Shown: positions 1 through 64,000 of the stretch, one piece after another
Layout of the letters: every line of letters begins with the position of its first letter
How positions within the stretch are numbered: the stretch's first letter is position 1
Source: Candidatus Saccharibacteria bacterium CG2_30_41_52
GTDB taxonomy: Bacteria > Patescibacteriota > Saccharimonadia > Saccharimonadales > Saccharimonadaceae
NCBI GenBank assembly: GCA_001873625.1
Contig: MNZN01000001.1
Coordinates: 124,001-188,000, forward strand
Reading direction: 5' to 3'
Length of the DNA: 64,000 bases
Notes under the pieces: model-generated
Seen by the model: only the letters and a program-made list of their open reading frames with translations
Told to the model about the DNA's origin: nothing
Database searches by the model: none
Translations under genes and position numbers: made by a program

Positions 1-198
1 TTTTTCCAACACAGCATTCATCGGACGATATGATTTTTCGGCAACTTTTTTAAAGACCTGCTCGTTATTGCGTTCAGTATTATAATCAGGCTCATTAAAA
101 TAATCATGTTTAGTAGCCGTATCAAATACGCTGTACTGACGCACGCGGAATGGTTGGTGTACGTGCAGATAAAGTACTATACCGCGTTTGCTAGTCAT
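1..198 (-). CDS. GH57 glycoside hydrolase, N-terminal part (runs off window)
   Basis: The minus strand reads from an ATG at 198 to the window edge as an open frame of 66 codons. The N-terminus carries YLHVHQPFR followed by an aromatic- and acid-rich stretch, which is characteristic of family 57 glycoside hydrolases (alpha-amylase/branching-enzyme type) acting on alpha-glucans. The start lies one base after the stop of the upstream glycosyltransferase, so the two are almost certainly one transcription unit for glycogen-like or maltodextrin metabolism. The catalytic residues are outside the window, so the exact specificity cannot be called. Confidence 0.8.
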   Translation of the reverse strand, partial: MTSKRGIVLYLHVHQPFRVRQYSVFDTATKHDYFNEPDYNTERNNEQVFKKVAEKSYRPMNAVLEK

Positions 199-199
199 A

Positions 200-1417
200 T
201 TATGAATTTCCCTTTAGTTTTTCGTATACTTTTAAACATTTGTCTGCGACGTCGTCCCATGATATTTTGTCGTATTCCATTTTGACGTTATCTTGGAGTG
301 ATTTTTTCAAACTTTCGGACGTTGCAATTGCGATTAAATGATCGGCTAGCATATCTTCATCCCAGAAATCATAGCGGAAAATATTGTTCAAAACCTCACC
401 AACACCTGATTGTTTAGAGATGATAAGTGCATTGCCGTGATGTGCAGCCTCTAGTGCCGTCAAGCCGAATGGTTCTGATACTGAACTCATAACGAATACG
501 TCACCGACACTGTATGCATCACGCCACTGTTTACCGCGCACAAAACCAGTAAAAAATAGTTTGTCGGATATTCCCAGTTCAGATCCTAATTTAATCAACT
601 CTTCACGCTGTTCACCGTCACCAGCCAACAAAAAGACTAATTTATCATATTTTTGGCAAGCTTTGGCAGCTGCGCGTACAAAGTTAGCCAAGCCTTTTTG
701 AATTGTAAATCGAGTGACTGTGACGATTATTGTATAACCTTCGCTTTTCAAAGCCTCCAAATATTTGTATGTCCTGAAATCGTATTCGTAGCCGTCGTCA
801 AAACTCAACACGTCGATTGCGTTATGAACTACTTCAATCTTGTCCTCGGGAATACCATATTTTTGCATGATAATTCCTTTGGTAATGCCACTAACTGCCA
901 AGATTCGATCAGCCATCATTAACCCCTGGTATTCGATTTCGTGAATCAGGGGATTACCAGCGTTGCTACCAGACCTGTCAAATTCGGTAGCGTGAACGTG
1001 GACGATAAGTGGGGCGCCTGTAATTTCTTTGGCGCGCATGCCGGCTTCCATAGTCAACCAGTCGTGGGCATGAATCACATCTGGTTTATTAGTAATGCAA
1101 AGTCTTTCAACGTATTGGACATAGCGTTTTTGAACGCCGCGCATGTCTTTGAGGTCATTAATATCGGCTTTGGATAATTGTTTTTCGATAACTTTTTTGC
1201 TGTCATATGCGCCTAAACCGTATCTTTCCAGTGGGGAAAGGCCAGTTGCAGCGTGAATTGTCATAAAATCTATACCAGGATGAACAGCGTCATAGGGGAC
1301 GACAAAATCAATAGTCGCACCTTTTAATGCAAGAGCTTTTGACATGTGGTAACAAGCGACCCCTAAACCACCGCTGTTATGCGGAGGAAGTTCCCACCCT
1401 AGCATTAATATATTCAT
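200..1417 (-). CDS. GT4/GT5-type glycosyltransferase (glycogen/starch synthase-like)
   Basis: 405 residues with a two-Rossmann GT-B layout. The N-terminus (LGWELPPHNSGGLGVAC) is the glycine-rich acceptor loop of the GT4/GT5 superfamily. EPFGLTALEAAHHG near residue 325 is the E-x7-E motif of retaining GT4 enzymes that bind the nucleotide-sugar. It probably transfers glucose or another sugar from a nucleotide donor to a glycan. It is followed after one base by a GH57 gene, a pairing common in alpha-glucan metabolism. An AAGG ribosome-binding site precedes the ATG at 1417. The acceptor is not deducible. Confidence 0.85.
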   Translation of the reverse strand: MNILMLGWELPPHNSGGLGVACYHMSKALALKGATIDFVVPYDAVHPGIDFMTIHAATGLSPLERYGLGAYDSKKVIEKQLSKADINDLKDMRGVQKRYVQYVERLCITNKPDVIHAHDWLTMEAGMRAKEITGAPLIVHVHATEFDRSGSNAGNPLIHEIEYQGLMMADRILAVSGITKGIIMQKYGIPEDKIEVVHNAIDVLSFDDGYEYDFRTYKYLEALKSEGYTIIVTVTRFTIQKGLANFVRAAAKACQKYDKLVFLLAGDGEQREELIKLGSELGISDKLFFTGFVRGKQWRDAYSVGDVFVMSSVSEPFGLTALEAAHHGNALIISKQSGVGEVLNNIFRYDFWDEDMLADHLIAIATSESLKKSLQDNVKMEYDKISWDDVADKCLKVYEKLKGNS

Positions 1418-1593
1418 GTGCCTTTACAAGCAGCCAAGTTTGACTAACTACCACTCCTATTTAGTTTTAACAGGCGTTCTTGCCATAATTATAGGACGAC
1501 GCTAATGCTTTTGCAACACTATAAATTCATTAAATAATCTGTTATTATATTTTACGTAGTTATCCACAAAACATATTGTCAATAATTTGATAT

Positions 1594-1599
1594 TATAAT
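1594..1599 (+). promoter_or_regulatory. -10 box of tRNA-Trp promoter
   Basis: A perfect TATAAT lies 16 nt before the tRNA 5' end, so transcription would start about 10 nt upstream of the mature tRNA. No good -35 hexamer is seen at the usual distance. Confidence 0.55.
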
Positions 1600-1615
1600 T
1601 TATGCAACTACATTT

Positions 1616-1690
1616 AGGGGTATAGTACAACGGTTAGTATATGGGTTTCCAAAACCTAGGATCATGGTTCGATTCCGTGTACCCCTGCCA
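1616..1690 (+). tRNA. tRNA-Trp (anticodon CCA)
   Basis: The acceptor strands AGGGGTA (1616-1622) and TACCCCT (1680-1686) pair perfectly, followed by discriminator G and an encoded CCA end. The anticodon arm TGGGT/ACCTA encloses TTCCAAA, giving anticodon CCA (Trp, UGG only). The T-arm loop TTCGATT is canonical. The G discriminator is the usual identity element of bacterial tRNA-Trp. The 3' half is the apparent integration target of the neighbouring recombinase, whose coding end runs antisense through it. Confidence 0.93.
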
Positions 1691-3274
1691 AATAGGACAA
1701 AGAAGGGAAATTTGATAGTTTTCCACATTATGACCTCTGTAAATGAGGTCTTTTTTGTTGGTTCGGTTAAACATATTTTCCTCCATTAATTTTTGCTTAC
1801 TTTCTTCGACTTTTTTAGCTATCATATCAACAAATTTGGTATATTTAACAGATAAGGAATTGTCTTTTAATGTGACCGATTCAAGCAGTTCGGTTAAAAT
1901 CACACGTTTTGCATCATTGGCTAGATTTTCGTTTAAATACTCGTCTTTAGCCTGCTGGGTAAGTCTGACTAAATTAACGGTCTGCTTATGTTGTTCTAGG
2001 CTAGTTGATTCAGCAACTAGCAGCTCATCGTTTAATGATTCAATTTGCTTTAGAATATCAGTGTGTTTGGCTTCATAGCGTTCGCGGGTTATTTCACCGG
2101 CCAACTTATCGTCATAAAGCATCTCATCCATCTTCTTGAATCGTTCAATACGGGTTATAAGTGATTGCCTGTAGTCTTCAATGCGCTCAGTGTTTTGCTC
2201 AAAATCGGTATCAAGACATTTTATCAGCCAATCAATTATCGCTTGTGATGGACTAATAAGTTTGTCCAGTTTATCGACAAGTATTTGTTGAGCTGCATCT
2301 TCGCGAAGGTATTTATTATGTTTACAAGTCACTAAATCACGTTGGCAAGCACCATAGTAATGGCCTTTTTGTTTTTCCCAGGTTATGACTTTGCCACAAT
2401 AGCCACATTTCAATACGCCTTTTAGGGTTAAGTCGTGGTGGCGCTTTTTGGTTAATCTTTTGTTTCTCATTTTTGATCGAACTGCTTTAAATAACTGCTT
2501 TGTTATAAGTGGCTCGTGCGATCCGATGTAAGTTTCGCCATTGAAATTGATGATGCCAATATAGTAAGAATTATTTAATAGTTTGTGGGTCGAGCTTCTT
2601 GTTAACGAATGATTATTATAAGTAATCACACCAACCTGCTTTAAAAATGCCCAAACAGATTCAACAGTTTCTCCCGGCTTCAAGTACAGCTCAAACGCAC
2701 TTTTGACCAGTGGTGCGATTTTAGGATTAGGGACGTGTATTCGTTTTCCATTTTGAATGGCGGTCATATATCCGATAGGTGGTCGAGAAGGCATCCATCC
2801 TTGGGCGAGTTTTTCGGCCCAGCCCTTCATGGCTTCTTCGCGCAAGTTGTCGGTATATTTCTTAGCTACGGCTAAATGAATATTCCACATAAACTTAACG
2901 TCGGACTTAGCTTCTTTGTGTAGTTTTAAGTTTTCTTTGACAGCGTGTAGCATCCGATCTTTATCTTCTTGCAGCCAATCATCAATCGCAACTGCGTCGC
3001 GTAAGTTTCTAGTAAGACGGTCAGTTTTCTCAACGGCAAGATTATAAATCTTGTTCTCGTTAAGATAATTGAGCAGCTCGCTAAATATTTTGCGACTTTG
3101 TTGCTTAGAGGCTGTTTCAGCAATCTTATACACCTTAACGACCAATAAGCCGTTTGCTAGGCAATAATTCTGCAGCAGCTTGAGCTGAGAGTCCAAGGAA
3201 TAACCTTCATCTTCCTGCGACTTTGATGACACGCGTGCTAGAATCACGGTTGAACTAATAGCCTTATTCTGCAT
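1634..3274 (-). CDS. Large serine recombinase (site-specific integrase)
   Basis: 546 residues. An N-terminal resolvase domain carries ARVSSKSQ (nucleophilic serine about residue 16). A central Recombinase domain and a zinc ribbon (CGYCGK, then two further Cys about residues 300-330) follow, then a long coiled-coil region and a basic tail. This is the standard architecture of large serine integrases, which recombine short att sites through a 5'-phosphoserine intermediate. I chose the ATG at 3274 because AGGAAG precedes it; a longer frame starts at 3289. The last about 18 codons are antisense to tRNA-Trp (WQGYTESNHDPRFWKP), so the stop comes from target DNA. It is probably the integrase of the island to its right. 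Confidence 0.9.
   Translation of the reverse strand: MQNKAISSTVILARVSSKSQEDEGYSLDSQLKLLQNYCLANGLLVVKVYKIAETASKQQSRKIFSELLNYLNENKIYNLAVEKTDRLTRNLRDAVAIDDWLQEDKDRMLHAVKENLKLHKEAKSDVKFMWNIHLAVAKKYTDNLREEAMKGWAEKLAQGWMPSRPPIGYMTAIQNGKRIHVPNPKIAPLVKSAFELYLKPGETVESVWAFLKQVGVITYNNHSLTRSSTHKLLNNSYYIGIINFNGETYIGSHEPLITKQLFKAVRSKMRNKRLTKKRHHDLTLKGVLKCGYCGKVITWEKQKGHYYGACQRDLVTCKHNKYLREDAAQQILVDKLDKLISPSQAIIDWLIKCLDTDFEQNTERIEDYRQSLITRIERFKKMDEMLYDDKLAGEITRERYEAKHTDILKQIESLNDELLVAESTSLEQHKQTVNLVRLTQQAKDEYLNENLANDAKRVILTELLESVTLKDNSLSVKYTKFVDMIAKKVEESKQKLMEENMFNRTNKKDLIYRGHNVENYQISLLCPIWQGYTESNHDPRFWKPIY
1676..1701 (+). repeat. tRNA 3'-end direct repeat, candidate attL core
   Basis: Two overlapping segments recur elsewhere. 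Positions 1676-1689 recur exactly at 49742-49755 (14/14). Positions 1684-1701 recur with one mismatch at 44637-44654 (17/18), and its first part recurs at 48246-48254. Such repeats of a tRNA 3' end next to a recombinase gene are the classic signature of att sites. Which copy is the true right end is not settled. Confidence 0.55.
1732..1756 (+). terminator. Terminator downstream of tRNA-Trp, inside the recombinase frame
   Basis: GACCTC (1732-1737) and GAGGTC (1745-1750) form a 6-bp stem with a 7-nt loop, followed by six T on the plus strand. It would end the tRNA transcript. It lies antisense within the 3' coding part of the recombinase. Confidence 0.7.
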
Positions 3275-3482
3275 TGCGCTTCCTATCAATCGTTATCGTC
3301 CTGCCATTGGCAAGGGTCTCAATAATTGTTATCAAACTGCGACCTATTTTCTCGGCCTCATCATGACTAATCTTCTTTTTATTCTGTTCTTCAAGTATAG
3401 TCCGAAGCTCATTAATAGCCGCTTCATCCACCTTGAATGATTTGGAAATAATCTTGATTATGTTATGGAATGTTTCGTTCAT
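3264..3482 (-). CDS. Small hypothetical protein upstream of recombinase
   Basis: 72 residues, mostly helical and charged, with no recognised domain. The start has a strong Shine-Dalgarno sequence (CGGAGGG) about 7 nt upstream. Its end overlaps the recombinase start by 11 nt, so the two are translationally coupled. It could be a recombination directionality or regulatory factor, but that rests only on position. Confidence 0.6.
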   Translation of the reverse strand: MNETFHNIIKIISKSFKVDEAAINELRTILEEQNKKKISHDEAEKIGRSLITIIETLANGRTITIDRKRNAE

Positions 3483-3502
3483 AAATACCCTCCGGATAAA
3501 CG

Positions 3503-3527
3503 AAAAGACGCCTTGGTAGGTCGTCTT
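3503..3527 (-). terminator. Hairpin after the RHH gene
   Basis: On the minus strand AAGACG...CGTCTT with inner CCT/AGG pairs and one bulged base is followed by TT. It lies between the ribbon-helix-helix stop and the next minus-strand gene, so it may attenuate read-through towards the recombinase. Confidence 0.45.
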
Positions 3528-3553
3528 ACAATTCAGCTAAATAGGAGTTTATT

Positions 3554-3751
3554 TTACCAAGGCCTGCCAGGCTTTGGTCGTTCTTTTAATTCGTTTTCAA
3601 CTAATCTTTTTAATTCTTTGTCGCCTGTATTAGCAAGTAGCTTTAATACTAACTCACTGAGTGTATCACCGTGAGTCTTTGCGACTTTCTTGGCTCGTTC
3701 TCGGACGGCCTCAGTCACTCTTATCTGCATACTGACGATCTTTCTGGACAT
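3554..3751 (-). CDS. Ribbon-helix-helix DNA-binding protein
   Basis: 65 residues. A beta strand (IVSMQIRVT) is followed by two helices ending TLSELVLKLL, the Arc/MetJ/CopG ribbon-helix-helix pattern. Such proteins are antitoxins, plasmid copy-number or relaxosome accessory factors, or repressors of mobile-element genes. No toxin-like partner is adjacent; the next minus-strand genes are the recombinase pair, so autoregulation or control of excision is plausible but inferred. Confidence 0.65.
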   Translation of the reverse strand: MSRKIVSMQIRVTEAVRERAKKVAKTHGDTLSELVLKLLANTGDKELKRLVENELKERPKPGRPW

Positions 3752-3784
3752 CAGTCCTATTTTACAATAAAACTTGTTACGGTG

Positions 3785-3937
3785 CTAATTTCCGCATATT
3801 TCACACGGTACTTCGTGATTAATGACTGCACGCAGTTCATCATCCGACGTTTCGTCGATAGTATCCTGAAGTTCGTAGTATTGGCATTCGCAGACTTCAT
3901 CTATCGCTTCAGCTTCCAGTGTTTCTCTGTCTGTCAT
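3785..3937 (-). CDS. 50-residue acidic protein with CxC and CxxC motifs
   Basis: The frame runs from an ATG at 3937 preceded by GGAGGG at optimal spacing to TAG at 3785. The protein is strongly acidic and has CEC near residue 17 and CEIC at the C-terminus, four cysteines that could bind one zinc. It stands alone about 30 nt upstream of the RHH gene on the same strand. No family is recognised. Confidence 0.55.
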   Translation of the reverse strand: MTDRETLEAEAIDEVCECQYYELQDTIDETSDDELRAVINHEVPCEICGN

Positions 3938-4139
3938 ATACCCTCCATTGTACCTATAGTAGCCGAATTGTTAACGTTCAACCTCTATATAAATAGTAAT
4001 ACTAATTAAAATAAAAAGCAATACTATTTATGTATAAAATATGCATTTTGCAAACTGCATAAATACGTCAATACTAACAGATAGAAGCTTGCTATTTTAC
4101 TCTCTCTCTTTTATATATAATATATAGGAGAATAGAGAA

Positions 4140-4922
4140 GTGGTCGTAAACGATAAAAGATATAACAAACTAAATGCCAAGCAACTACATATTTTAACTC
4201 TTATTTACAAATTCAGATTTATTAGCATACCATTACTAACTGAGTACCAAAACCTAAAGTCCCAAACTACATTACTTAGAAACCTAAAAATACTAGAAGA
4301 ACAAGGATACATTGGTCGTCGATTTGATTTAACTTTCAAGATTGATCGTAAACCTGCGTATTATTACTTAGCTGCAAAGGGCATAGCTGTTCTTAAAGAT
4401 GACCCGCGTTTTGATACAGGCGTACTCCATTCCTATTACAAGAACAAAAATGTAAGTGAATCATTCATGCAACATTCAATTGATGTATTAGCCGTATTCA
4501 ATTCTATTAAAAAGACACTCCCGGATAGTTTTGACATATTTTCCAAGTCTGAACTTGCAACATTTGACGATTTTCCCGAAAACAAACCAGACCTATTTCT
4601 TAGAGGTAAAAACGAATATTTCATCACGCTTGCGCATGATGTCCAACCGTTTATCATTAGAAAACGGTTGGCTGAATATATAGCTCATAGCGAAGAAGAT
4701 GGCTGGGGCAGTGGAGTATACCCAACCATACTATTCGTATTTGCAGATAGTTCTAGCGAAACACGCTTCCTGGGATACGCCAAAAGCGCCCTAGAGAGTG
4801 CTGGCATTGATAGTGATGAATTACACATTGGAGCAACAACGCTACGAGCGTTGACTAAAAAACCCTATACTGATTCAGTTTGGACATTTAGCGATGATGC
4901 GAATCCTAAATCACTTGATTGA
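4140..4922 (+). CDS. Replication-relaxation family protein (winged-helix N-terminus)
   Basis: 260 residues from a GTG with AGGAG about 11 nt upstream. The first about 90 residues form a winged helix (LNAKQLHILTLIYKFRFI, then LLRNLKILEEQGYIGRR), as in the replication-relaxation family common on patescibacterial and Gram-positive mobile elements. The C-terminal half has alternating strands and helices without an HUH or other nicking motif that I can see. It probably acts in element replication, mobilisation or its control. It converges with the HNH gene. Confidence 0.6.
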   Translation: MVVNDKRYNKLNAKQLHILTLIYKFRFISIPLLTEYQNLKSQTTLLRNLKILEEQGYIGRRFDLTFKIDRKPAYYYLAAKGIAVLKDDPRFDTGVLHSYYKNKNVSESFMQHSIDVLAVFNSIKKTLPDSFDIFSKSELATFDDFPENKPDLFLRGKNEYFITLAHDVQPFIIRKRLAEYIAHSEEDGWGSGVYPTILFVFADSSSETRFLGYAKSALESAGIDSDELHIGATTLRALTKKPYTDSVWTFSDDANPKSLD

Positions 4923-4941
4923 GCATTTTTACGTCATGCTC
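4921..4941 (-). ncRNA. 3'-end RNA hairpin, divergent copy E of the recurrent motif
   Basis: On the minus strand GAGCAT and ATGCTC enclose the loop GACGTAAAA, a 6-bp stem, shortly after the stop of the HNH gene. It shares the GACGTAAAA segment and position with the four better copies at 5896, 6135, 6680 and 7665 but lacks their first helix. Confidence 0.4.
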
Positions 4942-4963
4942 GGTGTATACAAGAGTAATAATC

Positions 4964-5854
4964 TTACTCCCTAGATGCAAACGAAAACTTCAAAGTCTCT
5001 GGGTTGTATATTATCTCGGTCGAAGCACCGTCGACACTCAAGTCTGGTGCAAAGATAGCGCCCAATACTGCAATTGCCGGAACTCGTCTCTTTTTCTCCG
5101 TATTGGACTCATTCATGTAAACGACATGATCAGCTAATTGCTCGGGCATACCATCGGTGAAAATTATCCACCTGTCTGGTGCTGTATTGTCATTCAGGAA
5201 ATGTTGCAAGAAAGGGTAGTACTCTTTACGATTTAATTTTGAATATTTATCACCTTCAAATTCGCTATTTATTAAGAGGTATGTGTCGTCGTCGTGTATA
5301 TGCCTACTAAGAGGACTTTGCTTATTGACAATATCTTTTATCTTAGTACTAACACTAGTGTTGGGATCGGCTTTTTCTTCAAGAATTTTTGCGTGTTTTG
5401 TACTTTTGAGCTTAAGTGATTTCCATGCATCTACTTGCTTTGAATTCTTTGCTAGTTTATCTACAACGTACATTAGATAGTTTTCTGCTGGAACATAGAT
5501 ATCAATTGACGATACGAAAGTATCCTCTATTAGTGAGCGTAAACTATACCAAACTGGTTTTTCTATCTCTCCAGAAAGGGTTATGCCATCATGCCCTGAG
5601 GTTGTTTTATGTACATATCCCACACCATAACTATCTTCTCTGGTTTTTAATAAGTGGCACTGCTTACAAAGAACTTGCCAGTTGTTGGTGTCCTTATGTG
5701 ATCCAGTAAATCGCCACATCGGTATTATGTGATCAATAGTCATCTCGCTGGGTTTATATTTACCACACATAGCACATACCTTACCGCGCCTAAAAGACGT
5801 CTTTAGATGACGATAACTTGGATCTGTGTTGGCGAAATCAGAATATGAACTCAT
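4964..5854 (-). CDS. HNH endonuclease domain protein
   Basis: 296 residues. The N-terminal 75 residues hold a zinc-bound HNH site: CAMC, then TIDHIIPMWR (DH of the motif), then N..VLCKQCHLLKT. HNH nucleases cut DNA and serve as restriction enzymes, homing endonucleases or phage/plasmid nucleases. The remaining about 220 residues are not recognised. A TATAAT lies 9 nt before the ATG with TTGGAT 17 nt further upstream, implying an almost leaderless mRNA. No methylase partner is adjacent. Confidence 0.75.
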   Translation of the reverse strand: MSSYSDFANTDPSYRHLKTSFRRGKVCAMCGKYKPSEMTIDHIIPMWRFTGSHKDTNNWQVLCKQCHLLKTREDSYGVGYVHKTTSGHDGITLSGEIEKPVWYSLRSLIEDTFVSSIDIYVPAENYLMYVVDKLAKNSKQVDAWKSLKLKSTKHAKILEEKADPNTSVSTKIKDIVNKQSPLSRHIHDDDTYLLINSEFEGDKYSKLNRKEYYPFLQHFLNDNTAPDRWIIFTDGMPEQLADHVVYMNESNTEKKRRVPAIAVLGAIFAPDLSVDGASTEIIYNPETLKFSFASRE

Positions 5855-5863
5855 TTGACTAAA

Positions 5864-5892
5864 ATTATACGATGTTACGCGATATTATCCAA
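5864..5892 (-). promoter_or_regulatory. Promoter of HNH gene (near-leaderless)
   Basis: On the minus strand TTGGAT (5892-5887) and TATAAT (5869-5864) are 17 nt apart. The expected start point falls 2-3 nt before the ATG at 5854. Confidence 0.55.
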
Positions 5893-5895
5893 GGA

Positions 5896-5924
5896 AAGCC
5901 TTTTTACGTCTTGCTCAGGACGTA
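5896..5924 (-). ncRNA. Recurrent 3'-UTR pseudoknot motif, copy A
   Basis: Read on the minus strand, helix 1 is TACGTC/GACGTA and helix 2 is GAGC/GCTT with a terminal G-U pair. Helix 2's first strand lies in the loop of helix 1, so together they form an H-type pseudoknot with an A-rich third loop. It begins 6 nt after the stop of the 58-residue gene. Confidence 0.5.
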
Positions 5925-5930
5925 TCGAAA

Positions 5931-6107
5931 TCACTCCTCGACAACAATGTCTTTGGTTAAGTTAATGTGTGACACGCTATCAGTCACATTACCAGTTTTA
6001 TCAATCCAAACCTGTATATGAAACGGCTCAGTATACCAACCGTTGGCTTTGGCTATCTTAGCCCAAAACGCTCGGTGCTTTTCAATCTCTGTTTGCGATA
6101 CTTTCAT
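5931..6107 (-). CDS. 58-residue hypothetical protein
   Basis: ATG at 6107 with GAGGAG 7 nt upstream, TGA at 5931. The sequence begins MKVSQTEIEKHRAFWAKIAK and is otherwise mixed alpha/beta with no recognised domain. It lies in a run of small minus-strand genes, each followed by the same RNA motif, and is probably plasmid or phage cargo. It is too short for ordinary length cut-offs, but ribosome-binding site, position and composition support it. Confidence 0.6.
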   Translation of the reverse strand: MKVSQTEIEKHRAFWAKIAKANGWYTEPFHIQVWIDKTGNVTDSVSHINLTKDIVVEE

Positions 6108-6134
6108 AACTTACTCCTCTACATTAAATTTTGA

Positions 6135-6162
6135 CAAGCCTTTTAACGTCTTGCTTAGGACG
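6135..6162 (-). ncRNA. Recurrent 3'-UTR pseudoknot motif, copy B
   Basis: On the minus strand helix 1 is CGTC/GACG and helix 2 is TAAGC/GCTTG. Compared with copy A the helix 2 pair A-U replaces G-U, which keeps pairing. It begins 7 nt after the stop of the 159-residue gene and lies upstream of the 58-residue gene. Confidence 0.5.
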
Positions 6163-6171
6163 ATTAACTAA

Positions 6172-6651
6172 CTAGTTATGGCAGTCAACTTGGACTACCC
6201 ATAAACCTTCAGACTCTTTAAGTAGTAAGTCGAGTTCACGCTGATTCGTAATAGCGCTGCCGTTAGTATCGAAAAGCTGACAAGCATTGGCATGGTAGCC
6301 ACTTGCTCGGCTAAACTGGTATCTCGATAGATAGTGCCCAGCGATATCTTGCTTAAAATCTTCGTTGAAGATTTGCTCATCGCTATACTGCTCTAGCATG
6401 AAGCGTATAGTTGCAAGCGCCTGTTTAAACTCTGCTAATTGCCCTTGCATAGCATCTATCGCCATAGATTGCGCTTTCTTTGCGCTCAGGCGAACCGGTT
6501 TCCAGCAATCAGGCCAACGACTATCATCTGTTTCACTATAATAACAGTCGAACTCATTCCATTCGACAAGGTCTGACATTACGTTATCTGCCTTGCTATT
6601 CGCCTCAGTGGCGTTGTCTGCTTCAACGATTAATCGTACTAAATAATGCAT
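6172..6651 (-). CDS. 159-residue hypothetical accessory protein
   Basis: A clean frame with AAGGAG 7 nt before the ATG. The N-terminus (MHYLVRLIVEADNATEA) is a beta strand followed by a helix, with a Trp/Cys-rich middle (SRWPDCWKP). I recognise no named domain; the composition resembles small plasmid or phage proteins. It is flanked on both sides by copies of the pseudoknot motif and runs in one direction with DUF3768 and the 58-residue gene, suggesting one operon of accessory genes. Confidence 0.65.
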   Translation of the reverse strand: MHYLVRLIVEADNATEANSKADNVMSDLVEWNEFDCYYSETDDSRWPDCWKPVRLSAKKAQSMAIDAMQGQLAEFKQALATIRFMLEQYSDEQIFNEDFKQDIAGHYLSRYQFSRASGYHANACQLFDTNGSAITNQRELDLLLKESEGLWVVQVDCHN

Positions 6652-6679
6652 AACTTTCTCCTTTAAAATTAAACTTTGT

Positions 6680-6707
6680 CGGGTAGTTTAGCGTCTTACC
6701 CAGGACA
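6680..6707 (-). ncRNA. Recurrent 3'-UTR pseudoknot motif, copy C
   Basis: On the minus strand helix 1 is TGTC/GACG (U-G closing pair) and helix 2 is TGGGTA/TACCCG. Helix 2 differs at almost every base from copies A, B and D but stays paired, the strongest covariation in the set. It begins 7 nt after the DUF3768 stop. Confidence 0.5.
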
Positions 6708-6714
6708 AAGTGAA

Positions 6715-7023
6715 CTAATATTCCTCGGCCAGCATGACCGTCAGAACTCGTTCACATTCCGGATGCAGTGGGTCACACCACATCTCGAAAGACGGATCGT
6801 AGTAATCTATCTTCCAGAAAACCGTCTGGTTTTCCCAAGTTAGCTTTCCAAAGTCATGCTCACCGTGAGGATCGTTGTCCTCGTTAAACCTGTTATAACT
6901 ACGAATAGCTCTAATCAAGCCCAGGGTATCTCTAAACTCGAATATACCTCGAGTCAGACTCATGGTCTCGACTTTGCGAAACTCATCGTTACGCTTTGCT
7001 ACCTTTTCTGCGACTTCGTTCAT
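6715..7023 (-). CDS. DUF3768 family protein
   Basis: 102 residues. The family hallmarks are present: MSLTRGI, NEDNDPHGEHDFG, VFWKIDYYD and a C-terminal RVLTVMLAEEY. DUF3768 proteins occur mostly on plasmids and integrative elements and have no established biochemical role. AAGGAG precedes the ATG at 7023. The upstream region shares an about 78-bp module with that of the gene starting at 7971, which suggests co-regulation. Confidence 0.8.
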   Translation of the reverse strand: MNEVAEKVAKRNDEFRKVETMSLTRGIFEFRDTLGLIRAIRSYNRFNEDNDPHGEHDFGKLTWENQTVFWKIDYYDPSFEMWCDPLHPECERVLTVMLAEEY

Positions 7024-7096
7024 AAAGAACTCCTTTCGATTCGAGTGGTGCTAATACCGACCACTTCATGGGAAGAACGCAAAGCAATATAGGTTC

Positions 7097-7175
7097 GTCA
7101 AGGTGGAGCGCCCTTGACGTTTACCAAAGGACGAACGACCTTGATGGTTCTAGATTGCTTTGTATAATGAGAAGA
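7097..7175 (+). repeat. Duplicated intergenic regulatory module, copy 1
   Basis: About 78 bp that recur at 8033-8110 with roughly 75-80 percent identity. GTCAAGG (7097-7103) pairs perfectly with CCTTGAC (7112-7118) and could instead pair with CCTTGAT (7139-7145), so two exclusive hairpins are possible. A plus-strand TTGATG/TATAAT pair (7141, 7163; 16-nt spacer) ends the module. Each copy lies in the divergent gap between a small minus-strand gene and a plus-strand gene. Confidence 0.6.
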
Positions 7176-7322
7176 CAGTGGGAGGGAAGAAAAATAATAA
7201 TAATCAACTATTTTTACGGGAATTGTTTTTAATCTACCTATCTCAAAATTGCTAGAATGATATTATATATAGACAGCGTAGCTATTAAAACAATATGTAG
7301 TTAATAAATAAGGAGCGTAGTC

Positions 7323-7610
7323 ATGGTTAAGCAAAAGGTAGTTATTTGGACTCCAGAACATCGTAGAGAAGTTATTCAATTTTTAAAATTATATACAGAC
7401 CAGCTTGAAAAACAGATTAACAACAAAGACGAAGGTTATGGCTTGCCACAAATACAATCAGGGGTTTTACATATTGTAGATATGACATTGCCACCTAAAA
7501 TAGAATACGTTGTTAATAGTGGTCCAAGCCAGCAATTATTGGAAGGAACTAAGGTAATATTGACCAGCAAGGAGTATCAAGAATATGAGGACATACTTAG
7601 CAAAGAATAA
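7323..7610 (+). CDS. 95-residue hypothetical protein
   Basis: ATG at 7323 with AGGAG upstream. The protein is soluble, with helix-rich N-terminal 40 residues (TPEHRREVIQFLKLYTDQLEK) and a mixed C-terminal half. No family is recognised. It is transcribed away from DUF3768 and may use the promoter in the duplicated module about 150 nt upstream. It converges with the gene at 7699-7971. Confidence 0.55.
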   Translation: MVKQKVVIWTPEHRREVIQFLKLYTDQLEKQINNKDEGYGLPQIQSGVLHIVDMTLPPKIEYVVNSGPSQQLLEGTKVILTSKEYQEYEDILSKE

Positions 7611-7664
7611 ATCTACCTAGTTGTTCGCATTTAATAATTTCATGAAGTCGTGTAGCATATGTTT

Positions 7665-7693
7665 CAAGCCTTTTTTAGTCTTGCTCAGGACTA
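7665..7693 (-). ncRNA. Recurrent 3'-UTR pseudoknot motif, copy D
   Basis: On the minus strand helix 1 is TAGTC/GACTA (compare TACGTC/GACGTA in copy A, a compensated change) and helix 2 is TGAGC/GCTTG. It begins 5 nt after the stop of the gene at 7699-7971. No minus-strand gene follows nearby, so the motif belongs to the 3' end of the upstream gene and not to the leader of a downstream one. Confidence 0.5.
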
Positions 7694-7698
7694 CCGGA

Positions 7699-7971
7699 CT
7701 AAGCCTGGTTATTTTCTACAATCTCAAGCCAATCTACTCGGCCTAGTGTATGAGCTACAATATCGCTCCATAGATTAGTTATTTCTAACTCACTATGTTC
7801 AAGCTGCATCCATTCATCAAGAGCTTCAGCTTGATCTCGCATGTCGCCGTACAATGAGATGATATACATAAGTTGCCCATAGTAGCCCTCATCGTTTGTG
7901 AGCCACAAGTTAACTAGCCACGTTTCGTAATTAGTCCACCCGTTGTAAGTTTGCTGTTCTGCACTGCACAT
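7699..7971 (-). CDS. Small plasmid/phage-type protein with NGWTNYETW motif
   Basis: 90 residues. The N-terminal NGWTNYETWLVNLWLTND is a signature seen in short proteins of plasmids, phages and integrative elements whose function is unknown. The rest is helical and acidic. AAAGGAG precedes the start. Its upstream region carries copy 2 of the duplicated module and its 3' end carries pseudoknot copy D, so it shares both flanking elements with the DUF3768 gene. Confidence 0.65.
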   Translation of the reverse strand: MCSAEQQTYNGWTNYETWLVNLWLTNDEGYYGQLMYIISLYGDMRDQAEALDEWMQLEHSELEITNLWSDIVAHTLGRVDWLEIVENNQA

Positions 7972-8032
7972 ATTCTTTTTTCTCCTTTACTTTACGTAAC
8001 GGAGTCAAAATACGGTGCCGCATGGCAAAGCT

Positions 8033-8110
8033 GTCAAGATGGAGCGCTCCTGACGTTTACCAGAGAACGAACGACCTTGACGGTTTTGCTCGGTACGTAT
8101 AATGAGGAGA
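8033..8110 (+). repeat. Duplicated intergenic regulatory module, copy 2
   Basis: Counterpart of 7097-7175. GTCAAG (8033-8038) can pair with CTTGAC (8076-8081) or, less well, with the central segment ending TGAC at 8054. The plus-strand TTGACG/TATAAT pair (8077, 8098) has a short 15-nt spacer. It lies between the gene at 7971 and the CBASS-like operon. Confidence 0.6.
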
Positions 8111-8178
8111 TATGTAAAGTGAAAGATATTTTATAATTTTGACAAATAATTACAAAAATGTAGTTATTACAATTATCG

Positions 8179-8208
8179 TTGACATACGCAACATATAGCG
8201 TCTATACT
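8179..8208 (+). promoter_or_regulatory. Promoter of the CBASS-like operon
   Basis: TTGACA (8179-8184) and TATACT (8203-8208) with an 18-nt spacer. The predicted start about 8215 leaves a leader of about 35 nt before the small ORF at 8250. Confidence 0.65.
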
Positions 8209-8249
8209 ATAAAGCACACACAACATATGGGGATAAGAGAGGTTAAAAT

Positions 8250-8372
8250 ATGTTAGAAATAAAAATAACATACACAATAAATACCAATGATAATCAGCAT
8301 AGTATCATCTGGTTATGTCATTTCGCGAAACAACCAAACACCAGAACCGATGCTAGATTGGCGTTTCTATAA
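8250..8372 (+). CDS. Possible 40-codon leader ORF ahead of the CD-NTase gene
   Basis: ATG with GAGAGG 8 nt upstream, the only good ribosome-binding site before the CD-NTase. The frame ends TAA at 8370-8372, one base before the ATG at 8374 that best matches the CD-NTase N-terminus. The peptide is not recognised. The arrangement suggests termination-reinitiation coupling; the alternative is that the CD-NTase simply starts at 8287 or 8350 in its own frame. Confidence 0.4.
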   Translation: MLEIKITYTINTNDNQHSIIWLCHFAKQPNTRTDARLAFL

Positions 8373-8373
8373 T

Positions 8374-9636
8374 ATGGATGCATATTTTGTAGAAATGCTA
8401 AATCGTCTCAAACTAACTGTTAAGCAAAAAGAGGACGCCGTAACCAAATATACTAACGTTTCGAAATTATTACATAACGAGTTTTATGAAACTGATTATA
8501 ACGGTTCTACGAAATTATTAATTGGTTCATACGGTAAACATACCAACATTCGCCCGCCCGAAGATGTTGATTTACTATTTAAAATTCCTGAATCTATATA
8601 TGTTCAGTATGAAGACTCACCAGGTGCTCTTTTGCAAAGAATTCGTAATGTCCTTAATAAGACTTACACAACAACAGAAGAAATACATGCTTGGGGTAAG
8701 GTTGTTTTGATCCAATTTTCGGATGGGACCCATAATGTTGAGTTGTTGCCAGGTTTTGAGATTGATGGGGTATTTATGATTCCGAATACAGAAGACGGTG
8801 GCGCTTGGGAATCATTCGACGTTCGAACAGAGATGCAGACAATCCAAGATTCTAACACTTTAACAAACGGTGTCACGCGCAAATTGATACGTATTATTAA
8901 ACGTTGGAGTAAATACACTAAAACCGTCACAATAAAGTCATATAGAATTGAAGAGCTATGTGTGTTGTTCTTGTCTGAATATAATTTGAATGATATTTTA
9001 TGGTCAGTTTTAGTAAAAGACTTTTTTGGATGGCTTAGTGGCGTCGATAACGAAGATGTGACCGATAATTCAACTCAAATAAATACTGCAATTACTCGCT
9101 CTATTAAGGCGGTCGAGTTTGAGACCGATGGCAACACGGATGAAGCATGTAAGGAATGGCAAAAGATTTTCGGAAAACGCACATTTCCGGCTACAAGTGC
9201 AAGCCTCGTTAAAGCGTTTGTATTGAACTCTCAGCAGCCAACTGACAAAGAAATGTTTATTGAAGATATTGTACCTGTACGGATAAATCCATTGGTTAAT
9301 ATTGATATATCGGCACAATTTGTGGGCCCAAAAATACCAGTACACCCATTTGCGACATTTATCCGTGGCCGCAGCCCAGTACCAAAGCGTCAGTCCATAC
9401 GATTTAACGCTCAAATAACTGGTGTTGATGGGTATGATTTGAAATGGAAGGTTCGTAACTTTGGTGATGAAGCCGCCATTGCAAAGGGTCTACGCGGAGA
9501 GATAAAAAACGGCACTGGTCTAGTTCTCGAAGAGAACACGCTATACGAGGGTACCCATTACGTCGAGTGTTATGTTATTAGTAGTGATGTATGTGTAGCA
9601 AGAATGATACATTGGGTTCCGATTGGGAGGGAATAG
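8374..9636 (+). CDS. CD-NTase (CBASS cyclic oligonucleotide synthase) with C-terminal sensor domain
   Basis: 420 residues from the ATG at 8374; the frame is open back to 8287. The N-terminal half is a DNA-polymerase-beta-like nucleotidyltransferase with IGSYGKHT (G51-S52), D64-V-D66 and E123, the Mg-binding triad. Family members make cyclic di- or trinucleotides on phage infection. The last about 120 residues resemble the sensor domain seen at the C-terminus of many CBASS nucleotidyltransferases. It is followed after 2 nt by a SLATT membrane protein, the likely effector. No E1/E2 ubiquitin-like or HORMA/TRIP13 genes are present, so this would be a minimal type I system. The start is uncertain because no ribosome-binding site precedes any in-frame ATG. 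Confidence 0.85.
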   Translation: MDAYFVEMLNRLKLTVKQKEDAVTKYTNVSKLLHNEFYETDYNGSTKLLIGSYGKHTNIRPPEDVDLLFKIPESIYVQYEDSPGALLQRIRNVLNKTYTTTEEIHAWGKVVLIQFSDGTHNVELLPGFEIDGVFMIPNTEDGGAWESFDVRTEMQTIQDSNTLTNGVTRKLIRIIKRWSKYTKTVTIKSYRIEELCVLFLSEYNLNDILWSVLVKDFFGWLSGVDNEDVTDNSTQINTAITRSIKAVEFETDGNTDEACKEWQKIFGKRTFPATSASLVKAFVLNSQQPTDKEMFIEDIVPVRINPLVNIDISAQFVGPKIPVHPFATFIRGRSPVPKRQSIRFNAQITGVDGYDLKWKVRNFGDEAAIAKGLRGEIKNGTGLVLEENTLYEGTHYVECYVISSDVCVARMIHWVPIGRE

Positions 9637-9638
9637 TT

Positions 9639-10193
9639 ATGGACAAAGAAAATTTATCAGTCGTAAGGCAAAGTCTTGCTAATGCCTCGTTTAGCCACAA
9701 GGTTCATGAGGTTGCAAGTGATCGAAAGACTGAAGCGTCTGTTCGATTTAAATATATCGATATTTGCATTATTAGTCTTATATTTATTTTATTAGTTTTG
9801 CAGACACAAATGTCGAGTAATTTTATATTTAGTTTTATAGGTGCTGGCCTAACCGCCGCTGAGATAGTGGTTTTAATAGTTAAGTTGTTCTTTCATTTTG
9901 ACGAGGACTCAGTTGCACACAAAAACACTGCTTTGAAATATATGGCCCTCAGAGATCGATATAAAAATTTAATAGCTGATATTATCAAACAAACAATTAA
10001 CCAAAGCGAAATAGTAAATCGTCGGGATCAGTTGCTCCATGAATATCAAATGATATCAGACCTAGCACCCCAAACTAGTAAAGATGATTATTGCGAAGCC
10101 ATGAAACGCCTCAAGATAAAAGAAGATAATCAAAATATCTGGTCTGATACACAAGTAGATCACTTCTTACCCAAAGAGTTACGAAAAAAATAG
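9639..10193 (+). CDS. SLATT-domain membrane protein (putative CBASS effector)
   Basis: 184 residues from the ATG at 9639, preceded by GGGAGG that lies in the end of the CD-NTase gene. Two transmembrane helices (IDICIISLIFILLVLQ and the following FSFIGAGLTAAEIVVLIVK) are followed by a cytosolic helical part containing YMALRDRYKNLIADI, the SLATT pattern. SLATT proteins are predicted pore-forming effectors triggered by nucleotide second messengers and cause cell death or dormancy. The tight coupling to the CD-NTase supports that role here. Confidence 0.75.
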   Translation: MDKENLSVVRQSLANASFSHKVHEVASDRKTEASVRFKYIDICIISLIFILLVLQTQMSSNFIFSFIGAGLTAAEIVVLIVKLFFHFDEDSVAHKNTALKYMALRDRYKNLIADIIKQTINQSEIVNRRDQLLHEYQMISDLAPQTSKDDYCEAMKRLKIKEDNQNIWSDTQVDHFLPKELRKK

Positions 10194-10219
10194 CAACAAA
10201 TTTTACTTATTGATTCTGA

Positions 10220-10828
10220 TTATCTTTCAATCACTAAAAACTCGTAATTAGATAGTGATGGTTGTGATTCTTTAGATATGCCGAAGTATTCATATAGCCA
10301 GCTATCATATGAAAAACTTCCTATCAGAACTAACTCGAAACTTTCGAGTAGTTTACCCGATACAGTATCTAGTCTTGGGCTAGAAGTTGAATATACCAAT
10401 TTCATGTTAGCTTTTTGGGCATTTTGATTAATTGTAATTAATGCAGCGTCAAATCTACCTTGGTCTTTACAGGCCATATCGCATTCTTCAATATAGATAA
10501 ATATGAACGGTTTTTTGATGTTATTTTTTGCACGATTCTTCGAAAGAGCCGCCAGCTCCTCTAATTTATTGAAACTATAGTCGGGAGCATTACCGTGCTC
10601 CACGTCAAATAACAAATATTCCTGCTTGGCCCCATCATCATTACCCACGCTGAATTCACATTGTTTGAGGTCGAATATCGCATACTTCATATCGTTAGGC
10701 TTAAAAGCCGATTCATATCTTTTCACTAGACTATGGACGAGTCGGCTTTTACCAGATCCGGATTGTCCAATTAATAACATCGAGTTGTGTACATTGAATG
10801 TAAAATAATCAGCATTCGTTATATTCAT
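10220..10828 (-). CDS. FtsK/HerA-like P-loop ATPase, short form
   Basis: 202 residues. Walker A is GQSGSGKSRL near residue 20 and Walker B is FIFIYIEECD near residue 112. The order of strands and the region FDLKQ resemble FtsK/TraD-type translocase motors, but the protein is only a motor core with no membrane or DNA-binding domain. A TACAAT lies 7 nt before the ATG, giving a leaderless mRNA. It converges with the SLATT gene; a link to the CBASS-like pair or to the T4SS is not demonstrable. Confidence 0.6.
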   Translation of the reverse strand: MNITNADYFTFNVHNSMLLIGQSGSGKSRLVHSLVKRYESAFKPNDMKYAIFDLKQCEFSVGNDDGAKQEYLLFDVEHGNAPDYSFNKLEELAALSKNRAKNNIKKPFIFIYIEECDMACKDQGRFDAALITINQNAQKANMKLVYSTSSPRLDTVSGKLLESFELVLIGSFSYDSWLYEYFGISKESQPSLSNYEFLVIER

Positions 10829-10835
10829 ACAACTA

Positions 10836-10885
10836 ATTGTACTCTACGCAAAGTAAATATATTAATTGTTAAATTAAAGTATAAT
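10836..10885. promoter_or_regulatory. Divergent -10 boxes of two leaderless genes
   Basis: Minus-strand TACAAT (10841-10836) lies 7 nt before the ATG at 10828. Plus-strand TATAAT (10880-10885) lies 7 nt before the ATG at 10893. Both predicted start sites coincide with the start codons. -35 hexamers are poor. Confidence 0.55.
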
Positions 10886-10892
10886 CAATACC

Positions 10893-11327
10893 ATGAATAT
10901 ATATCTGGACATTGACGGTGTATTATTGGCTAACGATCATCATCCTGCAAATCACTCAAAAGAGTTCCTTGAATATGTTCTGACGAATTTTCCAGACTCG
11001 ACGTATTGGTTGACAACCCATTGTCAAGGTGATGCTACCAGGCCGGTACGTGATATCGGCCATTTATTCGACAATGAATCTGTTGAATTGATGAAGTTAA
11101 TCAAGCCGACATCATGGCAATACTCATCGTCCAAAACTGCTGCAATTGATTTCTATAAACCATTTCTTTGGTTTGATGATGATTTATTTATAAACGAACG
11201 GAAAGAGCTAATAGAACATAACGCGCTAGATAACTGGATTGAAGTAGACTTGCGCAAAGATCCAGATATGTTGTTAAAATTCATTCAAAGTTTTCCATTG
11301 CCGGCAGAATATTTAGATAAAGAATAA
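10893..11327 (+). CDS. HAD-superfamily-like small hydrolase
   Basis: 144 residues. Motif I is YLDIDGVLL at the N-terminus (nucleophile D, acid/base D), motif II is WLTTHC near residue 50, and WFDDDLF near residue 95 is the acidic C-terminal motif. The domain is compact and lacks a cap, as in phosphatases of small substrates or polynucleotide 3'-phosphatases. Start is leaderless. It is followed after 2 nt by an alpha/beta hydrolase, so the pair forms an operon of unknown purpose. Confidence 0.6.
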   Translation: MNIYLDIDGVLLANDHHPANHSKEFLEYVLTNFPDSTYWLTTHCQGDATRPVRDIGHLFDNESVELMKLIKPTSWQYSSSKTAAIDFYKPFLWFDDDLFINERKELIEHNALDNWIEVDLRKDPDMLLKFIQSFPLPAEYLDKE

Positions 11328-11329
11328 TT

Positions 11330-11953
11330 ATGATAGGTGAATATAAAACTTTAGCTTGGGGTGAACAGAAAAACGAGTTCAAGATTGAATGCAGCTTGTA
11401 TATATTCGTATCGCCGGCCAAAAATAGAACAATATTTATGACCGTACCCGGTGTTGATGGCTCAATTGACGGCTACAAAGACAAATACAAACGCATCACC
11501 GAAAAAATGCAAAACAAATACGGCTTCGCAATAGCGAGAATGGCTAATCCATTCATATCATCTCTGCATTGGGATAGTAACATCAGGGAGATGTTGGAGT
11601 ACTTATTATCAAACAAGAAAGAAATAACAGGAAGTGATGACATTGAAATACATATCATGTCTCACTCCGCCGGTGCGGCTGTTATTGCTCAAATAGCTTG
11701 GGAGTATCCAGAGATAACTAAACTATTACTTGTTAACACGGCTTTTGGGTTAAAGCCTGAAAGAATCTTGAAGGGTATTGATAACTTCTCTGGTCAAATC
11801 AATTTTGTATTCGGCAGCAAAGATCCGTCAGTTGGCTGGACAGAAAATCTAAAAGAAAAATATAATGTACGTGTTATTGATGGGGCTGATCATAATTTCT
11901 CGGATGAATATATAGAGACGTTTATCCAATTACCCACCATAGATACAAAATAA
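11330..11953 (+). CDS. Alpha/beta-hydrolase family protein
   Basis: 207 residues. The nucleophile elbow is SHSAGAA near residue 113, an acid appears in FGSKDPS near residue 163, and the histidine in GADHNFSDEY near residue 186, the complete Ser-Asp-His triad in the right order. There is no signal peptide, so it is cytosolic. Substrate unknown (ester, thioester or amide). Cotranscribed with the HAD gene two bases upstream. Confidence 0.65.
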   Translation: MIGEYKTLAWGEQKNEFKIECSLYIFVSPAKNRTIFMTVPGVDGSIDGYKDKYKRITEKMQNKYGFAIARMANPFISSLHWDSNIREMLEYLLSNKKEITGSDDIEIHIMSHSAGAAVIAQIAWEYPEITKLLLVNTAFGLKPERILKGIDNFSGQINFVFGSKDPSVGWTENLKEKYNVRVIDGADHNFSDEYIETFIQLPTIDTK

Positions 11954-11957
11954 TCTT

Positions 11958-12047
11958 ACTTCGGTTTTTCTAAAAAAAGGCGAAGTCTCAGCCGAGGGTA
12001 TAGCCTCCATGTCAACATTGCCTACTGTCTTACTCGGCTGAATTGTT
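11958..12047 (+). terminator. Two-stem structured region ending in a T-tract
   Basis: ACTTCG/CGAAGT (11958-11963, 11981-11986) is followed directly by TCAGCCGAG/CTCGGCTGA (11988-11996, 12033-12041; 9 bp) and then a T-rich run. The second stem has a long 36-nt loop. It may end the HAD/hydrolase transcript or be part of a small structured RNA. Confidence 0.45.
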
Positions 12048-12123
12048 TTTTGTTTACGACGTTGAGTTTGATTGGTGTATATCAGGTAAGATTACACAAA
12101 GTAAGTTAAAAGTACCGACTGAT

Positions 12124-12327
12124 CTATTTGTCGTTTTTTATGGTTGGCAGAACCACTGTGATTAGCTCATCTATTTCTTGCTGTTTACGCTGGTGTTCAT
12201 CTAGGGCTATGTCCTTTTCATTTTTGGACAAATTGTTTGACTGCTCGCGTGCTTTGGCATGACTGCCTGTCTTGGCGAGTATGGTTATGATCAACACGAC
12301 TACAATAATTATTGCGACTTCCATCAA
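12124..12327 (-). CDS. Small single-pass membrane protein
   Basis: 67 residues: an N-terminal transmembrane helix (AIIIVVVLIITILA) and a charged cytosolic or external tail with coiled-coil character (HQRKQQEIDELI). No family recognised. It lies alone between the hydrolase operon and BREX and points away from BREX. Confidence 0.5.
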   Translation of the reverse strand: MMEVAIIIVVVLIITILAKTGSHAKAREQSNNLSKNEKDIALDEHQRKQQEIDELITVVLPTIKNDK

Positions 12328-12432
12328 ATTTTATTATACCAATTTCAATGACAACCCACTATTCTTGAGTTTGATTCGCGAATTATTTGATAGCTGGCGC
12401 TTCATCGTTAAATTCGGGCAATTGAGATTATC

Positions 12433-12524
12433 TTGCGAATATCTTTACAATATTTATATTTATGTTGCGAATATCTGCAAGATTTTAATAAAAAGTATTG
12501 TTTTAGTGTATTATCTGGTATAAT
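12433..12524 (+). promoter_or_regulatory. BREX operon promoter with two direct repeats (candidate operator)
   Basis: TTGCGAATATCT occurs at 12433-12444 and again at 12465-12476, exactly 32 bp apart (about three helical turns), upstream of a TATAAT at 12519-12524. The predicted start is about 7 nt before the brxA ATG. Repeats on one face of the helix suggest a dimeric regulator; no BrxR-type WYL regulator gene is adjacent. Confidence 0.5.
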
Positions 12525-12537
12525 AGCAGTTATAATT

Positions 12538-13146
12538 ATGTCAAAAGATGTAAACAAATACTCAACAGGTTTAACCGGTGAGCCGTTTCTTTTTAATGAA
12601 AGCCGCTTGTTGGCTGATTTATTGACGAAGGGCGAAGAAATAGAGACGCTGCATAAGCGTAATTTATCTGAAAATTTAATAATGCATAAAAAAATCGGTA
12701 GCCTTAGGAAGGTCACTTCTCCTATTTTCCGAAGACTTTCTATTATGTCTGCGACCGCAATGCAAATACTTGCGCACGATGATATTGCCTCTGCCAAACT
12801 TATTTTACTCGTTGCAGTGGCAAAGTCAGATCGTTTAGTCCGAGATTTTTTGATCAATGTGTATGCGGACAAACTTGCCTTGAAATCTAGTAAAATTGAT
12901 AGATCTGATATCGAACGCTATTTCGAATCAGTTTACATAGAAGAGCCATACCTTCGCGATCGTACTGAGCAAACCAAGGCAAAGCTAAAACAGCAATTGA
13001 TGAAAATCCTAGCTGAAGCTGGTCTAGTCAAAAAGCAAGGCTCTGTCTTTTTGGTAATACGACCAAGTATAACTAATAAGCTAGCCAACCAATTGGTGGC
13101 TGATGGTGACTCAGAATATATTAAAGTCATAGGGGGTTCTTTGTGA
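12538..13146 (+). CDS. brxA: BREX protein BrxA (DUF1819)
   Basis: 202 residues, small helical DUF1819-type protein and first gene of a canonical type 1 BREX operon. I chose the ATG at 12538 because the -10 box lies just 13 nt before it; the frame stays open upstream. BrxA binds DNA and is required for BREX phage defence in characterised systems. Its stop overlaps the brxB start by 4 nt (GTGA). Confidence 0.85.
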   Translation: MSKDVNKYSTGLTGEPFLFNESRLLADLLTKGEEIETLHKRNLSENLIMHKKIGSLRKVTSPIFRRLSIMSATAMQILAHDDIASAKLILLVAVAKSDRLVRDFLINVYADKLALKSSKIDRSDIERYFESVYIEEPYLRDRTEQTKAKLKQQLMKILAEAGLVKKQGSVFLVIRPSITNKLANQLVADGDSEYIKVIGGSL

Positions 13147-13715
13147 AAAAAACAATCCAAGATCGTCTGAGAGATCTCCGCGGTAAGGTTAAGAGCGGTA
13201 ACTTATCACAGGGTGGCGGGCTAGGCAATGAAGTAAACTATCATATTTTTGACTATGACCCTAGCGAAGAACCGGCAGTAACACGAGAGATTGAGAACAT
13301 TGCAAGCTCCTTAAGTAATATCAAGGTGTTTAATATTTACGATATTATTATCGATATACTAAAAGAGAAGAACTATCTAGAGAAGTCGTTCGAGTTAGAG
13401 CAAAGTAAAGGCAGTGATTTTGTTAATAAGGCTATCATGCGCACTCTAAAGACTGACAGTAAAAAAGGACTTATAGTTGAAAAAATTGTCCAGAATATCA
13501 AAAAAGGCGACATTATCTTTATTACAGGAATCGGTCAATCATATCAAATCATCCGTGCACACACTATATTGTCAAACCTACAGAGCGTCGTCAATGATAC
13601 CGAGAATCCAGTAATTTTATTTTACCCTGGTAGTTATGACCACCAAGCACTAAGCCTGTTCAATACTTTTCCAGCGGAAAATTATTATAGAGCGTTTAAA
13701 CTAATTGATAGATAG
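13143..13715 (+). CDS. brxB: BREX protein BrxB (DUF1788)
   Basis: 190 residues from a GTG that overlaps the brxA stop. It has the DUF1788 pattern, with INVKVFNIYD-like strands and the FYPGSYD segment near residue 160 (here LFYPGSYDHQALSLFN). BrxB is an essential BREX component of unclear biochemical role, thought to bridge other subunits. AGGAG near its end serves brxC. Confidence 0.88.
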   Translation: MKKTIQDRLRDLRGKVKSGNLSQGGGLGNEVNYHIFDYDPSEEPAVTREIENIASSLSNIKVFNIYDIIIDILKEKNYLEKSFELEQSKGSDFVNKAIMRTLKTDSKKGLIVEKIVQNIKKGDIIFITGIGQSYQIIRAHTILSNLQSVVNDTENPVILFYPGSYDHQALSLFNTFPAENYYRAFKLIDR

Positions 13716-13722
13716 GAGTTAT

Positions 13723-16700
13723 ATGAAACTAAGAGATTTATACAGTAAAGATATTACACGCGAGATCCAGGGTGTTATTAAAGTTGACGATGAGCACTCG
13801 ATCGCACAAGAACTAGACGAGTATATTGTTACCGAAGAGATCGCCCGACATCTTGACACATTTTTTGATGCCTACAGCAAGGGGTTAGGCGTTTCACGAA
13901 CGGAGCAGATGGGTGTTTGGTTATCTGGTTTCTTTGGCTCTGGTAAATCACACTTTCTAAAAATCGTTAGCTATCTACTTGATAACCGTGAAGTAAATGG
14001 TAGAAAATCAGTCGATTACTTTGATGATAAAATTAATGACGCCATACTTCTTGGTAATATCAAGCGAGCTGGAGATACCTCTTCTGACGTTATTCTATTT
14101 AATATCGACACAAAATCTTCGCTAGAAAACACCACCAGCAAGGACAAGGTATTAGCGGTCATTGAAAAAGTTTTCAATGAGAAATTGGGCTATAGTCATA
14201 TTAATTTCGTCGCCGACATTGAGCGATTCCTGGAAGAGAGCGGTAAATATGATGCCTTCAAGGCAAAGTTCGATAACTGGTCTGCAATTCGCTCAGATTT
14301 TGATTTTAATCAGTACGAAATAGCCGAAAAATACGCCGAAGTTATGGGAATTAGTAATGATGATGCAAACAAACTGTTTGATAATCGCCGAGATAATTAC
14401 GAAGTGTCAGCTCAGTCGTTTGCCGAGCGGGTTCAGAATTATATCGAAAAACGCGGAAACGATCACCATGTGGTGTTTCTGATCGACGAAGTTGGTCAGT
14501 ATATTGGTAATGATGGATCACTGCTCCTTAATCTACAATCAATTGTTGAAGAACTTGGTGTGCGTACCAACGGTCGTGCTTGGATAATATGCTCTAGCCA
14601 AGAAGCAATTGACGATGTCGTCAAGGGTGTTAGAAAAGATGACTTCTCAAAAATTTTAGGACGATTCGATACTAAAATTAAGCTATCAAGTACAGATATA
14701 GATGAAGTGATTAAACAGCGACTACTTGCAAAGACAAGCGATGGCGCTACTACACTAACGACCACCTATAATACCCGAGAAGCTGAAATTAAGAATTTGC
14801 TTACATTTGGGGAAGGTGGCACGTACAAAGCAACCTTTAAAGATGCAGGGGACTTTGCGGCTACTTACCCATACATCCCATACCAATTCAAGTTACTACA
14901 AGACACCTATATGAGTATCCGCGAGAAAGGGTTTGCAGGAGCTCATCTCAGTTCCGGTGCACGCTCTTTGCTTGGAGCCATTCAGGAGACCGCCAAGGCT
15001 CACGCTAACAGTGAAATTGGCACTCTTGTACCATTTTCTGCATTTTATGAAACGGTCGTGACGGCTATCGACAGCTCTATTATCCGTATCTTTGACAAGG
15101 TGAAACTTATGATTCGAGATGGTGAGCTAGAGTCTCAAGATGAAGAAATTTTAAAAACACTCTTTTTGTTGCGCAGTTCGCAGGAAACTATGCCAACTAA
15201 TCTAGATAATTTAGCCGTGCTATCTGTTTCTAATATATCCGACAACATACTTGACACAAAAAAGAGGCTTGCCGATAGCCTAAAACGCCTAGAAGACAGA
15301 ATTTTAATCCAAAAACTTGGTGATAATTATCGTTTCTTGACTGACGAAGAACAGGATATTAACCGCGAAATCAAAAGCCAAACTTTTGATCCAAGCGATA
15401 TATCATCAACACTCGGGGAAGTAATCCGAGGTATGGTTGATACAAAATACAAGTACAGCAATGGTCGCGTATTCTCGCTGGATCTGTTCATGGATGACAA
15501 TAAAATCAATGGCGGTACTAACGAACTAGCACTCAAGTTTACATCTGCCGACCGACACAGCGTTCAAACGGAGTCAATACGCTTAAATAACTCGGCACTT
15601 ATATCTACTCCGCTATCTATCGATTTACGTAACGACATCGAAACTGCCGTAAAGGTTGAGAAATATATCCGTCAGCAGGCTGGCATTAAAAACGACAGTG
15701 AGCGTGAGAAGATTATTTCCGCCAGACGCACTGAAATGGAAGGCTTAAAAGAAAAAATCGCAGCTGACTTTGGTGATATTATACGATCTGCCACTATCAT
15801 AATAAATGGTACTGAGTTAGACATCCCGACCAGAGAAAATGTAGCCACTCGTCGCGACCTCATATTGGCCGAACTGGTTAAATCTGTATACAGTAAGATT
15901 GAATACATAAAAGCACCACTCAGCCGTAGCAATATCAAGCGACTGCTTACTCTGCCAAAAATGGAGTTAGAGGTCGCTACTGCTAATGTAAAGGCCGAAG
16001 ACGCAATTAATGAATACATCGTTGAACAAGCACGCAATCACGCACCCGTAACGCTTGAAAGCGCAGTTCGTTTCTTTAAAGACGCACCATTTGGCTTTAC
16101 AGACGAAGATGTAGCTTATATTGTGGCATATCTAATGAAAAAGGAGCTAGTCAACCTAATCTACAATGGTACGACGCTCGCACCAACAGCTGAGACAGCT
16201 GATATCCTGTTAAAATCAGCCAACGATAACAGAATTACAGTTAAGGTTCGTGAACGTATAGACAATGACTTATTAGACACCGTTCGCAGCCTAGCGCGTG
16301 ATTTATTCGACACTACTGCTATTGGCGAATCCGAAGACGAGATTGCCAATAATCTTCGACGTGAGATTGATAGTAAATTAGAAGTGACTTCTGGCTATCT
16401 GACTAAATATAATTATGGACAATATCCAGGCAGATCTATTGTAGAAGCTGTGAATGTCGGGCTGCGTGAACTAAAACAGATCCGCGACACCAAAGATCTG
16501 TTCGATACACTTAATACCCAGCAAAGCGAGCTACGCTCTATCTTCAATGCATTAAGACCGGTAGCAAGCTTCTTTGATAATCAGGCCAAGATATTTGATC
16601 GTGCTACCACTGCAGTCAAAGATTACGAAATGGTTAGTATGTCTATCACTGTTACTGCACCAGAAATTAACAGTATCCGAGAGATCCTGGCCGAGAGCGA

Positions 16701-17031
16701 ACCATATAATGACATACCGAAGCTCCCATCACTTACCTCAACGCTTGAGCAAGCGACAAAAGTGGGTCGCTTTGAGCTACAAAAACGAGCTGACGAAGCT
16801 CGTAAGCTAGAAGAGGAAAGGCGAAGAGCCGAGACTGAACGCAAGCAAGCTGAGCTTGATGGCAAAGAAGCAGTAGAGTTACCAAAGATTGCCAAACCGG
16901 TACGTTCAGGCGATCTCATTAACAGAACATACTCGCTTAAGTCTGAGGCTGATGTCGATGCAATGTTAGGTGAACTCCGCGTAAAACTTCTTCAAGAATT
17001 AGCTGATAACGGTGAATTGAAAGTAATCTAG
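13723..17031 (+). CDS. brxC: BREX protein BrxC, large P-loop ATPase
   Basis: 1102 residues from the ATG at 13723 (ATAGGAG 5 nt upstream; the frame is open 18 nt further). Walker A GFFGSGKSHF lies about residue 70 and VVFLIDEVGQYIG is the Walker B region about residue 250. The C-terminal part has a charged coiled coil (KLEEERRRAETERKQAE). BrxC forms ORC/Cdc6-like assemblies and is required for both methylation and defence in BREX. Length is close to the family norm of about 1200. Confidence 0.93.
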   Translation: MKLRDLYSKDITREIQGVIKVDDEHSIAQELDEYIVTEEIARHLDTFFDAYSKGLGVSRTEQMGVWLSGFFGSGKSHFLKIVSYLLDNREVNGRKSVDYFDDKINDAILLGNIKRAGDTSSDVILFNIDTKSSLENTTSKDKVLAVIEKVFNEKLGYSHINFVADIERFLEESGKYDAFKAKFDNWSAIRSDFDFNQYEIAEKYAEVMGISNDDANKLFDNRRDNYEVSAQSFAERVQNYIEKRGNDHHVVFLIDEVGQYIGNDGSLLLNLQSIVEELGVRTNGRAWIICSSQEAIDDVVKGVRKDDFSKILGRFDTKIKLSSTDIDEVIKQRLLAKTSDGATTLTTTYNTREAEIKNLLTFGEGGTYKATFKDAGDFAATYPYIPYQFKLLQDTYMSIREKGFAGAHLSSGARSLLGAIQETAKAHANSEIGTLVPFSAFYETVVTAIDSSIIRIFDKVKLMIRDGELESQDEEILKTLFLLRSSQETMPTNLDNLAVLSVSNISDNILDTKKRLADSLKRLEDRILIQKLGDNYRFLTDEEQDINREIKSQTFDPSDISSTLGEVIRGMVDTKYKYSNGRVFSLDLFMDDNKINGGTNELALKFTSADRHSVQTESIRLNNSALISTPLSIDLRNDIETAVKVEKYIRQQAGIKNDSEREKIISARRTEMEGLKEKIAADFGDIIRSATIIINGTELDIPTRENVATRRDLILAELVKSVYSKIEYIKAPLSRSNIKRLLTLPKMELEVATANVKAEDAINEYIVEQARNHAPVTLESAVRFFKDAPFGFTDEDVAYIVAYLMKKELVNLIYNGTTLAPTAETADILLKSANDNRITVKVRERIDNDLLDTVRSLARDLFDTTAIGESEDEIANNLRREIDSKLEVTSGYLTKYNYGQYPGRSIVEAVNVGLRELKQIRDTKDLFDTLNTQQSELRSIFNALRPVASFFDNQAKIFDRATTAVKDYEMVSMSITVTAPEINSIREILAESEPYNDIPKLPSLTSTLEQATKVGRFELQKRADEARKLEEERRRAETERKQAELDGKEAVELPKIAKPVRSGDLINRTYSLKSEADVDAMLGELRVKLLQELADNGELKVI

Positions 17032-17032
17032 T

Positions 17033-20000
17033 ATGGACAAAAAACTTCTCAAAGAATTTGCAATGAAAAGCCGTGAATCGCTGACATCTCTGGTGCGCGC
17101 CGAGCTGAATGCGATGCATATTGCCGAAACTATCAATTGGACTCAAAGCGGTGAGCTGTACCAGACTATTGTTGACGGTCGCAATATCGTTCTAACTATC
17201 GATGAGAAGTTGCGCTACGATAAACTGCAAGCCGCAGTGAAGATCGAGGGCATCAAGTTAGTCGCAGAAAAGGCTGCCTACACGTGGTTTAACCGTATCG
17301 TAGCGATTCGCTATATGGAGTTAAACAAAATACTACCTCAGAGCAAGCATAACGAATGGCTTGGCGTACGAGTGCTTTCAGACGACAGTAATCACCCAGA
17401 CCCAGATATACTAAAAGCCAGCAACTTACGCCGAACTGATCTGGACTTACAATTAGATGTAGACAAGGTACTCAAACTCGCACGCGATGAAGAGAAGTTC
17501 CGTATGGTACTGCTTGCTGTAGTCAAAAAACTAGGCAGTATCATGCCTGATGTATTCAATGGTGACACTAATAGTATTGATTTTCTACTGCCTAAAAATC
17601 TATTAGGCGCAGGTGGGTTTGTCAGCGAAGTACTAAAACTCCCAGTCGCTTTGTTTGACCGCGTAGAAGTAATTGGCTGGTTGTATCAGTACTATAATCA
17701 AGCCGAAAAAGACATCGCTATGAAGAAAAAATCGGCAGTCGAAAAAGACGAGATTCCATATGTAACCCAAATATTCACGCCAGATTGGATCGTGAAGTAT
17801 ATGGTCGAAAACTCACTCGGACGCTACTGGCTAGAGCATGGTGGCGACGAACATCTTGCCACTAATTGGAAGTATCTTATTAAAAGCGGTATGCCTACTG
17901 CGAATGTCGTCAAAAAGATGCCAAATATTGAAGATGTTACATTTATTGATCCTTGCGCGGGTAGCGGGCATATCTTGGTATATGCGTTTGAAGTGTTTTA
18001 CCAGATTTATCTATCACTTGGATACGCACCAGCTCAGATTCCTGAAAAAATCCTCACTCATAACCTTTATGGGCTCGATATTGATGACCGTGCCAAGCAG
18101 TTGTCTATTCTGTCAGCTCTGCTAGTCGCACGTAGTTACGACAAAGGCATATTTACTAAACATATACGGCTCAACATTACTTCTATTGCTGAAAGTAATG
18201 GTATGAGTGGTCTGCCTGGGCTGCTCAAGGGCGAGAGCAGGGATATTGCTCAGTATCTTGTTGAAACTTTCCATGATGCCAAAGAATACGGCAGCATTCT
18301 AAAAGTGAAATCTGATACTTATGCCAAACTCCGCAACCAGCTAGATGACCTATCACCGTTAGATCGCAATTTGTATGCTGATCGCGCAGAGCAACTAATC
18401 CATCAGGCTGAAATCTTGAGCCATAAATACACTATTGCCGTAACGAATCCGCCGTACATGAATAAGTATGACGCTAAGTTGAAGACATATGTAAATACCT
18501 ACTACTCTGAGAGCAAAGCTGACCTGTATTCGGTATTTATGGAGGTTTGTCTAAACTTAGCAATAGATGATGGTTATGTATCTATGGTTACAATGCAGTC
18601 TTGGATGTTCTTGACTGGGCAAGAGAAACTACGTAATATGCTACAGTCAAACTGCTCTATGGTTAATATGATTCATCTCGGGCCTGGGGCATTCCTAGAG
18701 ATGGTAGGTGATGTGTTACAGACGACAGCGTTCACTTTACGAAAAGGTACTACAAACTTAATTGGTGATTACATTCGAGTTACTGATATAAGAGACTCCG
18801 ACAAGAAGGAGAAGTTAAGTTTAGAGGCCATTACAGACGAAAATCATGAGTTGAGATTCCGTGCTGGTAATGCTGACTTTGAAGTGTTCCCTGGAAGAAT
18901 TATTGCCTATTGGGCAAGCGACGCGATTAAAAAAGCATTCATCAACGGCATAAAAGTGGGCGAAATAGCACCTCCGCAAAAGGGTGCAGTTATATCTGGC
19001 AAAGATCTCTTCATGAGGCTATGGTGGGAGGTAGACAGCGTAAATACTAACCTTCAAGCAGCTGACCGCCACGAAGCAATAAAAAGTGGTAGCAAGTGGT
19101 TTCCATATGACAAAGCTAGCGGATTCAGAAAGTGGTATGGAAATAATGACTATTTCACTGATTGGCAAAATGACGGCGTCCGCTACAAGCAATATGTTCT
19201 GAAGCAATATCCTTACCTTAAAACTCCAGGGTTTGTTGTGCAGAATGAGGAAAATTATTTTATCCCTCACATAAGCTACGGGGCATTATCGTCAGGTATC
19301 TTGTCTGTACGATATAAGCCACGTGGAGTTATTCATAGTGGCATTGGCCCTGGCTTGTTTGCTGCTGAAGATGAGTTGTCATACTTGCAGGGTGCTTTGA
19401 ATTCTCATTCTATCCAAAAAATCGCGGCAATCATTTCACCTACGCTTAATTTTCAAACAGGAGAAGTTGCGTCTTACCCAGTAATTAAATCCACACAATA
19501 TCGCGATGAAGTGATTCGATTGGTCGAAGAATGCCGTGAGCTCAGCAAATCCGACTGGGATAGTTTCGAAACCTCATGGGACTTTGAGCGTCACCCGCTT
19601 TTGCCCACATCTGGTGAAACTAAGTTAGCTGATACCTATGATACTTGGGATAAATTAAGCAAATCTCGCTGGAATAAACTAAAAGCCAATGAAGAGCGCC
19701 TGAACGAGATATTTATAGAGGTCTATGGTATGCAAGACGAGCTGACGAAGACAGTAGAAGATAAATATGTTAGCGTTCGCAAGGCCGACATCACACGCGA
19801 AGCCAAATCGTTATTGTCATATTTTGTTGGCGTGATATTTGGTCGATACAGCCTAAATAAGCCAGTAATTAACTTTGCTGGAGGTGATTGGACTACCGCA
19901 GATCGATCATCGTTGGTCGATGACGATAATATCGTTCCGATTATGGATGGCGAATTCTACACTGACGACATCGTTAAAAAGATCCGCGATTTTTTGATGA

Positions 20001-20527
20001 CTGTGTACGGTGAATCAACACTTCATGTAAATCTTGACTGGTTAGCTGATGCTATCGGTCGCCGTAGTGACGAGAAAGCCGAAGATGCTATACGTCGCTA
20101 TTTTGTAAACGATTTCTTTACTGATCATTTCCGTGAGTACGGTAAGCGTCCAATTTATTGGTTACTCACGAGCGGCAAGGATAACGGCTTTAAGGCGCTG
20201 TTTTATCTGCACCGCTACCAACCGAATCTAATTGCAACTGTGCGTACTCAGTATCTACTAAACACACAGAATGTCTACACTAAACGCTTGGCGGAATTAG
20301 ATTCCAAGACTGTCCTGAATAACGATGATCTACGGCTGAAGGTTGATTTGACTACAAAACTTGCAGAGATAAAAAAATATGATGCATTGATTGCGGTTGC
20401 AGCCAGTAAGAATGTGAAACTAGACTTAGACGTTGGCGTGAAAGTCAATTACCCAAAACTCAGCCAGTGTGCAGCCGATGTCAAACCTGGTAGTGAAATC
20501 CTAGAGATGAAAGGAGTGAAACTATGA
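17033..20527 (+). CDS. pglX: BREX adenine-N6 DNA methyltransferase PglX
   Basis: 1164 residues starting one base after brxC. SAM-binding motif I is DPCAGSGH (D306) and the catalytic motif IV is NPPY (N472), the gamma-type amino-methyltransferase order. PglX methylates one strand of a non-palindromic six-base-type site to mark self DNA. The long region after residue 600 is the likely target-recognition and partner-binding part. No frameshift or homopolymer tract suggesting phase variation is visible. Confidence 0.94.
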   Translation: MDKKLLKEFAMKSRESLTSLVRAELNAMHIAETINWTQSGELYQTIVDGRNIVLTIDEKLRYDKLQAAVKIEGIKLVAEKAAYTWFNRIVAIRYMELNKILPQSKHNEWLGVRVLSDDSNHPDPDILKASNLRRTDLDLQLDVDKVLKLARDEEKFRMVLLAVVKKLGSIMPDVFNGDTNSIDFLLPKNLLGAGGFVSEVLKLPVALFDRVEVIGWLYQYYNQAEKDIAMKKKSAVEKDEIPYVTQIFTPDWIVKYMVENSLGRYWLEHGGDEHLATNWKYLIKSGMPTANVVKKMPNIEDVTFIDPCAGSGHILVYAFEVFYQIYLSLGYAPAQIPEKILTHNLYGLDIDDRAKQLSILSALLVARSYDKGIFTKHIRLNITSIAESNGMSGLPGLLKGESRDIAQYLVETFHDAKEYGSILKVKSDTYAKLRNQLDDLSPLDRNLYADRAEQLIHQAEILSHKYTIAVTNPPYMNKYDAKLKTYVNTYYSESKADLYSVFMEVCLNLAIDDGYVSMVTMQSWMFLTGQEKLRNMLQSNCSMVNMIHLGPGAFLEMVGDVLQTTAFTLRKGTTNLIGDYIRVTDIRDSDKKEKLSLEAITDENHELRFRAGNADFEVFPGRIIAYWASDAIKKAFINGIKVGEIAPPQKGAVISGKDLFMRLWWEVDSVNTNLQAADRHEAIKSGSKWFPYDKASGFRKWYGNNDYFTDWQNDGVRYKQYVLKQYPYLKTPGFVVQNEENYFIPHISYGALSSGILSVRYKPRGVIHSGIGPGLFAAEDELSYLQGALNSHSIQKIAAIISPTLNFQTGEVASYPVIKSTQYRDEVIRLVEECRELSKSDWDSFETSWDFERHPLLPTSGETKLADTYDTWDKLSKSRWNKLKANEERLNEIFIEVYGMQDELTKTVEDKYVSVRKADITREAKSLLSYFVGVIFGRYSLNKPVINFAGGDWTTADRSSLVDDDNIVPIMDGEFYTDDIVKKIRDFLMTVYGESTLHVNLDWLADAIGRRSDEKAEDAIRRYFVNDFFTDHFREYGKRPIYWLLTSGKDNGFKALFYLHRYQPNLIATVRTQYLLNTQNVYTKRLAELDSKTVLNNDDLRLKVDLTTKLAEIKKYDALIAVAASKNVKLDLDVGVKVNYPKLSQCAADVKPGSEILEMKGVKL

Positions 20528-23013
20528 ATGAAGAATTAGTAAATGGCTTACGAAAACTCCTACTAACACCTAGCACTACGGGGCGTCGTATTGTGACCTG
20601 GTATGACGAAGACGGAGAAAATGCGCAGTACCTTGATGAAATCAAAGAAGCACTTGGGGGTGTTGAGATTGTCGTGTTTAACGATAACCCACTATTTGTA
20701 CGTCACCATGTGTTACACGAGGTACCAACTGAAAATGTCATCATCTATCGTCCTTCTGAGCAGCCTGAGCCGATGATGAACCAGTTGTTAGATTTTGAAC
20801 TCAGTAACGCGCAAGATATCTTTATACCAGACGAGTCGACTTTGACATTGAATGCACTTGGATTGTCAGAAAAATTCCGCGTTTGCGTAAGACGGAATAG
20901 TCGGTTCTTTAAAAATCAAAAACGTCAGCGTGATGTTAAAAAATTCCTGCCAGTTAACGAGTCAGAAGAGTTACAGATGGCAATTTATGCTACATTATTT
21001 GATGCAGAAGATAGACGGTTAGAGCGTGTACTTACGGCAATATTTGTAAAATTTCGCGAATCTCGCGAGGAATTTGTTAATTTGCTAAAGTTTGTTGACA
21101 ACGAAGCACTTGCAGAGATGCTAACCAGCTACTTCGGCTTAGAAATAACAGATACAGAGAAGCTGGATGTATTATGGGACTCTGTGTTGATAAGTTATTT
21201 CAAATCAACGCTAGAAAAAGTGGATTTAGGGCGGTATATGAATTATCTACTGCCAAATCATGGCAACGTACGTATTTTTACGCGTGATCTTATGAAGTTT
21301 TTCCCTGATGAGTTTACTCGCTTTTCAGTGGAAGCGACCGGTAAATATAACCTGGAAAAAGTTTTGGAAGGGTTGAAACTCGAAGATTATATCGACTGCG
21401 ATGCAATAGCTACTGTTGATGACCTAGTGATTTCTGAGTTTATAAAGCTACTATCAGAAAAGAAAGATATTTCTGAGATGTTACGTAAACGCGAATTTGG
21501 TTTTTACTATCACGACAGACGCTCTGATTACCAGATGTTAGCAGCAGCCAATAACTTCGGTATTATCGTTCGTAAGCTAACATCTGTATTAAAAACCACA
21601 GACAAGGATGTGGCAATTAATCACTATGCCGATGAACTATATAAAGTAGATACTGCTTACCGTCACTTTAATCTTTATTACGATCGCACATCTAAAACTG
21701 ACGAGTATATGAATCTTGCTAGGGAAATTGAGTATATCTATGGCGAGGAGTGGATGTTGAAACTTACCGATAAATGGGAAGGTTCAATCGTAGACGAAAA
21801 TTGGACGGCCACAAAGCATCCAGTGCTTAGTGAATTTTATAGTAAATACCTGAGTCCGCTTGATGATAAAAAGGATCGGGTATTTGTAATTGTGTCTGAC
21901 GGACTACGGTATGAAGTTGCTAAGGAGATAGCAGATCAAACCAAGCTAGCTGCTATCGGTGGTGATATATCTACTAGCTTTGCCTTGTCACTATTGCCGT
22001 CTATCACGCCTGTCGGTATGGCAGCCTTGTTGCCGCACGACAAACTAGAGTTTGATGGCGATACAGTATTAGCGGATGGTGCCAAGACAGATGCATCTAA
22101 TCGCAATAGGGTGCTGAAGTCTGCCAATAAGGATAACTTGTCAGTTAGATTTGAAGATGTCCGAGCTATGAAAAAATCTGAATGGAAATCATTTTTCTCT
22201 GGCACGAAATACGTATATATATACCACGATAAAATCGATATTACTGGTGAGCATGACGACATGGCAACTTTTGCTGCTTGTGATACGGCAATCAATGAGA
22301 TAACTGAACTAATTTCTGATCTGCACACTACCTTTAGTGGTGTCAATGTACTCGTTACCGCTGATCACGGATTCTTTTACCAGACTGGGACTGTTGAATC
22401 TCGTAGAAAAATGCCAAAAGTAATTGATGCTGATAAACAAAAAAACCGCTATGCAATCAGCAGTGCTCCTGATAAGGCATCCCTAAACTACCGATTAAGC
22501 GATATGTTTGATAATAACAATAAATATGTTAGCACTCCACATGCGAACGTCGTCTTTGCTAAGCAGGGTGGCGTAGGAAGATATTATCACGGCGGTGCGC
22601 TACCGCAAGAGGTTGTTGTGCCAATACTGAACTTTAAATCTTCGCGCAATAGCATAGCTCGCGACAAGGTGAATATTACATACGCAGGTATATCACTTAA
22701 GATTACAAATACTATAACCTACCTGACATTTCGACAGAATGAACCAGTAAGTGTCGATAAGGTCGCCTCGCGTTATAAAGCCTGGTTTGAGGATGCGAAT
22801 AGCACCAGAATATCCGATGAAGTTACTATTATCGCTGATTCTATTGAAAAAGATGTTAGTTCTCGAGAATACCGCGAGAAGTTCGTGTTTGCGGCTCGTA
22901 CCTATGAACCTAATGGGGAGTACTATTTGGTTATCAGGGATGATAATGATATAGAAACAGATCGAATCGCTTTCAAGGTTGATATTGCAATAACAAATGA
23001 TTTAGGGTTATAA
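20524..23013 (+). CDS. pglZ: BREX phosphatase-domain protein PglZ
   Basis: 829 residues; the ATG overlaps the pglX stop by 4 nt. The alkaline-phosphatase-fold PglZ domain is recognisable from VSDGLRYEVAKEI (metal-binding D459) and VTADHGFFY (D614-H615). PglZ is a core BREX component required with BrxB, BrxC and PglX; nuclease or phosphodiesterase activity has been proposed for the fold. GGAGG at its end serves brxL. Confidence 0.93.
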   Translation: MNEELVNGLRKLLLTPSTTGRRIVTWYDEDGENAQYLDEIKEALGGVEIVVFNDNPLFVRHHVLHEVPTENVIIYRPSEQPEPMMNQLLDFELSNAQDIFIPDESTLTLNALGLSEKFRVCVRRNSRFFKNQKRQRDVKKFLPVNESEELQMAIYATLFDAEDRRLERVLTAIFVKFRESREEFVNLLKFVDNEALAEMLTSYFGLEITDTEKLDVLWDSVLISYFKSTLEKVDLGRYMNYLLPNHGNVRIFTRDLMKFFPDEFTRFSVEATGKYNLEKVLEGLKLEDYIDCDAIATVDDLVISEFIKLLSEKKDISEMLRKREFGFYYHDRRSDYQMLAAANNFGIIVRKLTSVLKTTDKDVAINHYADELYKVDTAYRHFNLYYDRTSKTDEYMNLAREIEYIYGEEWMLKLTDKWEGSIVDENWTATKHPVLSEFYSKYLSPLDDKKDRVFVIVSDGLRYEVAKEIADQTKLAAIGGDISTSFALSLLPSITPVGMAALLPHDKLEFDGDTVLADGAKTDASNRNRVLKSANKDNLSVRFEDVRAMKKSEWKSFFSGTKYVYIYHDKIDITGEHDDMATFAACDTAINEITELISDLHTTFSGVNVLVTADHGFFYQTGTVESRRKMPKVIDADKQKNRYAISSAPDKASLNYRLSDMFDNNNKYVSTPHANVVFAKQGGVGRYYHGGALPQEVVVPILNFKSSRNSIARDKVNITYAGISLKITNTITYLTFRQNEPVSVDKVASRYKAWFEDANSTRISDEVTIIADSIEKDVSSREYREKFVFAARTYEPNGEYYLVIRDDNDIETDRIAFKVDIAITNDLGL

Positions 23014-23023
23014 GGAGGATATT

Positions 23024-25054
23024 ATGGACGAGATCGACATTAAATTAAATCAAGTCTTTCCGGGTAGGGTTGTACGTAAAGACCTCACTAAAAAAATTAA
23101 AGAAGGTGCTAATGTTCCGGTTTATGTACTGGAATACCTGCTAGGTATGTACTGCGCCACTGACGACGCTGTGGCTATAGAGGATGGTATTGCTACAGTA
23201 AAAAAGATTTTGGCCGAAAATTTTGTGCGACCAGATGAGGCGCAAAAAGTAAAAAGCAAGATTCGCGAGCTTAAAAACTACACTGTTATCGATAAAATAA
23301 CTGTGAAGCTGAACGAGAAAAAAGATCGATATGAAGCAGAGTTTAGTAACCTTGGTATCAAAGATGCGTATATCGATGCTGAAATAGTTAAAAAATTCGA
23401 AAAGTTACTAGTAGGTGGGATTTGGTGTATTACAAAAATATCCTACTTCCATGACGAAGAAGAGCGTAATAATTTGCCATTCGTAGTGAACGATATCAAG
23501 CCGATTCAAATGCCAAACATGGATTTGACAGAGATATTTAACGGACGCAAGCAATTCTCGAAAGACGAATGGATCGATATATTGTGTCGCTCTATGGGCA
23601 TGGAGCCAGATCGTTTGGAGTATCGCCAGAAATGGCATTTTATTGAGCGTGCTGTGCCTCTGGTAGAAAATAATTATAATCTTTGCGAATTGGGGCCACG
23701 GGGAACAGGCAAGTCACATATTTATAAAGAGATTTCACCGAATTCTATACTTGTATCTGGTGGTCAAACTACTGTAGCAAACTTATTCTACAATATGGCG
23801 AACAAAACGGTTGGTTTGGTCGGCCTATGGGACTGCGTGGCATTTGATGAAGTGGCTGGAATTACATTTAAGGACAAAGACGGCATCCAAATCATGAAGG
23901 ACTATATGGCATCGGGATCGTTTGCGCGTGGTAAGGAAGAAAAAAATGCCAGTGCTTCAATGGTGTTTGTCGGTAATATTAATCAATCAGTTGAAGTGAT
24001 TTTGAAGACTTCAAACCTATTTGAGCCATTCCCTGAAGCTATGAGTCGTGATACCGCCTTCTTTGACCGCATGCATTACTACCTACCAGGATGGGAGATT
24101 CCTAAAATGCGCCCAGAGCTTATTACAAACAGGTATGGCTTCATCGTAGACTACCTTTCGGAGTTCTTTCGCGAAATGCGTAAACGCACCTATAGTGACG
24201 CAATTGACAGGCACTTTAAACTAGGCAAGGAACTAAATCAGCGAGACGTTATTGCTGTCAAGAAGACTGTTTCAGGACTTATTAAGATAGTCTATCCGAA
24301 CGGCGATTTTACCAAAGATGAACTGGGGGAAGTTATACATTATGCAATCGAGGGCCGACGTCGCGTCAAGGAACAGTTAAAGCGTATCGGTGGCATGGAG
24401 TTCTTTGATATACACCTGTCCTATATTGATAAAGAGAGTGACGAAGAAAAGATTGTTTCGGTGCCAGAAATCAGTGGTGACAAGTTAATCTCTGACACAG
24501 CACTGAAGGCTGGTCATGCATATTTCGTTGGTCGCGGCACTTCGGGACAAATTGGAACGTATCGTATTGAAACCGAAAGCCCAGGTGGTGGTGGCAAGCT
24601 GTCGATTACTGGCATAGGAACTGATCGCCAAACCAAAGAATCGATCAATACCGCGTTCAATTATTTCAAGGCGAATCGAAAGAACATTAGCGCTAATATA
24701 AATGTAGATAACTCTGATTTCTTGATCCATGTTGAAGACTTACAGGGCGTAGGATCAAGTAGCGAGATAGCCCTGGCCTCATTTGTCTCGCTTGTCTCAT
24801 CATCTTTGAAGAAACAGATAAAAGAAGGACTTGTGATTTTAGGTAATTTGACTATTGGAGGCACAATTAGCAAGGTTGATGATCTTGCCGACACGTTAGA
24901 GGTATGTCTCGATGCCGGTGCAAGAACTATATTGCTACCCATGTCTTCTGCAGCCGACATATCAACTGTACCAGCAGAAACATTTTCAAAGTTCAACATT
25001 AGCTTCTATAACGACCCAGAAGATGCGGTACGTAAGGCGCTAGAAATAGGTTAA
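23024..25054 (+). CDS. brxL: BREX Lon-like ATPase BrxL
   Basis: 676 residues with GGAGG 6 nt upstream. An N-terminal DUF4357-like region is followed by an AAA+ module (Walker A GPRGTGKSH about residue 226, Walker B VAFDEVAG about residue 285) and a C-terminal Lon-like domain about residues 560-670 (GVGSSSEIALASF and LTIGGTISKV). BrxL marks type 1 BREX and is a DNA-binding hexameric ring needed for phage exclusion but not for methylation. Confidence 0.93.
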   Translation: MDEIDIKLNQVFPGRVVRKDLTKKIKEGANVPVYVLEYLLGMYCATDDAVAIEDGIATVKKILAENFVRPDEAQKVKSKIRELKNYTVIDKITVKLNEKKDRYEAEFSNLGIKDAYIDAEIVKKFEKLLVGGIWCITKISYFHDEEERNNLPFVVNDIKPIQMPNMDLTEIFNGRKQFSKDEWIDILCRSMGMEPDRLEYRQKWHFIERAVPLVENNYNLCELGPRGTGKSHIYKEISPNSILVSGGQTTVANLFYNMANKTVGLVGLWDCVAFDEVAGITFKDKDGIQIMKDYMASGSFARGKEEKNASASMVFVGNINQSVEVILKTSNLFEPFPEAMSRDTAFFDRMHYYLPGWEIPKMRPELITNRYGFIVDYLSEFFREMRKRTYSDAIDRHFKLGKELNQRDVIAVKKTVSGLIKIVYPNGDFTKDELGEVIHYAIEGRRRVKEQLKRIGGMEFFDIHLSYIDKESDEEKIVSVPEISGDKLISDTALKAGHAYFVGRGTSGQIGTYRIETESPGGGGKLSITGIGTDRQTKESINTAFNYFKANRKNISANINVDNSDFLIHVEDLQGVGSSSEIALASFVSLVSSSLKKQIKEGLVILGNLTIGGTISKVDDLADTLEVCLDAGARTILLPMSSAADISTVPAETFSKFNISFYNDPEDAVRKALEIG

Positions 25055-25061
25055 AAATGAT

Positions 25062-26318
25062 ATGAGAAAAGTTAAAGTATCTATACAAGATGAATACACG
25101 CTAGTTCTACAGGAAGATGCGTCAAAGGGTGATTTGATAGATTTAAAGTCACTCCATGAAGCTGATATAGATAAGTCGTCTATCGAAAATGTAGTTAATG
25201 CCATCAAACGTGAAGAGTTTAATGGTGAACTAAATAAGGCTATGGAAGCCAAAGAACGTGAATATGCACTAAAGCTTCAGCTAAAAGAACAAGAGCTGGC
25301 TAATAAGAATAAGGACATATTGACCGATAAAGATATTGCAATCGCTGACCTACACGCTAAATTGGAGTCTTCTAAGGTGTCCACTGAGTTGGCCGTAAAA
25401 AATGCAGTTAGTGATGTAGAAAAAGAACGTGCTGAGTTGGTAGTTAAATTGGATGGTAAAAATGCCGAGCTTGAAGCTAAAGAACTATCTTTAAAGGATA
25501 AGTACGAAACACAACTAAAGGACCGTGAGGATACTATTGAACGCCTAAAGGATATGAAGGCTAAACTCTCGGTCAAGCTTATTGGAGAAAACCTAGAACA
25601 GCACTGTCAAAACGAGTTTAATGGTGTACGTGCTGGCCAGTTCCCATATGTATATTTCGAGAAAGATAATACTGCAGTCGAAGGTACTAAGGGTGACTAT
25701 ATTTACCGTGACTACGACGCACCCGGCGGTACGGAAATCATTTCTATAATGTTTGAAATGAAAGACGAGCAAGACGATTCTATAAATAAGCGTTCCGTTG
25801 AAAGCCATTTAAAAAAACTTGACGAAGATCGTCGTAAAAAAGGTTGTGAATATGCCGTATTAGTGACTTTACTTGAAGCAGATAATGAGTTGTACAACCG
25901 TGGAATTGTAGATCTCTCGTATAAATACGAAAAGATGTATGTAATTCGTCCACAATTCTTCCTACCATTGATATCCTTACTGAAAAGCGCCAATATTAAG
26001 GCACTTGAAGCAAAACGACAATTAGTTTCTATGCAGAGTCAGAATGTTGACATCACCACTTTTGAAAACGATGTAAACAACTGGAAAGATGGTTGGTTAA
26101 AAGTTATGAAAAATGCTGGAAATAAGCATGTTGAAGCTATAGATCAGATTAATAAAGCTATTAAAGATCTTGAAAAAACTCGTGACGCGCTAATGATGTC
26201 TGACAGACACCTATTAGCTGCTGAAAATAAAATGGATGATTTAACCATAAAAAGATTGACGCGAAAGAACCCGACTATGGCTACTAAGTTCGAAGAGCTA
26301 AAGAGTGGCAAACACTGA
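25062..26318 (+). CDS. DUF2130 protein, coiled coil plus PD-(D/E)XK-like core
   Basis: 418 residues starting 7 nt after brxL. Residues 60-170 form a continuous charged coiled coil. The DUF2130 core follows: GENLEQHCQNEF (E about 178), KGDYIY (D about 212) and FEMKD (E-x-K about 232), which matches the acidic-acidic-ExK order of the restriction-endonuclease fold. A C-terminal helix region contains a second coiled coil. Nuclease activity is inferred from this motif order and the operon position after BREX; DUF2130 is not a standard BREX component. Confidence 0.75.
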   Translation: MRKVKVSIQDEYTLVLQEDASKGDLIDLKSLHEADIDKSSIENVVNAIKREEFNGELNKAMEAKEREYALKLQLKEQELANKNKDILTDKDIAIADLHAKLESSKVSTELAVKNAVSDVEKERAELVVKLDGKNAELEAKELSLKDKYETQLKDREDTIERLKDMKAKLSVKLIGENLEQHCQNEFNGVRAGQFPYVYFEKDNTAVEGTKGDYIYRDYDAPGGTEIISIMFEMKDEQDDSINKRSVESHLKKLDEDRRKKGCEYAVLVTLLEADNELYNRGIVDLSYKYEKMYVIRPQFFLPLISLLKSANIKALEAKRQLVSMQSQNVDITTFENDVNNWKDGWLKVMKNAGNKHVEAIDQINKAIKDLEKTRDALMMSDRHLLAAENKMDDLTIKRLTRKNPTMATKFEELKSGKH

Positions 26319-27051
26319 TAAATGGTATATGGAAGATGAATCTATTCGAGAATTGATAAACTCGGTAGGTTCTAGCCCATGGGATGAGTATAGGCAACAT
26401 CCAGGTCAAGTTGCCTTAGGGAAATGGGTTGATATCCAGAATTTCTATCATGGAGTCGTTATTAAAAATGAAATTTTACTTCTGCAGTATTTGAAAGCGC
26501 CAATAGTGAGTAAGAAAATACGTAAGCAAATCTTTAAATCTATCGGAGAATCAAAATATGGGATTGAGGCGACCCGTAGGCTATATAATTACATTTCAAG
26601 TATTTCGTCGTTAGCTGACCATACGAGAAACTTGTTAAAAGACTACAAGACGTCAAGTTTTGAAACAGAATATTTATCCAGGTTGAATCGTGTGACTGAG
26701 CTTAATGAATTTGCTTTCCTGAAGGATCTACGCAACTATGCGGCGCACTATAAGATTCCGCCGATAGGATACATTATCGGTACTACGAATATATTAGGGA
26801 GAAATGAAGCATTTTTGCCTGTTATCTATACAGGGGATCTATTTGATTACGATAATTGGTCTACGGGTTCAAAACAATATATGAAAATCAACTTTACAGA
26901 GATAGAGCTAATCAAGCTTGTTGATATATACGCTCAAGCTATCAATGAATTATATGTATGGATGTTTGATCAATTTGACTTGATTCACGGCAATGATGTT
27001 AATGATTCTAAAAAGATCAAGCAGGAGATAGTAGATAGACAAATTAAGTAG
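26305..27051 (+). CDS. HEPN-like protein at the end of the BREX operon
   Basis: 248 residues from a GTG overlapping the DUF2130 gene by 14 nt (an ATG at 26329 is an alternative). The protein is largely helical. LRNYAAHY at R143-H148 fits the R-x4-H motif of HEPN ribonucleases, with the polar residue after Arg that active members usually have. HEPN proteins act as RNase effectors in toxin-antitoxin, abortive infection and CRISPR systems. Its overlap with DUF2130 suggests the two work as a pair. Confidence 0.6.
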   Translation: MANTDKWYMEDESIRELINSVGSSPWDEYRQHPGQVALGKWVDIQNFYHGVVIKNEILLLQYLKAPIVSKKIRKQIFKSIGESKYGIEATRRLYNYISSISSLADHTRNLLKDYKTSSFETEYLSRLNRVTELNEFAFLKDLRNYAAHYKIPPIGYIIGTTNILGRNEAFLPVIYTGDLFDYDNWSTGSKQYMKINFTEIELIKLVDIYAQAINELYVWMFDQFDLIHGNDVNDSKKIKQEIVDRQIK

Positions 27052-27101
27052 TTTACCTATTTGTGATGGCTATTAATGTCTTTTGTCATAATAACCATAA
27101 G

Positions 27102-27136
27102 GTAGCTTGTGTGCCCTACGAGAGTGCATAAGCTAC
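27102..27136. terminator. Inverted repeat between converging BREX and T4SS operons
   Basis: GTAGCTTGTG (27102-27111) and CATAAGCTAC (27127-27136) form a 10-bp stem with one G-U pair and a 15-nt loop. It lies in the 86-bp gap where the two long operons converge and probably terminates both, although T-runs are weak on either strand. Confidence 0.5.
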
Positions 27137-27137
27137 T

Positions 27138-29663
27138 TTAAATGAGCGGTTTAGCGTCATTAACCACAGACCGAGCCTTATTGTTTGACCGACCTTTGTT
27201 TCTTTTTTGATGATTCGTTTTTTGCTTATCCTCAGTCTTAGTAACCGACTGTGATTCTGAATTCTTTTGTTTGTCTTTTTCTATATTTTTTGCATACTTG
27301 TTGCGGGATTCTTCAACAACTCGTCTTGCAACTTTGGCATCGCCAACATCTTCAAGAAGCAGGGTGATGCCAGACATTGGCTCCTGCGAATGAACTGCCG
27401 CAATCCTTGCATAAAATGAATATGCTGGCAGATTCGCAATTTCTCCTTGCACAATATATGGGCTGAATAATGGCAGCACAAGACGTTCGTCAGCTGGACT
27501 GCCGGATCTAAAACATATTACAGTACCAACATTCGCCAAAATAACATCAACAAGACGCTGTTGATCCTGTTGACTAGTTGATTGTTCAGCCATCGTCAAG
27601 AATAACTTGTACTTTCTTGCCTCGCTAAGCATCTGCGTAAAGCTGGTGGTCGCAAAGTTTTGAAACTCATCAACATATAGGTAAAAAGGTCGGCGGTTTA
27701 ATGCGCTAACACGTGCACGACGCAAGGACGCAAGCTGTAATTTTGCAAGTACTGTCGTACCAAATAGGGTAGATGTATCTTCACCAAGAAGTCCCTTTGA
27801 AAAGTTGCAGATGAATATTTTGCCGTCGTCCAAAATCTTATCAAAATCAATGGTCGATTTCTCTTGTTCAAGTACGCGTCTTGCTGATGCCGAAAAAAGG
27901 AAACGACCAATCTTAGCAGTGATACCGGCCGCCATCTTAACTCTTTGCATTTCACCGGCTTTACCTATCTCATTTTTCCAAAAATTTCTTAAATTTTCGT
28001 CCTCAAGGCTCTTAATGACTTCACGGCGATACTTTGAGTCATTCAACAATCGGAAAATAGTAAATAGCGTTGATTTTTCAAGTGTCAGTGCTGTCTGTAT
28101 TGCATTGCGCAATATATATTCAATACGATGTCCGCCACTATCATCTTCCGAGAATATTTTACGTAGCACAGATATGGCAGATTCTGTAATCAAGTCCTTC
28201 TCGCGAAGTAAATCATCACCCGTGATGTCTTCGGGCAATTCCAGCAGGTTCATTCCAATAGGATGAGACAAATCATCGGGATTCATATAAATAACATCAC
28301 TAATACGCTCTTCTGGTATATGCCGCAAAATAGTTTCAGCAAGGTCGCCGTGCGGATCAAGAACGGCGATACCTTTACCGTTCTTTATATCTTGTACGAT
28401 TGAATAAAGTAACATAGTAGTCTTGCCATTGCCGGTGCCACCAATAATGTATACGTGACGTTCTCGTTCAGCATCTGTCAATCCAATTAGAGTTGATACG
28501 CCGTGATGTTGATTTTCACCGATTACGATAGCCGGTTTTTGGCCAGATTTGAGCGATACTGGTGCAGGAAGAGTTTTACTAAGTGAAGTAATCAGATTGT
28601 CGGTACGACTAAGTCTGCTTGAAGGGAAGTGATACAAGCTGGCCATCTCACTAGCTGAAAGAATTATTGAGCTGTTGCGCCACAATGACGGCAGTCGTTT
28701 ACTTGCCAGTGATTGACGGTATTTCCTAACGATTGGTAATCGTTTTTTTGCTTTCAGGGATTGGTACATCGGCACACTATAACCATCCAAAGCGGTTCTA
28801 ATCGTATGGGCGTAATCAATTGATTTATCTCCGCTAGTCAGTATTCGCAAGCTCACTTTGAACAAGGGTTGTGTCACTTTTTGATGCATGGATTGCATTA
28901 ACTCTTGTTCAAAGTTACTCAAGGTTCTTGCCGGCCGCTGACGTTTTGCAACTTGAGATTTAAATGATATATCTTGCTTGTCTGTATGAACTGTATATAC
29001 GCTTGAAGCCGAGTGGTTGTAAACCTCACTGGTTAAGTCAACTGCGCCGAAAGCTAATTTATTCAAAATATCACCTATACGCTGTAGCCATATGAAATTC
29101 TTTGAGCTGACTGCAGATAGTATATCTTCATTACTAAGTATTTTCCGAGCCAGCTTGTTAGCTTCGCGAAGTTTTATTGGTGATAAGACAAGCTGCAAGG
29201 CTATATGATCATCTTCGTCCAGTTTTGTCATAGCACTGGTCACATAGGCTAATGGGTCATGTTGGTCAAGCGCTGACGTAAGAGTAAGAGGGAAGACAAA
29301 ATGTCCAGTTGTCTTGAAATCTACGACGCTAGAACAAGTATAGCCCAGCTCAGTAATCTCTTTAACCTTAACGTCTGGTATATATGCCATTACGGCTTTT
29401 TGTATTGTCTCAGAATGCGTTTTTTCTACTTGGATTAGGTATCTGATACCTTCTTTTTTGGTCGATACGATCTCAAAACTCATTACTGGCGATCGCGACA
29501 AAATTTTATCTTTCAATCGACGAGTAGAATACATTCCGTGTATAACTGAGAATAGTTGTTCGGTAGATTCCGGGGTTTTAGCGATTGATGACGGCGGCGT
29601 AACTTCAAGCCAGATCATCTGACGCATTTTTAAGTGTCTGCGATTAAATACTTCGACTATCAT
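27138..29663 (-). CDS. VirD4/TraD-like T4SS coupling ATPase
   Basis: 841 residues. Walker A GGTGNGKTT lies about residue 410 and VLDPHGDLAE follows; Walker B YLYVDEFQNF is about residue 663. This is the DUF87/TraD-type ATPase family in which patescibacterial coupling proteins fall. The first 400 residues have no clear transmembrane helix. A basic low-complexity tail ends the protein. It is last in a seven-gene T4SS operon, overlapping the CHAP gene by ATGA. It would feed DNA or protein substrates to the channel. Confidence 0.85.
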   Translation of the reverse strand: MIVEVFNRRHLKMRQMIWLEVTPPSSIAKTPESTEQLFSVIHGMYSTRRLKDKILSRSPVMSFEIVSTKKEGIRYLIQVEKTHSETIQKAVMAYIPDVKVKEITELGYTCSSVVDFKTTGHFVFPLTLTSALDQHDPLAYVTSAMTKLDEDDHIALQLVLSPIKLREANKLARKILSNEDILSAVSSKNFIWLQRIGDILNKLAFGAVDLTSEVYNHSASSVYTVHTDKQDISFKSQVAKRQRPARTLSNFEQELMQSMHQKVTQPLFKVSLRILTSGDKSIDYAHTIRTALDGYSVPMYQSLKAKKRLPIVRKYRQSLASKRLPSLWRNSSIILSASEMASLYHFPSSRLSRTDNLITSLSKTLPAPVSLKSGQKPAIVIGENQHHGVSTLIGLTDAERERHVYIIGGTGNGKTTMLLYSIVQDIKNGKGIAVLDPHGDLAETILRHIPEERISDVIYMNPDDLSHPIGMNLLELPEDITGDDLLREKDLITESAISVLRKIFSEDDSGGHRIEYILRNAIQTALTLEKSTLFTIFRLLNDSKYRREVIKSLEDENLRNFWKNEIGKAGEMQRVKMAAGITAKIGRFLFSASARRVLEQEKSTIDFDKILDDGKIFICNFSKGLLGEDTSTLFGTTVLAKLQLASLRRARVSALNRRPFYLYVDEFQNFATTSFTQMLSEARKYKLFLTMAEQSTSQQDQQRLVDVILANVGTVICFRSGSPADERLVLPLFSPYIVQGEIANLPAYSFYARIAAVHSQEPMSGITLLLEDVGDAKVARRVVEESRNKYAKNIEKDKQKNSESQSVTKTEDKQKTNHQKRNKGRSNNKARSVVNDAKPLI

Positions 29664-30211
29664 AGAGCTAATTCCTTTTTGTCATGGATAAAATCATAGT
29701 ATATAGCTGATGATTTATCGAAAGTCCTAATACTAACTACGTTAAATCTTGGCGCGTTCATCTCTGATATCGTCCATTGACCAGTCTCGGCATTAACCGT
29801 AGTCACGAAGGCTACGTGGCCAAGATCGCCGTCGTCTGTCTGCATTATGGCAGCTACAGCCGGTGTGTGATCAACCGCATAACCATCTAAACTAGCATTA
29901 TCATCCCAAGTATTGGCATTTCCCCAAGTAGTTGGAATCGGTTTGTCCGCCCACAATCTCATCGCAAAAGTCCAATAGGTACAATTGCCCCAAGCATAGG
30001 TATCGCCCGGAACTGCCTCACCCATATAAAAACCTTGTTCTTCAGCCGACTGAGTACTCGCACTGCCGGCCAAAAAGCTCATTGCATCCTCGCCTAAAGA
30101 TAGTATCGCTAGTAGCGGCATCATAAGGACGAACATGACAGTTAAGGCCGCCGCGACAGCGTACTTCCTGATATTGCCGTTTAGCATACTTATAACGAGG
30201 ACTGGGCTCAT
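29660..30211 (-). CDS. CHAP-domain cell-wall hydrolase (VirB1-like role)
   Basis: 183 residues. One N-terminal transmembrane helix (YAVAAALTVMFVLMMPLLAIL) is followed by a CHAP domain: GNCTYWTFAMRLWADK (catalytic Cys) and GDLGHVAFV (catalytic His). CHAP enzymes cut peptidoglycan as amidases or endopeptidases and open the wall for T4SS assembly. Start and stop overlap the neighbouring T4SS genes as ATGA, showing tight coupling. Confidence 0.85.
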   Translation of the reverse strand: MSPVLVISMLNGNIRKYAVAAALTVMFVLMMPLLAILSLGEDAMSFLAGSASTQSAEEQGFYMGEAVPGDTYAWGNCTYWTFAMRLWADKPIPTTWGNANTWDDNASLDGYAVDHTPAVAAIMQTDDGDLGHVAFVTTVNAETGQWTISEMNAPRFNVVSIRTFDKSSAIYYDFIHDKKELAL

Positions 30212-31929
30212 AGATGGTATAACTCAGCCGGATTGGTTGTTATTAACGGATGCTCTTTGTCGGAAGCAACAATCTTAACCGCAACGTGGTTCTGATCGGC
30301 AATAATTAATGCATCGCCACGCTCGCAGGTAAGTAGAAAACTTTCTTCGTATTCACTAAGATTAAACTCACTAGCCACATTCTTAATGGTAGTAGTATCT
30401 TGTTTCATTAATATTCGTAGAGCGCTTTGAGAGGCAATAGCTCGGCCATAGTCATTATGTAAAAAGTCATTTGCTTGCTGGGTGATTATCGACACTCCTA
30501 AATAATACTTTCTAGCTCGACGTACTAGACCAGATACAAATCTGGCGCTTTCTTCATGTTCTAGCAACATCCAACCTTCGTCGATGACTAGCAGTCGTCT
30601 CTCCGGTCGTGCCTTGACCTGATTTTGTACGAAATTTGAGACTATTAACATCATGATTTGCCTTAACGATTCCGGCAGGTCTTTGATATCGAAAATAACC
30701 AAGCGATTCTCCAGATTAATATTAGTCTGGGAATTAAACACCTCAGCCAGTGATCCTGAGATATACTTCTCAAGTCGTTCACACAGCTTGAGCTGTCCGA
30801 GTTTTTGCAGTTCACTGTATAAGTCTTCTAGTAATGGTTGCGTGTCTTTTGCTTTCTTATATATTTTTAAAATAGCTTTATCTACGGCGGCTTTTTCTCT
30901 TGACGATAAACCTTCAGCCATTAATCCAATGACTTCCGTAAGATCTTGAACGTGCTCGGAAAGGTCATTAATTTTTCTAAATGTAGTAGTAAGATCGAAC
31001 GGATTAATCTTTTGCTTGCTAGTAGAAGATATTTTAATATACGTGCCATTGACCGAATCAGCCAGACGCTTATATTCACGTTCTGGATCAATAACAATAA
31101 CTTTCGTGCCTTGCATTAGTTGTCGCAATATCTCAACCTTTGTGGCGTAACTTTTACCGCTTCCAGATTGAGCGAAGACGATGCTATTGGCATTATGCAG
31201 GCTAAATCTATCCAATATAACCAGTGAGTTATTGGATTTATTGACGCCGTACAAAATACCAGTTTCTTGCACCAGTTCGGATGACATAAATGGAAATGTA
31301 AGTGCCGCCGAACTACTATCCAAATTACGTTTCTGATTCATTTTATCTTCGGCTCTTGGTAAAATCGATTGCAAAGCTTCTAACTGTTGGTAACGAGCAG
31401 TTTTACTGTAAAACAACCTAGATGAAAGAGTAGTCTCAAGTAATTTTGTAGTTTTATTTAGTTCTTCTAAACTCTCGGCCCTCACGCAAACATATATCGA
31501 AATCTGGAACAACTTTTCTTGACCACGTTGAATTTTATCGCGAAGTTCGATAGCCGAATCTAACGGATCGGTAATTTCTGATCCAATAATCTTGCCAGCC
31601 CTAATCATGGCGCGTTTAGTTGACTCTAGCTCGGTAATTTTACGATGTAATTTAGGCAGGGCACTAAGTGCATTGACTTCATGTAAATGGTAACTAATAT
31701 CAGCATCGTGATTGAAGTTGATCAGGCTATCAAGCCAACCGCTCGAAGCTACGAACGGATAGCCGGATATGAATAAAGTCCGCATATATACGCCGTCAAT
31801 ATTTAAATGGTCGATATTTTCTTCAAGACCGGCATAAGACATTAAATCAAGCGCGTCTTGCTCGCCAAAAGCCAAATTTAGCTCACCAGCTTTGTCTTTT
31901 TTAGACTTGCGTTTTAAAGTCAGCCTCAT
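30208..31929 (-). CDS. VirB4-type T4SS ATPase
   Basis: 573 residues with AAGGAG before the ATG. Walker A AQSGSGKSYATK is about residue 253, followed by VIVIDPEREYKRLA; Walker B LLVIDEGWMLL is about residue 450, then RRARKYYLGVSIITQQ. This is the conserved motor of conjugation-type T4SS that energises pilus assembly and transfer. The N-terminal domain normally fused to VirB4 seems to lie partly in the separate upstream gene 31926-32567. Confidence 0.9.
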   Translation of the reverse strand: MRLTLKRKSKKDKAGELNLAFGEQDALDLMSYAGLEENIDHLNIDGVYMRTLFISGYPFVASSGWLDSLINFNHDADISYHLHEVNALSALPKLHRKITELESTKRAMIRAGKIIGSEITDPLDSAIELRDKIQRGQEKLFQISIYVCVRAESLEELNKTTKLLETTLSSRLFYSKTARYQQLEALQSILPRAEDKMNQKRNLDSSSAALTFPFMSSELVQETGILYGVNKSNNSLVILDRFSLHNANSIVFAQSGSGKSYATKVEILRQLMQGTKVIVIDPEREYKRLADSVNGTYIKISSTSKQKINPFDLTTTFRKINDLSEHVQDLTEVIGLMAEGLSSREKAAVDKAILKIYKKAKDTQPLLEDLYSELQKLGQLKLCERLEKYISGSLAEVFNSQTNINLENRLVIFDIKDLPESLRQIMMLIVSNFVQNQVKARPERRLLVIDEGWMLLEHEESARFVSGLVRRARKYYLGVSIITQQANDFLHNDYGRAIASQSALRILMKQDTTTIKNVASEFNLSEYEESFLLTCERGDALIIADQNHVAVKIVASDKEHPLITTNPAELYHL

Positions 31930-32567
31930 AGTTTTGCTCCTTTCTCTTCTTTTTGAATTAAAACAGTGTAAATCATATGAATCGCTTTTTCAGTCAATGG
32001 TTGTATTTTGGCTTGTTGAGGATTATAAAAACTATAAAATAGATCCAAGGCTTCAATACTGGATAACTGCCTGACTTGCATGCCAAGCCTATTCATACCC
32101 TTAGCCACAACATCAACCGTCAAACCTAGATGTTCTTTGATCAGATCAAAGTCCGGTTTGCCGATATTGTTATACGGCACAATTACATAAAACCTTCTAG
32201 TTAGTATCTTATTCGACAAAATCAGTGACTTAATGAACTCCTCATAATTTTTTAACTGCTCCATATAAACGGGTTCAGCTTCGCTTTCTAGACGCTCTTT
32301 TAAATCGCTCAGGTATTTATCCATATCGATTTCACGAGTTCTGATTAATATCTGCAAAGAAGTACCAACCGAATTTAAAAAGCTTTCATAAGTCTCGATA
32401 ATTGCGTCCTGCTCGTCTTCACTTTTTAGCTCAAAGTTGACTGATGATACCTCCAGAATTGCCCGATAATTGTTATTTGGTAAAATCAAAATACCGTCAT
32501 TAATACCATTGATGCCAATCTGACTGCGACTGCTGGCTCTAGCCTTGGACTTCCGTAATGCGAACAT
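31926..32567 (-). CDS. TraC/VirB4 N-terminal-domain-like protein
   Basis: 213 residues without ATPase motifs. The pattern (beta strands NYRAILEVSSVNFELKS, then FLNSVGTSLQILIRTREID) resembles the N-terminal region of VirB4/TraC that contacts the inner-membrane complex. It overlaps the VirB4 start by ATGA, consistent with a split VirB4 in which both parts assemble together. AGGGAG precedes its ATG. Confidence 0.7.
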   Translation of the reverse strand: MFALRKSKARASSRSQIGINGINDGILILPNNNYRAILEVSSVNFELKSEDEQDAIIETYESFLNSVGTSLQILIRTREIDMDKYLSDLKERLESEAEPVYMEQLKNYEEFIKSLILSNKILTRRFYVIVPYNNIGKPDFDLIKEHLGLTVDVVAKGMNRLGMQVRQLSSIEALDLFYSFYNPQQAKIQPLTEKAIHMIYTVLIQKEEKGAKL

Positions 32568-33048
32568 TTAATTCTCCCTTCTTGTTGGTTTCAAAATTCA
32601 ACCGCTTAATCGGATTATTTAAAGCCGAATAGACAAAGTCTGACTCCTTGATACTAAGCTTTGGCAGTGCGATAAGACCAGGTTGTTTCGCCACAGTAGC
32701 TTTTTGCCGCGTTTCTTGCTTAACCTCTGGATAATCTTCGCGTGCATAGATTGATCGTTTGTCAAACAAGTAGAATTTTGGTCGCCGATTATACCTAGAT
32801 ATCGTAATCAGCCATAACAAGACAATCTTTCCGTTAATTCTTATAGCCAAGATAAAACTAGTCACCGCAATCAGCCCGATAACCAGTAACTTATACGGAC
32901 TAAAATCCATGCTTGGGGGCAATATCCAATACATTAATGCCCCGATAAACATAGGCATGGCAAATAGTATTAATTGCGACATACTAAGATTCGCGGTTAT
33001 TTTATCTTCTACCGATGTGACCTCAGCCGGCACTATTGTAGCTTTCAT
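32539..33048 (-). CDS. PrgI-family T4SS membrane protein
   Basis: 169 residues with two adjacent transmembrane helices (LILFAMPMFIGALMYWIL and YKLLVIGLIAVTSFILAI) after a short N-terminus starting with ATIVPAEVTSVEDK, the PrgI/VirB3-like layout found next to VirB4 in Gram-positive and patescibacterial T4SS. The C-terminus is cytosolic and overlaps the next gene by 29 nt. Confidence 0.8.
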   Translation of the reverse strand: MKATIVPAEVTSVEDKITANLSMSQLILFAMPMFIGALMYWILPPSMDFSPYKLLVIGLIAVTSFILAIRINGKIVLLWLITISRYNRRPKFYLFDKRSIYAREDYPEVKQETRQKATVAKQPGLIALPKLSIKESDFVYSALNNPIKRLNFETNKKGELNVRITEVQG

Positions 33049-34589
33049 GACTTCGTACCTCCTTCTTTCGTTTTAGCACTACTCTTACTGCCAGAATTCA
33101 TAACTTGTTCTTTGGCTGTTTGTCGCTGTGTTAGTCCAGGGGATGTTGGCGCCTTGTATGTTGTGCCGGTTTTATTAGCTGGAACTCTCGTTACCGTAAC
33201 GCCGCCGGTTCTTGGTCGACGATAACCAACTTGTTGTATCGGCTTTGGTTTTAATTTAGACTGTTTACTACCGCCTGAAGATGCCGACGAGCTTCCACCG
33301 CCACCTGAACTAGAAGTTGAAGATGATCGGCTTTTCGCGATACTATCTGATGCTGAACGATAAGCAGACTTGCCGTGTCCTGCCAAGAAACTTACGCCGT
33401 TAACGAATTGTGTGCCTAGTTGGCGAGTTGAGCGAGCTCCTAAACTAACATAGCTAAATTGCATCATCACACCTTGGGTTTTGAGTAAGATAATCACGGT
33501 AGATAGCCCTACAATCATCGAAGTCAGGACGTTAGGCACGTCTCCAGCCAATCCAGCTGCGGCCATTCCGGTGAATAAAGACGATGCCAATAGTAAGATA
33601 ACGACATGTATAAACATGACAAAAATTGTCGTTATATAGGTTTTGATTGCCGTTTCCGAGAAGTCTCGAAATCCAGGGATTAACCATATTAAAAATATTA
33701 ATGGCGACAAAACCGCCCCAATGTATAACGTCACTAAACGACTGACATAATACAAAAGCAATATGAAAGAAAACACTAAAAATACCAACATGACAAGTAG
33801 CGCAGCTACACTCTGTCCACCGGCTGCCTGTACGACCGAAGTCAAAGTGTGCCAAACCGAATTACTGCCGGAGACTTGTTGGATGGCCGTTATCAAAACG
33901 TTTGAAATCTCAATAATCGCATCGATTACAAAGATTGAGGTATTTACTAGTAAGAATATTAAAGCGATTCTCGGCAACAATTGTTTGATATCCACTTCAT
34001 CAAAACCGAACGTTGACGCGCTCATAACATGAAAACCAACTAGCCCTATGACAACTACGAAGAGTGCATCGGTTATACCAACCGTTACTAACCACAAGTT
34101 AAACACGGCGCTATTATCCACCATACTCGGTGTTTGTTTTGTAAAGAAATCGAGAGCTCCAATAAATGGCGCTGCTATGGTTTGAATTATGTTATTTAAA
34201 AGACCAGTAATTGCCCCGATTAGTATATCAATCAGACCGTTACTCGAACTTGACGGTTGAATCGCTTCGATGCTTGGTAGTACCGCATTACTTGGTGAGG
34301 TTGTTTGTGTCATGGCACCACTCAAAATAGCCGTTAAAGCACCAGCCCCGATTATTAATGCTACGCCGATTAGAGTATTCTTAAGTACCGTTTTGGCTTG
34401 ATCTAACTTTTCTGGACGACCGCTACTAGTCATGTACAGTATGCCGCCATACATAATGAAAAACACGCTGGCTATTGAAGCAATCGCGATTAACGCCTGC
34501 ATCGTAGGCGTAACATAATTGTGTACCACCGTGATGGCACTAGATGAGTCTGCCATGAGACGCAGACTCATGGTTAGATGGCTCATCAT
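33045..34589 (-). CDS. VirB6/TrbL-like polytopic membrane protein with pilin-like N-terminus
   Basis: 514 residues. About eight transmembrane helices up to residue 370 match the TrbL/VirB6 inner-membrane channel family; a Ser/Gly/Lys-rich tail of about 120 residues follows. The first about 85 residues (GGILYMTSSGRPEKLDQAK plus a hydrophobic helix) closely resemble the separate pilin encoded just upstream (GGFGYITSSGNPEHLDRAK), so a pilin domain appears fused or duplicated here. It overlaps prgI by ATGA. Confidence 0.8.
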   Translation of the reverse strand: MMSHLTMSLRLMADSSSAITVVHNYVTPTMQALIAIASIASVFFIMYGGILYMTSSGRPEKLDQAKTVLKNTLIGVALIIGAGALTAILSGAMTQTTSPSNAVLPSIEAIQPSSSSNGLIDILIGAITGLLNNIIQTIAAPFIGALDFFTKQTPSMVDNSAVFNLWLVTVGITDALFVVVIGLVGFHVMSASTFGFDEVDIKQLLPRIALIFLLVNTSIFVIDAIIEISNVLITAIQQVSGSNSVWHTLTSVVQAAGGQSVAALLVMLVFLVFSFILLLYYVSRLVTLYIGAVLSPLIFLIWLIPGFRDFSETAIKTYITTIFVMFIHVVILLLASSLFTGMAAAGLAGDVPNVLTSMIVGLSTVIILLKTQGVMMQFSYVSLGARSTRQLGTQFVNGVSFLAGHGKSAYRSASDSIAKSRSSSTSSSGGGGSSSASSGGSKQSKLKPKPIQQVGYRRPRTGGVTVTRVPANKTGTTYKAPTSPGLTQRQTAKEQVMNSGSKSSAKTKEGGTKS

Positions 34590-34599
34590 ATTGTTTACA

Positions 34600-34941
34600 T
34601 TAACTCCCGAAAGAATTTGTCGCTATTTCAACGATGATATTACTAATGACGAATGCGGCTATAACAATAGCCAGACCTATTCCAGACCAGAGCAATGTTC
34701 TTTTTGCGCGATCCAAATGTTCTGGGTTTCCAGAGCTGGTAATGTATCCAAAGCCTCCAATAACAAAAAATCCGGTCGCTATTAGACCGGCTAGACCTGC
34801 TATGACTTGGATGACACTTCGTATGAAGTTCTCGACTTGGGTGACGTTTGCGCTTACCGCAAGGGCGTCTGAAGATAGTACTATTGGCGACAGAATTGCC
34901 ACAAACAATATTACAATTAGGTTAATATTTCGCTTCGTCAT
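34600..34941 (-). CDS. T4SS pilin (VirB2/TrbC-like)
   Basis: 113 residues: a signal peptide (INLIVILFVAILSPIVLSSDALA) and two hydrophobic helices separated by a short polar loop (TSSGNPEHLDRAKRTLL), the standard layout of TrbC/VirB2 pilins. It is the first gene of the T4SS operon, 10 nt upstream of the VirB6-like gene, and has a good promoter. Confidence 0.85.
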   Translation of the reverse strand: MTKRNINLIVILFVAILSPIVLSSDALAVSANVTQVENFIRSVIQVIAGLAGLIATGFFVIGGFGYITSSGNPEHLDRAKRTLLWSGIGLAIVIAAFVISNIIVEIATNSFGS

Positions 34942-34986
34942 AGGGCATGGACTCCTTACTACGCTAATATATTTCGCACTGAGGGC

Positions 34987-35016
34987 ATTGTAACCCTAAC
35001 ATATTTGACTTGTCAA
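34987..35016 (-). promoter_or_regulatory. T4SS operon promoter
   Basis: Minus-strand TTGACA (35016-35011) and TACAAT (34992-34987) with an 18-nt spacer, about 45 nt before the pilin ATG. Confidence 0.7.
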
Positions 35017-35116
35017 CTACATTATTGCAAAGTATGTTTAAGCATAAATAGTATAAACCGTAGGCGTAGCTGTGTATTTCTGTACCTATAGATGATATAT
35101 TCCTTCCAAAACGCTA

Positions 35117-35145
35117 TTGCATATTAATGAAATTCTCAGTATTCT
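35117..35145 (+). promoter_or_regulatory. Rhs toxin gene promoter
   Basis: TTGCAT (35117-35122) and TATTCT (35140-35145) with a 17-nt spacer, followed by AGGAGG just before the leader ORF at 35170. It is divergent from the T4SS promoter about 100 bp away. Confidence 0.55.
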
Positions 35146-35169
35146 GGATACAAATAGGAGGGTTTAAGT

Positions 35170-35235
35170 ATGAAGCGGGCAATTATGTGTGCGTATATTT
35201 CTAGTAATTTTAATTGGAGTATATGCAATGTCTAA
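35170..35235 (+). CDS. 21-codon leader ORF overlapping the Rhs start
   Basis: ATG with a perfect AGGAGG about 9 nt upstream, ending TAA at 35233-35235, eight bases inside the Rhs frame that begins ATG at 35228. The peptide starts MKRAIMCAYISS. The strong ribosome-binding site followed by an overlapping stop/start is typical of translational coupling. It may limit or stabilise toxin expression. Confidence 0.45.
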   Translation: MKRAIMCAYISSNFNWSICNV

Positions 35236-38200
35236 GCAAAGCCGATTCAAGCAACTAAAAACCTTTTTACAAACAACAGTATTATTAACCCTCGTATCTA
35301 TTCTTACAATCACCGCCATACAGCCATCCGAAGTGATGGCTCTTTATAATTTAAATAACCCTGCACCAATCCAACGTCGTAACGTTGCACCAATGGAGAG
35401 TGAAGACTATCAGGACTACAAACCTCAAAAATTAGGCGAATTTACATCAACGCCAGCCGATGAGCCAACACTTGCTAATAACGGCAAGAATCACGTCAAG
35501 GAGTTGACCGAAGAGCGAGAATCCAATTCGGTAACTTATCTAAACGAAGACGGTACTAAAACTACCAAGTACAGTACATTGCCGCTTAACTACAAGGACA
35601 AACAGGGCAATTGGCAAGAGATTAAAACCAGCATCAAAGCCGACAGTTTTTACTCTCTTAGTAATCCTTTTGACAACACCAAGTTTGACGATGCCTTAAA
35701 CATAAAAAAATATGATTTGTTATCAGGCGATAGTAATACAAATACAAAACCATTCACTGGAGTTTCAGATGGTATCTTTAGCCCGAAAAAATACAACCTA
35801 TCAACAGGTGATATTACCGCCAATATGAAACCATTCACCGAAGGAGTAGAAATTATTTATGATAGTAAAACATACAAAACAATTCCAGTCGATGCTAATA
35901 ATGTTCTTCCAAAAGTAAAATATCAAGACGGTCGACAGATAATTGTGTATGAAAATGCTTGGGACGGTGTCAACGTTGAGTATGCCCCAGTGGCCGGCAG
36001 CATCAAAGAAAGCATTATTCTTACGCGCCCAGGTGTTGCAAGCACCTTCAAGTACGAATTTATTGGTGGCGAATTAATTCAACATTCAACTATCAAAGGC
36101 GCTTTTGCTATTAAAGGTGTCAACGAGAATGATTTTTACATTTCACCTCTTGTTATAATGACGCAGCAAAAAGGACCAGTCAGCGAAGAGCCAGGTGAGC
36201 AAACGACAGATGGTTCAAGTATCACAATATCTGTCGATACTAAATGGCTAAAAGAGCAAACAGCTGCCGACTATCCTATTATTATTGACCCGACATTCAG
36301 CAGGCAGCCTGCTACAGGCAACTATAAAATGTTTAAATCGGACGGCTACTCGTGTGACGGATACGTTTGTTACGCCAACACTGGTTCGCTTAACGACGGC
36401 AGCTGGAAATCATGGCGAACCTTGATATATTTCTCATATCAGTCTCCACTTCAGGGCAAAACAGTCACGAATGCGGTTCTGCATGGATATTTTCAGTCTG
36501 GTGCCGGAGGCAACACTACATCGCGGAGCATAACTATGGGCCATGCCCCATGTATCGGCTATAGTTGCCTTGGCTCAACAGTCGGAACCGATACGACGGT
36601 TTCAACAAACTTTGACATTGATTTTACGGCCGGGTTAAAAGCCAGGGTTGATGCGGGAGATTATGGCGCCTGGTGGAGTATAAGAGGTGTCGAAAGTTCG
36701 AGTACGACGACATACAAACCATATTCTTATATGGAAGCAGTGATCACTTACGACACAAAGACACCAATGGCATCTTCGACTACTACCGTTCCAGCGAACA
36801 AGGGTGTTGTAACGACCATACAACCAAGCTTGAAAGTAAATCCTGTTACTGATGCTGATGGTGATGTTGTCAAGTATTATTTCCGAGTTGCCACCAATTC
36901 AGACGCTCAGACAGGCATGGTCATCAATTCCGGCTGGATAGGATCCAATCAATGGACAGTGCCCGATGGAATACTTAAAGACGGAGTCACATATTATTGG
37001 AAAGCATATACTATGGGTGCTCTGGAAACTGCACCAAATTGGGCCAACTCTTTCAAAGTTGACCTGCGAACAGGTAAAGACAGTACTCAGGTTTATGATA
37101 GCGTAGGCCCAGTTAGTATAGATCTTGCGACTGGTAATGCAACGACTTCGACCGGAAGTCATTCAATGAGCGCCTTGGGTGGAAGTCTGGGTATTAATCT
37201 TAACTACAACTCTCCAGCGATGTCTAGCCCAGGATTATTAGGGCAATACTGGAATAGTACCTTCTCTGGAGATCCGATCATGACTCGAGTCGATTCGGGT
37301 GTTGCGTTTGATTGGTCAACGGGCACACCAGCTACTGGCATAATAAACACTGACTCGTTTACAGCTAGATGGACAGGTTTTATAACCGTACCAACAAGTG
37401 GGAATTATGAGTTCGGCTGTACAGTTGACGATAGGTGTGATGTATACGTCAATAACAATTTAATCGTAACTAGGTCTACTCCAGGTACCGGATATGGTTC
37501 ATCTATTGCTATGACAGCAGGAGTGCCAGTTCCATACAAGATTGAAATGCGCGAATCAACCAGCACGGCAAAGATTTTTGCCAAGGTAAAAGGTGCTGTT
37601 GCTGAGCAAACTATTCCAGACAGTTGGTTTAGTACTTCACCGCGTGCGACTACTCAAAACTACGGCCTTGAGGGTAGATACTATACTGATGATGGATCAC
37701 ATGCAATTCCTACGAATGCAAGCGACCCGAACAGATTATTAATGACCAGAAACGACAGTAAATTAAAATTCACTTGGACGGGTGCTCCGGCAGTCGGATT
37801 ACCTAGCGATAGTTTCCTAGTAAGATGGAAGGGTTATTTGACCGTACCTGTAGCAGGAAGTTATATTTTAGGCGCCAGTGGTGACGACGGTATCAGAATT
37901 AACTTGGACTATGATTTGGACGGTGATCTTGACTCTGTGCTTGACAGTTGGTCATTAGTCTCGGGTAATCGATGGGGCAGTGCCAAGACCTTGCCTGCAA
38001 ACACCAAGATCCCAATCCAGGTCGACTTACGTGAAGTAACAAGTACTGCTTCTTTGACCCTGTTAATCGATCCACCGACTGGCGCGGGTATTGAAATGCC
38101 AGTCACTTGGTTGACTCCTAGCGCAAATACCTTACCGGAAGGCTGGGATTTAGCCGTTGGTGATGGCAATGCCAGATTTGAAAGACTAGCTATAAATAAC

Positions 38201-41200
38201 TTGTCTGCAACTTTATCTGATAGTACTGGGCAAAAATACGAGTATTCATGGGATGCTACCAAGAAAAGCTACATTCCTCCAACGGGAGAAAATGCGGTGT
38301 TGTCTCGAAACACAGATAACACGTATACGGTCACTGACGCTGATGGAAGAGTATATATATTTGACGCTGAAGGCAAACTTACATCACTAACGTCGCCGAC
38401 TGATGACCGTCAACCAGCCGCTATTAAATACGAATATGAAGGCAACCCTTCGAGACTTAAGAAGGTAATCGACGGAGTAGATGACAGCCGATACGGAACA
38501 TTGCACTATTCCGGTGACAATGAATGCGTAACAGGCAACGGTTTGAGCCCTGCCCCTGTTGGTATGCTTTGCGCATTTAAAACAACTGACGGCGATAAAA
38601 CACTATTCCAATACAATTTGTCTGGACGCCTAGCTCGAGTTGTAGCACCAGGAAACGCTTTTGAAGACTACGACTATGACAGCCTGGGACGTATCGTGGC
38701 TTATCGTGATGTTTTGGCAAACGACGCTATTGCCTCGAGCCAGAGAAGCGATGATAGTTCGGTTAAAACCGAGATGGTTTACGACGCCACGGGACGTGTA
38801 TCATCAATTAAAGCACCGTCTGCGAATGCGGGCGACTATCGCGTCGAACATACCATTGAGTACCTGCCAAATAAGTCAAAGATGCATATAGTCGGCGCAT
38901 CAGAGCCTCATGGTTTTTCAAAACAGGTTGAATATGACAGTATGTTTAGAACAACGAAAGAAACAAATCTGGCCAATCTATCCACCACAGTAGCCTGGGA
39001 TACCAATAAAGACCTTGTGTTGTATACGCAAGATACTACAGGGCTTCGAACCACAAACATATACAACGACCAAGATATATTAACGGATACCTATGGCCCT
39101 GCTCCATCCGCCTGGTTTGACGCTACGACTCGCTTGCCAATTGCGAACCAAGTCGCGAACGTGCCTCATGTCAAAAGTGGATATGACGAGGGAATATCCG
39201 GCTTTGACACCAGCTGGTATAACCTAAAAAGCGCTAATATGACGATATTTGATGCGCCAATATATAATAATCTGGGCTATTCAAGCCCAGCTAGTCCAGC
39301 TAATTCTAACCCTGCCAATACCAGGTTTGACTGGCGCAACCATACTCTACCGGTTACTCCAGACACTTCAATCAGTGGAGTGGACGGCTATGCTGTCAGA
39401 GCAAAAGGTAGACTAACATTCCCATCAGCAGGAACATATACCTTCAAAGCTTATTCTGATGACAGTATTAGGCTGTACGTGGACGGTCAAGAAAAGATCA
39501 CTAACTGGGGTACTAAGACTGAAGCTGCGGCTCAAAATATCTACACCGCTACATTTACTGCGATCGCTGGCAAGACCTATGATGTACTAGTAGAATATGG
39601 TCATGTTGGCACGGCAGGCGCTATGGACATATGGCTAGCTGGTCCTGGAATCGTTGATCAATCTAGTGGCCAGGGGCTTGGTACTCGTGACTGGTCAAGC
39701 TACCTAAAACCAGGCTACTACCTAAACACTTCTACTACGTCTTACGATGCAGAGTTAGGTAATACAAAGACAACTACCGAATATAGTAATCCAGCCTACG
39801 GAACGGTGAGTCAAACGACTATCGATCCAGATGGTCTAGCGCTTGAAAACCAAGCTGCCTACGAAGCACCAGGCGCTGGATTCTTACGCCAAACCAGTCG
39901 TACAACCACTGGGGGGAGTGTATTCACATACAACTATTACGGTGCGACTGAGGCGATTGACAACCCATGCACATTAACTAGTGATCCAGTCAGCCAAGCT
40001 GGACGCGCCAAAGGCAAGACCGAACCGGATCCGGATGGCGTCGGTTCAAAGACCGGACGAACTACCGAAACCGTGTACGATACAAGCGGTGGAGTCGTCG
40101 CTACTCGCTATAACAATGACGCCTGGACTTGTATAGAATATGATGCTAGGGGTAGAGCAGTCACAACAACCATTCCAGCTCGAGGCAATCTGGCCGGTAG
40201 AACAATTACTAATAACTTTGCAGTTAGCGGCAATCCATTCGTAACCAGTTCAACTGACAGCTCGGGTACAGTTACGGTAACCACCGATCTTCTGGGTCGA
40301 ACGGCTAGCTATATTGACGCTGGCGGGCATACAGCGACGTATGTATATGATAATTACGGAAAGCCGACTTCAAAGACAAGTCTAATTGGTACCGAGTCAT
40401 ACGAATATGACTCATATGACAGAATGACGGTCTACAAGTTAGACAACGTGACATTTGCTACTGTGTCATACGACCAATATAGTCGAATTAGCAATATAGA
40501 ATACCAGTCTGGGATAGAACTGGGCGATATTACTCGTGACCAGCTGGGGCGAGAAACAGGCTCGACATACACGCTTGCAGACAGCACCACTTTGACAGAT
40601 ACAGTATCAAGATCTGTCAGTGGCAAAATAACCTCAGGTATTGAAAATGGAATCGCCAAGTCGTATCAATACGATGGCGCAGGCAGATTAGTTAGCGCCG
40701 CTATTGGCGACAGTGATTTTACATATACCTTTGGATCATCGGATTCAAGCTGCGACTCACTATCTGGTAATAATGTAAACGCTGGAAATGGCGGCAACAG
40801 AACAAGTCAAACTATTAACGGTGTTGCTAAGACTTATTGTTACGACTATGCCGACAGGCTAATCGCCAGCTCAGACAGTACATTGGATAATCCAATCTAT
40901 GATGATCACGGCAACACTGTATCCCTGGGAGGTACAGGACAAACGACCGAATTTAGTTATGATGTCTCGGACAGGAATGATGTTATAACAGACAGCTCAG
41001 GTTCATCATTAAAGCAAATTGATTACAAAAGAGATGTACAAAACCGCATTATATCTAGGTCGTACTCCGTTGACACTGTAATACAGAGCGATACGCAGTA
41101 TGCGTTCACTGGATCTGGTGACACTCCGGACGCTTTACTAGATTCAAATGGCAATATCCTACAGAAGTACGTCAGTCTTCCCGGAGGTATAAGCGTAACA

Positions 41201-42118
41201 ATCAACCCGCAGTCCACAAGTGCGGGGAGCCAAATATATTCTCTAACAAATATGCATGGTGATGTGTTTGCTACCGTCAATGCGGACGGAGCTTTAACAG
41301 GCGTATACATAACGGGGCCATTCGGCGAGAAGATTAACGTTGAGCAAGCGAATAACGCAGCTGCAGGTACTACCTACGGATATTTGGGGCAATTCCAAAA
41401 ACTGACCGAGTCTGATATCCAATTAAACGTAATGCAAATGGGCGCAAGGTTATATTTGCCGTCGCTTGGGAGATTCCTACAAGTTGACCCTTACGAAGGC
41501 GGTACTCCAAACTCATATGTATATATGCTCAATCCAGTAAGTCAATACGACCTAGATGGAACATGGGGTTGGGGAGATTTTCTAACCGTAGTTTCAGTTG
41601 TTGCTACAGTAGTAGCCGTCGTCACTACGGGTCCGGTAGCCGTAGTTGCAGTTGCAGTAGCGGTAGGATGTTCGCTAGCACAAGGGGATGTAATTGGTGC
41701 GGCGCTGTCCGTAGCAGCGGCCCCACTGAAGGTTGCAGGGTTGGCAGTAAAAGCCGTTCGTACAATTGCAAAAGCTGTGACCGGAGGCGCAAAGGCCGTA
41801 AACACCGTCTCTAAGTCCGCCACCGCGACAAGTAAAGCAAGTCAAATGTTGGCTAACGCAGCAAAAGGTCGTGCCGCTGAGAACAAAGCAGCGAATGCGC
41901 TCTCGAAATCGTATGGACCCCAAAACGTAAGCTCTCAGGTTAATATATCAACCCCATATGGAACCAGGAGAGTAGACTTCATGGTGAGTAGGCCGAACCA
42001 GGCTAATTTAATGGTGGAAGTAAAATCTGGCGCAGCTAGGTATGGCGGAACTCAAATGAAAAAAGACCTTTTTATTCAAGAAAAATATGGATATGGTTTC
42101 GAATTAATGAGATACTAA
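35228..42118 (+). CDS. Giant secreted PA14/YD-repeat (Rhs) polymorphic toxin
   Basis: 2296 residues. A Sec signal peptide (LQTTVLLTLVSILTITAI, then A-rich cleavage region) starts the protein. Three PA14-like modules occur at about residues 670-800, 810-960 and 1350-1480, typically carbohydrate- or wall-binding. Dozens of YD repeats (YDxxGR) fill residues 1060-2090 and end in the Rhs core GYLGQFQ...LGRFLQVDPYEGG. After DLDGTWG (about 2110) comes a variable tip: a hydrophobic, Ala/Val-rich stretch, then a C-terminal domain with RRVDFMV and MVEVKSG, the D...ExK pattern of nuclease toxins. I prefer the ATG at 35228 (GGAG 8 nt upstream). Probably an antibacterial or host-directed toxin encapsulated in a YD shell. 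Confidence 0.85.
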   Translation: MSKQSRFKQLKTFLQTTVLLTLVSILTITAIQPSEVMALYNLNNPAPIQRRNVAPMESEDYQDYKPQKLGEFTSTPADEPTLANNGKNHVKELTEERESNSVTYLNEDGTKTTKYSTLPLNYKDKQGNWQEIKTSIKADSFYSLSNPFDNTKFDDALNIKKYDLLSGDSNTNTKPFTGVSDGIFSPKKYNLSTGDITANMKPFTEGVEIIYDSKTYKTIPVDANNVLPKVKYQDGRQIIVYENAWDGVNVEYAPVAGSIKESIILTRPGVASTFKYEFIGGELIQHSTIKGAFAIKGVNENDFYISPLVIMTQQKGPVSEEPGEQTTDGSSITISVDTKWLKEQTAADYPIIIDPTFSRQPATGNYKMFKSDGYSCDGYVCYANTGSLNDGSWKSWRTLIYFSYQSPLQGKTVTNAVLHGYFQSGAGGNTTSRSITMGHAPCIGYSCLGSTVGTDTTVSTNFDIDFTAGLKARVDAGDYGAWWSIRGVESSSTTTYKPYSYMEAVITYDTKTPMASSTTTVPANKGVVTTIQPSLKVNPVTDADGDVVKYYFRVATNSDAQTGMVINSGWIGSNQWTVPDGILKDGVTYYWKAYTMGALETAPNWANSFKVDLRTGKDSTQVYDSVGPVSIDLATGNATTSTGSHSMSALGGSLGINLNYNSPAMSSPGLLGQYWNSTFSGDPIMTRVDSGVAFDWSTGTPATGIINTDSFTARWTGFITVPTSGNYEFGCTVDDRCDVYVNNNLIVTRSTPGTGYGSSIAMTAGVPVPYKIEMRESTSTAKIFAKVKGAVAEQTIPDSWFSTSPRATTQNYGLEGRYYTDDGSHAIPTNASDPNRLLMTRNDSKLKFTWTGAPAVGLPSDSFLVRWKGYLTVPVAGSYILGASGDDGIRINLDYDLDGDLDSVLDSWSLVSGNRWGSAKTLPANTKIPIQVDLREVTSTASLTLLIDPPTGAGIEMPVTWLTPSANTLPEGWDLAVGDGNARFERLAINNLSATLSDSTGQKYEYSWDATKKSYIPPTGENAVLSRNTDNTYTVTDADGRVYIFDAEGKLTSLTSPTDDRQPAAIKYEYEGNPSRLKKVIDGVDDSRYGTLHYSGDNECVTGNGLSPAPVGMLCAFKTTDGDKTLFQYNLSGRLARVVAPGNAFEDYDYDSLGRIVAYRDVLANDAIASSQRSDDSSVKTEMVYDATGRVSSIKAPSANAGDYRVEHTIEYLPNKSKMHIVGASEPHGFSKQVEYDSMFRTTKETNLANLSTTVAWDTNKDLVLYTQDTTGLRTTNIYNDQDILTDTYGPAPSAWFDATTRLPIANQVANVPHVKSGYDEGISGFDTSWYNLKSANMTIFDAPIYNNLGYSSPASPANSNPANTRFDWRNHTLPVTPDTSISGVDGYAVRAKGRLTFPSAGTYTFKAYSDDSIRLYVDGQEKITNWGTKTEAAAQNIYTATFTAIAGKTYDVLVEYGHVGTAGAMDIWLAGPGIVDQSSGQGLGTRDWSSYLKPGYYLNTSTTSYDAELGNTKTTTEYSNPAYGTVSQTTIDPDGLALENQAAYEAPGAGFLRQTSRTTTGGSVFTYNYYGATEAIDNPCTLTSDPVSQAGRAKGKTEPDPDGVGSKTGRTTETVYDTSGGVVATRYNNDAWTCIEYDARGRAVTTTIPARGNLAGRTITNNFAVSGNPFVTSSTDSSGTVTVTTDLLGRTASYIDAGGHTATYVYDNYGKPTSKTSLIGTESYEYDSYDRMTVYKLDNVTFATVSYDQYSRISNIEYQSGIELGDITRDQLGRETGSTYTLADSTTLTDTVSRSVSGKITSGIENGIAKSYQYDGAGRLVSAAIGDSDFTYTFGSSDSSCDSLSGNNVNAGNGGNRTSQTINGVAKTYCYDYADRLIASSDSTLDNPIYDDHGNTVSLGGTGQTTEFSYDVSDRNDVITDSSGSSLKQIDYKRDVQNRIISRSYSVDTVIQSDTQYAFTGSGDTPDALLDSNGNILQKYVSLPGGISVTINPQSTSAGSQIYSLTNMHGDVFATVNADGALTGVYITGPFGEKINVEQANNAAAGTTYGYLGQFQKLTESDIQLNVMQMGARLYLPSLGRFLQVDPYEGGTPNSYVYMLNPVSQYDLDGTWGWGDFLTVVSVVATVVAVVTTGPVAVVAVAVAVGCSLAQGDVIGAALSVAAAPLKVAGLAVKAVRTIAKAVTGGAKAVNTVSKSATATSKASQMLANAAKGRAAENKAANALSKSYGPQNVSSQVNISTPYGTRRVDFMVSRPNQANLMVEVKSGAARYGGTQMKKDLFIQEKYGYGFELMRY
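35704..35868 (+). repeat. Internal tandem duplication within the Rhs gene
   Basis: Two adjacent about 27-codon units begin KKYDLLSGD and KKYNLSTGD and each continue to KPFT. They are about 60 percent similar, pointing to an old tandem duplication close to the mature N-terminus. Confidence 0.55.
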
Positions 42119-42124
42119 ATATAC

Positions 42125-42688
42125 ATGAAGGCAACGGAAGTACGAAATATTTTTGACCATTACTTTAAGGACGATTTGATAAGTCTTGGTTTTAGAAAAA
42201 TTAAAAATAAGTACATTTACGACATAAATAACGACTTGCGCATAGAATTTAATGTACAGCTAGATAAATGGGGCTGGAACGTGTTTACGGGCACAAGCTT
42301 TGTTTTTAGTATAATGCCCATTTACAAAGAATGGGGGATGTTAGACTTCGGCTCCACACAACTTCGTTTTTATGAAATTCTTGAAGAATGCCCTAAAAAA
42401 ATAAACGATATTTCAGAAATAATGAATAAGTATTCTAAAAAAATAAAATATGAAGAATCAATAAAAGATTACTATAAATTTTTGTCGAAAAAATGGACAA
42501 AAAGAAAAATACGGAAAAATATTGGAAGTTGGTTTTTCTATTATGATCCAACAGATGTTGATGATTGGTACCAAACCCTTAAGCCAGTTATCATGGCAAT
42601 AATAAAGAAAAGAATTGCGCATATAGAAGACCTAAGTATTGAAGATTTAAACAAATCTGCTAATAACACCTCTAAAATGTTATTTTAA
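42125..42688 (+). CDS. Putative immunity protein for the Rhs toxin (DUF4304-like)
   Basis: 187 residues starting 6 nt after the toxin stop. The N-terminal part (IFDHYFKDDLISLGFRKIKNKYIY) recalls DUF4304-type immunity proteins; base composition is markedly more AT-rich and Lys-rich than the toxin, typical of swapped toxin-tip/immunity cassettes. No signal peptide, so it would neutralise toxin in the cytosol. The assignment rests chiefly on position. Confidence 0.6.
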   Translation: MKATEVRNIFDHYFKDDLISLGFRKIKNKYIYDINNDLRIEFNVQLDKWGWNVFTGTSFVFSIMPIYKEWGMLDFGSTQLRFYEILEECPKKINDISEIMNKYSKKIKYEESIKDYYKFLSKKWTKRKIRKNIGSWFFYYDPTDVDDWYQTLKPVIMAIIKKRIAHIEDLSIEDLNKSANNTSKMLF

Positions 42689-42740
42689 TTAATTATCATG
42701 AACAGTTAATAATGGCTGGATTTGTTATACTCTAACTAAG

Positions 42741-43271
42741 ATGAAAAGAACGAAAAACATAGAAGTTTTAACAAATCCTAAATTATGGTTGTTCTTGATT
42801 GTAGCTGTTTTGTTGGTTCTGTATATTGACTCGATTTATGGTGAAGTAGCTCGATACGCAGTATTAGTTATAATACTAATTGTTGCACATCTACTTTTTT
42901 CTAGTAAACAGGGTAAATATAAGACACTTGGTGCTGAAAAAACTGATATTGAGGAAAAATATGAAGCGATTGTTGTTTCGTATAAGACACCAAACAATCT
43001 CAGCGCTCAAGATGGAATGAAACAATTGTACGAACTTGAAGATAAAATTGGTGACACGCTTAGTTCACACGGAGCTGGTTTTGTTGATGGACATGACTTA
43101 GGTGAAAAAGAGTGCATTGTGTATTCTTACGGAAATAGTGCTGACCAAATATACAGCCTAATAAAGCCGATACTACACGATTTTTCGGTTAGGCCAATAA
43201 ATGTAACCTTGCGTTATGGCGAAGCTTCTGATCCTCATGCAAAGCAAGTATTCAAAACAATACGGAAATAA
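42741..43271 (+). CDS. Membrane-anchored protein, possible second immunity factor
   Basis: 176 residues: two N-terminal transmembrane helices (LWLFLIVAVLLVLYI and YAVLVIILIVAHLLF) and a cytosolic domain of about 110 residues with DGHDLGEKECIVYSYGNSADQIYSLIKPIL. That domain style is found in small proteins near toxins, but I cannot name it. TATACT lies 9 nt before the ATG, so it has its own leaderless promoter and is not simply read through from the toxin. Confidence 0.5.
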   Translation: MKRTKNIEVLTNPKLWLFLIVAVLLVLYIDSIYGEVARYAVLVIILIVAHLLFSSKQGKYKTLGAEKTDIEEKYEAIVVSYKTPNNLSAQDGMKQLYELEDKIGDTLSSHGAGFVDGHDLGEKECIVYSYGNSADQIYSLIKPILHDFSVRPINVTLRYGEASDPHAKQVFKTIRK

Positions 43272-43308
43272 CAACTCGACACCACTTAACCTTGTTGCGT
43301 TTTAGAAA

Positions 43309-43635
43309 TCAAATCAACAGCTTTTCGGAGAAATCCGTATGCTCGACTATCCATTTTTGAATCCTAGGCTTTACCCAAAAACTGTATATACCGAACGTGA
43401 TAATTATCAGTAAAAACCACTTAATCCAGTTTCCAAACAGACCGATAGCCGAGCCGGTAAATTCCAACCTGACTCCATTTATGTATGTGTGCTTAGCTTT
43501 CCATCGCTGCATAAGTACTAGTGCATAAGGGTAAAATAATCCCAACGTAAAAACAGTTATTAAAAATGCCAATATTCCAGTGCCAAGATAAGTTCCAGCA
43601 CCGCCATCGAATTTAAAATTTTCTGATTTTGCCAT
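43309..43635 (-). CDS. DUF898-like membrane protein
   Basis: 108 residues from the ATG at 43635 (CGGAGG 5 nt upstream; the frame is open to 43755). Two transmembrane helices flank FYPYALVLMQRWKAKHTYINGVRLEFTG, a pattern of the DUF898 (YjgN) family, and IIITFGIYSFWVKPRIQKW repeats part of it. Function unknown. Third gene of a minus-strand operon headed by the PLD gene. Confidence 0.65.
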   Translation of the reverse strand: MAKSENFKFDGGAGTYLGTGILAFLITVFTLGLFYPYALVLMQRWKAKHTYINGVRLEFTGSAIGLFGNWIKWFLLIIITFGIYSFWVKPRIQKWIVEHTDFSEKLLI

Positions 43636-43645
43636 ATTACCTCCG

Positions 43646-44134
43646 TCATTTCTCTCGTTTATTAATGTATGTGTCGAATATCGTGAATACCATCGATCGC
43701 TGATAGAAAGCAGCGTCTTTCTGCTCGACAAACAACTTGTAAAACGCCATCGCAAACAGAGTAACGGCTAAGCCCGCAATATACCAGTACCAATTATTCC
43801 AAAATAAAATAGAGGGCAGTAATGTGATAGGCAATATCCGCGTCAAGATCATTTTTATCGGTTCACTAAAATAACGGCGAAACGATATATAAGCCGTTTT
43901 CTTCGATAATTCATACATTCGCAAGTATTCGTCGTAACTCTCTATATGCTGCTTGCCATGCATGACGTAGCTCGTCTTGTCATTGAACCGACCATATATT
44001 CCATCGAATCGTTTTTTCGTGCAATAGGGTATAAATACCAAAACGGTTAACAGTATGTCGGTAAAAATTCTAAACATATACCAACAAAGCAAAACTCCGG
44101 CCGTAAATGCTATATATTCCATTAGATATATCAT
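43646..44134 (-). CDS. Polytopic membrane protein of unknown function
   Basis: 162 residues with four hydrophobic segments (EYIAFTAGVLLCWYMFRIF, ILLTVLVFIPYC, a pair near residues 100-135). The middle is cytosolic and basic. It starts 1 nt after the PLD stop and ends 10 nt before the DUF898-like gene, so the three form one operon. No family recognised. Confidence 0.6.
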   Translation of the reverse strand: MIYLMEYIAFTAGVLLCWYMFRIFTDILLTVLVFIPYCTKKRFDGIYGRFNDKTSYVMHGKQHIESYDEYLRMYELSKKTAYISFRRYFSEPIKMILTRILPITLLPSILFWNNWYWYIAGLAVTLFAMAFYKLFVEQKDAAFYQRSMVFTIFDTYINKREK

Positions 44135-44135
44135 A

Positions 44136-44576
44136 TCACTTGCTCCATTTTTTAAATCGAATATGGCTCAGCATGTCCGCTACGATTTCATCGCCAGTTA
44201 TCCGTCGCATCACTTCGCAACTGTCATATTGCGAAAGTATGTTTAGGCTACCTTCCCATAAAATACTACCGTCAATTATGGCTAATTTACGATGATGTCC
44301 AACTGTCATAAATACTTCCGCACCGATATTCTGCATCTCACCAACCGCCCACAGAACTTGGTCGTAAAGCAGGGGATTGTGCTCTTCGGAAGGTTTGGTA
44401 TTAATGATTATTCGGACACCTCGTTTTATGAGTTTCTCGAAAACAGGTATAAATAAAACTAGACGTTTTTCTGTGATAAACGGGCTTTCGATAAGCACCA
44501 AATTACTAGCATTCTTTAAATCTTTTATGAAGGATTTGTAAAATGTGTCCTGATTGAATAGGGAAGAGCTAAACAT
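44136..44576 (-). CDS. PLD-fold protein, paralog 1
   Basis: 146 residues with one HKD motif, HRKLAIID followed by GSLN, the phospholipase D active-site pattern (H-x-K-x4-D, then G-S-x-N). Single-motif members dimerise and act as nucleases or phosphodiesterases. Roughly 60-65 percent identical to the protein at 47730-48185; both start MFSSSLFNQDTFYK. GGAG lies before the start. It sits just inside a tRNA-end repeat at 44637, as its paralog does at 48244. Confidence 0.75.
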   Translation of the reverse strand: MFSSSLFNQDTFYKSFIKDLKNASNLVLIESPFITEKRLVLFIPVFEKLIKRGVRIIINTKPSEEHNPLLYDQVLWAVGEMQNIGAEVFMTVGHHRKLAIIDGSILWEGSLNILSQYDSCEVMRRITGDEIVADMLSHIRFKKWSK

Positions 44577-44636
44577 TATTGCTCTCCTTGAAAAAACTAG
44601 TTATAACATAACTGGTTCGGTTACTGTCCACTATCT

Positions 44637-44654
44637 CCTGCCAAACAGGACAAA
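44637..44654 (+). repeat. tRNA-Trp-end repeat, candidate island junction 1
   Basis: CCTGCCAAA-C-AGGACAAA matches 1684-1701 at 17 of 18 positions, covering the tRNA end and 11 bp beyond. A plus-strand terminator follows at both places. It lies about 60 bp outside the PLD start. Confidence 0.5.
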
Positions 44655-44662
44655 ATGAAAAT

Positions 44663-44716
44663 AACAGATTAGAATCGGTTCGATTAATTCGGATACAATC
44701 TAATCTGTTTTGTTTT
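44663..44716 (+). terminator. Terminator after the junction repeat
   Basis: AACAGATTAG (44663-44672) pairs perfectly with CTAATCTGTT (44700-44709) across a 27-nt loop, followed by a T-rich run. No plus-strand gene ends directly before it, as expected if it once served a tRNA. Confidence 0.6.
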
Positions 44717-44965
44717 TGTCAAATCCGCCTCTGTTAGGAAAGTTTGGTTCCTGGTGCCCGTTTTGTATTTTTAATATCTAAAAAGATATAAAACGTCCAG
44801 TTCGACTGGATAACGAAATTACCATACATACATCATTGACACTGAAGTATTTAGTAAATGATACTAATCATAAGGTCTAGTAACGGCATGTTCCTCTTTG
44901 CGATTAGCATTATTATTTGATTTTGGCTATAATTTATATTAAGTAGATAAGGGTAGTGAGAAGTT

Positions 44966-45157
44966 ATGAGTAAGATTGAGTTGATACTGATAGTTGTACT
45001 GATTATAGTTTTTATCTTTAGCGGTGGGAAGAAGCTGCCCGAACTTGCAAAAGGCGTAGGGGAGGCTGTAAGAGAATTAAAAAATGGTCTTAACGAAGAT
45101 GATGAGTCTGATTCGGAAAATAAATTATCAAAAAAAATAATAGACTATTCGATATAA
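44966..45157 (+). CDS. tatA: TatA/E-like twin-arginine translocase subunit
   Basis: 63 residues: a short N-terminal transmembrane helix (ELILIVVLIIVFIF), the SGGKKLPELAKGVGEA amphipathic helix and an acidic tail, the TatA/TatE layout, with G-K in place of the usual F-G-P-K hinge details. TatA forms the pore of the Tat system. No tatC is in the window. It lies between the two PLD repeats, probably as island cargo. Confidence 0.75.
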   Translation: MSKIELILIVVLIIVFIFSGGKKLPELAKGVGEAVRELKNGLNEDDESDSENKLSKKIIDYSI

Positions 45158-45228
45158 TCTTTGTGTATTAAATATGTCTTTTAATTTGGAGCTAAGTATT
45201 ACTGGCAACTCATATATAATATATGCAT

Positions 45229-47712
45229 ATGCTTTGGTATAAACAAAATATTGATCAGTTATATGAAGTTTTAGAAACATCATACAATGGGCTTTCTGGT
45301 AGCGAAGTTAATAAACGGCTTAAAACATATGGTCTAAACCAACTTGCAATTCACAAAGAACCACTTTGGAAGATAATAATAGAACCGTTTAGGAATATAT
45401 TCGTTATCATTCTAAGCGCAGCGGCTTCAGTTAGTCTATTGAGTCATGAGCCACTCGACGCAATAATTATCAGTTTAATTATCATAATCAATGCCACTAT
45501 TTATTATTTTCAACGTTATGCAACTACAAAAGTGTTAAGAAGTCTAAAAAGGCATAGCATTCAACAAATTAATATAGTCAGGGATGGTAGCCAGCGGATT
45601 ATTTCGTCTATTAATTTAGTACCAGGAGATGTTGTTATATTAAATGAAGGCGGAAAAGTTCCCGCCGATGCGAGGATTATACATACCGATAATCTTCAGA
45701 TTGATGAGGCTTCGTTGACTGGCGAATCAGTTCCAGTGCGTAAATACGCTTCAACTCTTGAAACCGATAAGCAGATATTTGAGCAAGACAATATGGTGTT
45801 CCAGGGTACATATGTGATTGCTGGCACAGCCAGAGTTCTAATAGTCGAAACTGGAATTAGGACTGAATATAGTAAAATTGCTGAGTTGGTCGTAGATGAT
45901 AAGTCTAAAAGTCCAGTCCAGGCCAAAATCGACCAGTTAATTTCTTTATTGGTTAAGATTACTGCTGTTTTGGCAGTTATTGTTTTTATACTATCTTTAG
46001 CTAGAGGTATACCCGCAGGGGAGGCGCTGAGATTCGTATTATCAATGACAGTTTCTGCTGTGCCGGAGGGGCTACCAGTTGCGTTAACTGTTATTATAGT
46101 TTTGGGTATGAGACGAATGGCAAAACAAAAAGCTTTAGTAAGATCATTTAAAGCAATTGAGGATATTGGTTTAATTACGACAATCGCGACAGACAAAACT
46201 GGTACTTTAACAAAAAACCATCTCGTTGTTGTAGATAAATGGTCAATTAATGATGAAGACGTGGTAAATGTTGCAGAACGTACGGTTGATGGATTGATGA
46301 TTTTATCGGATCCGTTGGATAGGGCAGTAAAAGAATACGTTGAGAATAGAGAAAATCATAAAATCGACAAACTTTATCCATTTGATATATCTTTGCGAAT
46401 GAGCGGAGCATTTATCGAAAATGATAAAACAATATATATAAAAGGATCGCCAGAGCATGTTTTAGATAAATCAAAAATTAAACCTGAGCAGTATCATATA
46501 GCTGAGTCTGTTTTACATGAACTTGCCTCAAAAGGTTATCGGGTTATTGCATTCGCAAAATATAAAGTTGAAGGTGGACTTCCCGACGATTTGTGTATTA
46601 TTGGAAAAAACGATATCGAATTTATTGGCTTTTTGGCATTTGCTGACGAACTAAGATCTGAAGCTAAAAATGCCATACGTGCTGCACATAAAGCGGGTAT
46701 TAGTGTAAGGCTTATCACGGGCGATCATTACGAAACAGCTTTTAATATCGGCAAACAATTAGGCCTAGCTACTCACATTAATCAGGTAATGCAAGGTGTC
46801 GACTTACCAAAAAGTATGCCAGCTTTAGTTGAGACGATAAAAGATAAGACAGTTTTTGCACGCATATTACCCGAAGATAAATTTAGAATTTTAAAAGCAT
46901 TAAAGCAGACAGAGATTACCGCAATGACTGGTGATGGCGTAAATGATGTCCCCGCCTTGGCTAACGCCCATGTCGGTATTGCTATGGGGTCGGGGAGTGA
47001 TATCGCCAAGGATGCAGGGGGAATTGTTCTGCTTGATGACAATTTTGCCACAATAATAAAAGCCATAGCAGAAGGTAGAAAAATATTTGATAACATACGA
47101 CGTATGCTTTTCTATTTACTGTCTACATCACTTGGTGAAGTATTGACAATGGTCGGCGCGCTACTATTCGGCCTGCCTCTACCAATTACTGCTATACAAA
47201 TCTTGTGGATTAATTTAGTCACCGACACTGCAATGGTTTTACCACTTGGATTAGAACCAGAAGAGGATGATCATATGAAGCGACCACCTAGGAAGCCTAA
47301 AGATCCCCTAATGAGTAGAATGCTACTTTCTAGAATAGCGATAATAGGTCTCACTATGGCTGTCGTAACATTGATAACTGTGTCTATTCTTGTTAAACAG
47401 GGTTATGAAACTAGCTATATTCAGACTGTAGCTTTTATGATGTTGATTGTCGCACAATGGATGAATGCTTTTAATGCTCGAAGTGAATTTAAATCATCAT
47501 TTAGTAGAATAAAGAAGGTGAACTACGGTTTAATAGTGGGGCTCGCAATCGCCTCTGTTTTGCAGGTTTTAGTTATGTTTGGACCACTCAGAGAAGTTTT
47601 CGACGTACAAACAGTTCCACTATCCACCCTACTCATAAGCTCTGGGTTGATGGCTATGACTATACTTATCGTTTCTGAACTTCATAAATTTATCATTAAA
47701 GCAAATAGTTAA
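45229..47712 (+). CDS. P-type cation-transporting ATPase (P2 type)
   Basis: 827 residues. DKTGTLTKN holds the phosphorylated Asp, LTGES-like TGESVP marks the actuator domain, TGDGVNDVPAL the hinge, and about ten transmembrane helices are present including PEGLPVALT in M4 (Ca/cation P2 signature). The C-terminal region matches Cation_ATPase_C. It likely exports Ca2+ or another cation. A TATAAT at 45215-45220 sits 8 nt before the ATG at 45229, favouring this over the ATG at 45223. Confidence 0.88.
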   Translation: MLWYKQNIDQLYEVLETSYNGLSGSEVNKRLKTYGLNQLAIHKEPLWKIIIEPFRNIFVIILSAAASVSLLSHEPLDAIIISLIIIINATIYYFQRYATTKVLRSLKRHSIQQINIVRDGSQRIISSINLVPGDVVILNEGGKVPADARIIHTDNLQIDEASLTGESVPVRKYASTLETDKQIFEQDNMVFQGTYVIAGTARVLIVETGIRTEYSKIAELVVDDKSKSPVQAKIDQLISLLVKITAVLAVIVFILSLARGIPAGEALRFVLSMTVSAVPEGLPVALTVIIVLGMRRMAKQKALVRSFKAIEDIGLITTIATDKTGTLTKNHLVVVDKWSINDEDVVNVAERTVDGLMILSDPLDRAVKEYVENRENHKIDKLYPFDISLRMSGAFIENDKTIYIKGSPEHVLDKSKIKPEQYHIAESVLHELASKGYRVIAFAKYKVEGGLPDDLCIIGKNDIEFIGFLAFADELRSEAKNAIRAAHKAGISVRLITGDHYETAFNIGKQLGLATHINQVMQGVDLPKSMPALVETIKDKTVFARILPEDKFRILKALKQTEITAMTGDGVNDVPALANAHVGIAMGSGSDIAKDAGGIVLLDDNFATIIKAIAEGRKIFDNIRRMLFYLLSTSLGEVLTMVGALLFGLPLPITAIQILWINLVTDTAMVLPLGLEPEEDDHMKRPPRKPKDPLMSRMLLSRIAIIGLTMAVVTLITVSILVKQGYETSYIQTVAFMMLIVAQWMNAFNARSEFKSSFSRIKKVNYGLIVGLAIASVLQVLVMFGPLREVFDVQTVPLSTLLISSGLMAMTILIVSELHKFIIKANS

Positions 47713-47729
47713 AAAATAGTTTACTAAAG

Positions 47730-48185
47730 TTATATCAACCTAATAGTATTTCTTACATTATTTTTTAGACCAGTAAAACGTAGCATCTCTTTCACCAACT
47801 GGGCAGACTGTATACGACGCATCATTTCACAGCTATCATTTTGAGACAAGATATTTAAACTTCCTTTCCACAATACATCGTCTACGATGGCTATCTTGCG
47901 ATGATGGCCAACTGTCATAAATACTTCTATGCCAATGCTCTGCATCTCGCCAATAGCCCATAAGGCCTGTTCGTAGAGCAGAGGGTTATGTTCATTAAGT
48001 GGTTTGGTATTAACAACTATACGCACATCACGCAATCGAAGCTTTCTTAAAACTGACATCAATCGAATTATTCGTTTTTTAGTAATGAACGGACTTTCAA
48101 TAATTACAGTATTGCGTGCGTTATTTAGGTCTTTGACAAATGCTTTGTAAAAAGTATCTTGGTTGAATAGGGAAGAACTAAACAT
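47730..48185 (-). CDS. PLD-fold protein, paralog 2
   Basis: 151 residues with HRKIAIVD and GSLN, the single HKD motif. Nearly the same N-terminus and middle (HNPLLYEQALWAIGEMQ) as paralog 1 at 44136-44576; the C-termini diverge. GGAGG precedes the start. It converges with the P-type ATPase and lies next to a tRNA-end-like repeat at 48244. Likely a nuclease or phosphodiesterase. Confidence 0.75.
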   Translation of the reverse strand: MFSSSLFNQDTFYKAFVKDLNNARNTVIIESPFITKKRIIRLMSVLRKLRLRDVRIVVNTKPLNEHNPLLYEQALWAIGEMQSIGIEVFMTVGHHRKIAIVDDVLWKGSLNILSQNDSCEMMRRIQSAQLVKEMLRFTGLKNNVRNTIRLI

Positions 48186-48243
48186 TTTCGCCCTCCTTAA
48201 AAGAACATACTATACCACAATAGGTTTGGTAATCGCCCCGAAG

Positions 48244-48295
48244 CCCCTGCCAAACATAAGCAGTATGCAAAGACTCAGTTTTCTGGGTCTTTTTT
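48244..48295 (+). terminator. tRNA-end-like repeat followed by a terminator (junction 2)
   Basis: CCCCTGCCAAAC (48244-48255) repeats the tRNA-Trp 3' end (11 of 12). AGACTCAG/CTGGGTCT (48271-48278, 48283-48290) then forms an 8-bp stem with one G-U pair followed by six T. The order PLD gene, about 60 bp, repeat, terminator is the same as at 44.6 kb. Confidence 0.5.
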
Positions 48296-48367
48296 GATAC
48301 ACTACTCCGAATAAACTTGAATAATATATAATTTGCTGAATTATTTACATAGAGCTATAATTCAATC

Positions 48368-49138
48368 ATGGAAGAAAAAGAAAATCTAGAACTGGATCCA
48401 GTCAATACACAACCTCAAAAAGCAAAAAAGAAACACAGATTTCTCAAATTTATTATAGGTCTGATTATTACAATTGCTGCTATTTTATTAACTGCAAATT
48501 TTGCACTTCCTGGATTAATAACAACAAGAGATCTTGGTGTCAAATATACATCTAGTGATTATGATAGCGCAAAGGCAAAACTATCGACCATTAAAGAATT
48601 ACTAACAAATCTACCAAATATATCTGAATATAAATACGGTACTTCAAAAAATATCGATATATCTCTAAATAGCTCTGAAATAACCGCATTTATTAATACA
48701 GATAATCCGGTTAAATATGCTGTAGATAATTGCCAAGTATTAATCAACCCGGACGGAACCATCGAAACATCTGGCTCCGTAAATGTTAATTTCTTTTTGA
48801 AAGAAATATTAAACAATAAAATATCAAGAGAACAAATAGTGAATGAAATACCTGCACTGGTATTATTGCCATCAAGCGTTAATTTATATATGAAATTAAG
48901 TGGCGAAATCATAGCTAATAAATCGAGTGCTTCGATCAAAGATGTTGCAGTACAAGGTATAACTATTCCAGCCCAATATATAAATACAAATGAAGCTGCC
49001 TCGACATTCACTAGCGGCATTGATAGTTTCTTGGCTAAAAATAACTCGATATCCGGCGCCAGTATCGACAATTTAACCGCCAAAGATGGCCTAGTTTATC
49101 TAAAAGCTAAAATACCAAGCATAATTAATGCTAAATAA
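48368..49138 (+). CDS. Membrane-anchored exported protein, unknown
   Basis: 256 residues. A basic N-terminus (KAKKKHRF) and one transmembrane helix (FIIGLIITIAAILLTANF) precede an about 210-residue extracytoplasmic domain rich in Ser, Asn and Ile with beta-strand pattern. No Cys pair or enzymatic motif is visible. TATAAT lies 6 nt before the ATG, so the mRNA is leaderless. A single-pass surface or periplasm-facing protein; no family recognised. Confidence 0.6.
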   Translation: MEEKENLELDPVNTQPQKAKKKHRFLKFIIGLIITIAAILLTANFALPGLITTRDLGVKYTSSDYDSAKAKLSTIKELLTNLPNISEYKYGTSKNIDISLNSSEITAFINTDNPVKYAVDNCQVLINPDGTIETSGSVNVNFFLKEILNNKISREQIVNEIPALVLLPSSVNLYMKLSGEIIANKSSASIKDVAVQGITIPAQYINTNEAASTFTSGIDSFLAKNNSISGASIDNLTAKDGLVYLKAKIPSIINAK

Positions 49139-49177
49139 TCTCTAATCCATCTATTATATATGAGTGAAAGATAACAA

Positions 49178-49600
49178 ATGCAATATATATCAATTATTAT
49201 TCTAATATTATTAATCTTCTCAACTCTATTTTACAAAAACCGAATTATATCAAATTACATAGTAATATCTAGGGTGTCAAACATAAACGACGAACTACGA
49301 ATCAAGTTTGTATCTAGGATGATTAGCGCTGGAACATTTACTGTATTAGCTATCATTTTATATATTTGGGGGTATGCTGAAAATACAGCGCATGTGAATG
49401 AACATATGGAAATAAATACGTATGGCATTCTACAGATTTTCTTAGCATGGATATTTGGTATTAGCGCATTTATTATAGGCGCCGATGCATTTCTGAATTA
49501 CAAAATTAAATCTGGAGTCAAACAATCGTCGATTGTTATGATCTTGTCAATTATTATATTATTGATTGTTATTTTTGCATTCATATCCTTGCCAAGATAG
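49178..49600 (+). CDS. Polytopic membrane protein, unknown
   Basis: 140 residues with four predicted transmembrane helices (ISIIILILLIFSTLF, FTVLAIILYIWGY, ILQIFLAWIFGISAFIIG, IVMILSIIILLIVIFAF). It starts 39 nt after the upstream anchored protein and may share its transcript. No conserved motif recognised. Confidence 0.55.
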   Translation: MQYISIIILILLIFSTLFYKNRIISNYIVISRVSNINDELRIKFVSRMISAGTFTVLAIILYIWGYAENTAHVNEHMEINTYGILQIFLAWIFGISAFIIGADAFLNYKIKSGVKQSSIVMILSIIILLIVIFAFISLPR

Positions 49601-49905
49601 ACCATCTAATAGCCATCACCCATTAGCACTTCTAGAAGAAGTGACCAGAATCAAATTAATCACTTCCGTTAAGTTACTAGCTTTAGTTAGTATTAAATTT
49701 GATATTATAGTTTACGAATCGTTATAACATCTTGCGTTGGACGTGTACCCCTGCCTCGATCAGTTTACTCATTTTGCAAGCAATCGGGAATAGGAATTAA
49801 AGCGATAACCTTCCGTGTATCCCAGCGTCAAAAGTTCCTCAAACTAACTCTTATCGAGAATGGGCTCAATTTTAATAATACTGTTTATGATATTATATAA
49901 AATAT
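49601..49905. other. Gene-free region with tRNA-Trp 3'-end fragments
   Basis: No coding frame is supported. It holds an exact 14-bp copy of the tRNA-Trp end at 49742-49755 and a 12-of-13 match (TTCCGTGTATCCC) at 49811-49823. A TATTAT/TATATA -10 region for the next gene lies at 49891-49899. Confidence 0.5.
49742..49755 (+). repeat. Exact tRNA-Trp-end repeat, candidate attR
   Basis: CGTGTACCCCTGCC is identical to 1676-1689 inside tRNA-Trp. Sequence diverges on both sides, as expected for an att core. Genes left of it are accessory and those further right become housekeeping. Confidence 0.5.
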
Positions 49906-50235
49906 ATGAACCACAACATTAACACATCAAACGAAGACAATGAACTATCAGCGAAAGAAAAATCTAAAATCCGAATAATTGTAGCCGACAGAAGGCGTAA
50001 ATGCATTACTACATCCATCGTTTCGGTTGCTGTTATAGTCGTGTGTTTATTAACAATATCCAATATTGACGGGCAAATACACTCTTCAGAATCTCCAACA
50101 GGAACAGCTATGGCGTACTGGCCAAATCTCATAATTTTGCAATTGATTGCGGCTATTGCAGTGATAGTTATCTTTGTATGTGTTACAAAGTTGATATCAT
50201 TACATATCTTACTAAAATCCGTAAATTCAAAATAA
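49906..50235 (+). CDS. Two-helix membrane protein, unknown
   Basis: 109 residues: a charged N-terminus of about 35 residues, a helix (TSIVSVAVIVVCLLTI), an outside loop and a second helix (LIILQLIAAIAVIVIFVCV). -10-like TATATA lies 6 nt before the ATG. Not recognised. First gene right of the candidate attR. Confidence 0.5.
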   Translation: MNHNINTSNEDNELSAKEKSKIRIIVADRRRKCITTSIVSVAVIVVCLLTISNIDGQIHSSESPTGTAMAYWPNLIILQLIAAIAVIVIFVCVTKLISLHILLKSVNSK

Positions 50236-50261
50236 ATCATACTTATAGTAATGGACGGTAA

Positions 50262-50450
50262 ATGCGTAATTTCATACACACCTACAGATACAAAGCCGCC
50301 TACCTAGCCAGCTTGATCATAGCCCTAAATATAGCTAATTCAATCGTAGGCTCGCCAACATATAGCCAAGGATTCTTTTACTTTTTTCTTGTTTTAGTAT
50401 TCGTGTGCATCGGAATATATTTTCACACAAAAGACATGGCAAAGAAGTAA
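50262..50450 (+). CDS. Small two-helix membrane protein
   Basis: 62 residues with helices around AYLASLIIALNIANSIV and FFYFFLVLVFVCIGIYF and a short basic tail. Not recognised. It follows the previous gene by 26 nt, with GGACGG near the start, and may be cotranscribed. Confidence 0.45.
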   Translation: MRNFIHTYRYKAAYLASLIIALNIANSIVGSPTYSQGFFYFFLVLVFVCIGIYFHTKDMAKK

Positions 50451-50538
50451 CGGTAATGCCCTAAGCCAACTGTACTAACCGTCACAACAAGACTATAATA
50501 GTAATGTACATTAATAATTAATATTGGGAGGACATGAT

Positions 50539-50685
50539 ATGTTACTAACAATAGCAATAATTTTATTAATTCTTTGGGCACTAGGCTTTACCTTAAATAT
50601 AGGCGCCGGGCTAATTCACATATTACTAGTCATCGCACTTATCGTGTTTATCTATAACATGATATCTAGCAAACGAACCGTCTAG
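50539..50685 (+). CDS. lmo0937-family small membrane protein
   Basis: 48 residues beginning MLLTIAIILLILWALGF with a second hydrophobic stretch (LIHILLVIALIVFIYNMI), the layout of the lmo0937 family of tiny membrane proteins often linked to envelope stress. GGGAGG lies about 10 nt upstream. A terminator follows 20 nt after the stop. Confidence 0.75.
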   Translation: MLLTIAIILLILWALGFTLNIGAGLIHILLVIALIVFIYNMISSKRTV

Positions 50686-50703
50686 GTTTACTAGATTACA
50701 ATA

Positions 50704-50730
50704 AAAAGACACCCGAAATGGGTGTCTTTT
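50704..50730. terminator. Bidirectional terminator
   Basis: AAAAGACACCC (50704-50714) and GGGTGTCTTTT (50720-50730) form a perfect 11-bp stem with a 5-nt loop between the converging lmo0937-type and YggT-like genes. Confidence 0.85.
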
Positions 50731-50745
50731 CTGATTGGTCTTTAT

Positions 50746-51135
50746 TTATTCTTGTTGTCGGCCCGAAAGTACTCGGACTAATGCCACAATCCCCCAAGCC
50801 AATAGGGCGTACACAGCCAATGCAACCAATGTAGCTGGCTCGAACACAGAAACCGTTTCAGCTCCTGATGCAACACTAGTGCTAAATATACCCGTGAATG
50901 GGGCAGTAAATATAGCAGATAGATTATAGACGAAATCTACAAATCCGCTTCCAGGATTTGCTCCTAGTAATTTAAGAACAAATCGGAAGGCCAACAAGAC
51001 CTCCAGGATTCCGAAAATTAAATAAATAAAATAACCAGCCGTCTGATAGCTGGTTGCGTCTCGTCTTTCTGGTTCCATCCCAGATGAATTATCGTTTTCG
51101 GTAGTAGTGATCGTTTCTTTGGTGATGTCTGACAT
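50746..51135 (-). CDS. YggT-like membrane protein
   Basis: 129 residues. A charged N-terminal 28 residues precede the YggT pattern: GILEVLLAFRFVLKLLGANP, FVYNLSAIFTAPFTGIF and a final helix (LVALAVYALLAWGIVALV). The family is broadly conserved and linked to osmotic stress or cell envelope roles without a fixed function. GGAG lies about 6 nt upstream of the ATG. Confidence 0.7.
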   Translation of the reverse strand: MSDITKETITTTENDNSSGMEPERRDATSYQTAGYFIYLIFGILEVLLAFRFVLKLLGANPGSGFVDFVYNLSAIFTAPFTGIFSTSVASGAETVSVFEPATLVALAVYALLAWGIVALVRVLSGRQQE

Positions 51136-51182
51136 ATGATCTCCTTTATTAACGTTCCACTACTTCTATTATACTCTTATTT

Positions 51183-51214
51183 AAAAAGCCCGCTTATTCC
51201 AAAGCGGGCTTTTT
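51183..51214. terminator. Terminator after ahpC
   Basis: AAAAAGCCCGCTT and its complement (51202-51214) form a 13-bp stem with T-runs on both strands. It would end the minus-strand peroxiredoxin transcript. Confidence 0.85.
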
Positions 51215-51232
51215 AATTAGTTATTTTAGTAT

Positions 51233-51796
51233 TTATATCTTTCCAACCAACTCAACGCCTGGCGTCAAAGTGTCATCGCCAGGTTGCCAACTGGCAGGGC
51301 AGACATTGCCGCCGTGTTCACGAACGAATTTAGCTGCCTGTAATTTGCGAACCATTTCCGCAGCACTACGGCCTATATTGTTGTCGTGAATTTCGATAGT
51401 TTTCAAAACACCGTCTGGGTCAATAATAAACGTACCGCGCAATGACAAACCCTCTTCTTCGATATACGTACCAAACATTTTGGCAACGTTACCGGTTGGA
51501 TCGGCTAGCATTGGATAAGTAATTTGGCTGATTGCTGGCGAGCTATCATGCCACGCCTTGTGAGCAAAAGCCGTATCGGTACTGATACTCATAATTTCAC
51601 CGCTAAGTCCTTGCACGGTCTTGTATTGTTTGGCAGCGTCTTCTAATTCTGTAGGACATACAAAGGTAAAATCGGCTGGATAAAATATCAACACAACCCA
51701 TTTTCCTTTATAATCTGATAGCTTAATTTTCTGGATGTCGTCTTTGTAAAACGCATCTAATTCAAAATCTGGAACATTTGTATTTATAGTAATCAT
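51233..51796 (-). CDS. ahpC: 2-Cys peroxiredoxin (AhpC/Prx)
   Basis: 187 residues. The peroxidatic site is PADFTFVCPTE (Cys about 48) and the resolving site is GGNVCPASWQPG (Cys about 166), the typical 2-Cys AhpC arrangement. It reduces H2O2 and alkyl hydroperoxides in the cytosol. No ahpF-type reductase is adjacent, so electrons probably come from thioredoxin. TATAAT lies 9 nt before the ATG with TCGACA 17 nt upstream, giving a nearly leaderless mRNA. Confidence 0.93.
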   Translation of the reverse strand: MITINTNVPDFELDAFYKDDIQKIKLSDYKGKWVVLIFYPADFTFVCPTELEDAAKQYKTVQGLSGEIMSISTDTAFAHKAWHDSSPAISQITYPMLADPTGNVAKMFGTYIEEEGLSLRGTFIIDPDGVLKTIEIHDNNIGRSAAEMVRKLQAAKFVREHGGNVCPASWQPGDDTLTPGVELVGKI

Positions 51797-51867
51797 CGTA
51801 TATCAATTATAGCAAAGCATAGAATGTTTGTCGAAAGAGCCATGGGTGGTTAAGATTAACAACTAGA

Positions 51868-51998
51868 TTGACATTACACGTGTTTTGTGATATTATAATT
51901 TAATCAACCGTTCAAAGCAAAATATGCCACGAACAGAGGTGAACATTTACAAGTCGGATTATTCAAGTGCTTATCGGTCGAGTAAGCAAGTTTTTTAA
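51868..51998 (+). ncRNA. Possible small RNA (promoter to terminator) or 24-codon ORF
   Basis: TTGACA (51868-51873) and TATTAT (51891-51896) have a 17-nt spacer. About 75 nt after the expected start, TGCTTA/TAAGCA (51968-51973, 51983-51988) is followed by six T. The unit would give an about 95-nt RNA. A 24-codon ORF (51924-51998, beginning MPRTEVNIYK) lacks a ribosome-binding site. No known RNA family is recognised. Confidence 0.4.
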
Positions 51999-52022
51999 AT
52001 AATTAATAAAAAAAATAATAAT

Positions 52023-52430
52023 ATGAACAAACTAATTTGGTGTATCAAAAGGATATGGCAATTGCCATATCAGTACACCTTAAACCGTAGGTGGCAAGAC
52101 AGGTATCGCTCCGCTAAATTGTCGTTAGGACTACCTAGAATCGATGATTGCTCTCAGTTTAACAAAATTAATACGTTAGACAAGGGCAGCAGGGAGGCGT
52201 TTTTACGCGCCCTAATCATTGAGGTTACTAACTATAACCGCGAAAAATATTCATCGAGTCTAGATATCATTCGATGGAGACAGATTTTCAAAGTTATGGA
52301 CAACCTAGGAATCTGGGGAATACAAAAGGGGATATACGATCTGATTAAAGTATCAGATAGTAAACAAGTCAGTTCTTTCGATATTAAAAATTTCGAAAGC
52401 TACAATCCCCAAGACAATATGATTATATAG
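52023..52430 (+). CDS. Hypothetical protein, 135 residues
   Basis: A helix-rich basic protein (begins MNKLIWCIKRIWQLPYQY) without transmembrane segments or motifs I recognise. No Shine-Dalgarno sequence precedes it. The upstream promoter/terminator unit makes the expression context unclear. A strong terminator follows. Confidence 0.5.
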   Translation: MNKLIWCIKRIWQLPYQYTLNRRWQDRYRSAKLSLGLPRIDDCSQFNKINTLDKGSREAFLRALIIEVTNYNREKYSSSLDIIRWRQIFKVMDNLGIWGIQKGIYDLIKVSDSKQVSSFDIKNFESYNPQDNMII

Positions 52431-52440
52431 ATCACACTGG

Positions 52441-52472
52441 TTTAGGGCGCTTCTACTCAGGAACGCCCTAAA
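52441..52472. terminator. Terminator between converging genes
   Basis: TTTAGGGCG (52441-52449) and CGCCCTAAA (52464-52472) form a perfect 9-bp stem with a 14-nt loop. Confidence 0.65.
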
Positions 52473-52521
52473 CAACAGAATATAAGCTATTCCCGATAAG
52501 CACATTTGAATAATCCGATTT

Positions 52522-53100
52522 TTACGCGCCGCTAACGATAGTGGCCAAAATCCCAATTGTTATCGTAACAATCAACAGCGCAGTCTTGGCGCCGCCAGAC
52601 AGTTTATCTGTCCTTGTCACTAATAATATCGCAGAAACAAAGATTAAATTTTCAACAAATAACATCACCATCAGCGGAAAAGCCTCGGCCACTCCACCAT
52701 TAAATTTTTGATATAAATTAAATATCAATTGTGCCACAGGCACGCCACATAACGCGTAAATCCATAAAAACATTACGCCGTCTGTCCTAACTTTGGACAG
52801 TCGTTTTAGAATCGCCATCACAGAAAGATACAGAACTCCAGCCCACAAAGCCAATGCAATCATTATCGAAGGTATCGAGCTGGCCAAGCTTAACGCGTTA
52901 CCCGATTGGTTTAAATAGTTCATCAGCCACACTGCCATAAAGACAGGTATAGTCAAAATTGCCGTAATAATTAAAATGCCGCCAATCGTCAATTTAACTG
53001 TCATATGTGATGACGCGATTTTGTTGACATGGTAACTCATATTATCAGTTCTGCCTGTTACTGATGGGTACAATTTAGTCAAATTACTGCGATCTGTCAT
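52522..53100 (-). CDS. Polytopic membrane protein, unknown
   Basis: 192 residues from the ATG at 53100; a longer frame from 53121 would put the start upstream of its own TATAAT (53113-53108). Five transmembrane helices are predicted (LTIGGILIITAILTIPVF, IMIALALWAGVLYLSVMAI, VMFLWIYALCGVPVAQLIF, LMVMLFVENLIFVSAILL, TALLIVTITIGILATIV). No family recognised. Confidence 0.6.
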   Translation of the reverse strand: MTDRSNLTKLYPSVTGRTDNMSYHVNKIASSHMTVKLTIGGILIITAILTIPVFMAVWLMNYLNQSGNALSLASSIPSIMIALALWAGVLYLSVMAILKRLSKVRTDGVMFLWIYALCGVPVAQLIFNLYQKFNGGVAEAFPLMVMLFVENLIFVSAILLVTRTDKLSGGAKTALLIVTITIGILATIVSGA

Positions 53101-53163
53101 GGTTATGATTATATCATTCAACTTGGCGACCGAGTGGTATTATATAAATATTAAAAAAACACT

Positions 53164-53499
53164 ATAATTCTAAAACTTGGCGGTAGTATCGTAACCCAGA
53201 AAAATCGGGAAGATGTGTTTGTTAGGCGCAAATTACTGGCACAAATCGCAACCGAACTAGTGCAAGTTTTACTAGCTAATAAAAATATACGTTTAATTAT
53301 TATTCATGGTGCTGGTGCAGCCGGACATCAATTAGCAAATGATATTGAAGTCGCAATTAAAAAACCGGTCGTACCCGAATACGTACCAGAACATGCCAAA
53401 AAGATTGGCGAATTTATCGTAAAAGAAGCCATGCTAAAAGAGCAATATGATAATGGACTATCTATTCTAAAGAAACCAGGTATCAATGAGTTATTTTAA
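53164..53499 (+). pseudogene. Amino-acid-kinase-family fragment (isopentenyl phosphate kinase-like)
   Basis: The frame reads IILKLGGSIVTQKN followed later by LIIIHGAGAAGHQLAND, the two glycine-rich phosphate-binding motifs of the amino acid kinase fold, most like isopentenyl phosphate kinase. Only about 110 of about 250 residues remain, the first in-frame start (GTG 53215) lies after motif 1, and a stop at 53497-53499 truncates it. A decayed gene is the best reading; ATA/ATT starts are unlikely. Confidence 0.6.
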
Positions 53500-53653
53500 G
53501 ATCTCAGCAAAACTTACCAACTTGTAGCAACAAACAAAATCGATAAAAAAATTTATCGCAATCGATTGATACAAACACCAATCCAAGTGAGTATTATTTG
53601 TATTATTCTATTTGAAAAGATCATAAAGCACAAAATTCGAGAGGCCTTCATAT

Positions 53654-53824
53654 GTGGCTTTTCGATTAAATCAAGAAAAGATAAACAATTATACCGCCGT
53701 CTACCGCGAAATACGCGCCGAAGTAGACAATAACGATTTGTACCTAATCAATGGCAGTAACGGCGAGATAAAGACAATACTGGACTGTAATAACCAAGAT
53801 GAATTAAAAGAAAGAGTCCTTTAA
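53654..53824 (+). pseudogene. Possible C-terminal kinase fragment or 56-residue ORF
   Basis: A GTG-initiated frame with coding-like composition; DLYLINGSNGEIKTIL resembles the C-terminal strand-helix of amino acid kinases. It may be the detached 3' end of the decayed kinase about 150 bp upstream. It has no clear ribosome-binding site, so it is not called as an intact gene. Confidence 0.35.
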
Positions 53825-53852
53825 AGTATAAAAAACCAATTATTAAAGAAAA

Positions 53853-53882
53853 GAGATCGAGATCGAGATCGAGATCGAGATT
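53853..53882 (+). repeat. Hexanucleotide tandem repeat (GAGATC)5
   Basis: Four perfect GAGATC units and a fifth with one change (GAGATT), in non-coding sequence after the kinase remnants. No functional assignment. Confidence 0.85.
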
Positions 53883-53988
53883 GACACAACTTACAGTAGC
53901 CGACAATAATGGATTACAGTTTAGCAAAGTCAAATAAACGTACCTCTCTATTGCTTTTTGTCGTGTTTTAGTATATAGTTGCTATTAC

Positions 53989-54450
53989 ATGTTAGAAAAG
54001 AATCGATATGCTACAACCAATAAAATTGATTCTAAAAACGAAACTTATGACGAATCAATTGAAGATAATTCGGTTGGTCGATTAGTTTTTTTGGGCAGTT
54101 TGGCGATCGCTTTGGTTGCTAGCACTGTTGGTGCTGATAAAAATAAAGGCATATCAAACGATGTAAAATACCCAAGTAAACTTATCGAAGCTACTAAATC
54201 GTTAGTTATGATTATAGAGACCGTAAAGTCTGAGACCCCAGAAATTAATAAAATTGAAACAATCGAACCGATAAAAGATACCGTTAAACCTGTCGAAACA
54301 ACAAAGAATAGCGGTTCAATCACAATCAGTGCTACTGTTTTACCAGCTATGTCTTGTGATGCAGAATTAAATTGCGTAACCAACAATCCAGATGCCAGGA
54401 TATATAAAGTTGAAAAAGACGGCGTTGTTACTGTTGTCGCTGATTATTAG
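53989..54450 (+). CDS. Single-pass anchored protein with Lys/Pro/Glu linker
   Basis: 153 residues: a charged cytosolic N-terminus of 28 residues, a transmembrane helix (LVFLGSLAIALVAST), a Glu/Lys/Pro-rich linker and a C-terminal strand-rich segment with Cys pair (MSCDAELNCV). TTGCTT (53951) and TATAGT (53974) are 17 nt apart and the -10 lies 9 nt before the ATG, so the mRNA is leaderless. Unknown function; a secreted or surface tail is likely. Confidence 0.55.
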   Translation: MLEKNRYATTNKIDSKNETYDESIEDNSVGRLVFLGSLAIALVASTVGADKNKGISNDVKYPSKLIEATKSLVMIIETVKSETPEINKIETIEPIKDTVKPVETTKNSGSITISATVLPAMSCDAELNCVTNNPDARIYKVEKDGVVTVVADY

Positions 54451-54474
54451 ATAATTCTTACATAAAATGAAAGT

Positions 54475-54496
54475 GAGCAGGTTATAGCGCCTGCTC
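54475..54496. terminator. Hairpin between converging genes
   Basis: GAGCAGG (54475-54481) and CCTGCTC (54490-54496) form a perfect 7-bp stem with an 8-nt loop, without a long T-run. Confidence 0.5.
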
Positions 54497-54517
54497 GTTC
54501 GCATTCAAAGGTCATGT

Positions 54518-54703
54518 TTAACTCCATTGTTGCATGCACTTCATCGAGCACAAACATCTTTTGTCGTACAACTCAACGTGAGGTTTGTCGGTACGTTTAC
54601 CACAAACAACACAACTATAAGCCATAACACTTTTGTGATTAAGGTTGAAATCTGAGATTTTCCAGATAAACGACCTCTTACGAGTTTGTATAACTTTTTT
54701 CAT
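54518..54703 (-). CDS. Small zinc-finger-like protein
   Basis: 61 residues. CVVCGK near residue 31 and CLCSMKC near residue 52 could form a treble-clef or zinc-ribbon site. The N-terminal 28 residues are basic; an internal ATG (MAYSCVVCGK) is an alternative start, but AAAGG precedes the first. Similar short C-x2-C...C-x3-C proteins are common in this phylum and of unknown function. Confidence 0.55.
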   Translation of the reverse strand: MKKVIQTRKRSFIWKISDFNLNHKSVMAYSCVVCGKRTDKPHVELYDKRCLCSMKCMQQWS

Positions 54704-54924
54704 AAAAAACCTTTATGTAAAAGTGCAATAAAGCACATGGTGACATAGATAGCTGATTTAAGGCTATCACCTTTAGTTTTTAAGCGACATTATCGTTGAT
54801 ATTATCACATATAGCTACATATATTATAACATATTTTGATATTTTAAATAATGATTATTACACAATCATAATGTCAATTGCGACAAAAAGCATAATGAAT
54901 AACAACTTAGTAGTAATGAGCAGC

Positions 54925-56322
54925 TTAAACTATTTGGCCAGTAAGTAAGAAGTAAAATAGAGCTAATACAGCGGCTAGCATTGCGATGAATGATATTCTA
55001 ACGAAAACGTTTGATACAACACCGTTTTTGTATTGACCCATAATGTTTGAATTATTTCCGACCCTGGCTATCATAAATAACAACGGTACGGCAGCGATGC
55101 CGTTAAATACGGCTGTAAATACAAGTGCCTGGATTGGATCGATACCGACAAAGTTTATTATCAAACCAATAAGTGTCGCCAAGATTATAATTACGTAAAA
55201 TCCAATTGCTTTACTAAATTTACGATACAAACCTTCTTTCCATCCAAGTGTTTCGGATATAGCATAGGCTGATGACCCAGCCAAAGTTGGAATAGCCAGC
55301 AATCCAATGCCTATGATGCCTGTTGAAAAGATAATTTTTGCTATTAACCCAGCATTTGGGAACCCTTGAACTAAAGGCTCCAATGCTCGTGCTGCATCGG
55401 CTGCTGTAGTTATGTCGTGCACGCCATTTCTGAATAGAACAGAAGCACAAACAACAACTATAAACCAGGCTGTAACAGACGCCAAAGTCATACCAAAGAA
55501 ATTATCCAACCTGATACTTTTTAGAAAATGCCTGTTAATTTTTGGATCTTTACCGGTCGCAGTTAATCGATGATGCGAAATTTCTTCTTCAACAATTTCT
55601 GAAGTATCCCAAAAAAACAAATATGGCGAAACTGTTGTACCTAAAATACCAACCAAGATATAGATTGTCTCGGCATTAATCGTCGGCATAACCGCAAATG
55701 TATTACGCAATAGCTCTGGCCAATCCTGTCCGATTAAAAATGCAGTTACTGGATATGAGAATAGAGCAATCGCAAGCCATTTCAAAATCTTGGCGTATTT
55801 TTTATAACTAACAAATACTACCAATAAAACAATAGCTACAGCATAAACAATAGCCAAAAAACCAAATGATATATCAGGCATAAATAGTTGCGATGTCGCA
55901 GCCATTGCGCCTAAGTCAGCCCCGATATTTATTGTGTTAGCAATAACTACCAAAATAACCGACATGAATAATAGTTTTTTGCTGTAATTTTCTTTGATAA
56001 CCGCTGCTAAGCCCTTACCAGTAACAGCGCCGATACGCGAACATGATTCTTGGACTGCAAGTAGCATTGGATACATAACAGGGAAGACCCATAAAAAGCC
56101 CAGCCCAAAACCAGCACCAGCTTGAGAATAAGTTGCAATACCAGATGGGTCGTCATCAGCCGCACCAGTAACAACTCCGGGGCCTAAAACGCGCAAAAAA
56201 CGGTTAAAACGACCCCTATGTATCATATGTTTAGCAATGTTTTTAGCGTGATGTTCGGTCTGAACAACTTTTCGATTGAATTTTCGAGTATTTTTTTCGA
56301 ATTCACCAAGTTTTTTTGTCAT
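54925..56322 (-). CDS. NRAMP-related divalent metal transporter
   Basis: 465 residues from the ATG at 56322; the frame is open to 56406, so the start is uncertain. About 11 transmembrane helices follow the LeuT-like NRAMP order. Helix 1 has AADDDPSGIATYSQ where canonical NRAMPs have DPGN, and helix 6 has GTTVSPYLFFW where they have the M-P-H motif. Both metal-coordinating motifs are thus changed, as in NRAMP-related proteins with other substrates such as Mg2+. A hairpin ACCTCT/AGAGGT (56405-56421) lies in the leader. Confidence 0.8.
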   Translation of the reverse strand: MTKKLGEFEKNTRKFNRKVVQTEHHAKNIAKHMIHRGRFNRFLRVLGPGVVTGAADDDPSGIATYSQAGAGFGLGFLWVFPVMYPMLLAVQESCSRIGAVTGKGLAAVIKENYSKKLLFMSVILVVIANTINIGADLGAMAATSQLFMPDISFGFLAIVYAVAIVLLVVFVSYKKYAKILKWLAIALFSYPVTAFLIGQDWPELLRNTFAVMPTINAETIYILVGILGTTVSPYLFFWDTSEIVEEEISHHRLTATGKDPKINRHFLKSIRLDNFFGMTLASVTAWFIVVVCASVLFRNGVHDITTAADAARALEPLVQGFPNAGLIAKIIFSTGIIGIGLLAIPTLAGSSAYAISETLGWKEGLYRKFSKAIGFYVIIILATLIGLIINFVGIDPIQALVFTAVFNGIAAVPLLFMIARVGNNSNIMGQYKNGVVSNVFVRISFIAMLAAVLALFYFLLTGQIV

Positions 56323-56450
56323 ATGAGAGCCCATGAACACGCTTATGATTAATGTAGTAAGCATACTATATGCCTTCAGATAATAATAGACGTTTTTACA
56401 TAACACCTCTACCCAAGAGGTAGCAGATATTTATTTCGTAATATATTTGA

Positions 56451-56456
56451 TATAAT
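56451..56456 (+). promoter_or_regulatory. -10 box of a leaderless P-loop kinase gene
   Basis: TATAAT 7 nt before the ATG at 56464. The in-frame ATG at 56455 lies inside this box and cannot be the start if the promoter is real. Confidence 0.6.
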
Positions 56457-56463
56457 GTCATAT

Positions 56464-57042
56464 ATGAAACCGTTGAGTCTAAGCAAGCCGCACGTTATCG
56501 TGACGGTTGGTATTCCCGGATCTGGCAAAAGCTTTTTTGCTGAACACTTTGCTGCTACTTTTAAAGCGCCGTTAATTAGTGGGGAACGAATACGCAAAGA
56601 ACTATTCGGCGACAAGCAGCGCAGCGATGAACAAACTGCTATTTCGAATAAAATTACAAATTATCTATTAGAAGAAGTTCTCAAGACCGGGCGCACTATC
56701 GTATTGGATAGTCAAACTGATTTACGATCCGAACGTGCCGTGATTACTAAAAAATCTCGAGATTACGACTATGATCCATTGTTTATCTGGGTACAAACCG
56801 AACCAACCACTGCAAAAAAACGAGCCACCAAATCTAATCTAACCGCTGACCAATTCGAGTCAAAGTTAAAACGATTCAGTGCGCCTCATATTGCTGAAAA
56901 ACCGATTGTTATCAGCGGCAAACACACCTATAGCAGTCAAATGAAAATCGTATTGAAACACTTAGTCGAGCCACGCTCTCATGCGATAGAACCAATCGTT
57001 CCAACACGTCCAATGATGACCCGTAATAAATTAATTCGTTAG
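56464..57042 (+). CDS. AAA_33-type P-loop kinase/nucleotidase
   Basis: 192 residues. Walker A GIPGSGKSFFAEHF is near residue 17; GRTIVLDSQTDLRSERAVI is the Walker B/lid-like region seen in zeta-toxin- and polynucleotide-kinase-like small P-loop kinases. Substrate unknown. It is followed after 13 nt by a metallopeptidase gene on the same strand. The leaderless start was chosen from the promoter position. Confidence 0.7.
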   Translation: MKPLSLSKPHVIVTVGIPGSGKSFFAEHFAATFKAPLISGERIRKELFGDKQRSDEQTAISNKITNYLLEEVLKTGRTIVLDSQTDLRSERAVITKKSRDYDYDPLFIWVQTEPTTAKKRATKSNLTADQFESKLKRFSAPHIAEKPIVISGKHTYSSQMKIVLKHLVEPRSHAIEPIVPTRPMMTRNKLIR

Positions 57043-57055
57043 AATGCGAGTATAA

Positions 57056-57751
57056 GTGCCAATAATTCAAGATAAAGAATTCGGCAAAATAACTATCCGC
57101 CGAAGTGTGCGGGCTAGACAGGTTAGTGTCAGATTGGCGCCTGATGGAACTCTGCGGGCGTCATTGCCTATGTACGCTCCGACGTTATTAGTCAAGCACT
57201 TATTGCGAACTTCCCGCGACGAACTACGTAAAATATTAGCCAGATCCAAACCAGAATACAAATTCGAGAATGGCATGCGAATTGGCAAAAGCCATACGTT
57301 AATAGTTCAAGATTCGTACAATCAATCGTTTGAAGTAATCAGACACGGGCAACAAATATTAGTTAAGCTACCAACGACAAAACATCTAGAAGATGTTGAT
57401 GTCGCCAGGCAGATTCGTGATGTAGTTATTGCAGCCATACGAATTGAAGCAAAAAGTTATTTACCGAAAAGATTATCATTTTTGGCTGAAAAATATGGTT
57501 TCATTTATGAAAAAACTAGATTTTCACACGCTAGCGGCAGATGGGGAAGTTGCAGTAGCACCGGAACTATTAGTCTTAACATCGCGTTGATGAAACTACC
57601 TTTTGAATTAATTGACTATGTAATAATCCATGAATTGGCACACACTAAACAGATGAATCACGGTTCAAGATTTTGGGCGGTAGTAGCAGCTGCTGACCCA
57701 AATTTTAAATCAAATCGACGTGCTTTAAAATTACAAAATCCATCTATATAA
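57056..57751 (+). CDS. YgjP-like metallopeptidase (DUF45/M48-related)
   Basis: 231 residues from a GTG. The zinc site is VIIHELAHTKQMNHGSRFW (HExxH plus downstream His) near residue 197, preceded by RFSHASGRWGSCSSTGTI, both hallmarks of the DUF45/YgjP family. Members are cytosolic and usually of unknown substrate. The N-terminal about 80 residues match the family's beta-rich part. In operon with the P-loop kinase. Confidence 0.85.
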   Translation: MPIIQDKEFGKITIRRSVRARQVSVRLAPDGTLRASLPMYAPTLLVKHLLRTSRDELRKILARSKPEYKFENGMRIGKSHTLIVQDSYNQSFEVIRHGQQILVKLPTTKHLEDVDVARQIRDVVIAAIRIEAKSYLPKRLSFLAEKYGFIYEKTRFSHASGRWGSCSSTGTISLNIALMKLPFELIDYVIIHELAHTKQMNHGSRFWAVVAAADPNFKSNRRALKLQNPSI

Positions 57752-57784
57752 AAAAATCTATGTGTTATGTATAATAAGCACAAG

Positions 57785-59416
57785 ATGTATAAGGGTGGAT
57801 CCATTTACACGCCGCGTTCGGTACAAATCTTCCGCTATGTAGGATTGTTTATTCCGATTGTTTTGGTGTCATATGGTGCATTAATTCAGTTTAATGTCAT
57901 CCGAATACCTCATTCAATTGATAATCTAGGACTGCTGACATTATCATTTTGGTGGCTATATATTAGCATTTTGCAATTTCTTTTCCCAAGTCAGAAAGCG
58001 ATCGATTCGATATTGCGCCTAATCGCATATCATCTATTAGCTGGCGCTTATTTGATATTCGTATCTGGTATCGCTTCGCCATTTATCGCATGTTGGTTGC
58101 TACTGATGATTGCTTCATATATTTATTTTTCAAATATAGGCTTATTGTTCAGTGCTTTGACGCTAGTTGTCGTGGTCGCAATTGACATTATTATGTGGCA
58201 CACAATCAGTTTATATATAGCTGTATACGACTTAACGGCCCTTGCCGCCATACTAATAACCGGTTTTGTGTTGTTCGCTGTTAATAGTTCACAAGAGGTC
58301 TCTAAAAATGAATTAACCGCCAGCAAAGCCCAAGAATCATTACAGCGCGATCGAGTTTTAACTATTGTAAATAATATGGCCGATGCCGTATTTAGCACTG
58401 ACGTGAATGGCGTTATCAAAGTCTATAACGCGGCCAGTATGAGCTTGCTAGACACCAACGACAGCCTAAACGGACATAATATTAATGAAGTTTTGCCACT
58501 ATCCGACAAAGACAATAACAAAATAAGTATATTGGATGAATTAATGGCCGCCAGGACAGTCGTTAAACGTGACGATTTGAACTTTACTTACGATGACGGC
58601 GAGCAGATAAGACTAGAGATTACATATTCACCAATCCGCAGTAGTTTTAGCCGTTCAAAAAAATCTGAAAAGCATGACGGATATATTGTTATTATGCGCG
58701 ATGTCACCAAATCAAAAAGCCTTGAAGAAGAACGAGATGAGTTTATCAGCGTCGTCAGTCACGAACTTCGAACGCCTATCGCTATCGCTGAAGGTACAAT
58801 TAGCAACGTTCAAGTAATGATGGATCACCCTAACGTAACTAATGATATGTTAAAAGACGCCGTTAATGTGGCCCACGATCAGATAATATTCTTAGCAAAC
58901 ATGGTTAACGACCTTAGTACATTATCTCGTGCTGAACGTGGTGTCGCTGGTGACGCCGAGGATATAGACGTAAGAAAATTAGCATATATGCTACACGATA
59001 AATACGCCGAAAGCGCCAAAGAAAAGAAACTACATCTGAATCTAGATTTGCAGTCCAAAATCGGTAGCGTTCGCGTTAGTCGATTATACCTAGAGGAATT
59101 ACTGCAAAACTTTATTACTAATTCGATCAAATATACGAAAAAAGGTGGCGTTACGATCATTGCTAAACAATCTGATGGCATGATAACTATTGCGGTCAAA
59201 GACACCGGCATTGGCATTAGCAAATCAGACCAAACCAAAATATTCCAAAAGTTTTATAGAAGTGAAGATTATCGAACTCGCGAGACCAGCGGAACTGGAT
59301 TGGGACTTTATATAGCAGCAAAATTGGCCCACAAATTAGGAATCAAGATTAATTTTACAAGCCGATTAAATTTTGGATCGACATTTAGTATTACTTTGCC
59401 AGAATCTAAGAACTAG
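57785..59416 (+). CDS. Membrane sensor histidine kinase with PAS domain
   Basis: 543 residues from the ATG at 57785; the ATG at 57767 overlaps the TATAAT (57770-57775). Five to six transmembrane helices fill residues 18-175. A PAS domain follows (DAVFSTDVNGVIKVYN...). HisKA carries ISVVSHELRTPIAIA (phosphorylated His about 325). The HATPase has NSIKYTKKGGV (N box), VKDTGIGI and GTGLGLYIA (G boxes). No response regulator gene lies beside it, so it is an orphan. The signal is unknown. Confidence 0.92.
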   Translation: MYKGGSIYTPRSVQIFRYVGLFIPIVLVSYGALIQFNVIRIPHSIDNLGLLTLSFWWLYISILQFLFPSQKAIDSILRLIAYHLLAGAYLIFVSGIASPFIACWLLLMIASYIYFSNIGLLFSALTLVVVVAIDIIMWHTISLYIAVYDLTALAAILITGFVLFAVNSSQEVSKNELTASKAQESLQRDRVLTIVNNMADAVFSTDVNGVIKVYNAASMSLLDTNDSLNGHNINEVLPLSDKDNNKISILDELMAARTVVKRDDLNFTYDDGEQIRLEITYSPIRSSFSRSKKSEKHDGYIVIMRDVTKSKSLEEERDEFISVVSHELRTPIAIAEGTISNVQVMMDHPNVTNDMLKDAVNVAHDQIIFLANMVNDLSTLSRAERGVAGDAEDIDVRKLAYMLHDKYAESAKEKKLHLNLDLQSKIGSVRVSRLYLEELLQNFITNSIKYTKKGGVTIIAKQSDGMITIAVKDTGIGISKSDQTKIFQKFYRSEDYRTRETSGTGLGLYIAAKLAHKLGIKINFTSRLNFGSTFSITLPESKN

Positions 59417-59419
59417 CCA

Positions 59420-59482
59420 TTGACGAACAGCCTCTGGTAGGCTATAGTGGTACTTGACAGTCTGCCTCGAGCAGGCTATTTA
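59420..59482 (+). promoter_or_regulatory. Tandem duplicated promoters of secE-nusG
   Basis: P1: TTGACG (59420-59425), 17 nt, TATAGT (59443-59448). P2: TTGACA (59454-59459), 17 nt, TATTTA (59477-59482). The two are a 34-bp tandem duplication, and each spacer holds GCCT-N5-AGGC, an inverted repeat directly before the -10. Confidence 0.75.
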
Positions 59483-59498
59483 ATTTAGGAGTATAAGT

Positions 59499-59771
59499 GT
59501 GTTTCTGAAAGAGAAAAAAACCAAGAAAAGTGCGGCTCCCAAAAAAAGCAACAAATTTTTTAGCATTTTAAAGAAACCTTTTAAAATCCTATCTCTAATT
59601 GGTGGCTATTTCAAAGGTTCATGGGTCGAATTACGACAAGTTCGTTGGCCAGACCGCAAAGCAACCTGGAGCCTAACGTTTGCAGTCTTGTTATTTACGA
59701 TATTCTTTGTCGTCATGATTGTGCTACTGGACGCAGGTTTTAAATACTTATTTGATTTAATTTTAAAGTAA
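59499..59771 (+). CDS. secE: Preprotein translocase subunit SecE
   Basis: 90 residues from a GTG with AGGAG 9 nt upstream. A basic N-terminal extension rich in Lys precedes the SecE core: GSWVELRQVRWPDRKATW and one transmembrane helix (LTFAVLLFTIFFVVMIVLL). SecE clamps SecY in the Sec translocon. Followed after 9 nt by nusG, the conserved bacterial order. Confidence 0.93.
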   Translation: MFLKEKKTKKSAAPKKSNKFFSILKKPFKILSLIGGYFKGSWVELRQVRWPDRKATWSLTFAVLLFTIFFVVMIVLLDAGFKYLFDLILK

Positions 59772-59780
59772 AGGAAACAT

Positions 59781-60326
59781 ATGTCAAAAAATCGATACGA
59801 TTCATCACGCCAATGGTACGCAATCCACACATACAGTGGATACGAAGAAAAAGTTGCTGATAGCATTCGCCAAAAAATTAACGCCGTCGATATGGCTGAC
59901 AAGATTTTTGACGTTATGGTTCCCAAAGAAAAACAAATCGAAATCAAAAACGGCAAACGAAAAATTGTCGAGAAAAAGATTTTTCAAGGTTACGCATTGG
60001 TTGAGATGAAACTAACAGACGAAACTTGGTACATTATCCGCAATACTCCAGGCGTAACTGGATTTGTCGGTACAGGTACCGAACCAACACCTGTTTCCGA
60101 AAGTGAAATTACAAAAATCAAACGACGTATTGGTGTCGAAGATCCAAAACACAACATTGATTTCAAGATTGGCGAAGTTATCAGTATTATCGATGGTCCA
60201 TTCAAATCATTTGATGGTGCAATTTCTGAAATTGATACTCAAAAAGGCAAAGTCAAAGTCATGGTCAGCATGTTTGGTCGTGACACTCCAGTAGAGCTTG
60301 ACGCATTGCAGGTCAGTAAGGTATAA
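59781..60326 (+). CDS. nusG: Transcription termination/antitermination factor NusG
   Basis: 181 residues: the NGN domain (RQWYAIHTYSGYEEKVADSI at the N-terminus, TPGVTGFVG in the middle) and a C-terminal KOW domain (EVISIIDGPFKSFDGAISEI). NusG binds RNA polymerase and couples transcription with translation or Rho. AAGGAAAC lies before the ATG. The gene belongs to the secE-nusG-rplK unit. Confidence 0.96.
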   Translation: MSKNRYDSSRQWYAIHTYSGYEEKVADSIRQKINAVDMADKIFDVMVPKEKQIEIKNGKRKIVEKKIFQGYALVEMKLTDETWYIIRNTPGVTGFVGTGTEPTPVSESEITKIKRRIGVEDPKHNIDFKIGEVISIIDGPFKSFDGAISEIDTQKGKVKVMVSMFGRDTPVELDALQVSKV

Positions 60327-60383
60327 TAACCCCAGTTACGCAAAGCTTCAACTTGTATTAACAAACGAAATATCTAGGATTAT

Positions 60384-60812
60384 ATGCCATCTAAAAAAGT
60401 AATCGGAAATTTGAAATTGCGCATCCCAGCAGGCCGCGCAACCGCAGGTCCTCCAGTAGGATCAACCCTTGGACAATGGGGTCTAAACATGATGAACTTT
60501 ATCGGTCCATTCAATGACGCAACCAAAGACCTAATGGGCAAAGACGTGATCGTTCACCTACAGGTTTACGAAGATCGTACTTTTACATTCAAATCATTGG
60601 GTCAACCAATGACTGATTTGATTAAAGAAAAAGCGGGAATAAAAAAGGGAAGCGGTAAATCACATCTTGAAAAAGTTGGTAAAATTACACGCGCCCAATT
60701 GGAAGAAATTGCTGAAATCAAAAAAGATCAATTGAATGCAATCGACATGGAAGGTCGTGTTAAAGTTGTAGCCGGTGCTGCTCGCTCTATAGGCGTAGAA
60801 GTAATTGCTTAA
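60384..60812 (+). CDS. rplK: Ribosomal protein L11
   Basis: 142 residues with the conserved KLRIPAGRATAGPPVGSTLGQWG N-terminal proline-rich region split around residues 9-30 and the C-terminal rRNA-binding domain ending VAGAARSIGVEV. L11 forms the GTPase-associated centre with 23S rRNA. AGGAT precedes the start. A terminator follows, so rplA is not cotranscribed. Confidence 0.97.
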   Translation: MPSKKVIGNLKLRIPAGRATAGPPVGSTLGQWGLNMMNFIGPFNDATKDLMGKDVIVHLQVYEDRTFTFKSLGQPMTDLIKEKAGIKKGSGKSHLEKVGKITRAQLEEIAEIKKDQLNAIDMEGRVKVVAGAARSIGVEVIA

Positions 60813-60832
60813 TCGAACCGATTAACAAAATT

Positions 60833-60864
60833 AAAATACCGCGGATGAAAATCTGCGGTATTTT
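60833..60864. terminator. Terminator after rplK
   Basis: A 14-bp stem with one G-U pair (60833-60846 with 60851-60864), GAAA loop, and T-run ends the secE-nusG-rplK operon. Confidence 0.85.
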
Positions 60865-60891
60865 AAGTGGAACAATAAATACCAGTCATCC

Positions 60892-60941
60892 TTTGCGAGG
60901 CCTTTGCGAGGTTTGGTCTTTGCGAGGTTTATCCTCGCAAA
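60892..60941 (+). repeat. TTTGCGAGG repeats, three direct and one inverted
   Basis: Copies at 60892-60900, 60903-60911 and 60919-60927, with the complement at 60933-60941. The last two form a perfect 9-bp hairpin with a 5-nt loop. They lie between the rplK terminator and the 3' end of the ubiA-like gene. Confidence 0.75.
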
Positions 60942-60998
60942 CGAAGAAAATATTATATAGTATAATTTTTATTACAAAGAAACTCCCTAAAGAGTGTT

Positions 60999-61988
60999 TT
61001 ATTTTATCAACAAATTAATTATCAGGCCCACGACAAACAATCCACCTACGGTTCGATTGCAACGAAAAGCAAGGGCCGATAGATAAGTTGGCCATATTGC
61101 AGCTGGAAAATCGACTGGTTTTTTAACTGGACGCTCTTTGCTAAATATATGCACGGTTTCAATAATCATAGGTATTCCAAGCAACACGATAAGCATAGGA
61201 TAACCAACAAATCCCAAAACAAACAACACAATTACAAATACAGGCTGAGCAATCATTAAAGCTATTACAAATGCTCGCGAGGCTGGTTCACCAAGTATTA
61301 CTGGCAATGTATAAATATGTTTTATTTTATCTTCATTAAGTTTGTCAGTATGCTTACCAAATAAGACCGTCGTTGGACCTATAGCATACACTGCACCTAT
61401 TAAAGCAGCATTTAAAGACCAGTCACCGGTAATTGCCAGATACGTACCTCCAACCATCAACGGTCCCCACACAATCAATACTGCTAATTCGCCGAGTCCG
61501 ATAAGTTTTAAAGGCCAAGTGTAAAACAAAACAAAAAAAGCGCCCGCCAGCATGAATACTAAAACACCTATTCCCGAAAGCATAATCAGTGCTATGCCGC
61601 ATAAAACCGCAATCAACCCAGTCCAAAAAATTACTATTAACATTTGTTTTTTTGACCACAAACCATGTTCTAAAGGCTGAGGTCCGTACATTGTACGAAA
61701 ATAATTATTTTTATCAACCCCACGAATACTGTCAGTAAAGTCATTGACTAAATTATTTGTAGCGTGAGCAAAAACAAGGCCAAGCACACATAGCGCAAAA
61801 CGTAAAACATCAAATTTTCCCACACCAATAGTCAACAAGCCGCCGATAATAGCCGAAAACACCGTCATTAAAAATACTGCCGAGCGAGTAGCAATCAACC
61901 ACTTAGCAATCGGATCAAGCGCTTTCCATTCGGTTTTTGATACCCTCGGAATTATTCGCAGGGCCTTGCCCCACATAGCAATGTTCAT
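60999..61988 (-). CDS. UbiA-family prenyltransferase
   Basis: 329 residues with about nine transmembrane helices. The first Asp-rich motif is NLVNDFTDSIRG (N-D-x3-D) and the second is KHTDKLNEDKIK (D-x3-D), which bind the Mg-prenyl-diphosphate. UbiA enzymes attach a polyprenyl chain to an aromatic or other acceptor in the membrane. The divergent gene encodes a polyprenyl diphosphate synthase, a likely substrate source. The acceptor is unknown; no quinone genes are visible here. Confidence 0.85.
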   Translation of the reverse strand: MNIAMWGKALRIIPRVSKTEWKALDPIAKWLIATRSAVFLMTVFSAIIGGLLTIGVGKFDVLRFALCVLGLVFAHATNNLVNDFTDSIRGVDKNNYFRTMYGPQPLEHGLWSKKQMLIVIFWTGLIAVLCGIALIMLSGIGVLVFMLAGAFFVLFYTWPLKLIGLGELAVLIVWGPLMVGGTYLAITGDWSLNAALIGAVYAIGPTTVLFGKHTDKLNEDKIKHIYTLPVILGEPASRAFVIALMIAQPVFVIVLFVLGFVGYPMLIVLLGIPMIIETVHIFSKERPVKKPVDFPAAIWPTYLSALAFRCNRTVGGLFVVGLIINLLIK

Positions 61989-61994
61989 ATTATG

Positions 61995-62024
61995 ATTGTA
62001 GTCTAATATCAGCTACTCTACAAT
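61995..62024. promoter_or_regulatory. Symmetric overlapping divergent promoter
   Basis: ATTGTAG (61995-62001) and CTACAAT (62018-62024) are an exact inverted repeat. Plus strand: -35 TTGTAG, 17 nt, -10 TACAAT. Minus strand: the same hexamers on the other arms, also 17 nt. The -10 boxes lie 7 nt (plus) and 6 nt (minus) from the two start codons. Confidence 0.7.
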
Positions 62025-62031
62025 TAACAAC

Positions 62032-62817
62032 ATGCCCGATGAATTCGAGACAATACTTACCCAAGAACTAAATAGCGATGGACTATTGAATGAAGCAAAG
62101 CAATACATTTTAAACCTGTCTGCTTCCAAGCGTGTTAGACCTCGTTTTTTGTTTGCATGCGGTCAATTACTTGAAGTACCTAAATCTAAACTTATAAATC
62201 TAGCGTGTGCTGTTGAGTTAATCCATACAGCCAGTTTGTTGCATGATGATATCGTCGATCAAACACGCGTACGACGATCATCTACGAGCGTAAATACAAA
62301 ATTCGGCGATGGTATAGCACTACTGGCAGGCGACCAGCTGTTTTCTAAAGCGATATTAATACTATCAGATACAGACCGTGCTGTGGATAATCTAAAAGCT
62401 GCTGCCCAAACGATTTACGACATGTCTAATGCCGCCGCTTTTGAAGTAAATCAAGACGTAAGGCTAACTAATAAGCAATTATTATCCATAGTTGACGGCA
62501 AAACTGGATCATTGTTTGTATTATGCGGCAAACTTGCAGGTCTAGCCTCAAACAATGATATCGCTGCTGATAAATTTGCAAGTATTGGCAAACTGTTAGG
62601 CCGTATATTCCAAATCAACGATGACATTGATGACATCAAAGAGGATACGAAAAACAAAATACAGACTATTCCTCGAAATTTTGGAGTTAAAATCGCAACC
62701 AACGAAGCGGAACGGTTTTACGACGAGATGATAAATGTCTTAAGTGATTACAAAAACCACAAATTTTATTCAGAGATATTATCTATAGTTCAAATAATCA
62801 CCCGTAAGAACACTTAG
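62032..62817 (+). CDS. Polyprenyl diphosphate synthase
   Basis: 261 residues, a short trans-isoprenyl diphosphate synthase. The first Asp-rich motif is LLHDDIVDQTRVRR (DDxxD then R-R) and the second is NDDIDDIKEDTKN. It condenses isopentenyl diphosphate onto an allylic diphosphate; product length cannot be read safely. The protein is about 50 residues shorter than typical members, at the C-terminal end. The mRNA is probably leaderless. It shares a symmetric promoter with the UbiA-like gene. Confidence 0.85.
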   Translation: MPDEFETILTQELNSDGLLNEAKQYILNLSASKRVRPRFLFACGQLLEVPKSKLINLACAVELIHTASLLHDDIVDQTRVRRSSTSVNTKFGDGIALLAGDQLFSKAILILSDTDRAVDNLKAAAQTIYDMSNAAAFEVNQDVRLTNKQLLSIVDGKTGSLFVLCGKLAGLASNNDIAADKFASIGKLLGRIFQINDDIDDIKEDTKNKIQTIPRNFGVKIATNEAERFYDEMINVLSDYKNHKFYSEILSIVQIITRKNT

Positions 62818-62821
62818 CCCT

Positions 62822-62849
62822 TTGCATAGTTCAGTTTTTATGCTATAAT
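62822..62849 (+). promoter_or_regulatory. rplA promoter
   Basis: TTGCAT (62822-62827), 16-nt spacer, TATAAT (62844-62849). Confidence 0.7.
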
Positions 62850-62870
62850 TCACGTATAAAAATCAATGTT

Positions 62871-62887
62871 GGGAGGCTTGAAAAGCC
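62871..62887 (+). promoter_or_regulatory. Leader hairpin of rplA, possible L1 autoregulatory site
   Basis: GGGAGGCTT and AAGCC form a small GGCTT/AAGCC stem-loop with a GGGA flank about 30 nt before the ATG. L1 represses its own mRNA in other bacteria by binding an rRNA-like leader structure; the match here is only suggestive. Confidence 0.35.
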
Positions 62888-62916
62888 GTTATTACCACAG
62901 AAAGGGTTAAAGTCTA

Positions 62917-63921
62917 ATGACTAAAACTAAACCAGAACTGCTAGACGAAGCAGCTAAACTAAAACTGGAAGTGTCCGACAAAAACACAATCGCTGAAATC
63001 AACGAAGCGATTAAAATTTCAAAGAAAGAAAAAGTAGAAAAATCTAAAGAAGTTATCGCTGAGCGCGAAGCTGTTGTTGCCAAAGCCGGCAAACGAAGTG
63101 AAAAAGCTAAAAAAGAAGCTGAAGAAAAAGAAATCAAAGAAGAACGCAAAGAGGCAGGCGACACAACCCCACAATCAGCCGACGCTGAAGCTCGTGGCAA
63201 AAAAGGTCCAAAACCTGTCACTCGTCCACTAATTGAACGCCGTGGCAAAAGCTACCGCAAAGTTGCAGTATTGGTTGATAAGGCTGTTGTCTACAGCCTT
63301 GCTGATGCAATGGAATTAGCAGTAAAAACTAACCCAAGTAAATTTGATGCTAGCGTTGAAATCCACGTTCGAATGGGCGTTGACCCACGCCAAGCTGACC
63401 AAAACGTTCGCGCAACCGTATCACTACCAAACGGAACTGGTAAAACTATCCGTGTAGCAGTATTTGCACCTGAAACTGACCATGCAGCCGCTAAAAAAGC
63501 TGGTGCTGACGTAGTAGGCGATGATGATTTTCTAAAAACACTTGAAAAAGGTGAGATTAACTTCGACATCCTGATTGCAACTCCTCAATACATGCCAAAA
63601 CTAGGTAAATATGCACGTTTGCTTGGACCAAAAGGTTTGATGCCAAACCCAAAGAGCGGATCTGTATCAACTAACGTTGCTAAAGCCGTTACTGAAGCTA
63701 AGGCCGGCAAGGTTGAATACCGTGTCGACAAACAAGCTATCGTACACCTAAGTATCGGTAAGGTTTCATTTGGTGCTGCTAAACTAGTCGAAAATGCCAA
63801 CGCATTCTTTGACAGCCTAAAGGCACAAAAACCAAACGGACTAAAAGGTTCTTACGTCAAAACAACTTCAATCAGCACCACTCAAGGTCCTGGAATCAAA
63901 GTTGAAAACGTCGCTAATTAA
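62917..63921 (+). CDS. rplA: Ribosomal protein L1 with N-terminal extension
   Basis: 334 residues. The normal L1 fold occupies about residues 108-330 ([22 protein letters not shown], then [10 protein letters not shown] and [20 protein letters not shown]). The first about 105 residues are extra: a small helical part ([22 protein letters not shown]/HeH-like in style) and a Lys/Glu-rich linker. L1 binds 23S rRNA at the E-site stalk and its own mRNA. AAGGG precedes the start. A terminator follows. Confidence 0.95.
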
Positions 63922-63940
63922 TAATTAGCATAAAAGATTA

Positions 63941-63969
63941 AAGGGGCGACATCAAGTCGCCCCTTTTTT
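63941..63969 (+). terminator. Terminator after rplA
   Basis: AAGGGGCGAC (63941-63950) and GTCGCCCCTT (63956-63965) form a perfect 10-bp stem with a 5-nt loop followed by T-run. Nothing further is recognised up to the window end. Confidence 0.9.
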
Positions 63970-64000
63970 ATTGGCGCTGATTTACATCATCTGTCATACT

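Follow-up and report, generated by a model that had tools for sequence, protein, structure and literature searches.

A minimal H-type pseudoknot just behind stop codons in phages, mobile elements and bacterial chromosomes

The motif described here, a minimal H-type pseudoknot about 29 nt long (below, the knot), represents a cis-acting RNA family of its own. Its fold, strand and place just after stop codons are established, and its most likely role is to mark and protect the 3' ends of mRNAs. The analysis started from a 64,000-nt stretch of a Saccharibacteria genome (the window), in which the following features, all on the minus strand, are relevant:

4921..4941, minus strand: fifth site, after the HNH ORF; helix 2 GAGCAT/ATGCTC and conserved loop GACGTAAAA; weak score of 21.8 bits
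4964..5854, minus strand: HNH endonuclease ORF (PF01844), upstream of the 4921 site
5895..5924, minus strand: pseudoknot copy A, after the 58-aa ORF; model R1 40.2 bits and pseudoknot descriptor match
5931..6107, minus strand: 58-aa ORF (from the ORF list), upstream of copy A
6135..6164, minus strand: pseudoknot copy B, after the 159-aa ORF; 41.4 bits and descriptor match
6172..6651, minus strand: ORF of 159 aa, function not assigned, upstream of copy B
6680..6709, minus strand: pseudoknot copy C, after the DUF3768 ORF; 43.6 bits and descriptor match
6715..7023, minus strand: DUF3768 ORF (PF12599), upstream of copy C
7665..7694, minus strand: pseudoknot copy D, after the DUF7249-like ORF; 38.4 bits and descriptor match
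7699..7971, minus strand: DUF7249-like ORF (PF23907), upstream of copy D

The original prediction had placed copies A-D correctly to within 1-2 nt, and each begins about 5-8 nt past the stop codon of its ORF. The pseudoknot descriptor matched these four copies in the window and had no match in approximately 6.5 Mb of shuffled sequence. In copy A, helix 1 is formed by TACGTC (5919-5924) with GACGTA (5905-5910), and helix 2 by GAGC (5913-5916) with GCTT (5896-5899); the corresponding pairs are CGTC/GACG and TAAGC/GCTTG in copy B, TGTC/GACG and TGGGTA/TACCCG in copy C, and TAGTC/GACTA and TGAGC/GCTTG in copy D. These pairings stand as predicted, apart from the small corrections that helix 1 comprises 4 bp in copies B and C, and that in copy C these are three Watson-Crick pairs and one U-G; helix 2 is 4-6 bp long across the four copies. 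A nested 7-bp hairpin (CTTTGTC/GACAAAG) using the 3' flank could also form in copy C; it was rejected as a general fold, since this flank is common to homologous loci with a differing upstream half. Genes homologous to that upstream of copy B, found in G162 and G074, are followed by their own versions of the knot. As for the site at 4921-4941, predicted as a divergent hairpin, helix 2 and the loop were confirmed and a pairing partner for helix 1 is absent; its 3' end shares nucleotides with the stop codon of a convergent plus-strand ORF (4140-4922). This site is a decayed or variant copy with helix 2 only.

The consensus reads 5' N-N-x-x-C / C / U-RRGC-A / W / G-x-x-N / N-N-AAAC / U-GCYY-N. 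Here helix 1 counts 3-5 and helix 2 counts 4-6 base pairs, the first loop is a single C, the bridge is a single W, and the A-rich loop (AAAC) crosses helix 1. The loop letters C7, A13, G15 and AAA 21-23 are invariant across phyla, and C24 is mostly kept. Covariation in both helices was observed against shuffles and against slid partners. Because the rows of alignment A5 were selected by requiring pairing, the clean evidence comes from two independent tests with one helix fixed: with helix 1 fixed, all four pairs of helix 2 form in 68 of 82 copies, and with helix 2 fixed, helix 1 forms in 64 of 64. Both helices, and hence the assignment to the H-type pseudoknot class, are thus proven by covariation, in accordance with the compensated changes noted originally.

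Of 395 related genomes, 83 were found to carry copies by the covariance-model search proposed with the original prediction; the plasmid collection gave no match. Pattern scans revealed hundreds of copies, both in viral contigs and in bacteria from many phyla. The carriers include very diverse phages (tailed phages and an ssDNA microvirus among them), mobile elements and chromosomes of many phyla, so that the initial restriction to small mobile-element genes of Patescibacteria proved too narrow. Arthrobacter phage Molivia, Lactobacillus phage KC5a and Synechococcus phage S-EIVl are culturable carriers. The knot was also rejected as a marker of small genes, as upstream ORFs in phages do not differ in length from those of controls. 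Copies are nearly always single, with few tandem cases (e.g., L459, L495, L511), and the genes around them are of all kinds, with no common pathway. At 75 chromosomal loci the knot lies behind a tiny ORF or overlaps its end. The tiny ORFs overlapped by chromosomal knots are Cys-rich, and the knot often contains the stop codon. No copies were found in the model phages T4, T7, lambda, SPO1, phiKZ, syn9, P-SSM2, S-PM2 and HTVC010P; since many well-studied phages do without the motif, it is dispensable in general.

Scanning of the window and related loci with the Rfam 15 covariance models, at gathering and at permissive thresholds, placed no family on the motif (including preQ1, STAXI, SAM-II and DUF2800), consistent with the original statement that no known family could be named. 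The literature searched on pseudoknots in phages, on candidate structured RNAs, on intercistronic stabilisers and on the micro-ORF peptide yielded no description, although an earlier one may exist.

An upstream gene on the strand of the knot is present in the large majority of copies. In phages, the distance between them has a sharp minimum at 4 nt past the stop codon, this exact value being found in 47 of 199 independent upstream-gene clusters and smaller ones in only 12; the next start codon lies about 20 nt behind the knot. A tRNA gene begins 3-14 nt after the knot in 20 of 530 copies, with 0 in antisense orientation and approximately 0.2 expected from tRNA density, and a DUF2800 RNA is situated directly behind the knot, not on it, at L448, L488 and L470. 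A T5 run occurs within the first 12 nt behind 8-12% of copies, versus 1-3% further on. A possible hammerhead, below the gathering score, was detected behind the knot at L440 only, and CTGANGA was otherwise not enriched there, so hammerheads were rejected as regular followers. The same applies to a separate terminator, as intrinsic terminators downstream of phage knots are not enriched (6/171 vs 66/2198 in controls).

Since the spacing to the stop codon is tight while the following features differ, the knot is to be assigned to the upstream gene, as part of its 3' end. Copy D has no minus-strand gene downstream (a convergent plus-strand ORF ends at 7610), and many other copies are followed by a tRNA, a convergent gene or another RNA; on these grounds a 5'-UTR riboswitch for the next gene was rejected and the predicted 3'-end element upheld. 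An intrinsic terminator was rejected as well: as predicted, copies A-D have no T-run 3' of them, and T5 stands behind only the minority of copies given above.

Protection of mRNA ends, raised already in the original prediction, fits these observations best. We regard a compact barrier protecting mRNA 3' ends that result from processing or termination as the best mechanism, with a probability somewhat short of even. The fold would stay closed between a ribosome terminating upstream and a ribosome initiating downstream, and would block 3'-to-5' decay of 3' ends arising right behind it, whether from an RNase P cut before a tRNA, a ribozyme, termination at a T-run or an endonuclease cut in the G-poor stretch that follows the knot. 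The sites of tRNA, DUF2800 RNA, hammerhead and T5 are places where such 3' ends would form. The preference for TAA stop codons detailed below also counts in favour of the barrier. The exonuclease blocked in this genome would presumably be PNPase, which is present in the host; a search of the host genome for an RNase II/R (RNB) domain found none. As a result, polycistronic mRNAs of phages and mobile elements might be punctuated into separately stable messages. Several facts speak against such a barrier: terminators are not enriched downstream in phages, where knots are commoner within same-strand gene runs than at operon ends; in many of the 75 chromosomal loci translating ribosomes would melt helix 1; and many well-studied phages have no knot. 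Moreover, a distance to the stop codon this sharply defined could mean direct coupling to the ribosome instead of protection.

Such coupling is the main rival and, in our estimate, a possible though rather doubtful one: the knot would abut the mRNA entry of a ribosome standing at the stop codon and influence termination, recycling or re-initiation; it might, for instance, keep ribosomes from reading through, or from scanning onward after termination, into the next gene. The 4-nt optimum, with almost nothing closer, would bring stem 1 close to the mouth of the mRNA channel, and the ATG often found about 20 nt further on, the enrichment between same-strand genes, and the one-nucleotide C loop and A-rich loop 3, which resemble those of mechanically stable frameshift pseudoknots, point in the same direction. 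So does the strong stop context, with U at +4 and TAA used upstream of the knot in 112/171 cases vs 1085/2198 in controls (P = 2e-4); a TAA preference is typical of well-expressed genes, and it led us to reject stop-codon read-through as the role of the knot. On the other hand, many copies stand before a tRNA or structured RNA, or before no gene at all, the chromosomal class often has its stop codon within the knot, and compact phage genomes could yield tight spacing without any function.

The invariance of the loop letters across phyla, together with a size near that of preQ1-I aptamers, could also indicate a putative binding site for a host protein or a small molecule of nearly all bacteria, i.e., a 3'-UTR operator or riboswitch-like aptamer. 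We consider this unlikely, as the same conserved letters are expected from triplex packing in a minimal pseudoknot, the surrounding genes share no pathway, and no fixed expression platform lies downstream.

Less likely still is a role in transcription termination, as a pseudoknotted terminator or a pause signal needing another factor. The excess of T5 directly behind the knot, the tendency of copies with a T-run toward a longer gap before the next gene, and the stop codon of the other gene at the far end of the knot in convergent pairs would agree with it, but a T-run is missing in about 90% of copies, some have a separate terminator behind them or the next gene 20 nt on, and phage copies are depleted at convergent ends.

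That the knot works as folded single-stranded DNA, to mark cassette boundaries or serve as a recombination site, is very improbable, for although knots in this family of Saccharibacteria elements sit behind genes of varying order, their orientation with the upstream gene is strict, they are tightly tied to stop codons and occur as single copies behind core phage genes and chromosomal micro-ORFs, and the helices, being the variable letters, leave no long identical core for recombination. The gene-cassette marking suggested originally finds no support among neighbouring genes of all kinds, and the interleaved helices and gene diversity argue against an integron attC site, which would be a bulged hairpin with conserved AAC/GTT core boxes accompanied by an integron integrase. 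Nor do single copies with diverse neighbours resemble a type III toxin-antitoxin RNA (ToxI-like), in which pseudoknots are repeated in tandem ahead of a ToxN-type gene, and no ToxN-type endoribonuclease gene is among the families listed in the Pfam, PHROG and PADLOC scans of the neighbours.

It is rare for a strongly covarying structured RNA to span tailed phages, an ssDNA microvirus, mobile elements and the chromosomes of many phyla, and rarer still for one to be tied to gene 3' ends; that Rfam 15 does not list the motif and that T4, T7 and lambda do not carry it may be why it was missed. The knot lends itself to testing how polycistronic messages are maintained and divided up by phages, and as a very small natural pseudoknot it is useful for structural and RNA-engineering work. 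A bolder extension, to which we give little credence, is a near-universal punctuation of phage and mobile-element messages, in which the knot would dock on the terminating ribosome and define the mRNA 3' end, chromosomal micro-ORFs having adopted the device for a translation-dependent redox or metal response.

Among known systems, REP/BIME and the puf and malEF intercistronic hairpins, which follow stop codons in operons and, where this is known, stabilise the upstream message against 3' exonucleases, share with the knot its place just after stop codons within operons; they are plain hairpins of some bacteria, whereas the knot, a pseudoknot, is conserved across phages and phyla and keeps its loop letters fixed. 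Frameshift pseudoknots of the luteovirus type, e.g., that of BWYV, have the same minimal H-type geometry, with a C in loop 1 and an A-rich loop 3, but the knot stands behind the stop codon, and neither a shared slippery site nor a frameshift product was seen. The preQ1-I riboswitch is likewise a single H-type pseudoknot (about 30-34 nt) with an A-rich loop; it differs in being a 5'-UTR aptamer with other conserved letters, and the knot has no Rfam match. The STAXI motif consists of two or three tandem pseudoknot units, often with UUCG tetraloops, and its function is not known (PMC2864571). Like STAXI, the knot is a pseudoknot RNA without known function near DNA-handling genes and has a few tandem cases, yet its copies are nearly always single, no tetraloop appears in the alignment, and Rfam gave no STAXI match. 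The L17 downstream element is a structured RNA of bacterial 3'-UTRs tied to one ribosomal protein gene (PMC2864571); the knot shares this location in the 3'-UTR, while the L17 element is bound to that one gene and has another fold.

The four copies that the original prediction had put behind minus-strand stop codons were located there, about 5-8 nt behind the stop of the respective ORF; of the fifth site, taken for a divergent hairpin, helix 2 and the loop stood, while the partner for helix 1 is absent. The sites are:

5895-5924, minus strand, pseudoknot copy A, after a 58-aa ORF
6135-6164, minus strand, pseudoknot copy B, after a 159-aa ORF
6680-6709, minus strand, pseudoknot copy C, after a DUF3768 ORF
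7665-7694, minus strand, pseudoknot copy D, after a DUF7249-like ORF
4921-4941, minus strand, partial site, after an HNH ORF

All five motif matches in the host genome are confined to this one element. The content of window positions 1616-10828 (a serine recombinase next to a tRNA, a Replic_Relax-like protein and a HerA/FtsK-like ATPase) suggests an integrative element. An HNH protein weakly similar to the Septu nuclease PtuB is encoded at 4964-5854 (minus), and a CBASS-like pair of an oligonucleotide cyclase (SMODS/AGS_C) and a 2TM effector at 8287-10193 (plus). A 53-nt direct repeat (7097-7149 and 8033-8085, 89% identical), each copy of which lies ~60-75 nt upstream of a minus-strand knot-ended gene (DUF3768, DUF7249), is probably a shared leader or promoter; by eye, a similar stretch precedes DUF3768 in locus L004, outside the window, at about 2440-2530.

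The RNA folds as an H-type pseudoknot with both helices formed, and the compensated changes described previously were borne out by searches in which the loop letters and one helix were fixed and the other helix was left free, then examined. With helix 1 fixed as GAC/GTC, all four inner helix-2 pairs were formed in 68 of 82 distinct copies (15 sequence types; chance expectation about 2%), and with helix 2 fixed as GGTC/GACC helix 1 was formed in 64/64 (14 types). Helix tables illustrate the fold rather than test it, because their rows were selected for pairing. A descriptor of the whole pseudoknot found 482 copies in the fetched DNA and none in shuffled DNA of twice the length; the 482 is a count that is not a density because many copies came in through pattern searches. 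Consensus positions C6, C7, A13, G15 and A21-A23 are required by the descriptor itself (344 distinct copies), and they are likewise nearly invariant in the model-based alignment A4, built without that requirement. Judged from the sequence, helix 1 would comprise 3-5 pairs, loop 1 one C and helix 2 4-6 pairs, with a single bridging W and a six-nucleotide loop 3 ending in AAAC, a geometry apparently close to the smallest buildable H-type pseudoknot. A few loci (L459, L495, L511) carry two pseudoknots in direct tandem with a 27-nt pitch.

The motif, with different helix letters, also stands after the stop codons of relatives of the 159-aa gene from two further genomes of the order. Each of these genomes has a second copy behind the preceding gene, which is DUF3768 in one genome and another gene in the second. 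The covariance model proposed as a check, built from eight copies, shows the expected covariation. Of 395 genomes of the order, 83 contain matches to it at E <= 0.05, the weakest perhaps by chance. The pseudoknot is also a widespread phage feature: at least 120 viral contigs match one sequence version of it, and BLAST of the consensus found matches in Moorella, Nostoc, Synechococcus, Mycobacterium, Microbacterium, Arthrobacter, Lactobacillus and crAss-like phages and in a 6-kb microvirus. A second model confirmed copies in Labelle (1), MTATph1 (1), S-EIVl (7) and microvirus OM869566 (1); it found none in T4, T7, lambda, SPO1, phiKZ and several cyanophages, and confirmation failed for the marginal hits that BLAST gave in staphylococcal and Vibrio phages. 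At least 117 stretches came from bacterial species genomes (Omnitrophota, Deltaproteobacteria, Clostridia, Anaerolineae, Saccharibacteria and others), and the PLSDB plasmids searched gave zero matches.

In phages, spacing was measured to motif position 2 from the nearest upstream stop that closes an open frame of 30 codons or more. It was exactly 4 nt in 97 of 370 copies, and shorter values were rare; with each related upstream gene counted once, it was 4 nt in 47/199, 5 nt in 27/199 and below 4 nt in 12/199. TAA is favoured as the upstream stop compared with other gene ends of the same contigs, from which upstream ORF length does not differ and over which downstream intrinsic terminators are not enriched. 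The next gene lies on the same strand at 154/169 knot ends versus 1613/2139 other gene ends, a comparison weakened because the control ORFs, from a mechanical caller, include spurious ones. Distances from the motif to the next ATG downstream are most often near 20 nt and rise in frequency again at 26-29 nt.

The genes in front (major head, thymidylate synthase, Hsp20, HNH) and behind (SSB, polynucleotide kinase, PhoH) are of many kinds. A same-strand tRNA gene begins 3-14 nt behind 20 of 530 copies (~0.2 expected from tRNA density), as in Arthrobacter phage Molivia, where the SSB stop is followed by the knot and tRNA-Gly. At three Firmicutes loci (L448 2824-2981, L488 1691-1849, L470 1-56) the Rfam DUF2800 RNA lies directly behind the knot, and the published boundary of that motif therefore adjoins the pseudoknot. 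A possible type III hammerhead ribozyme occupies the same place on a Butyrivibrio contig (L440 2285-2336; 30.2 bits, below the gathering score). T-runs directly behind the knot are several-fold enriched, yet found in a minority of copies. Because these downstream features vary, the knot is tied to the gene in front.

At 75 chromosomal loci (within L411-L526) a tiny SD-led ORF, encoding a peptide like MKRFMIPRVAHCSEGC, ends before or within the knot. This family, a conserved Cys/His peptide (M-RF-IPRVAHCxxGC) ending at or inside the pseudoknot, was not found described in the literature searched. Around it lie Rrf2 regulator genes as well as arsenic, heavy-metal and oxygen-stress genes; ArsP, heavy-metal ATPases, hemerythrin, rubrerythrin and ferredoxins are encoded among the neighbours. 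The phage spacing rule fails in many of the 75 loci because the stop codon is inside the knot.

The pseudoknot lies in fixed orientation just behind stop codons and before tRNAs, structured RNAs or the next ribosome-binding region. The main rival explanation, by which the knot acts directly on the terminating ribosome, has its best argument in the sharp 4-nt spacing to the stop. Under the favoured reading, in which mRNA ends are protected as had been suggested, RNA 3' ends would arise right behind the knot, and the knot would shield the upstream message against 3'-to-5' decay. In the host, a PNPase-like protein carries two RNase PH domains, and no RNB domain was detected.

No Rfam family matches the pseudoknot, in keeping with the earlier failure to name one, and no description was found in the literature searched, which stopped short of preprints and the 224-motif paper; an earlier description is possible. 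PreQ1-I, STAXI and frameshift elements have a pseudoknot in common with the motif, but the defining features of each are absent here. The pseudoknot presumably works most like the intercistronic stabilising structures, although the known ones are hairpin families, to none of which it belongs.
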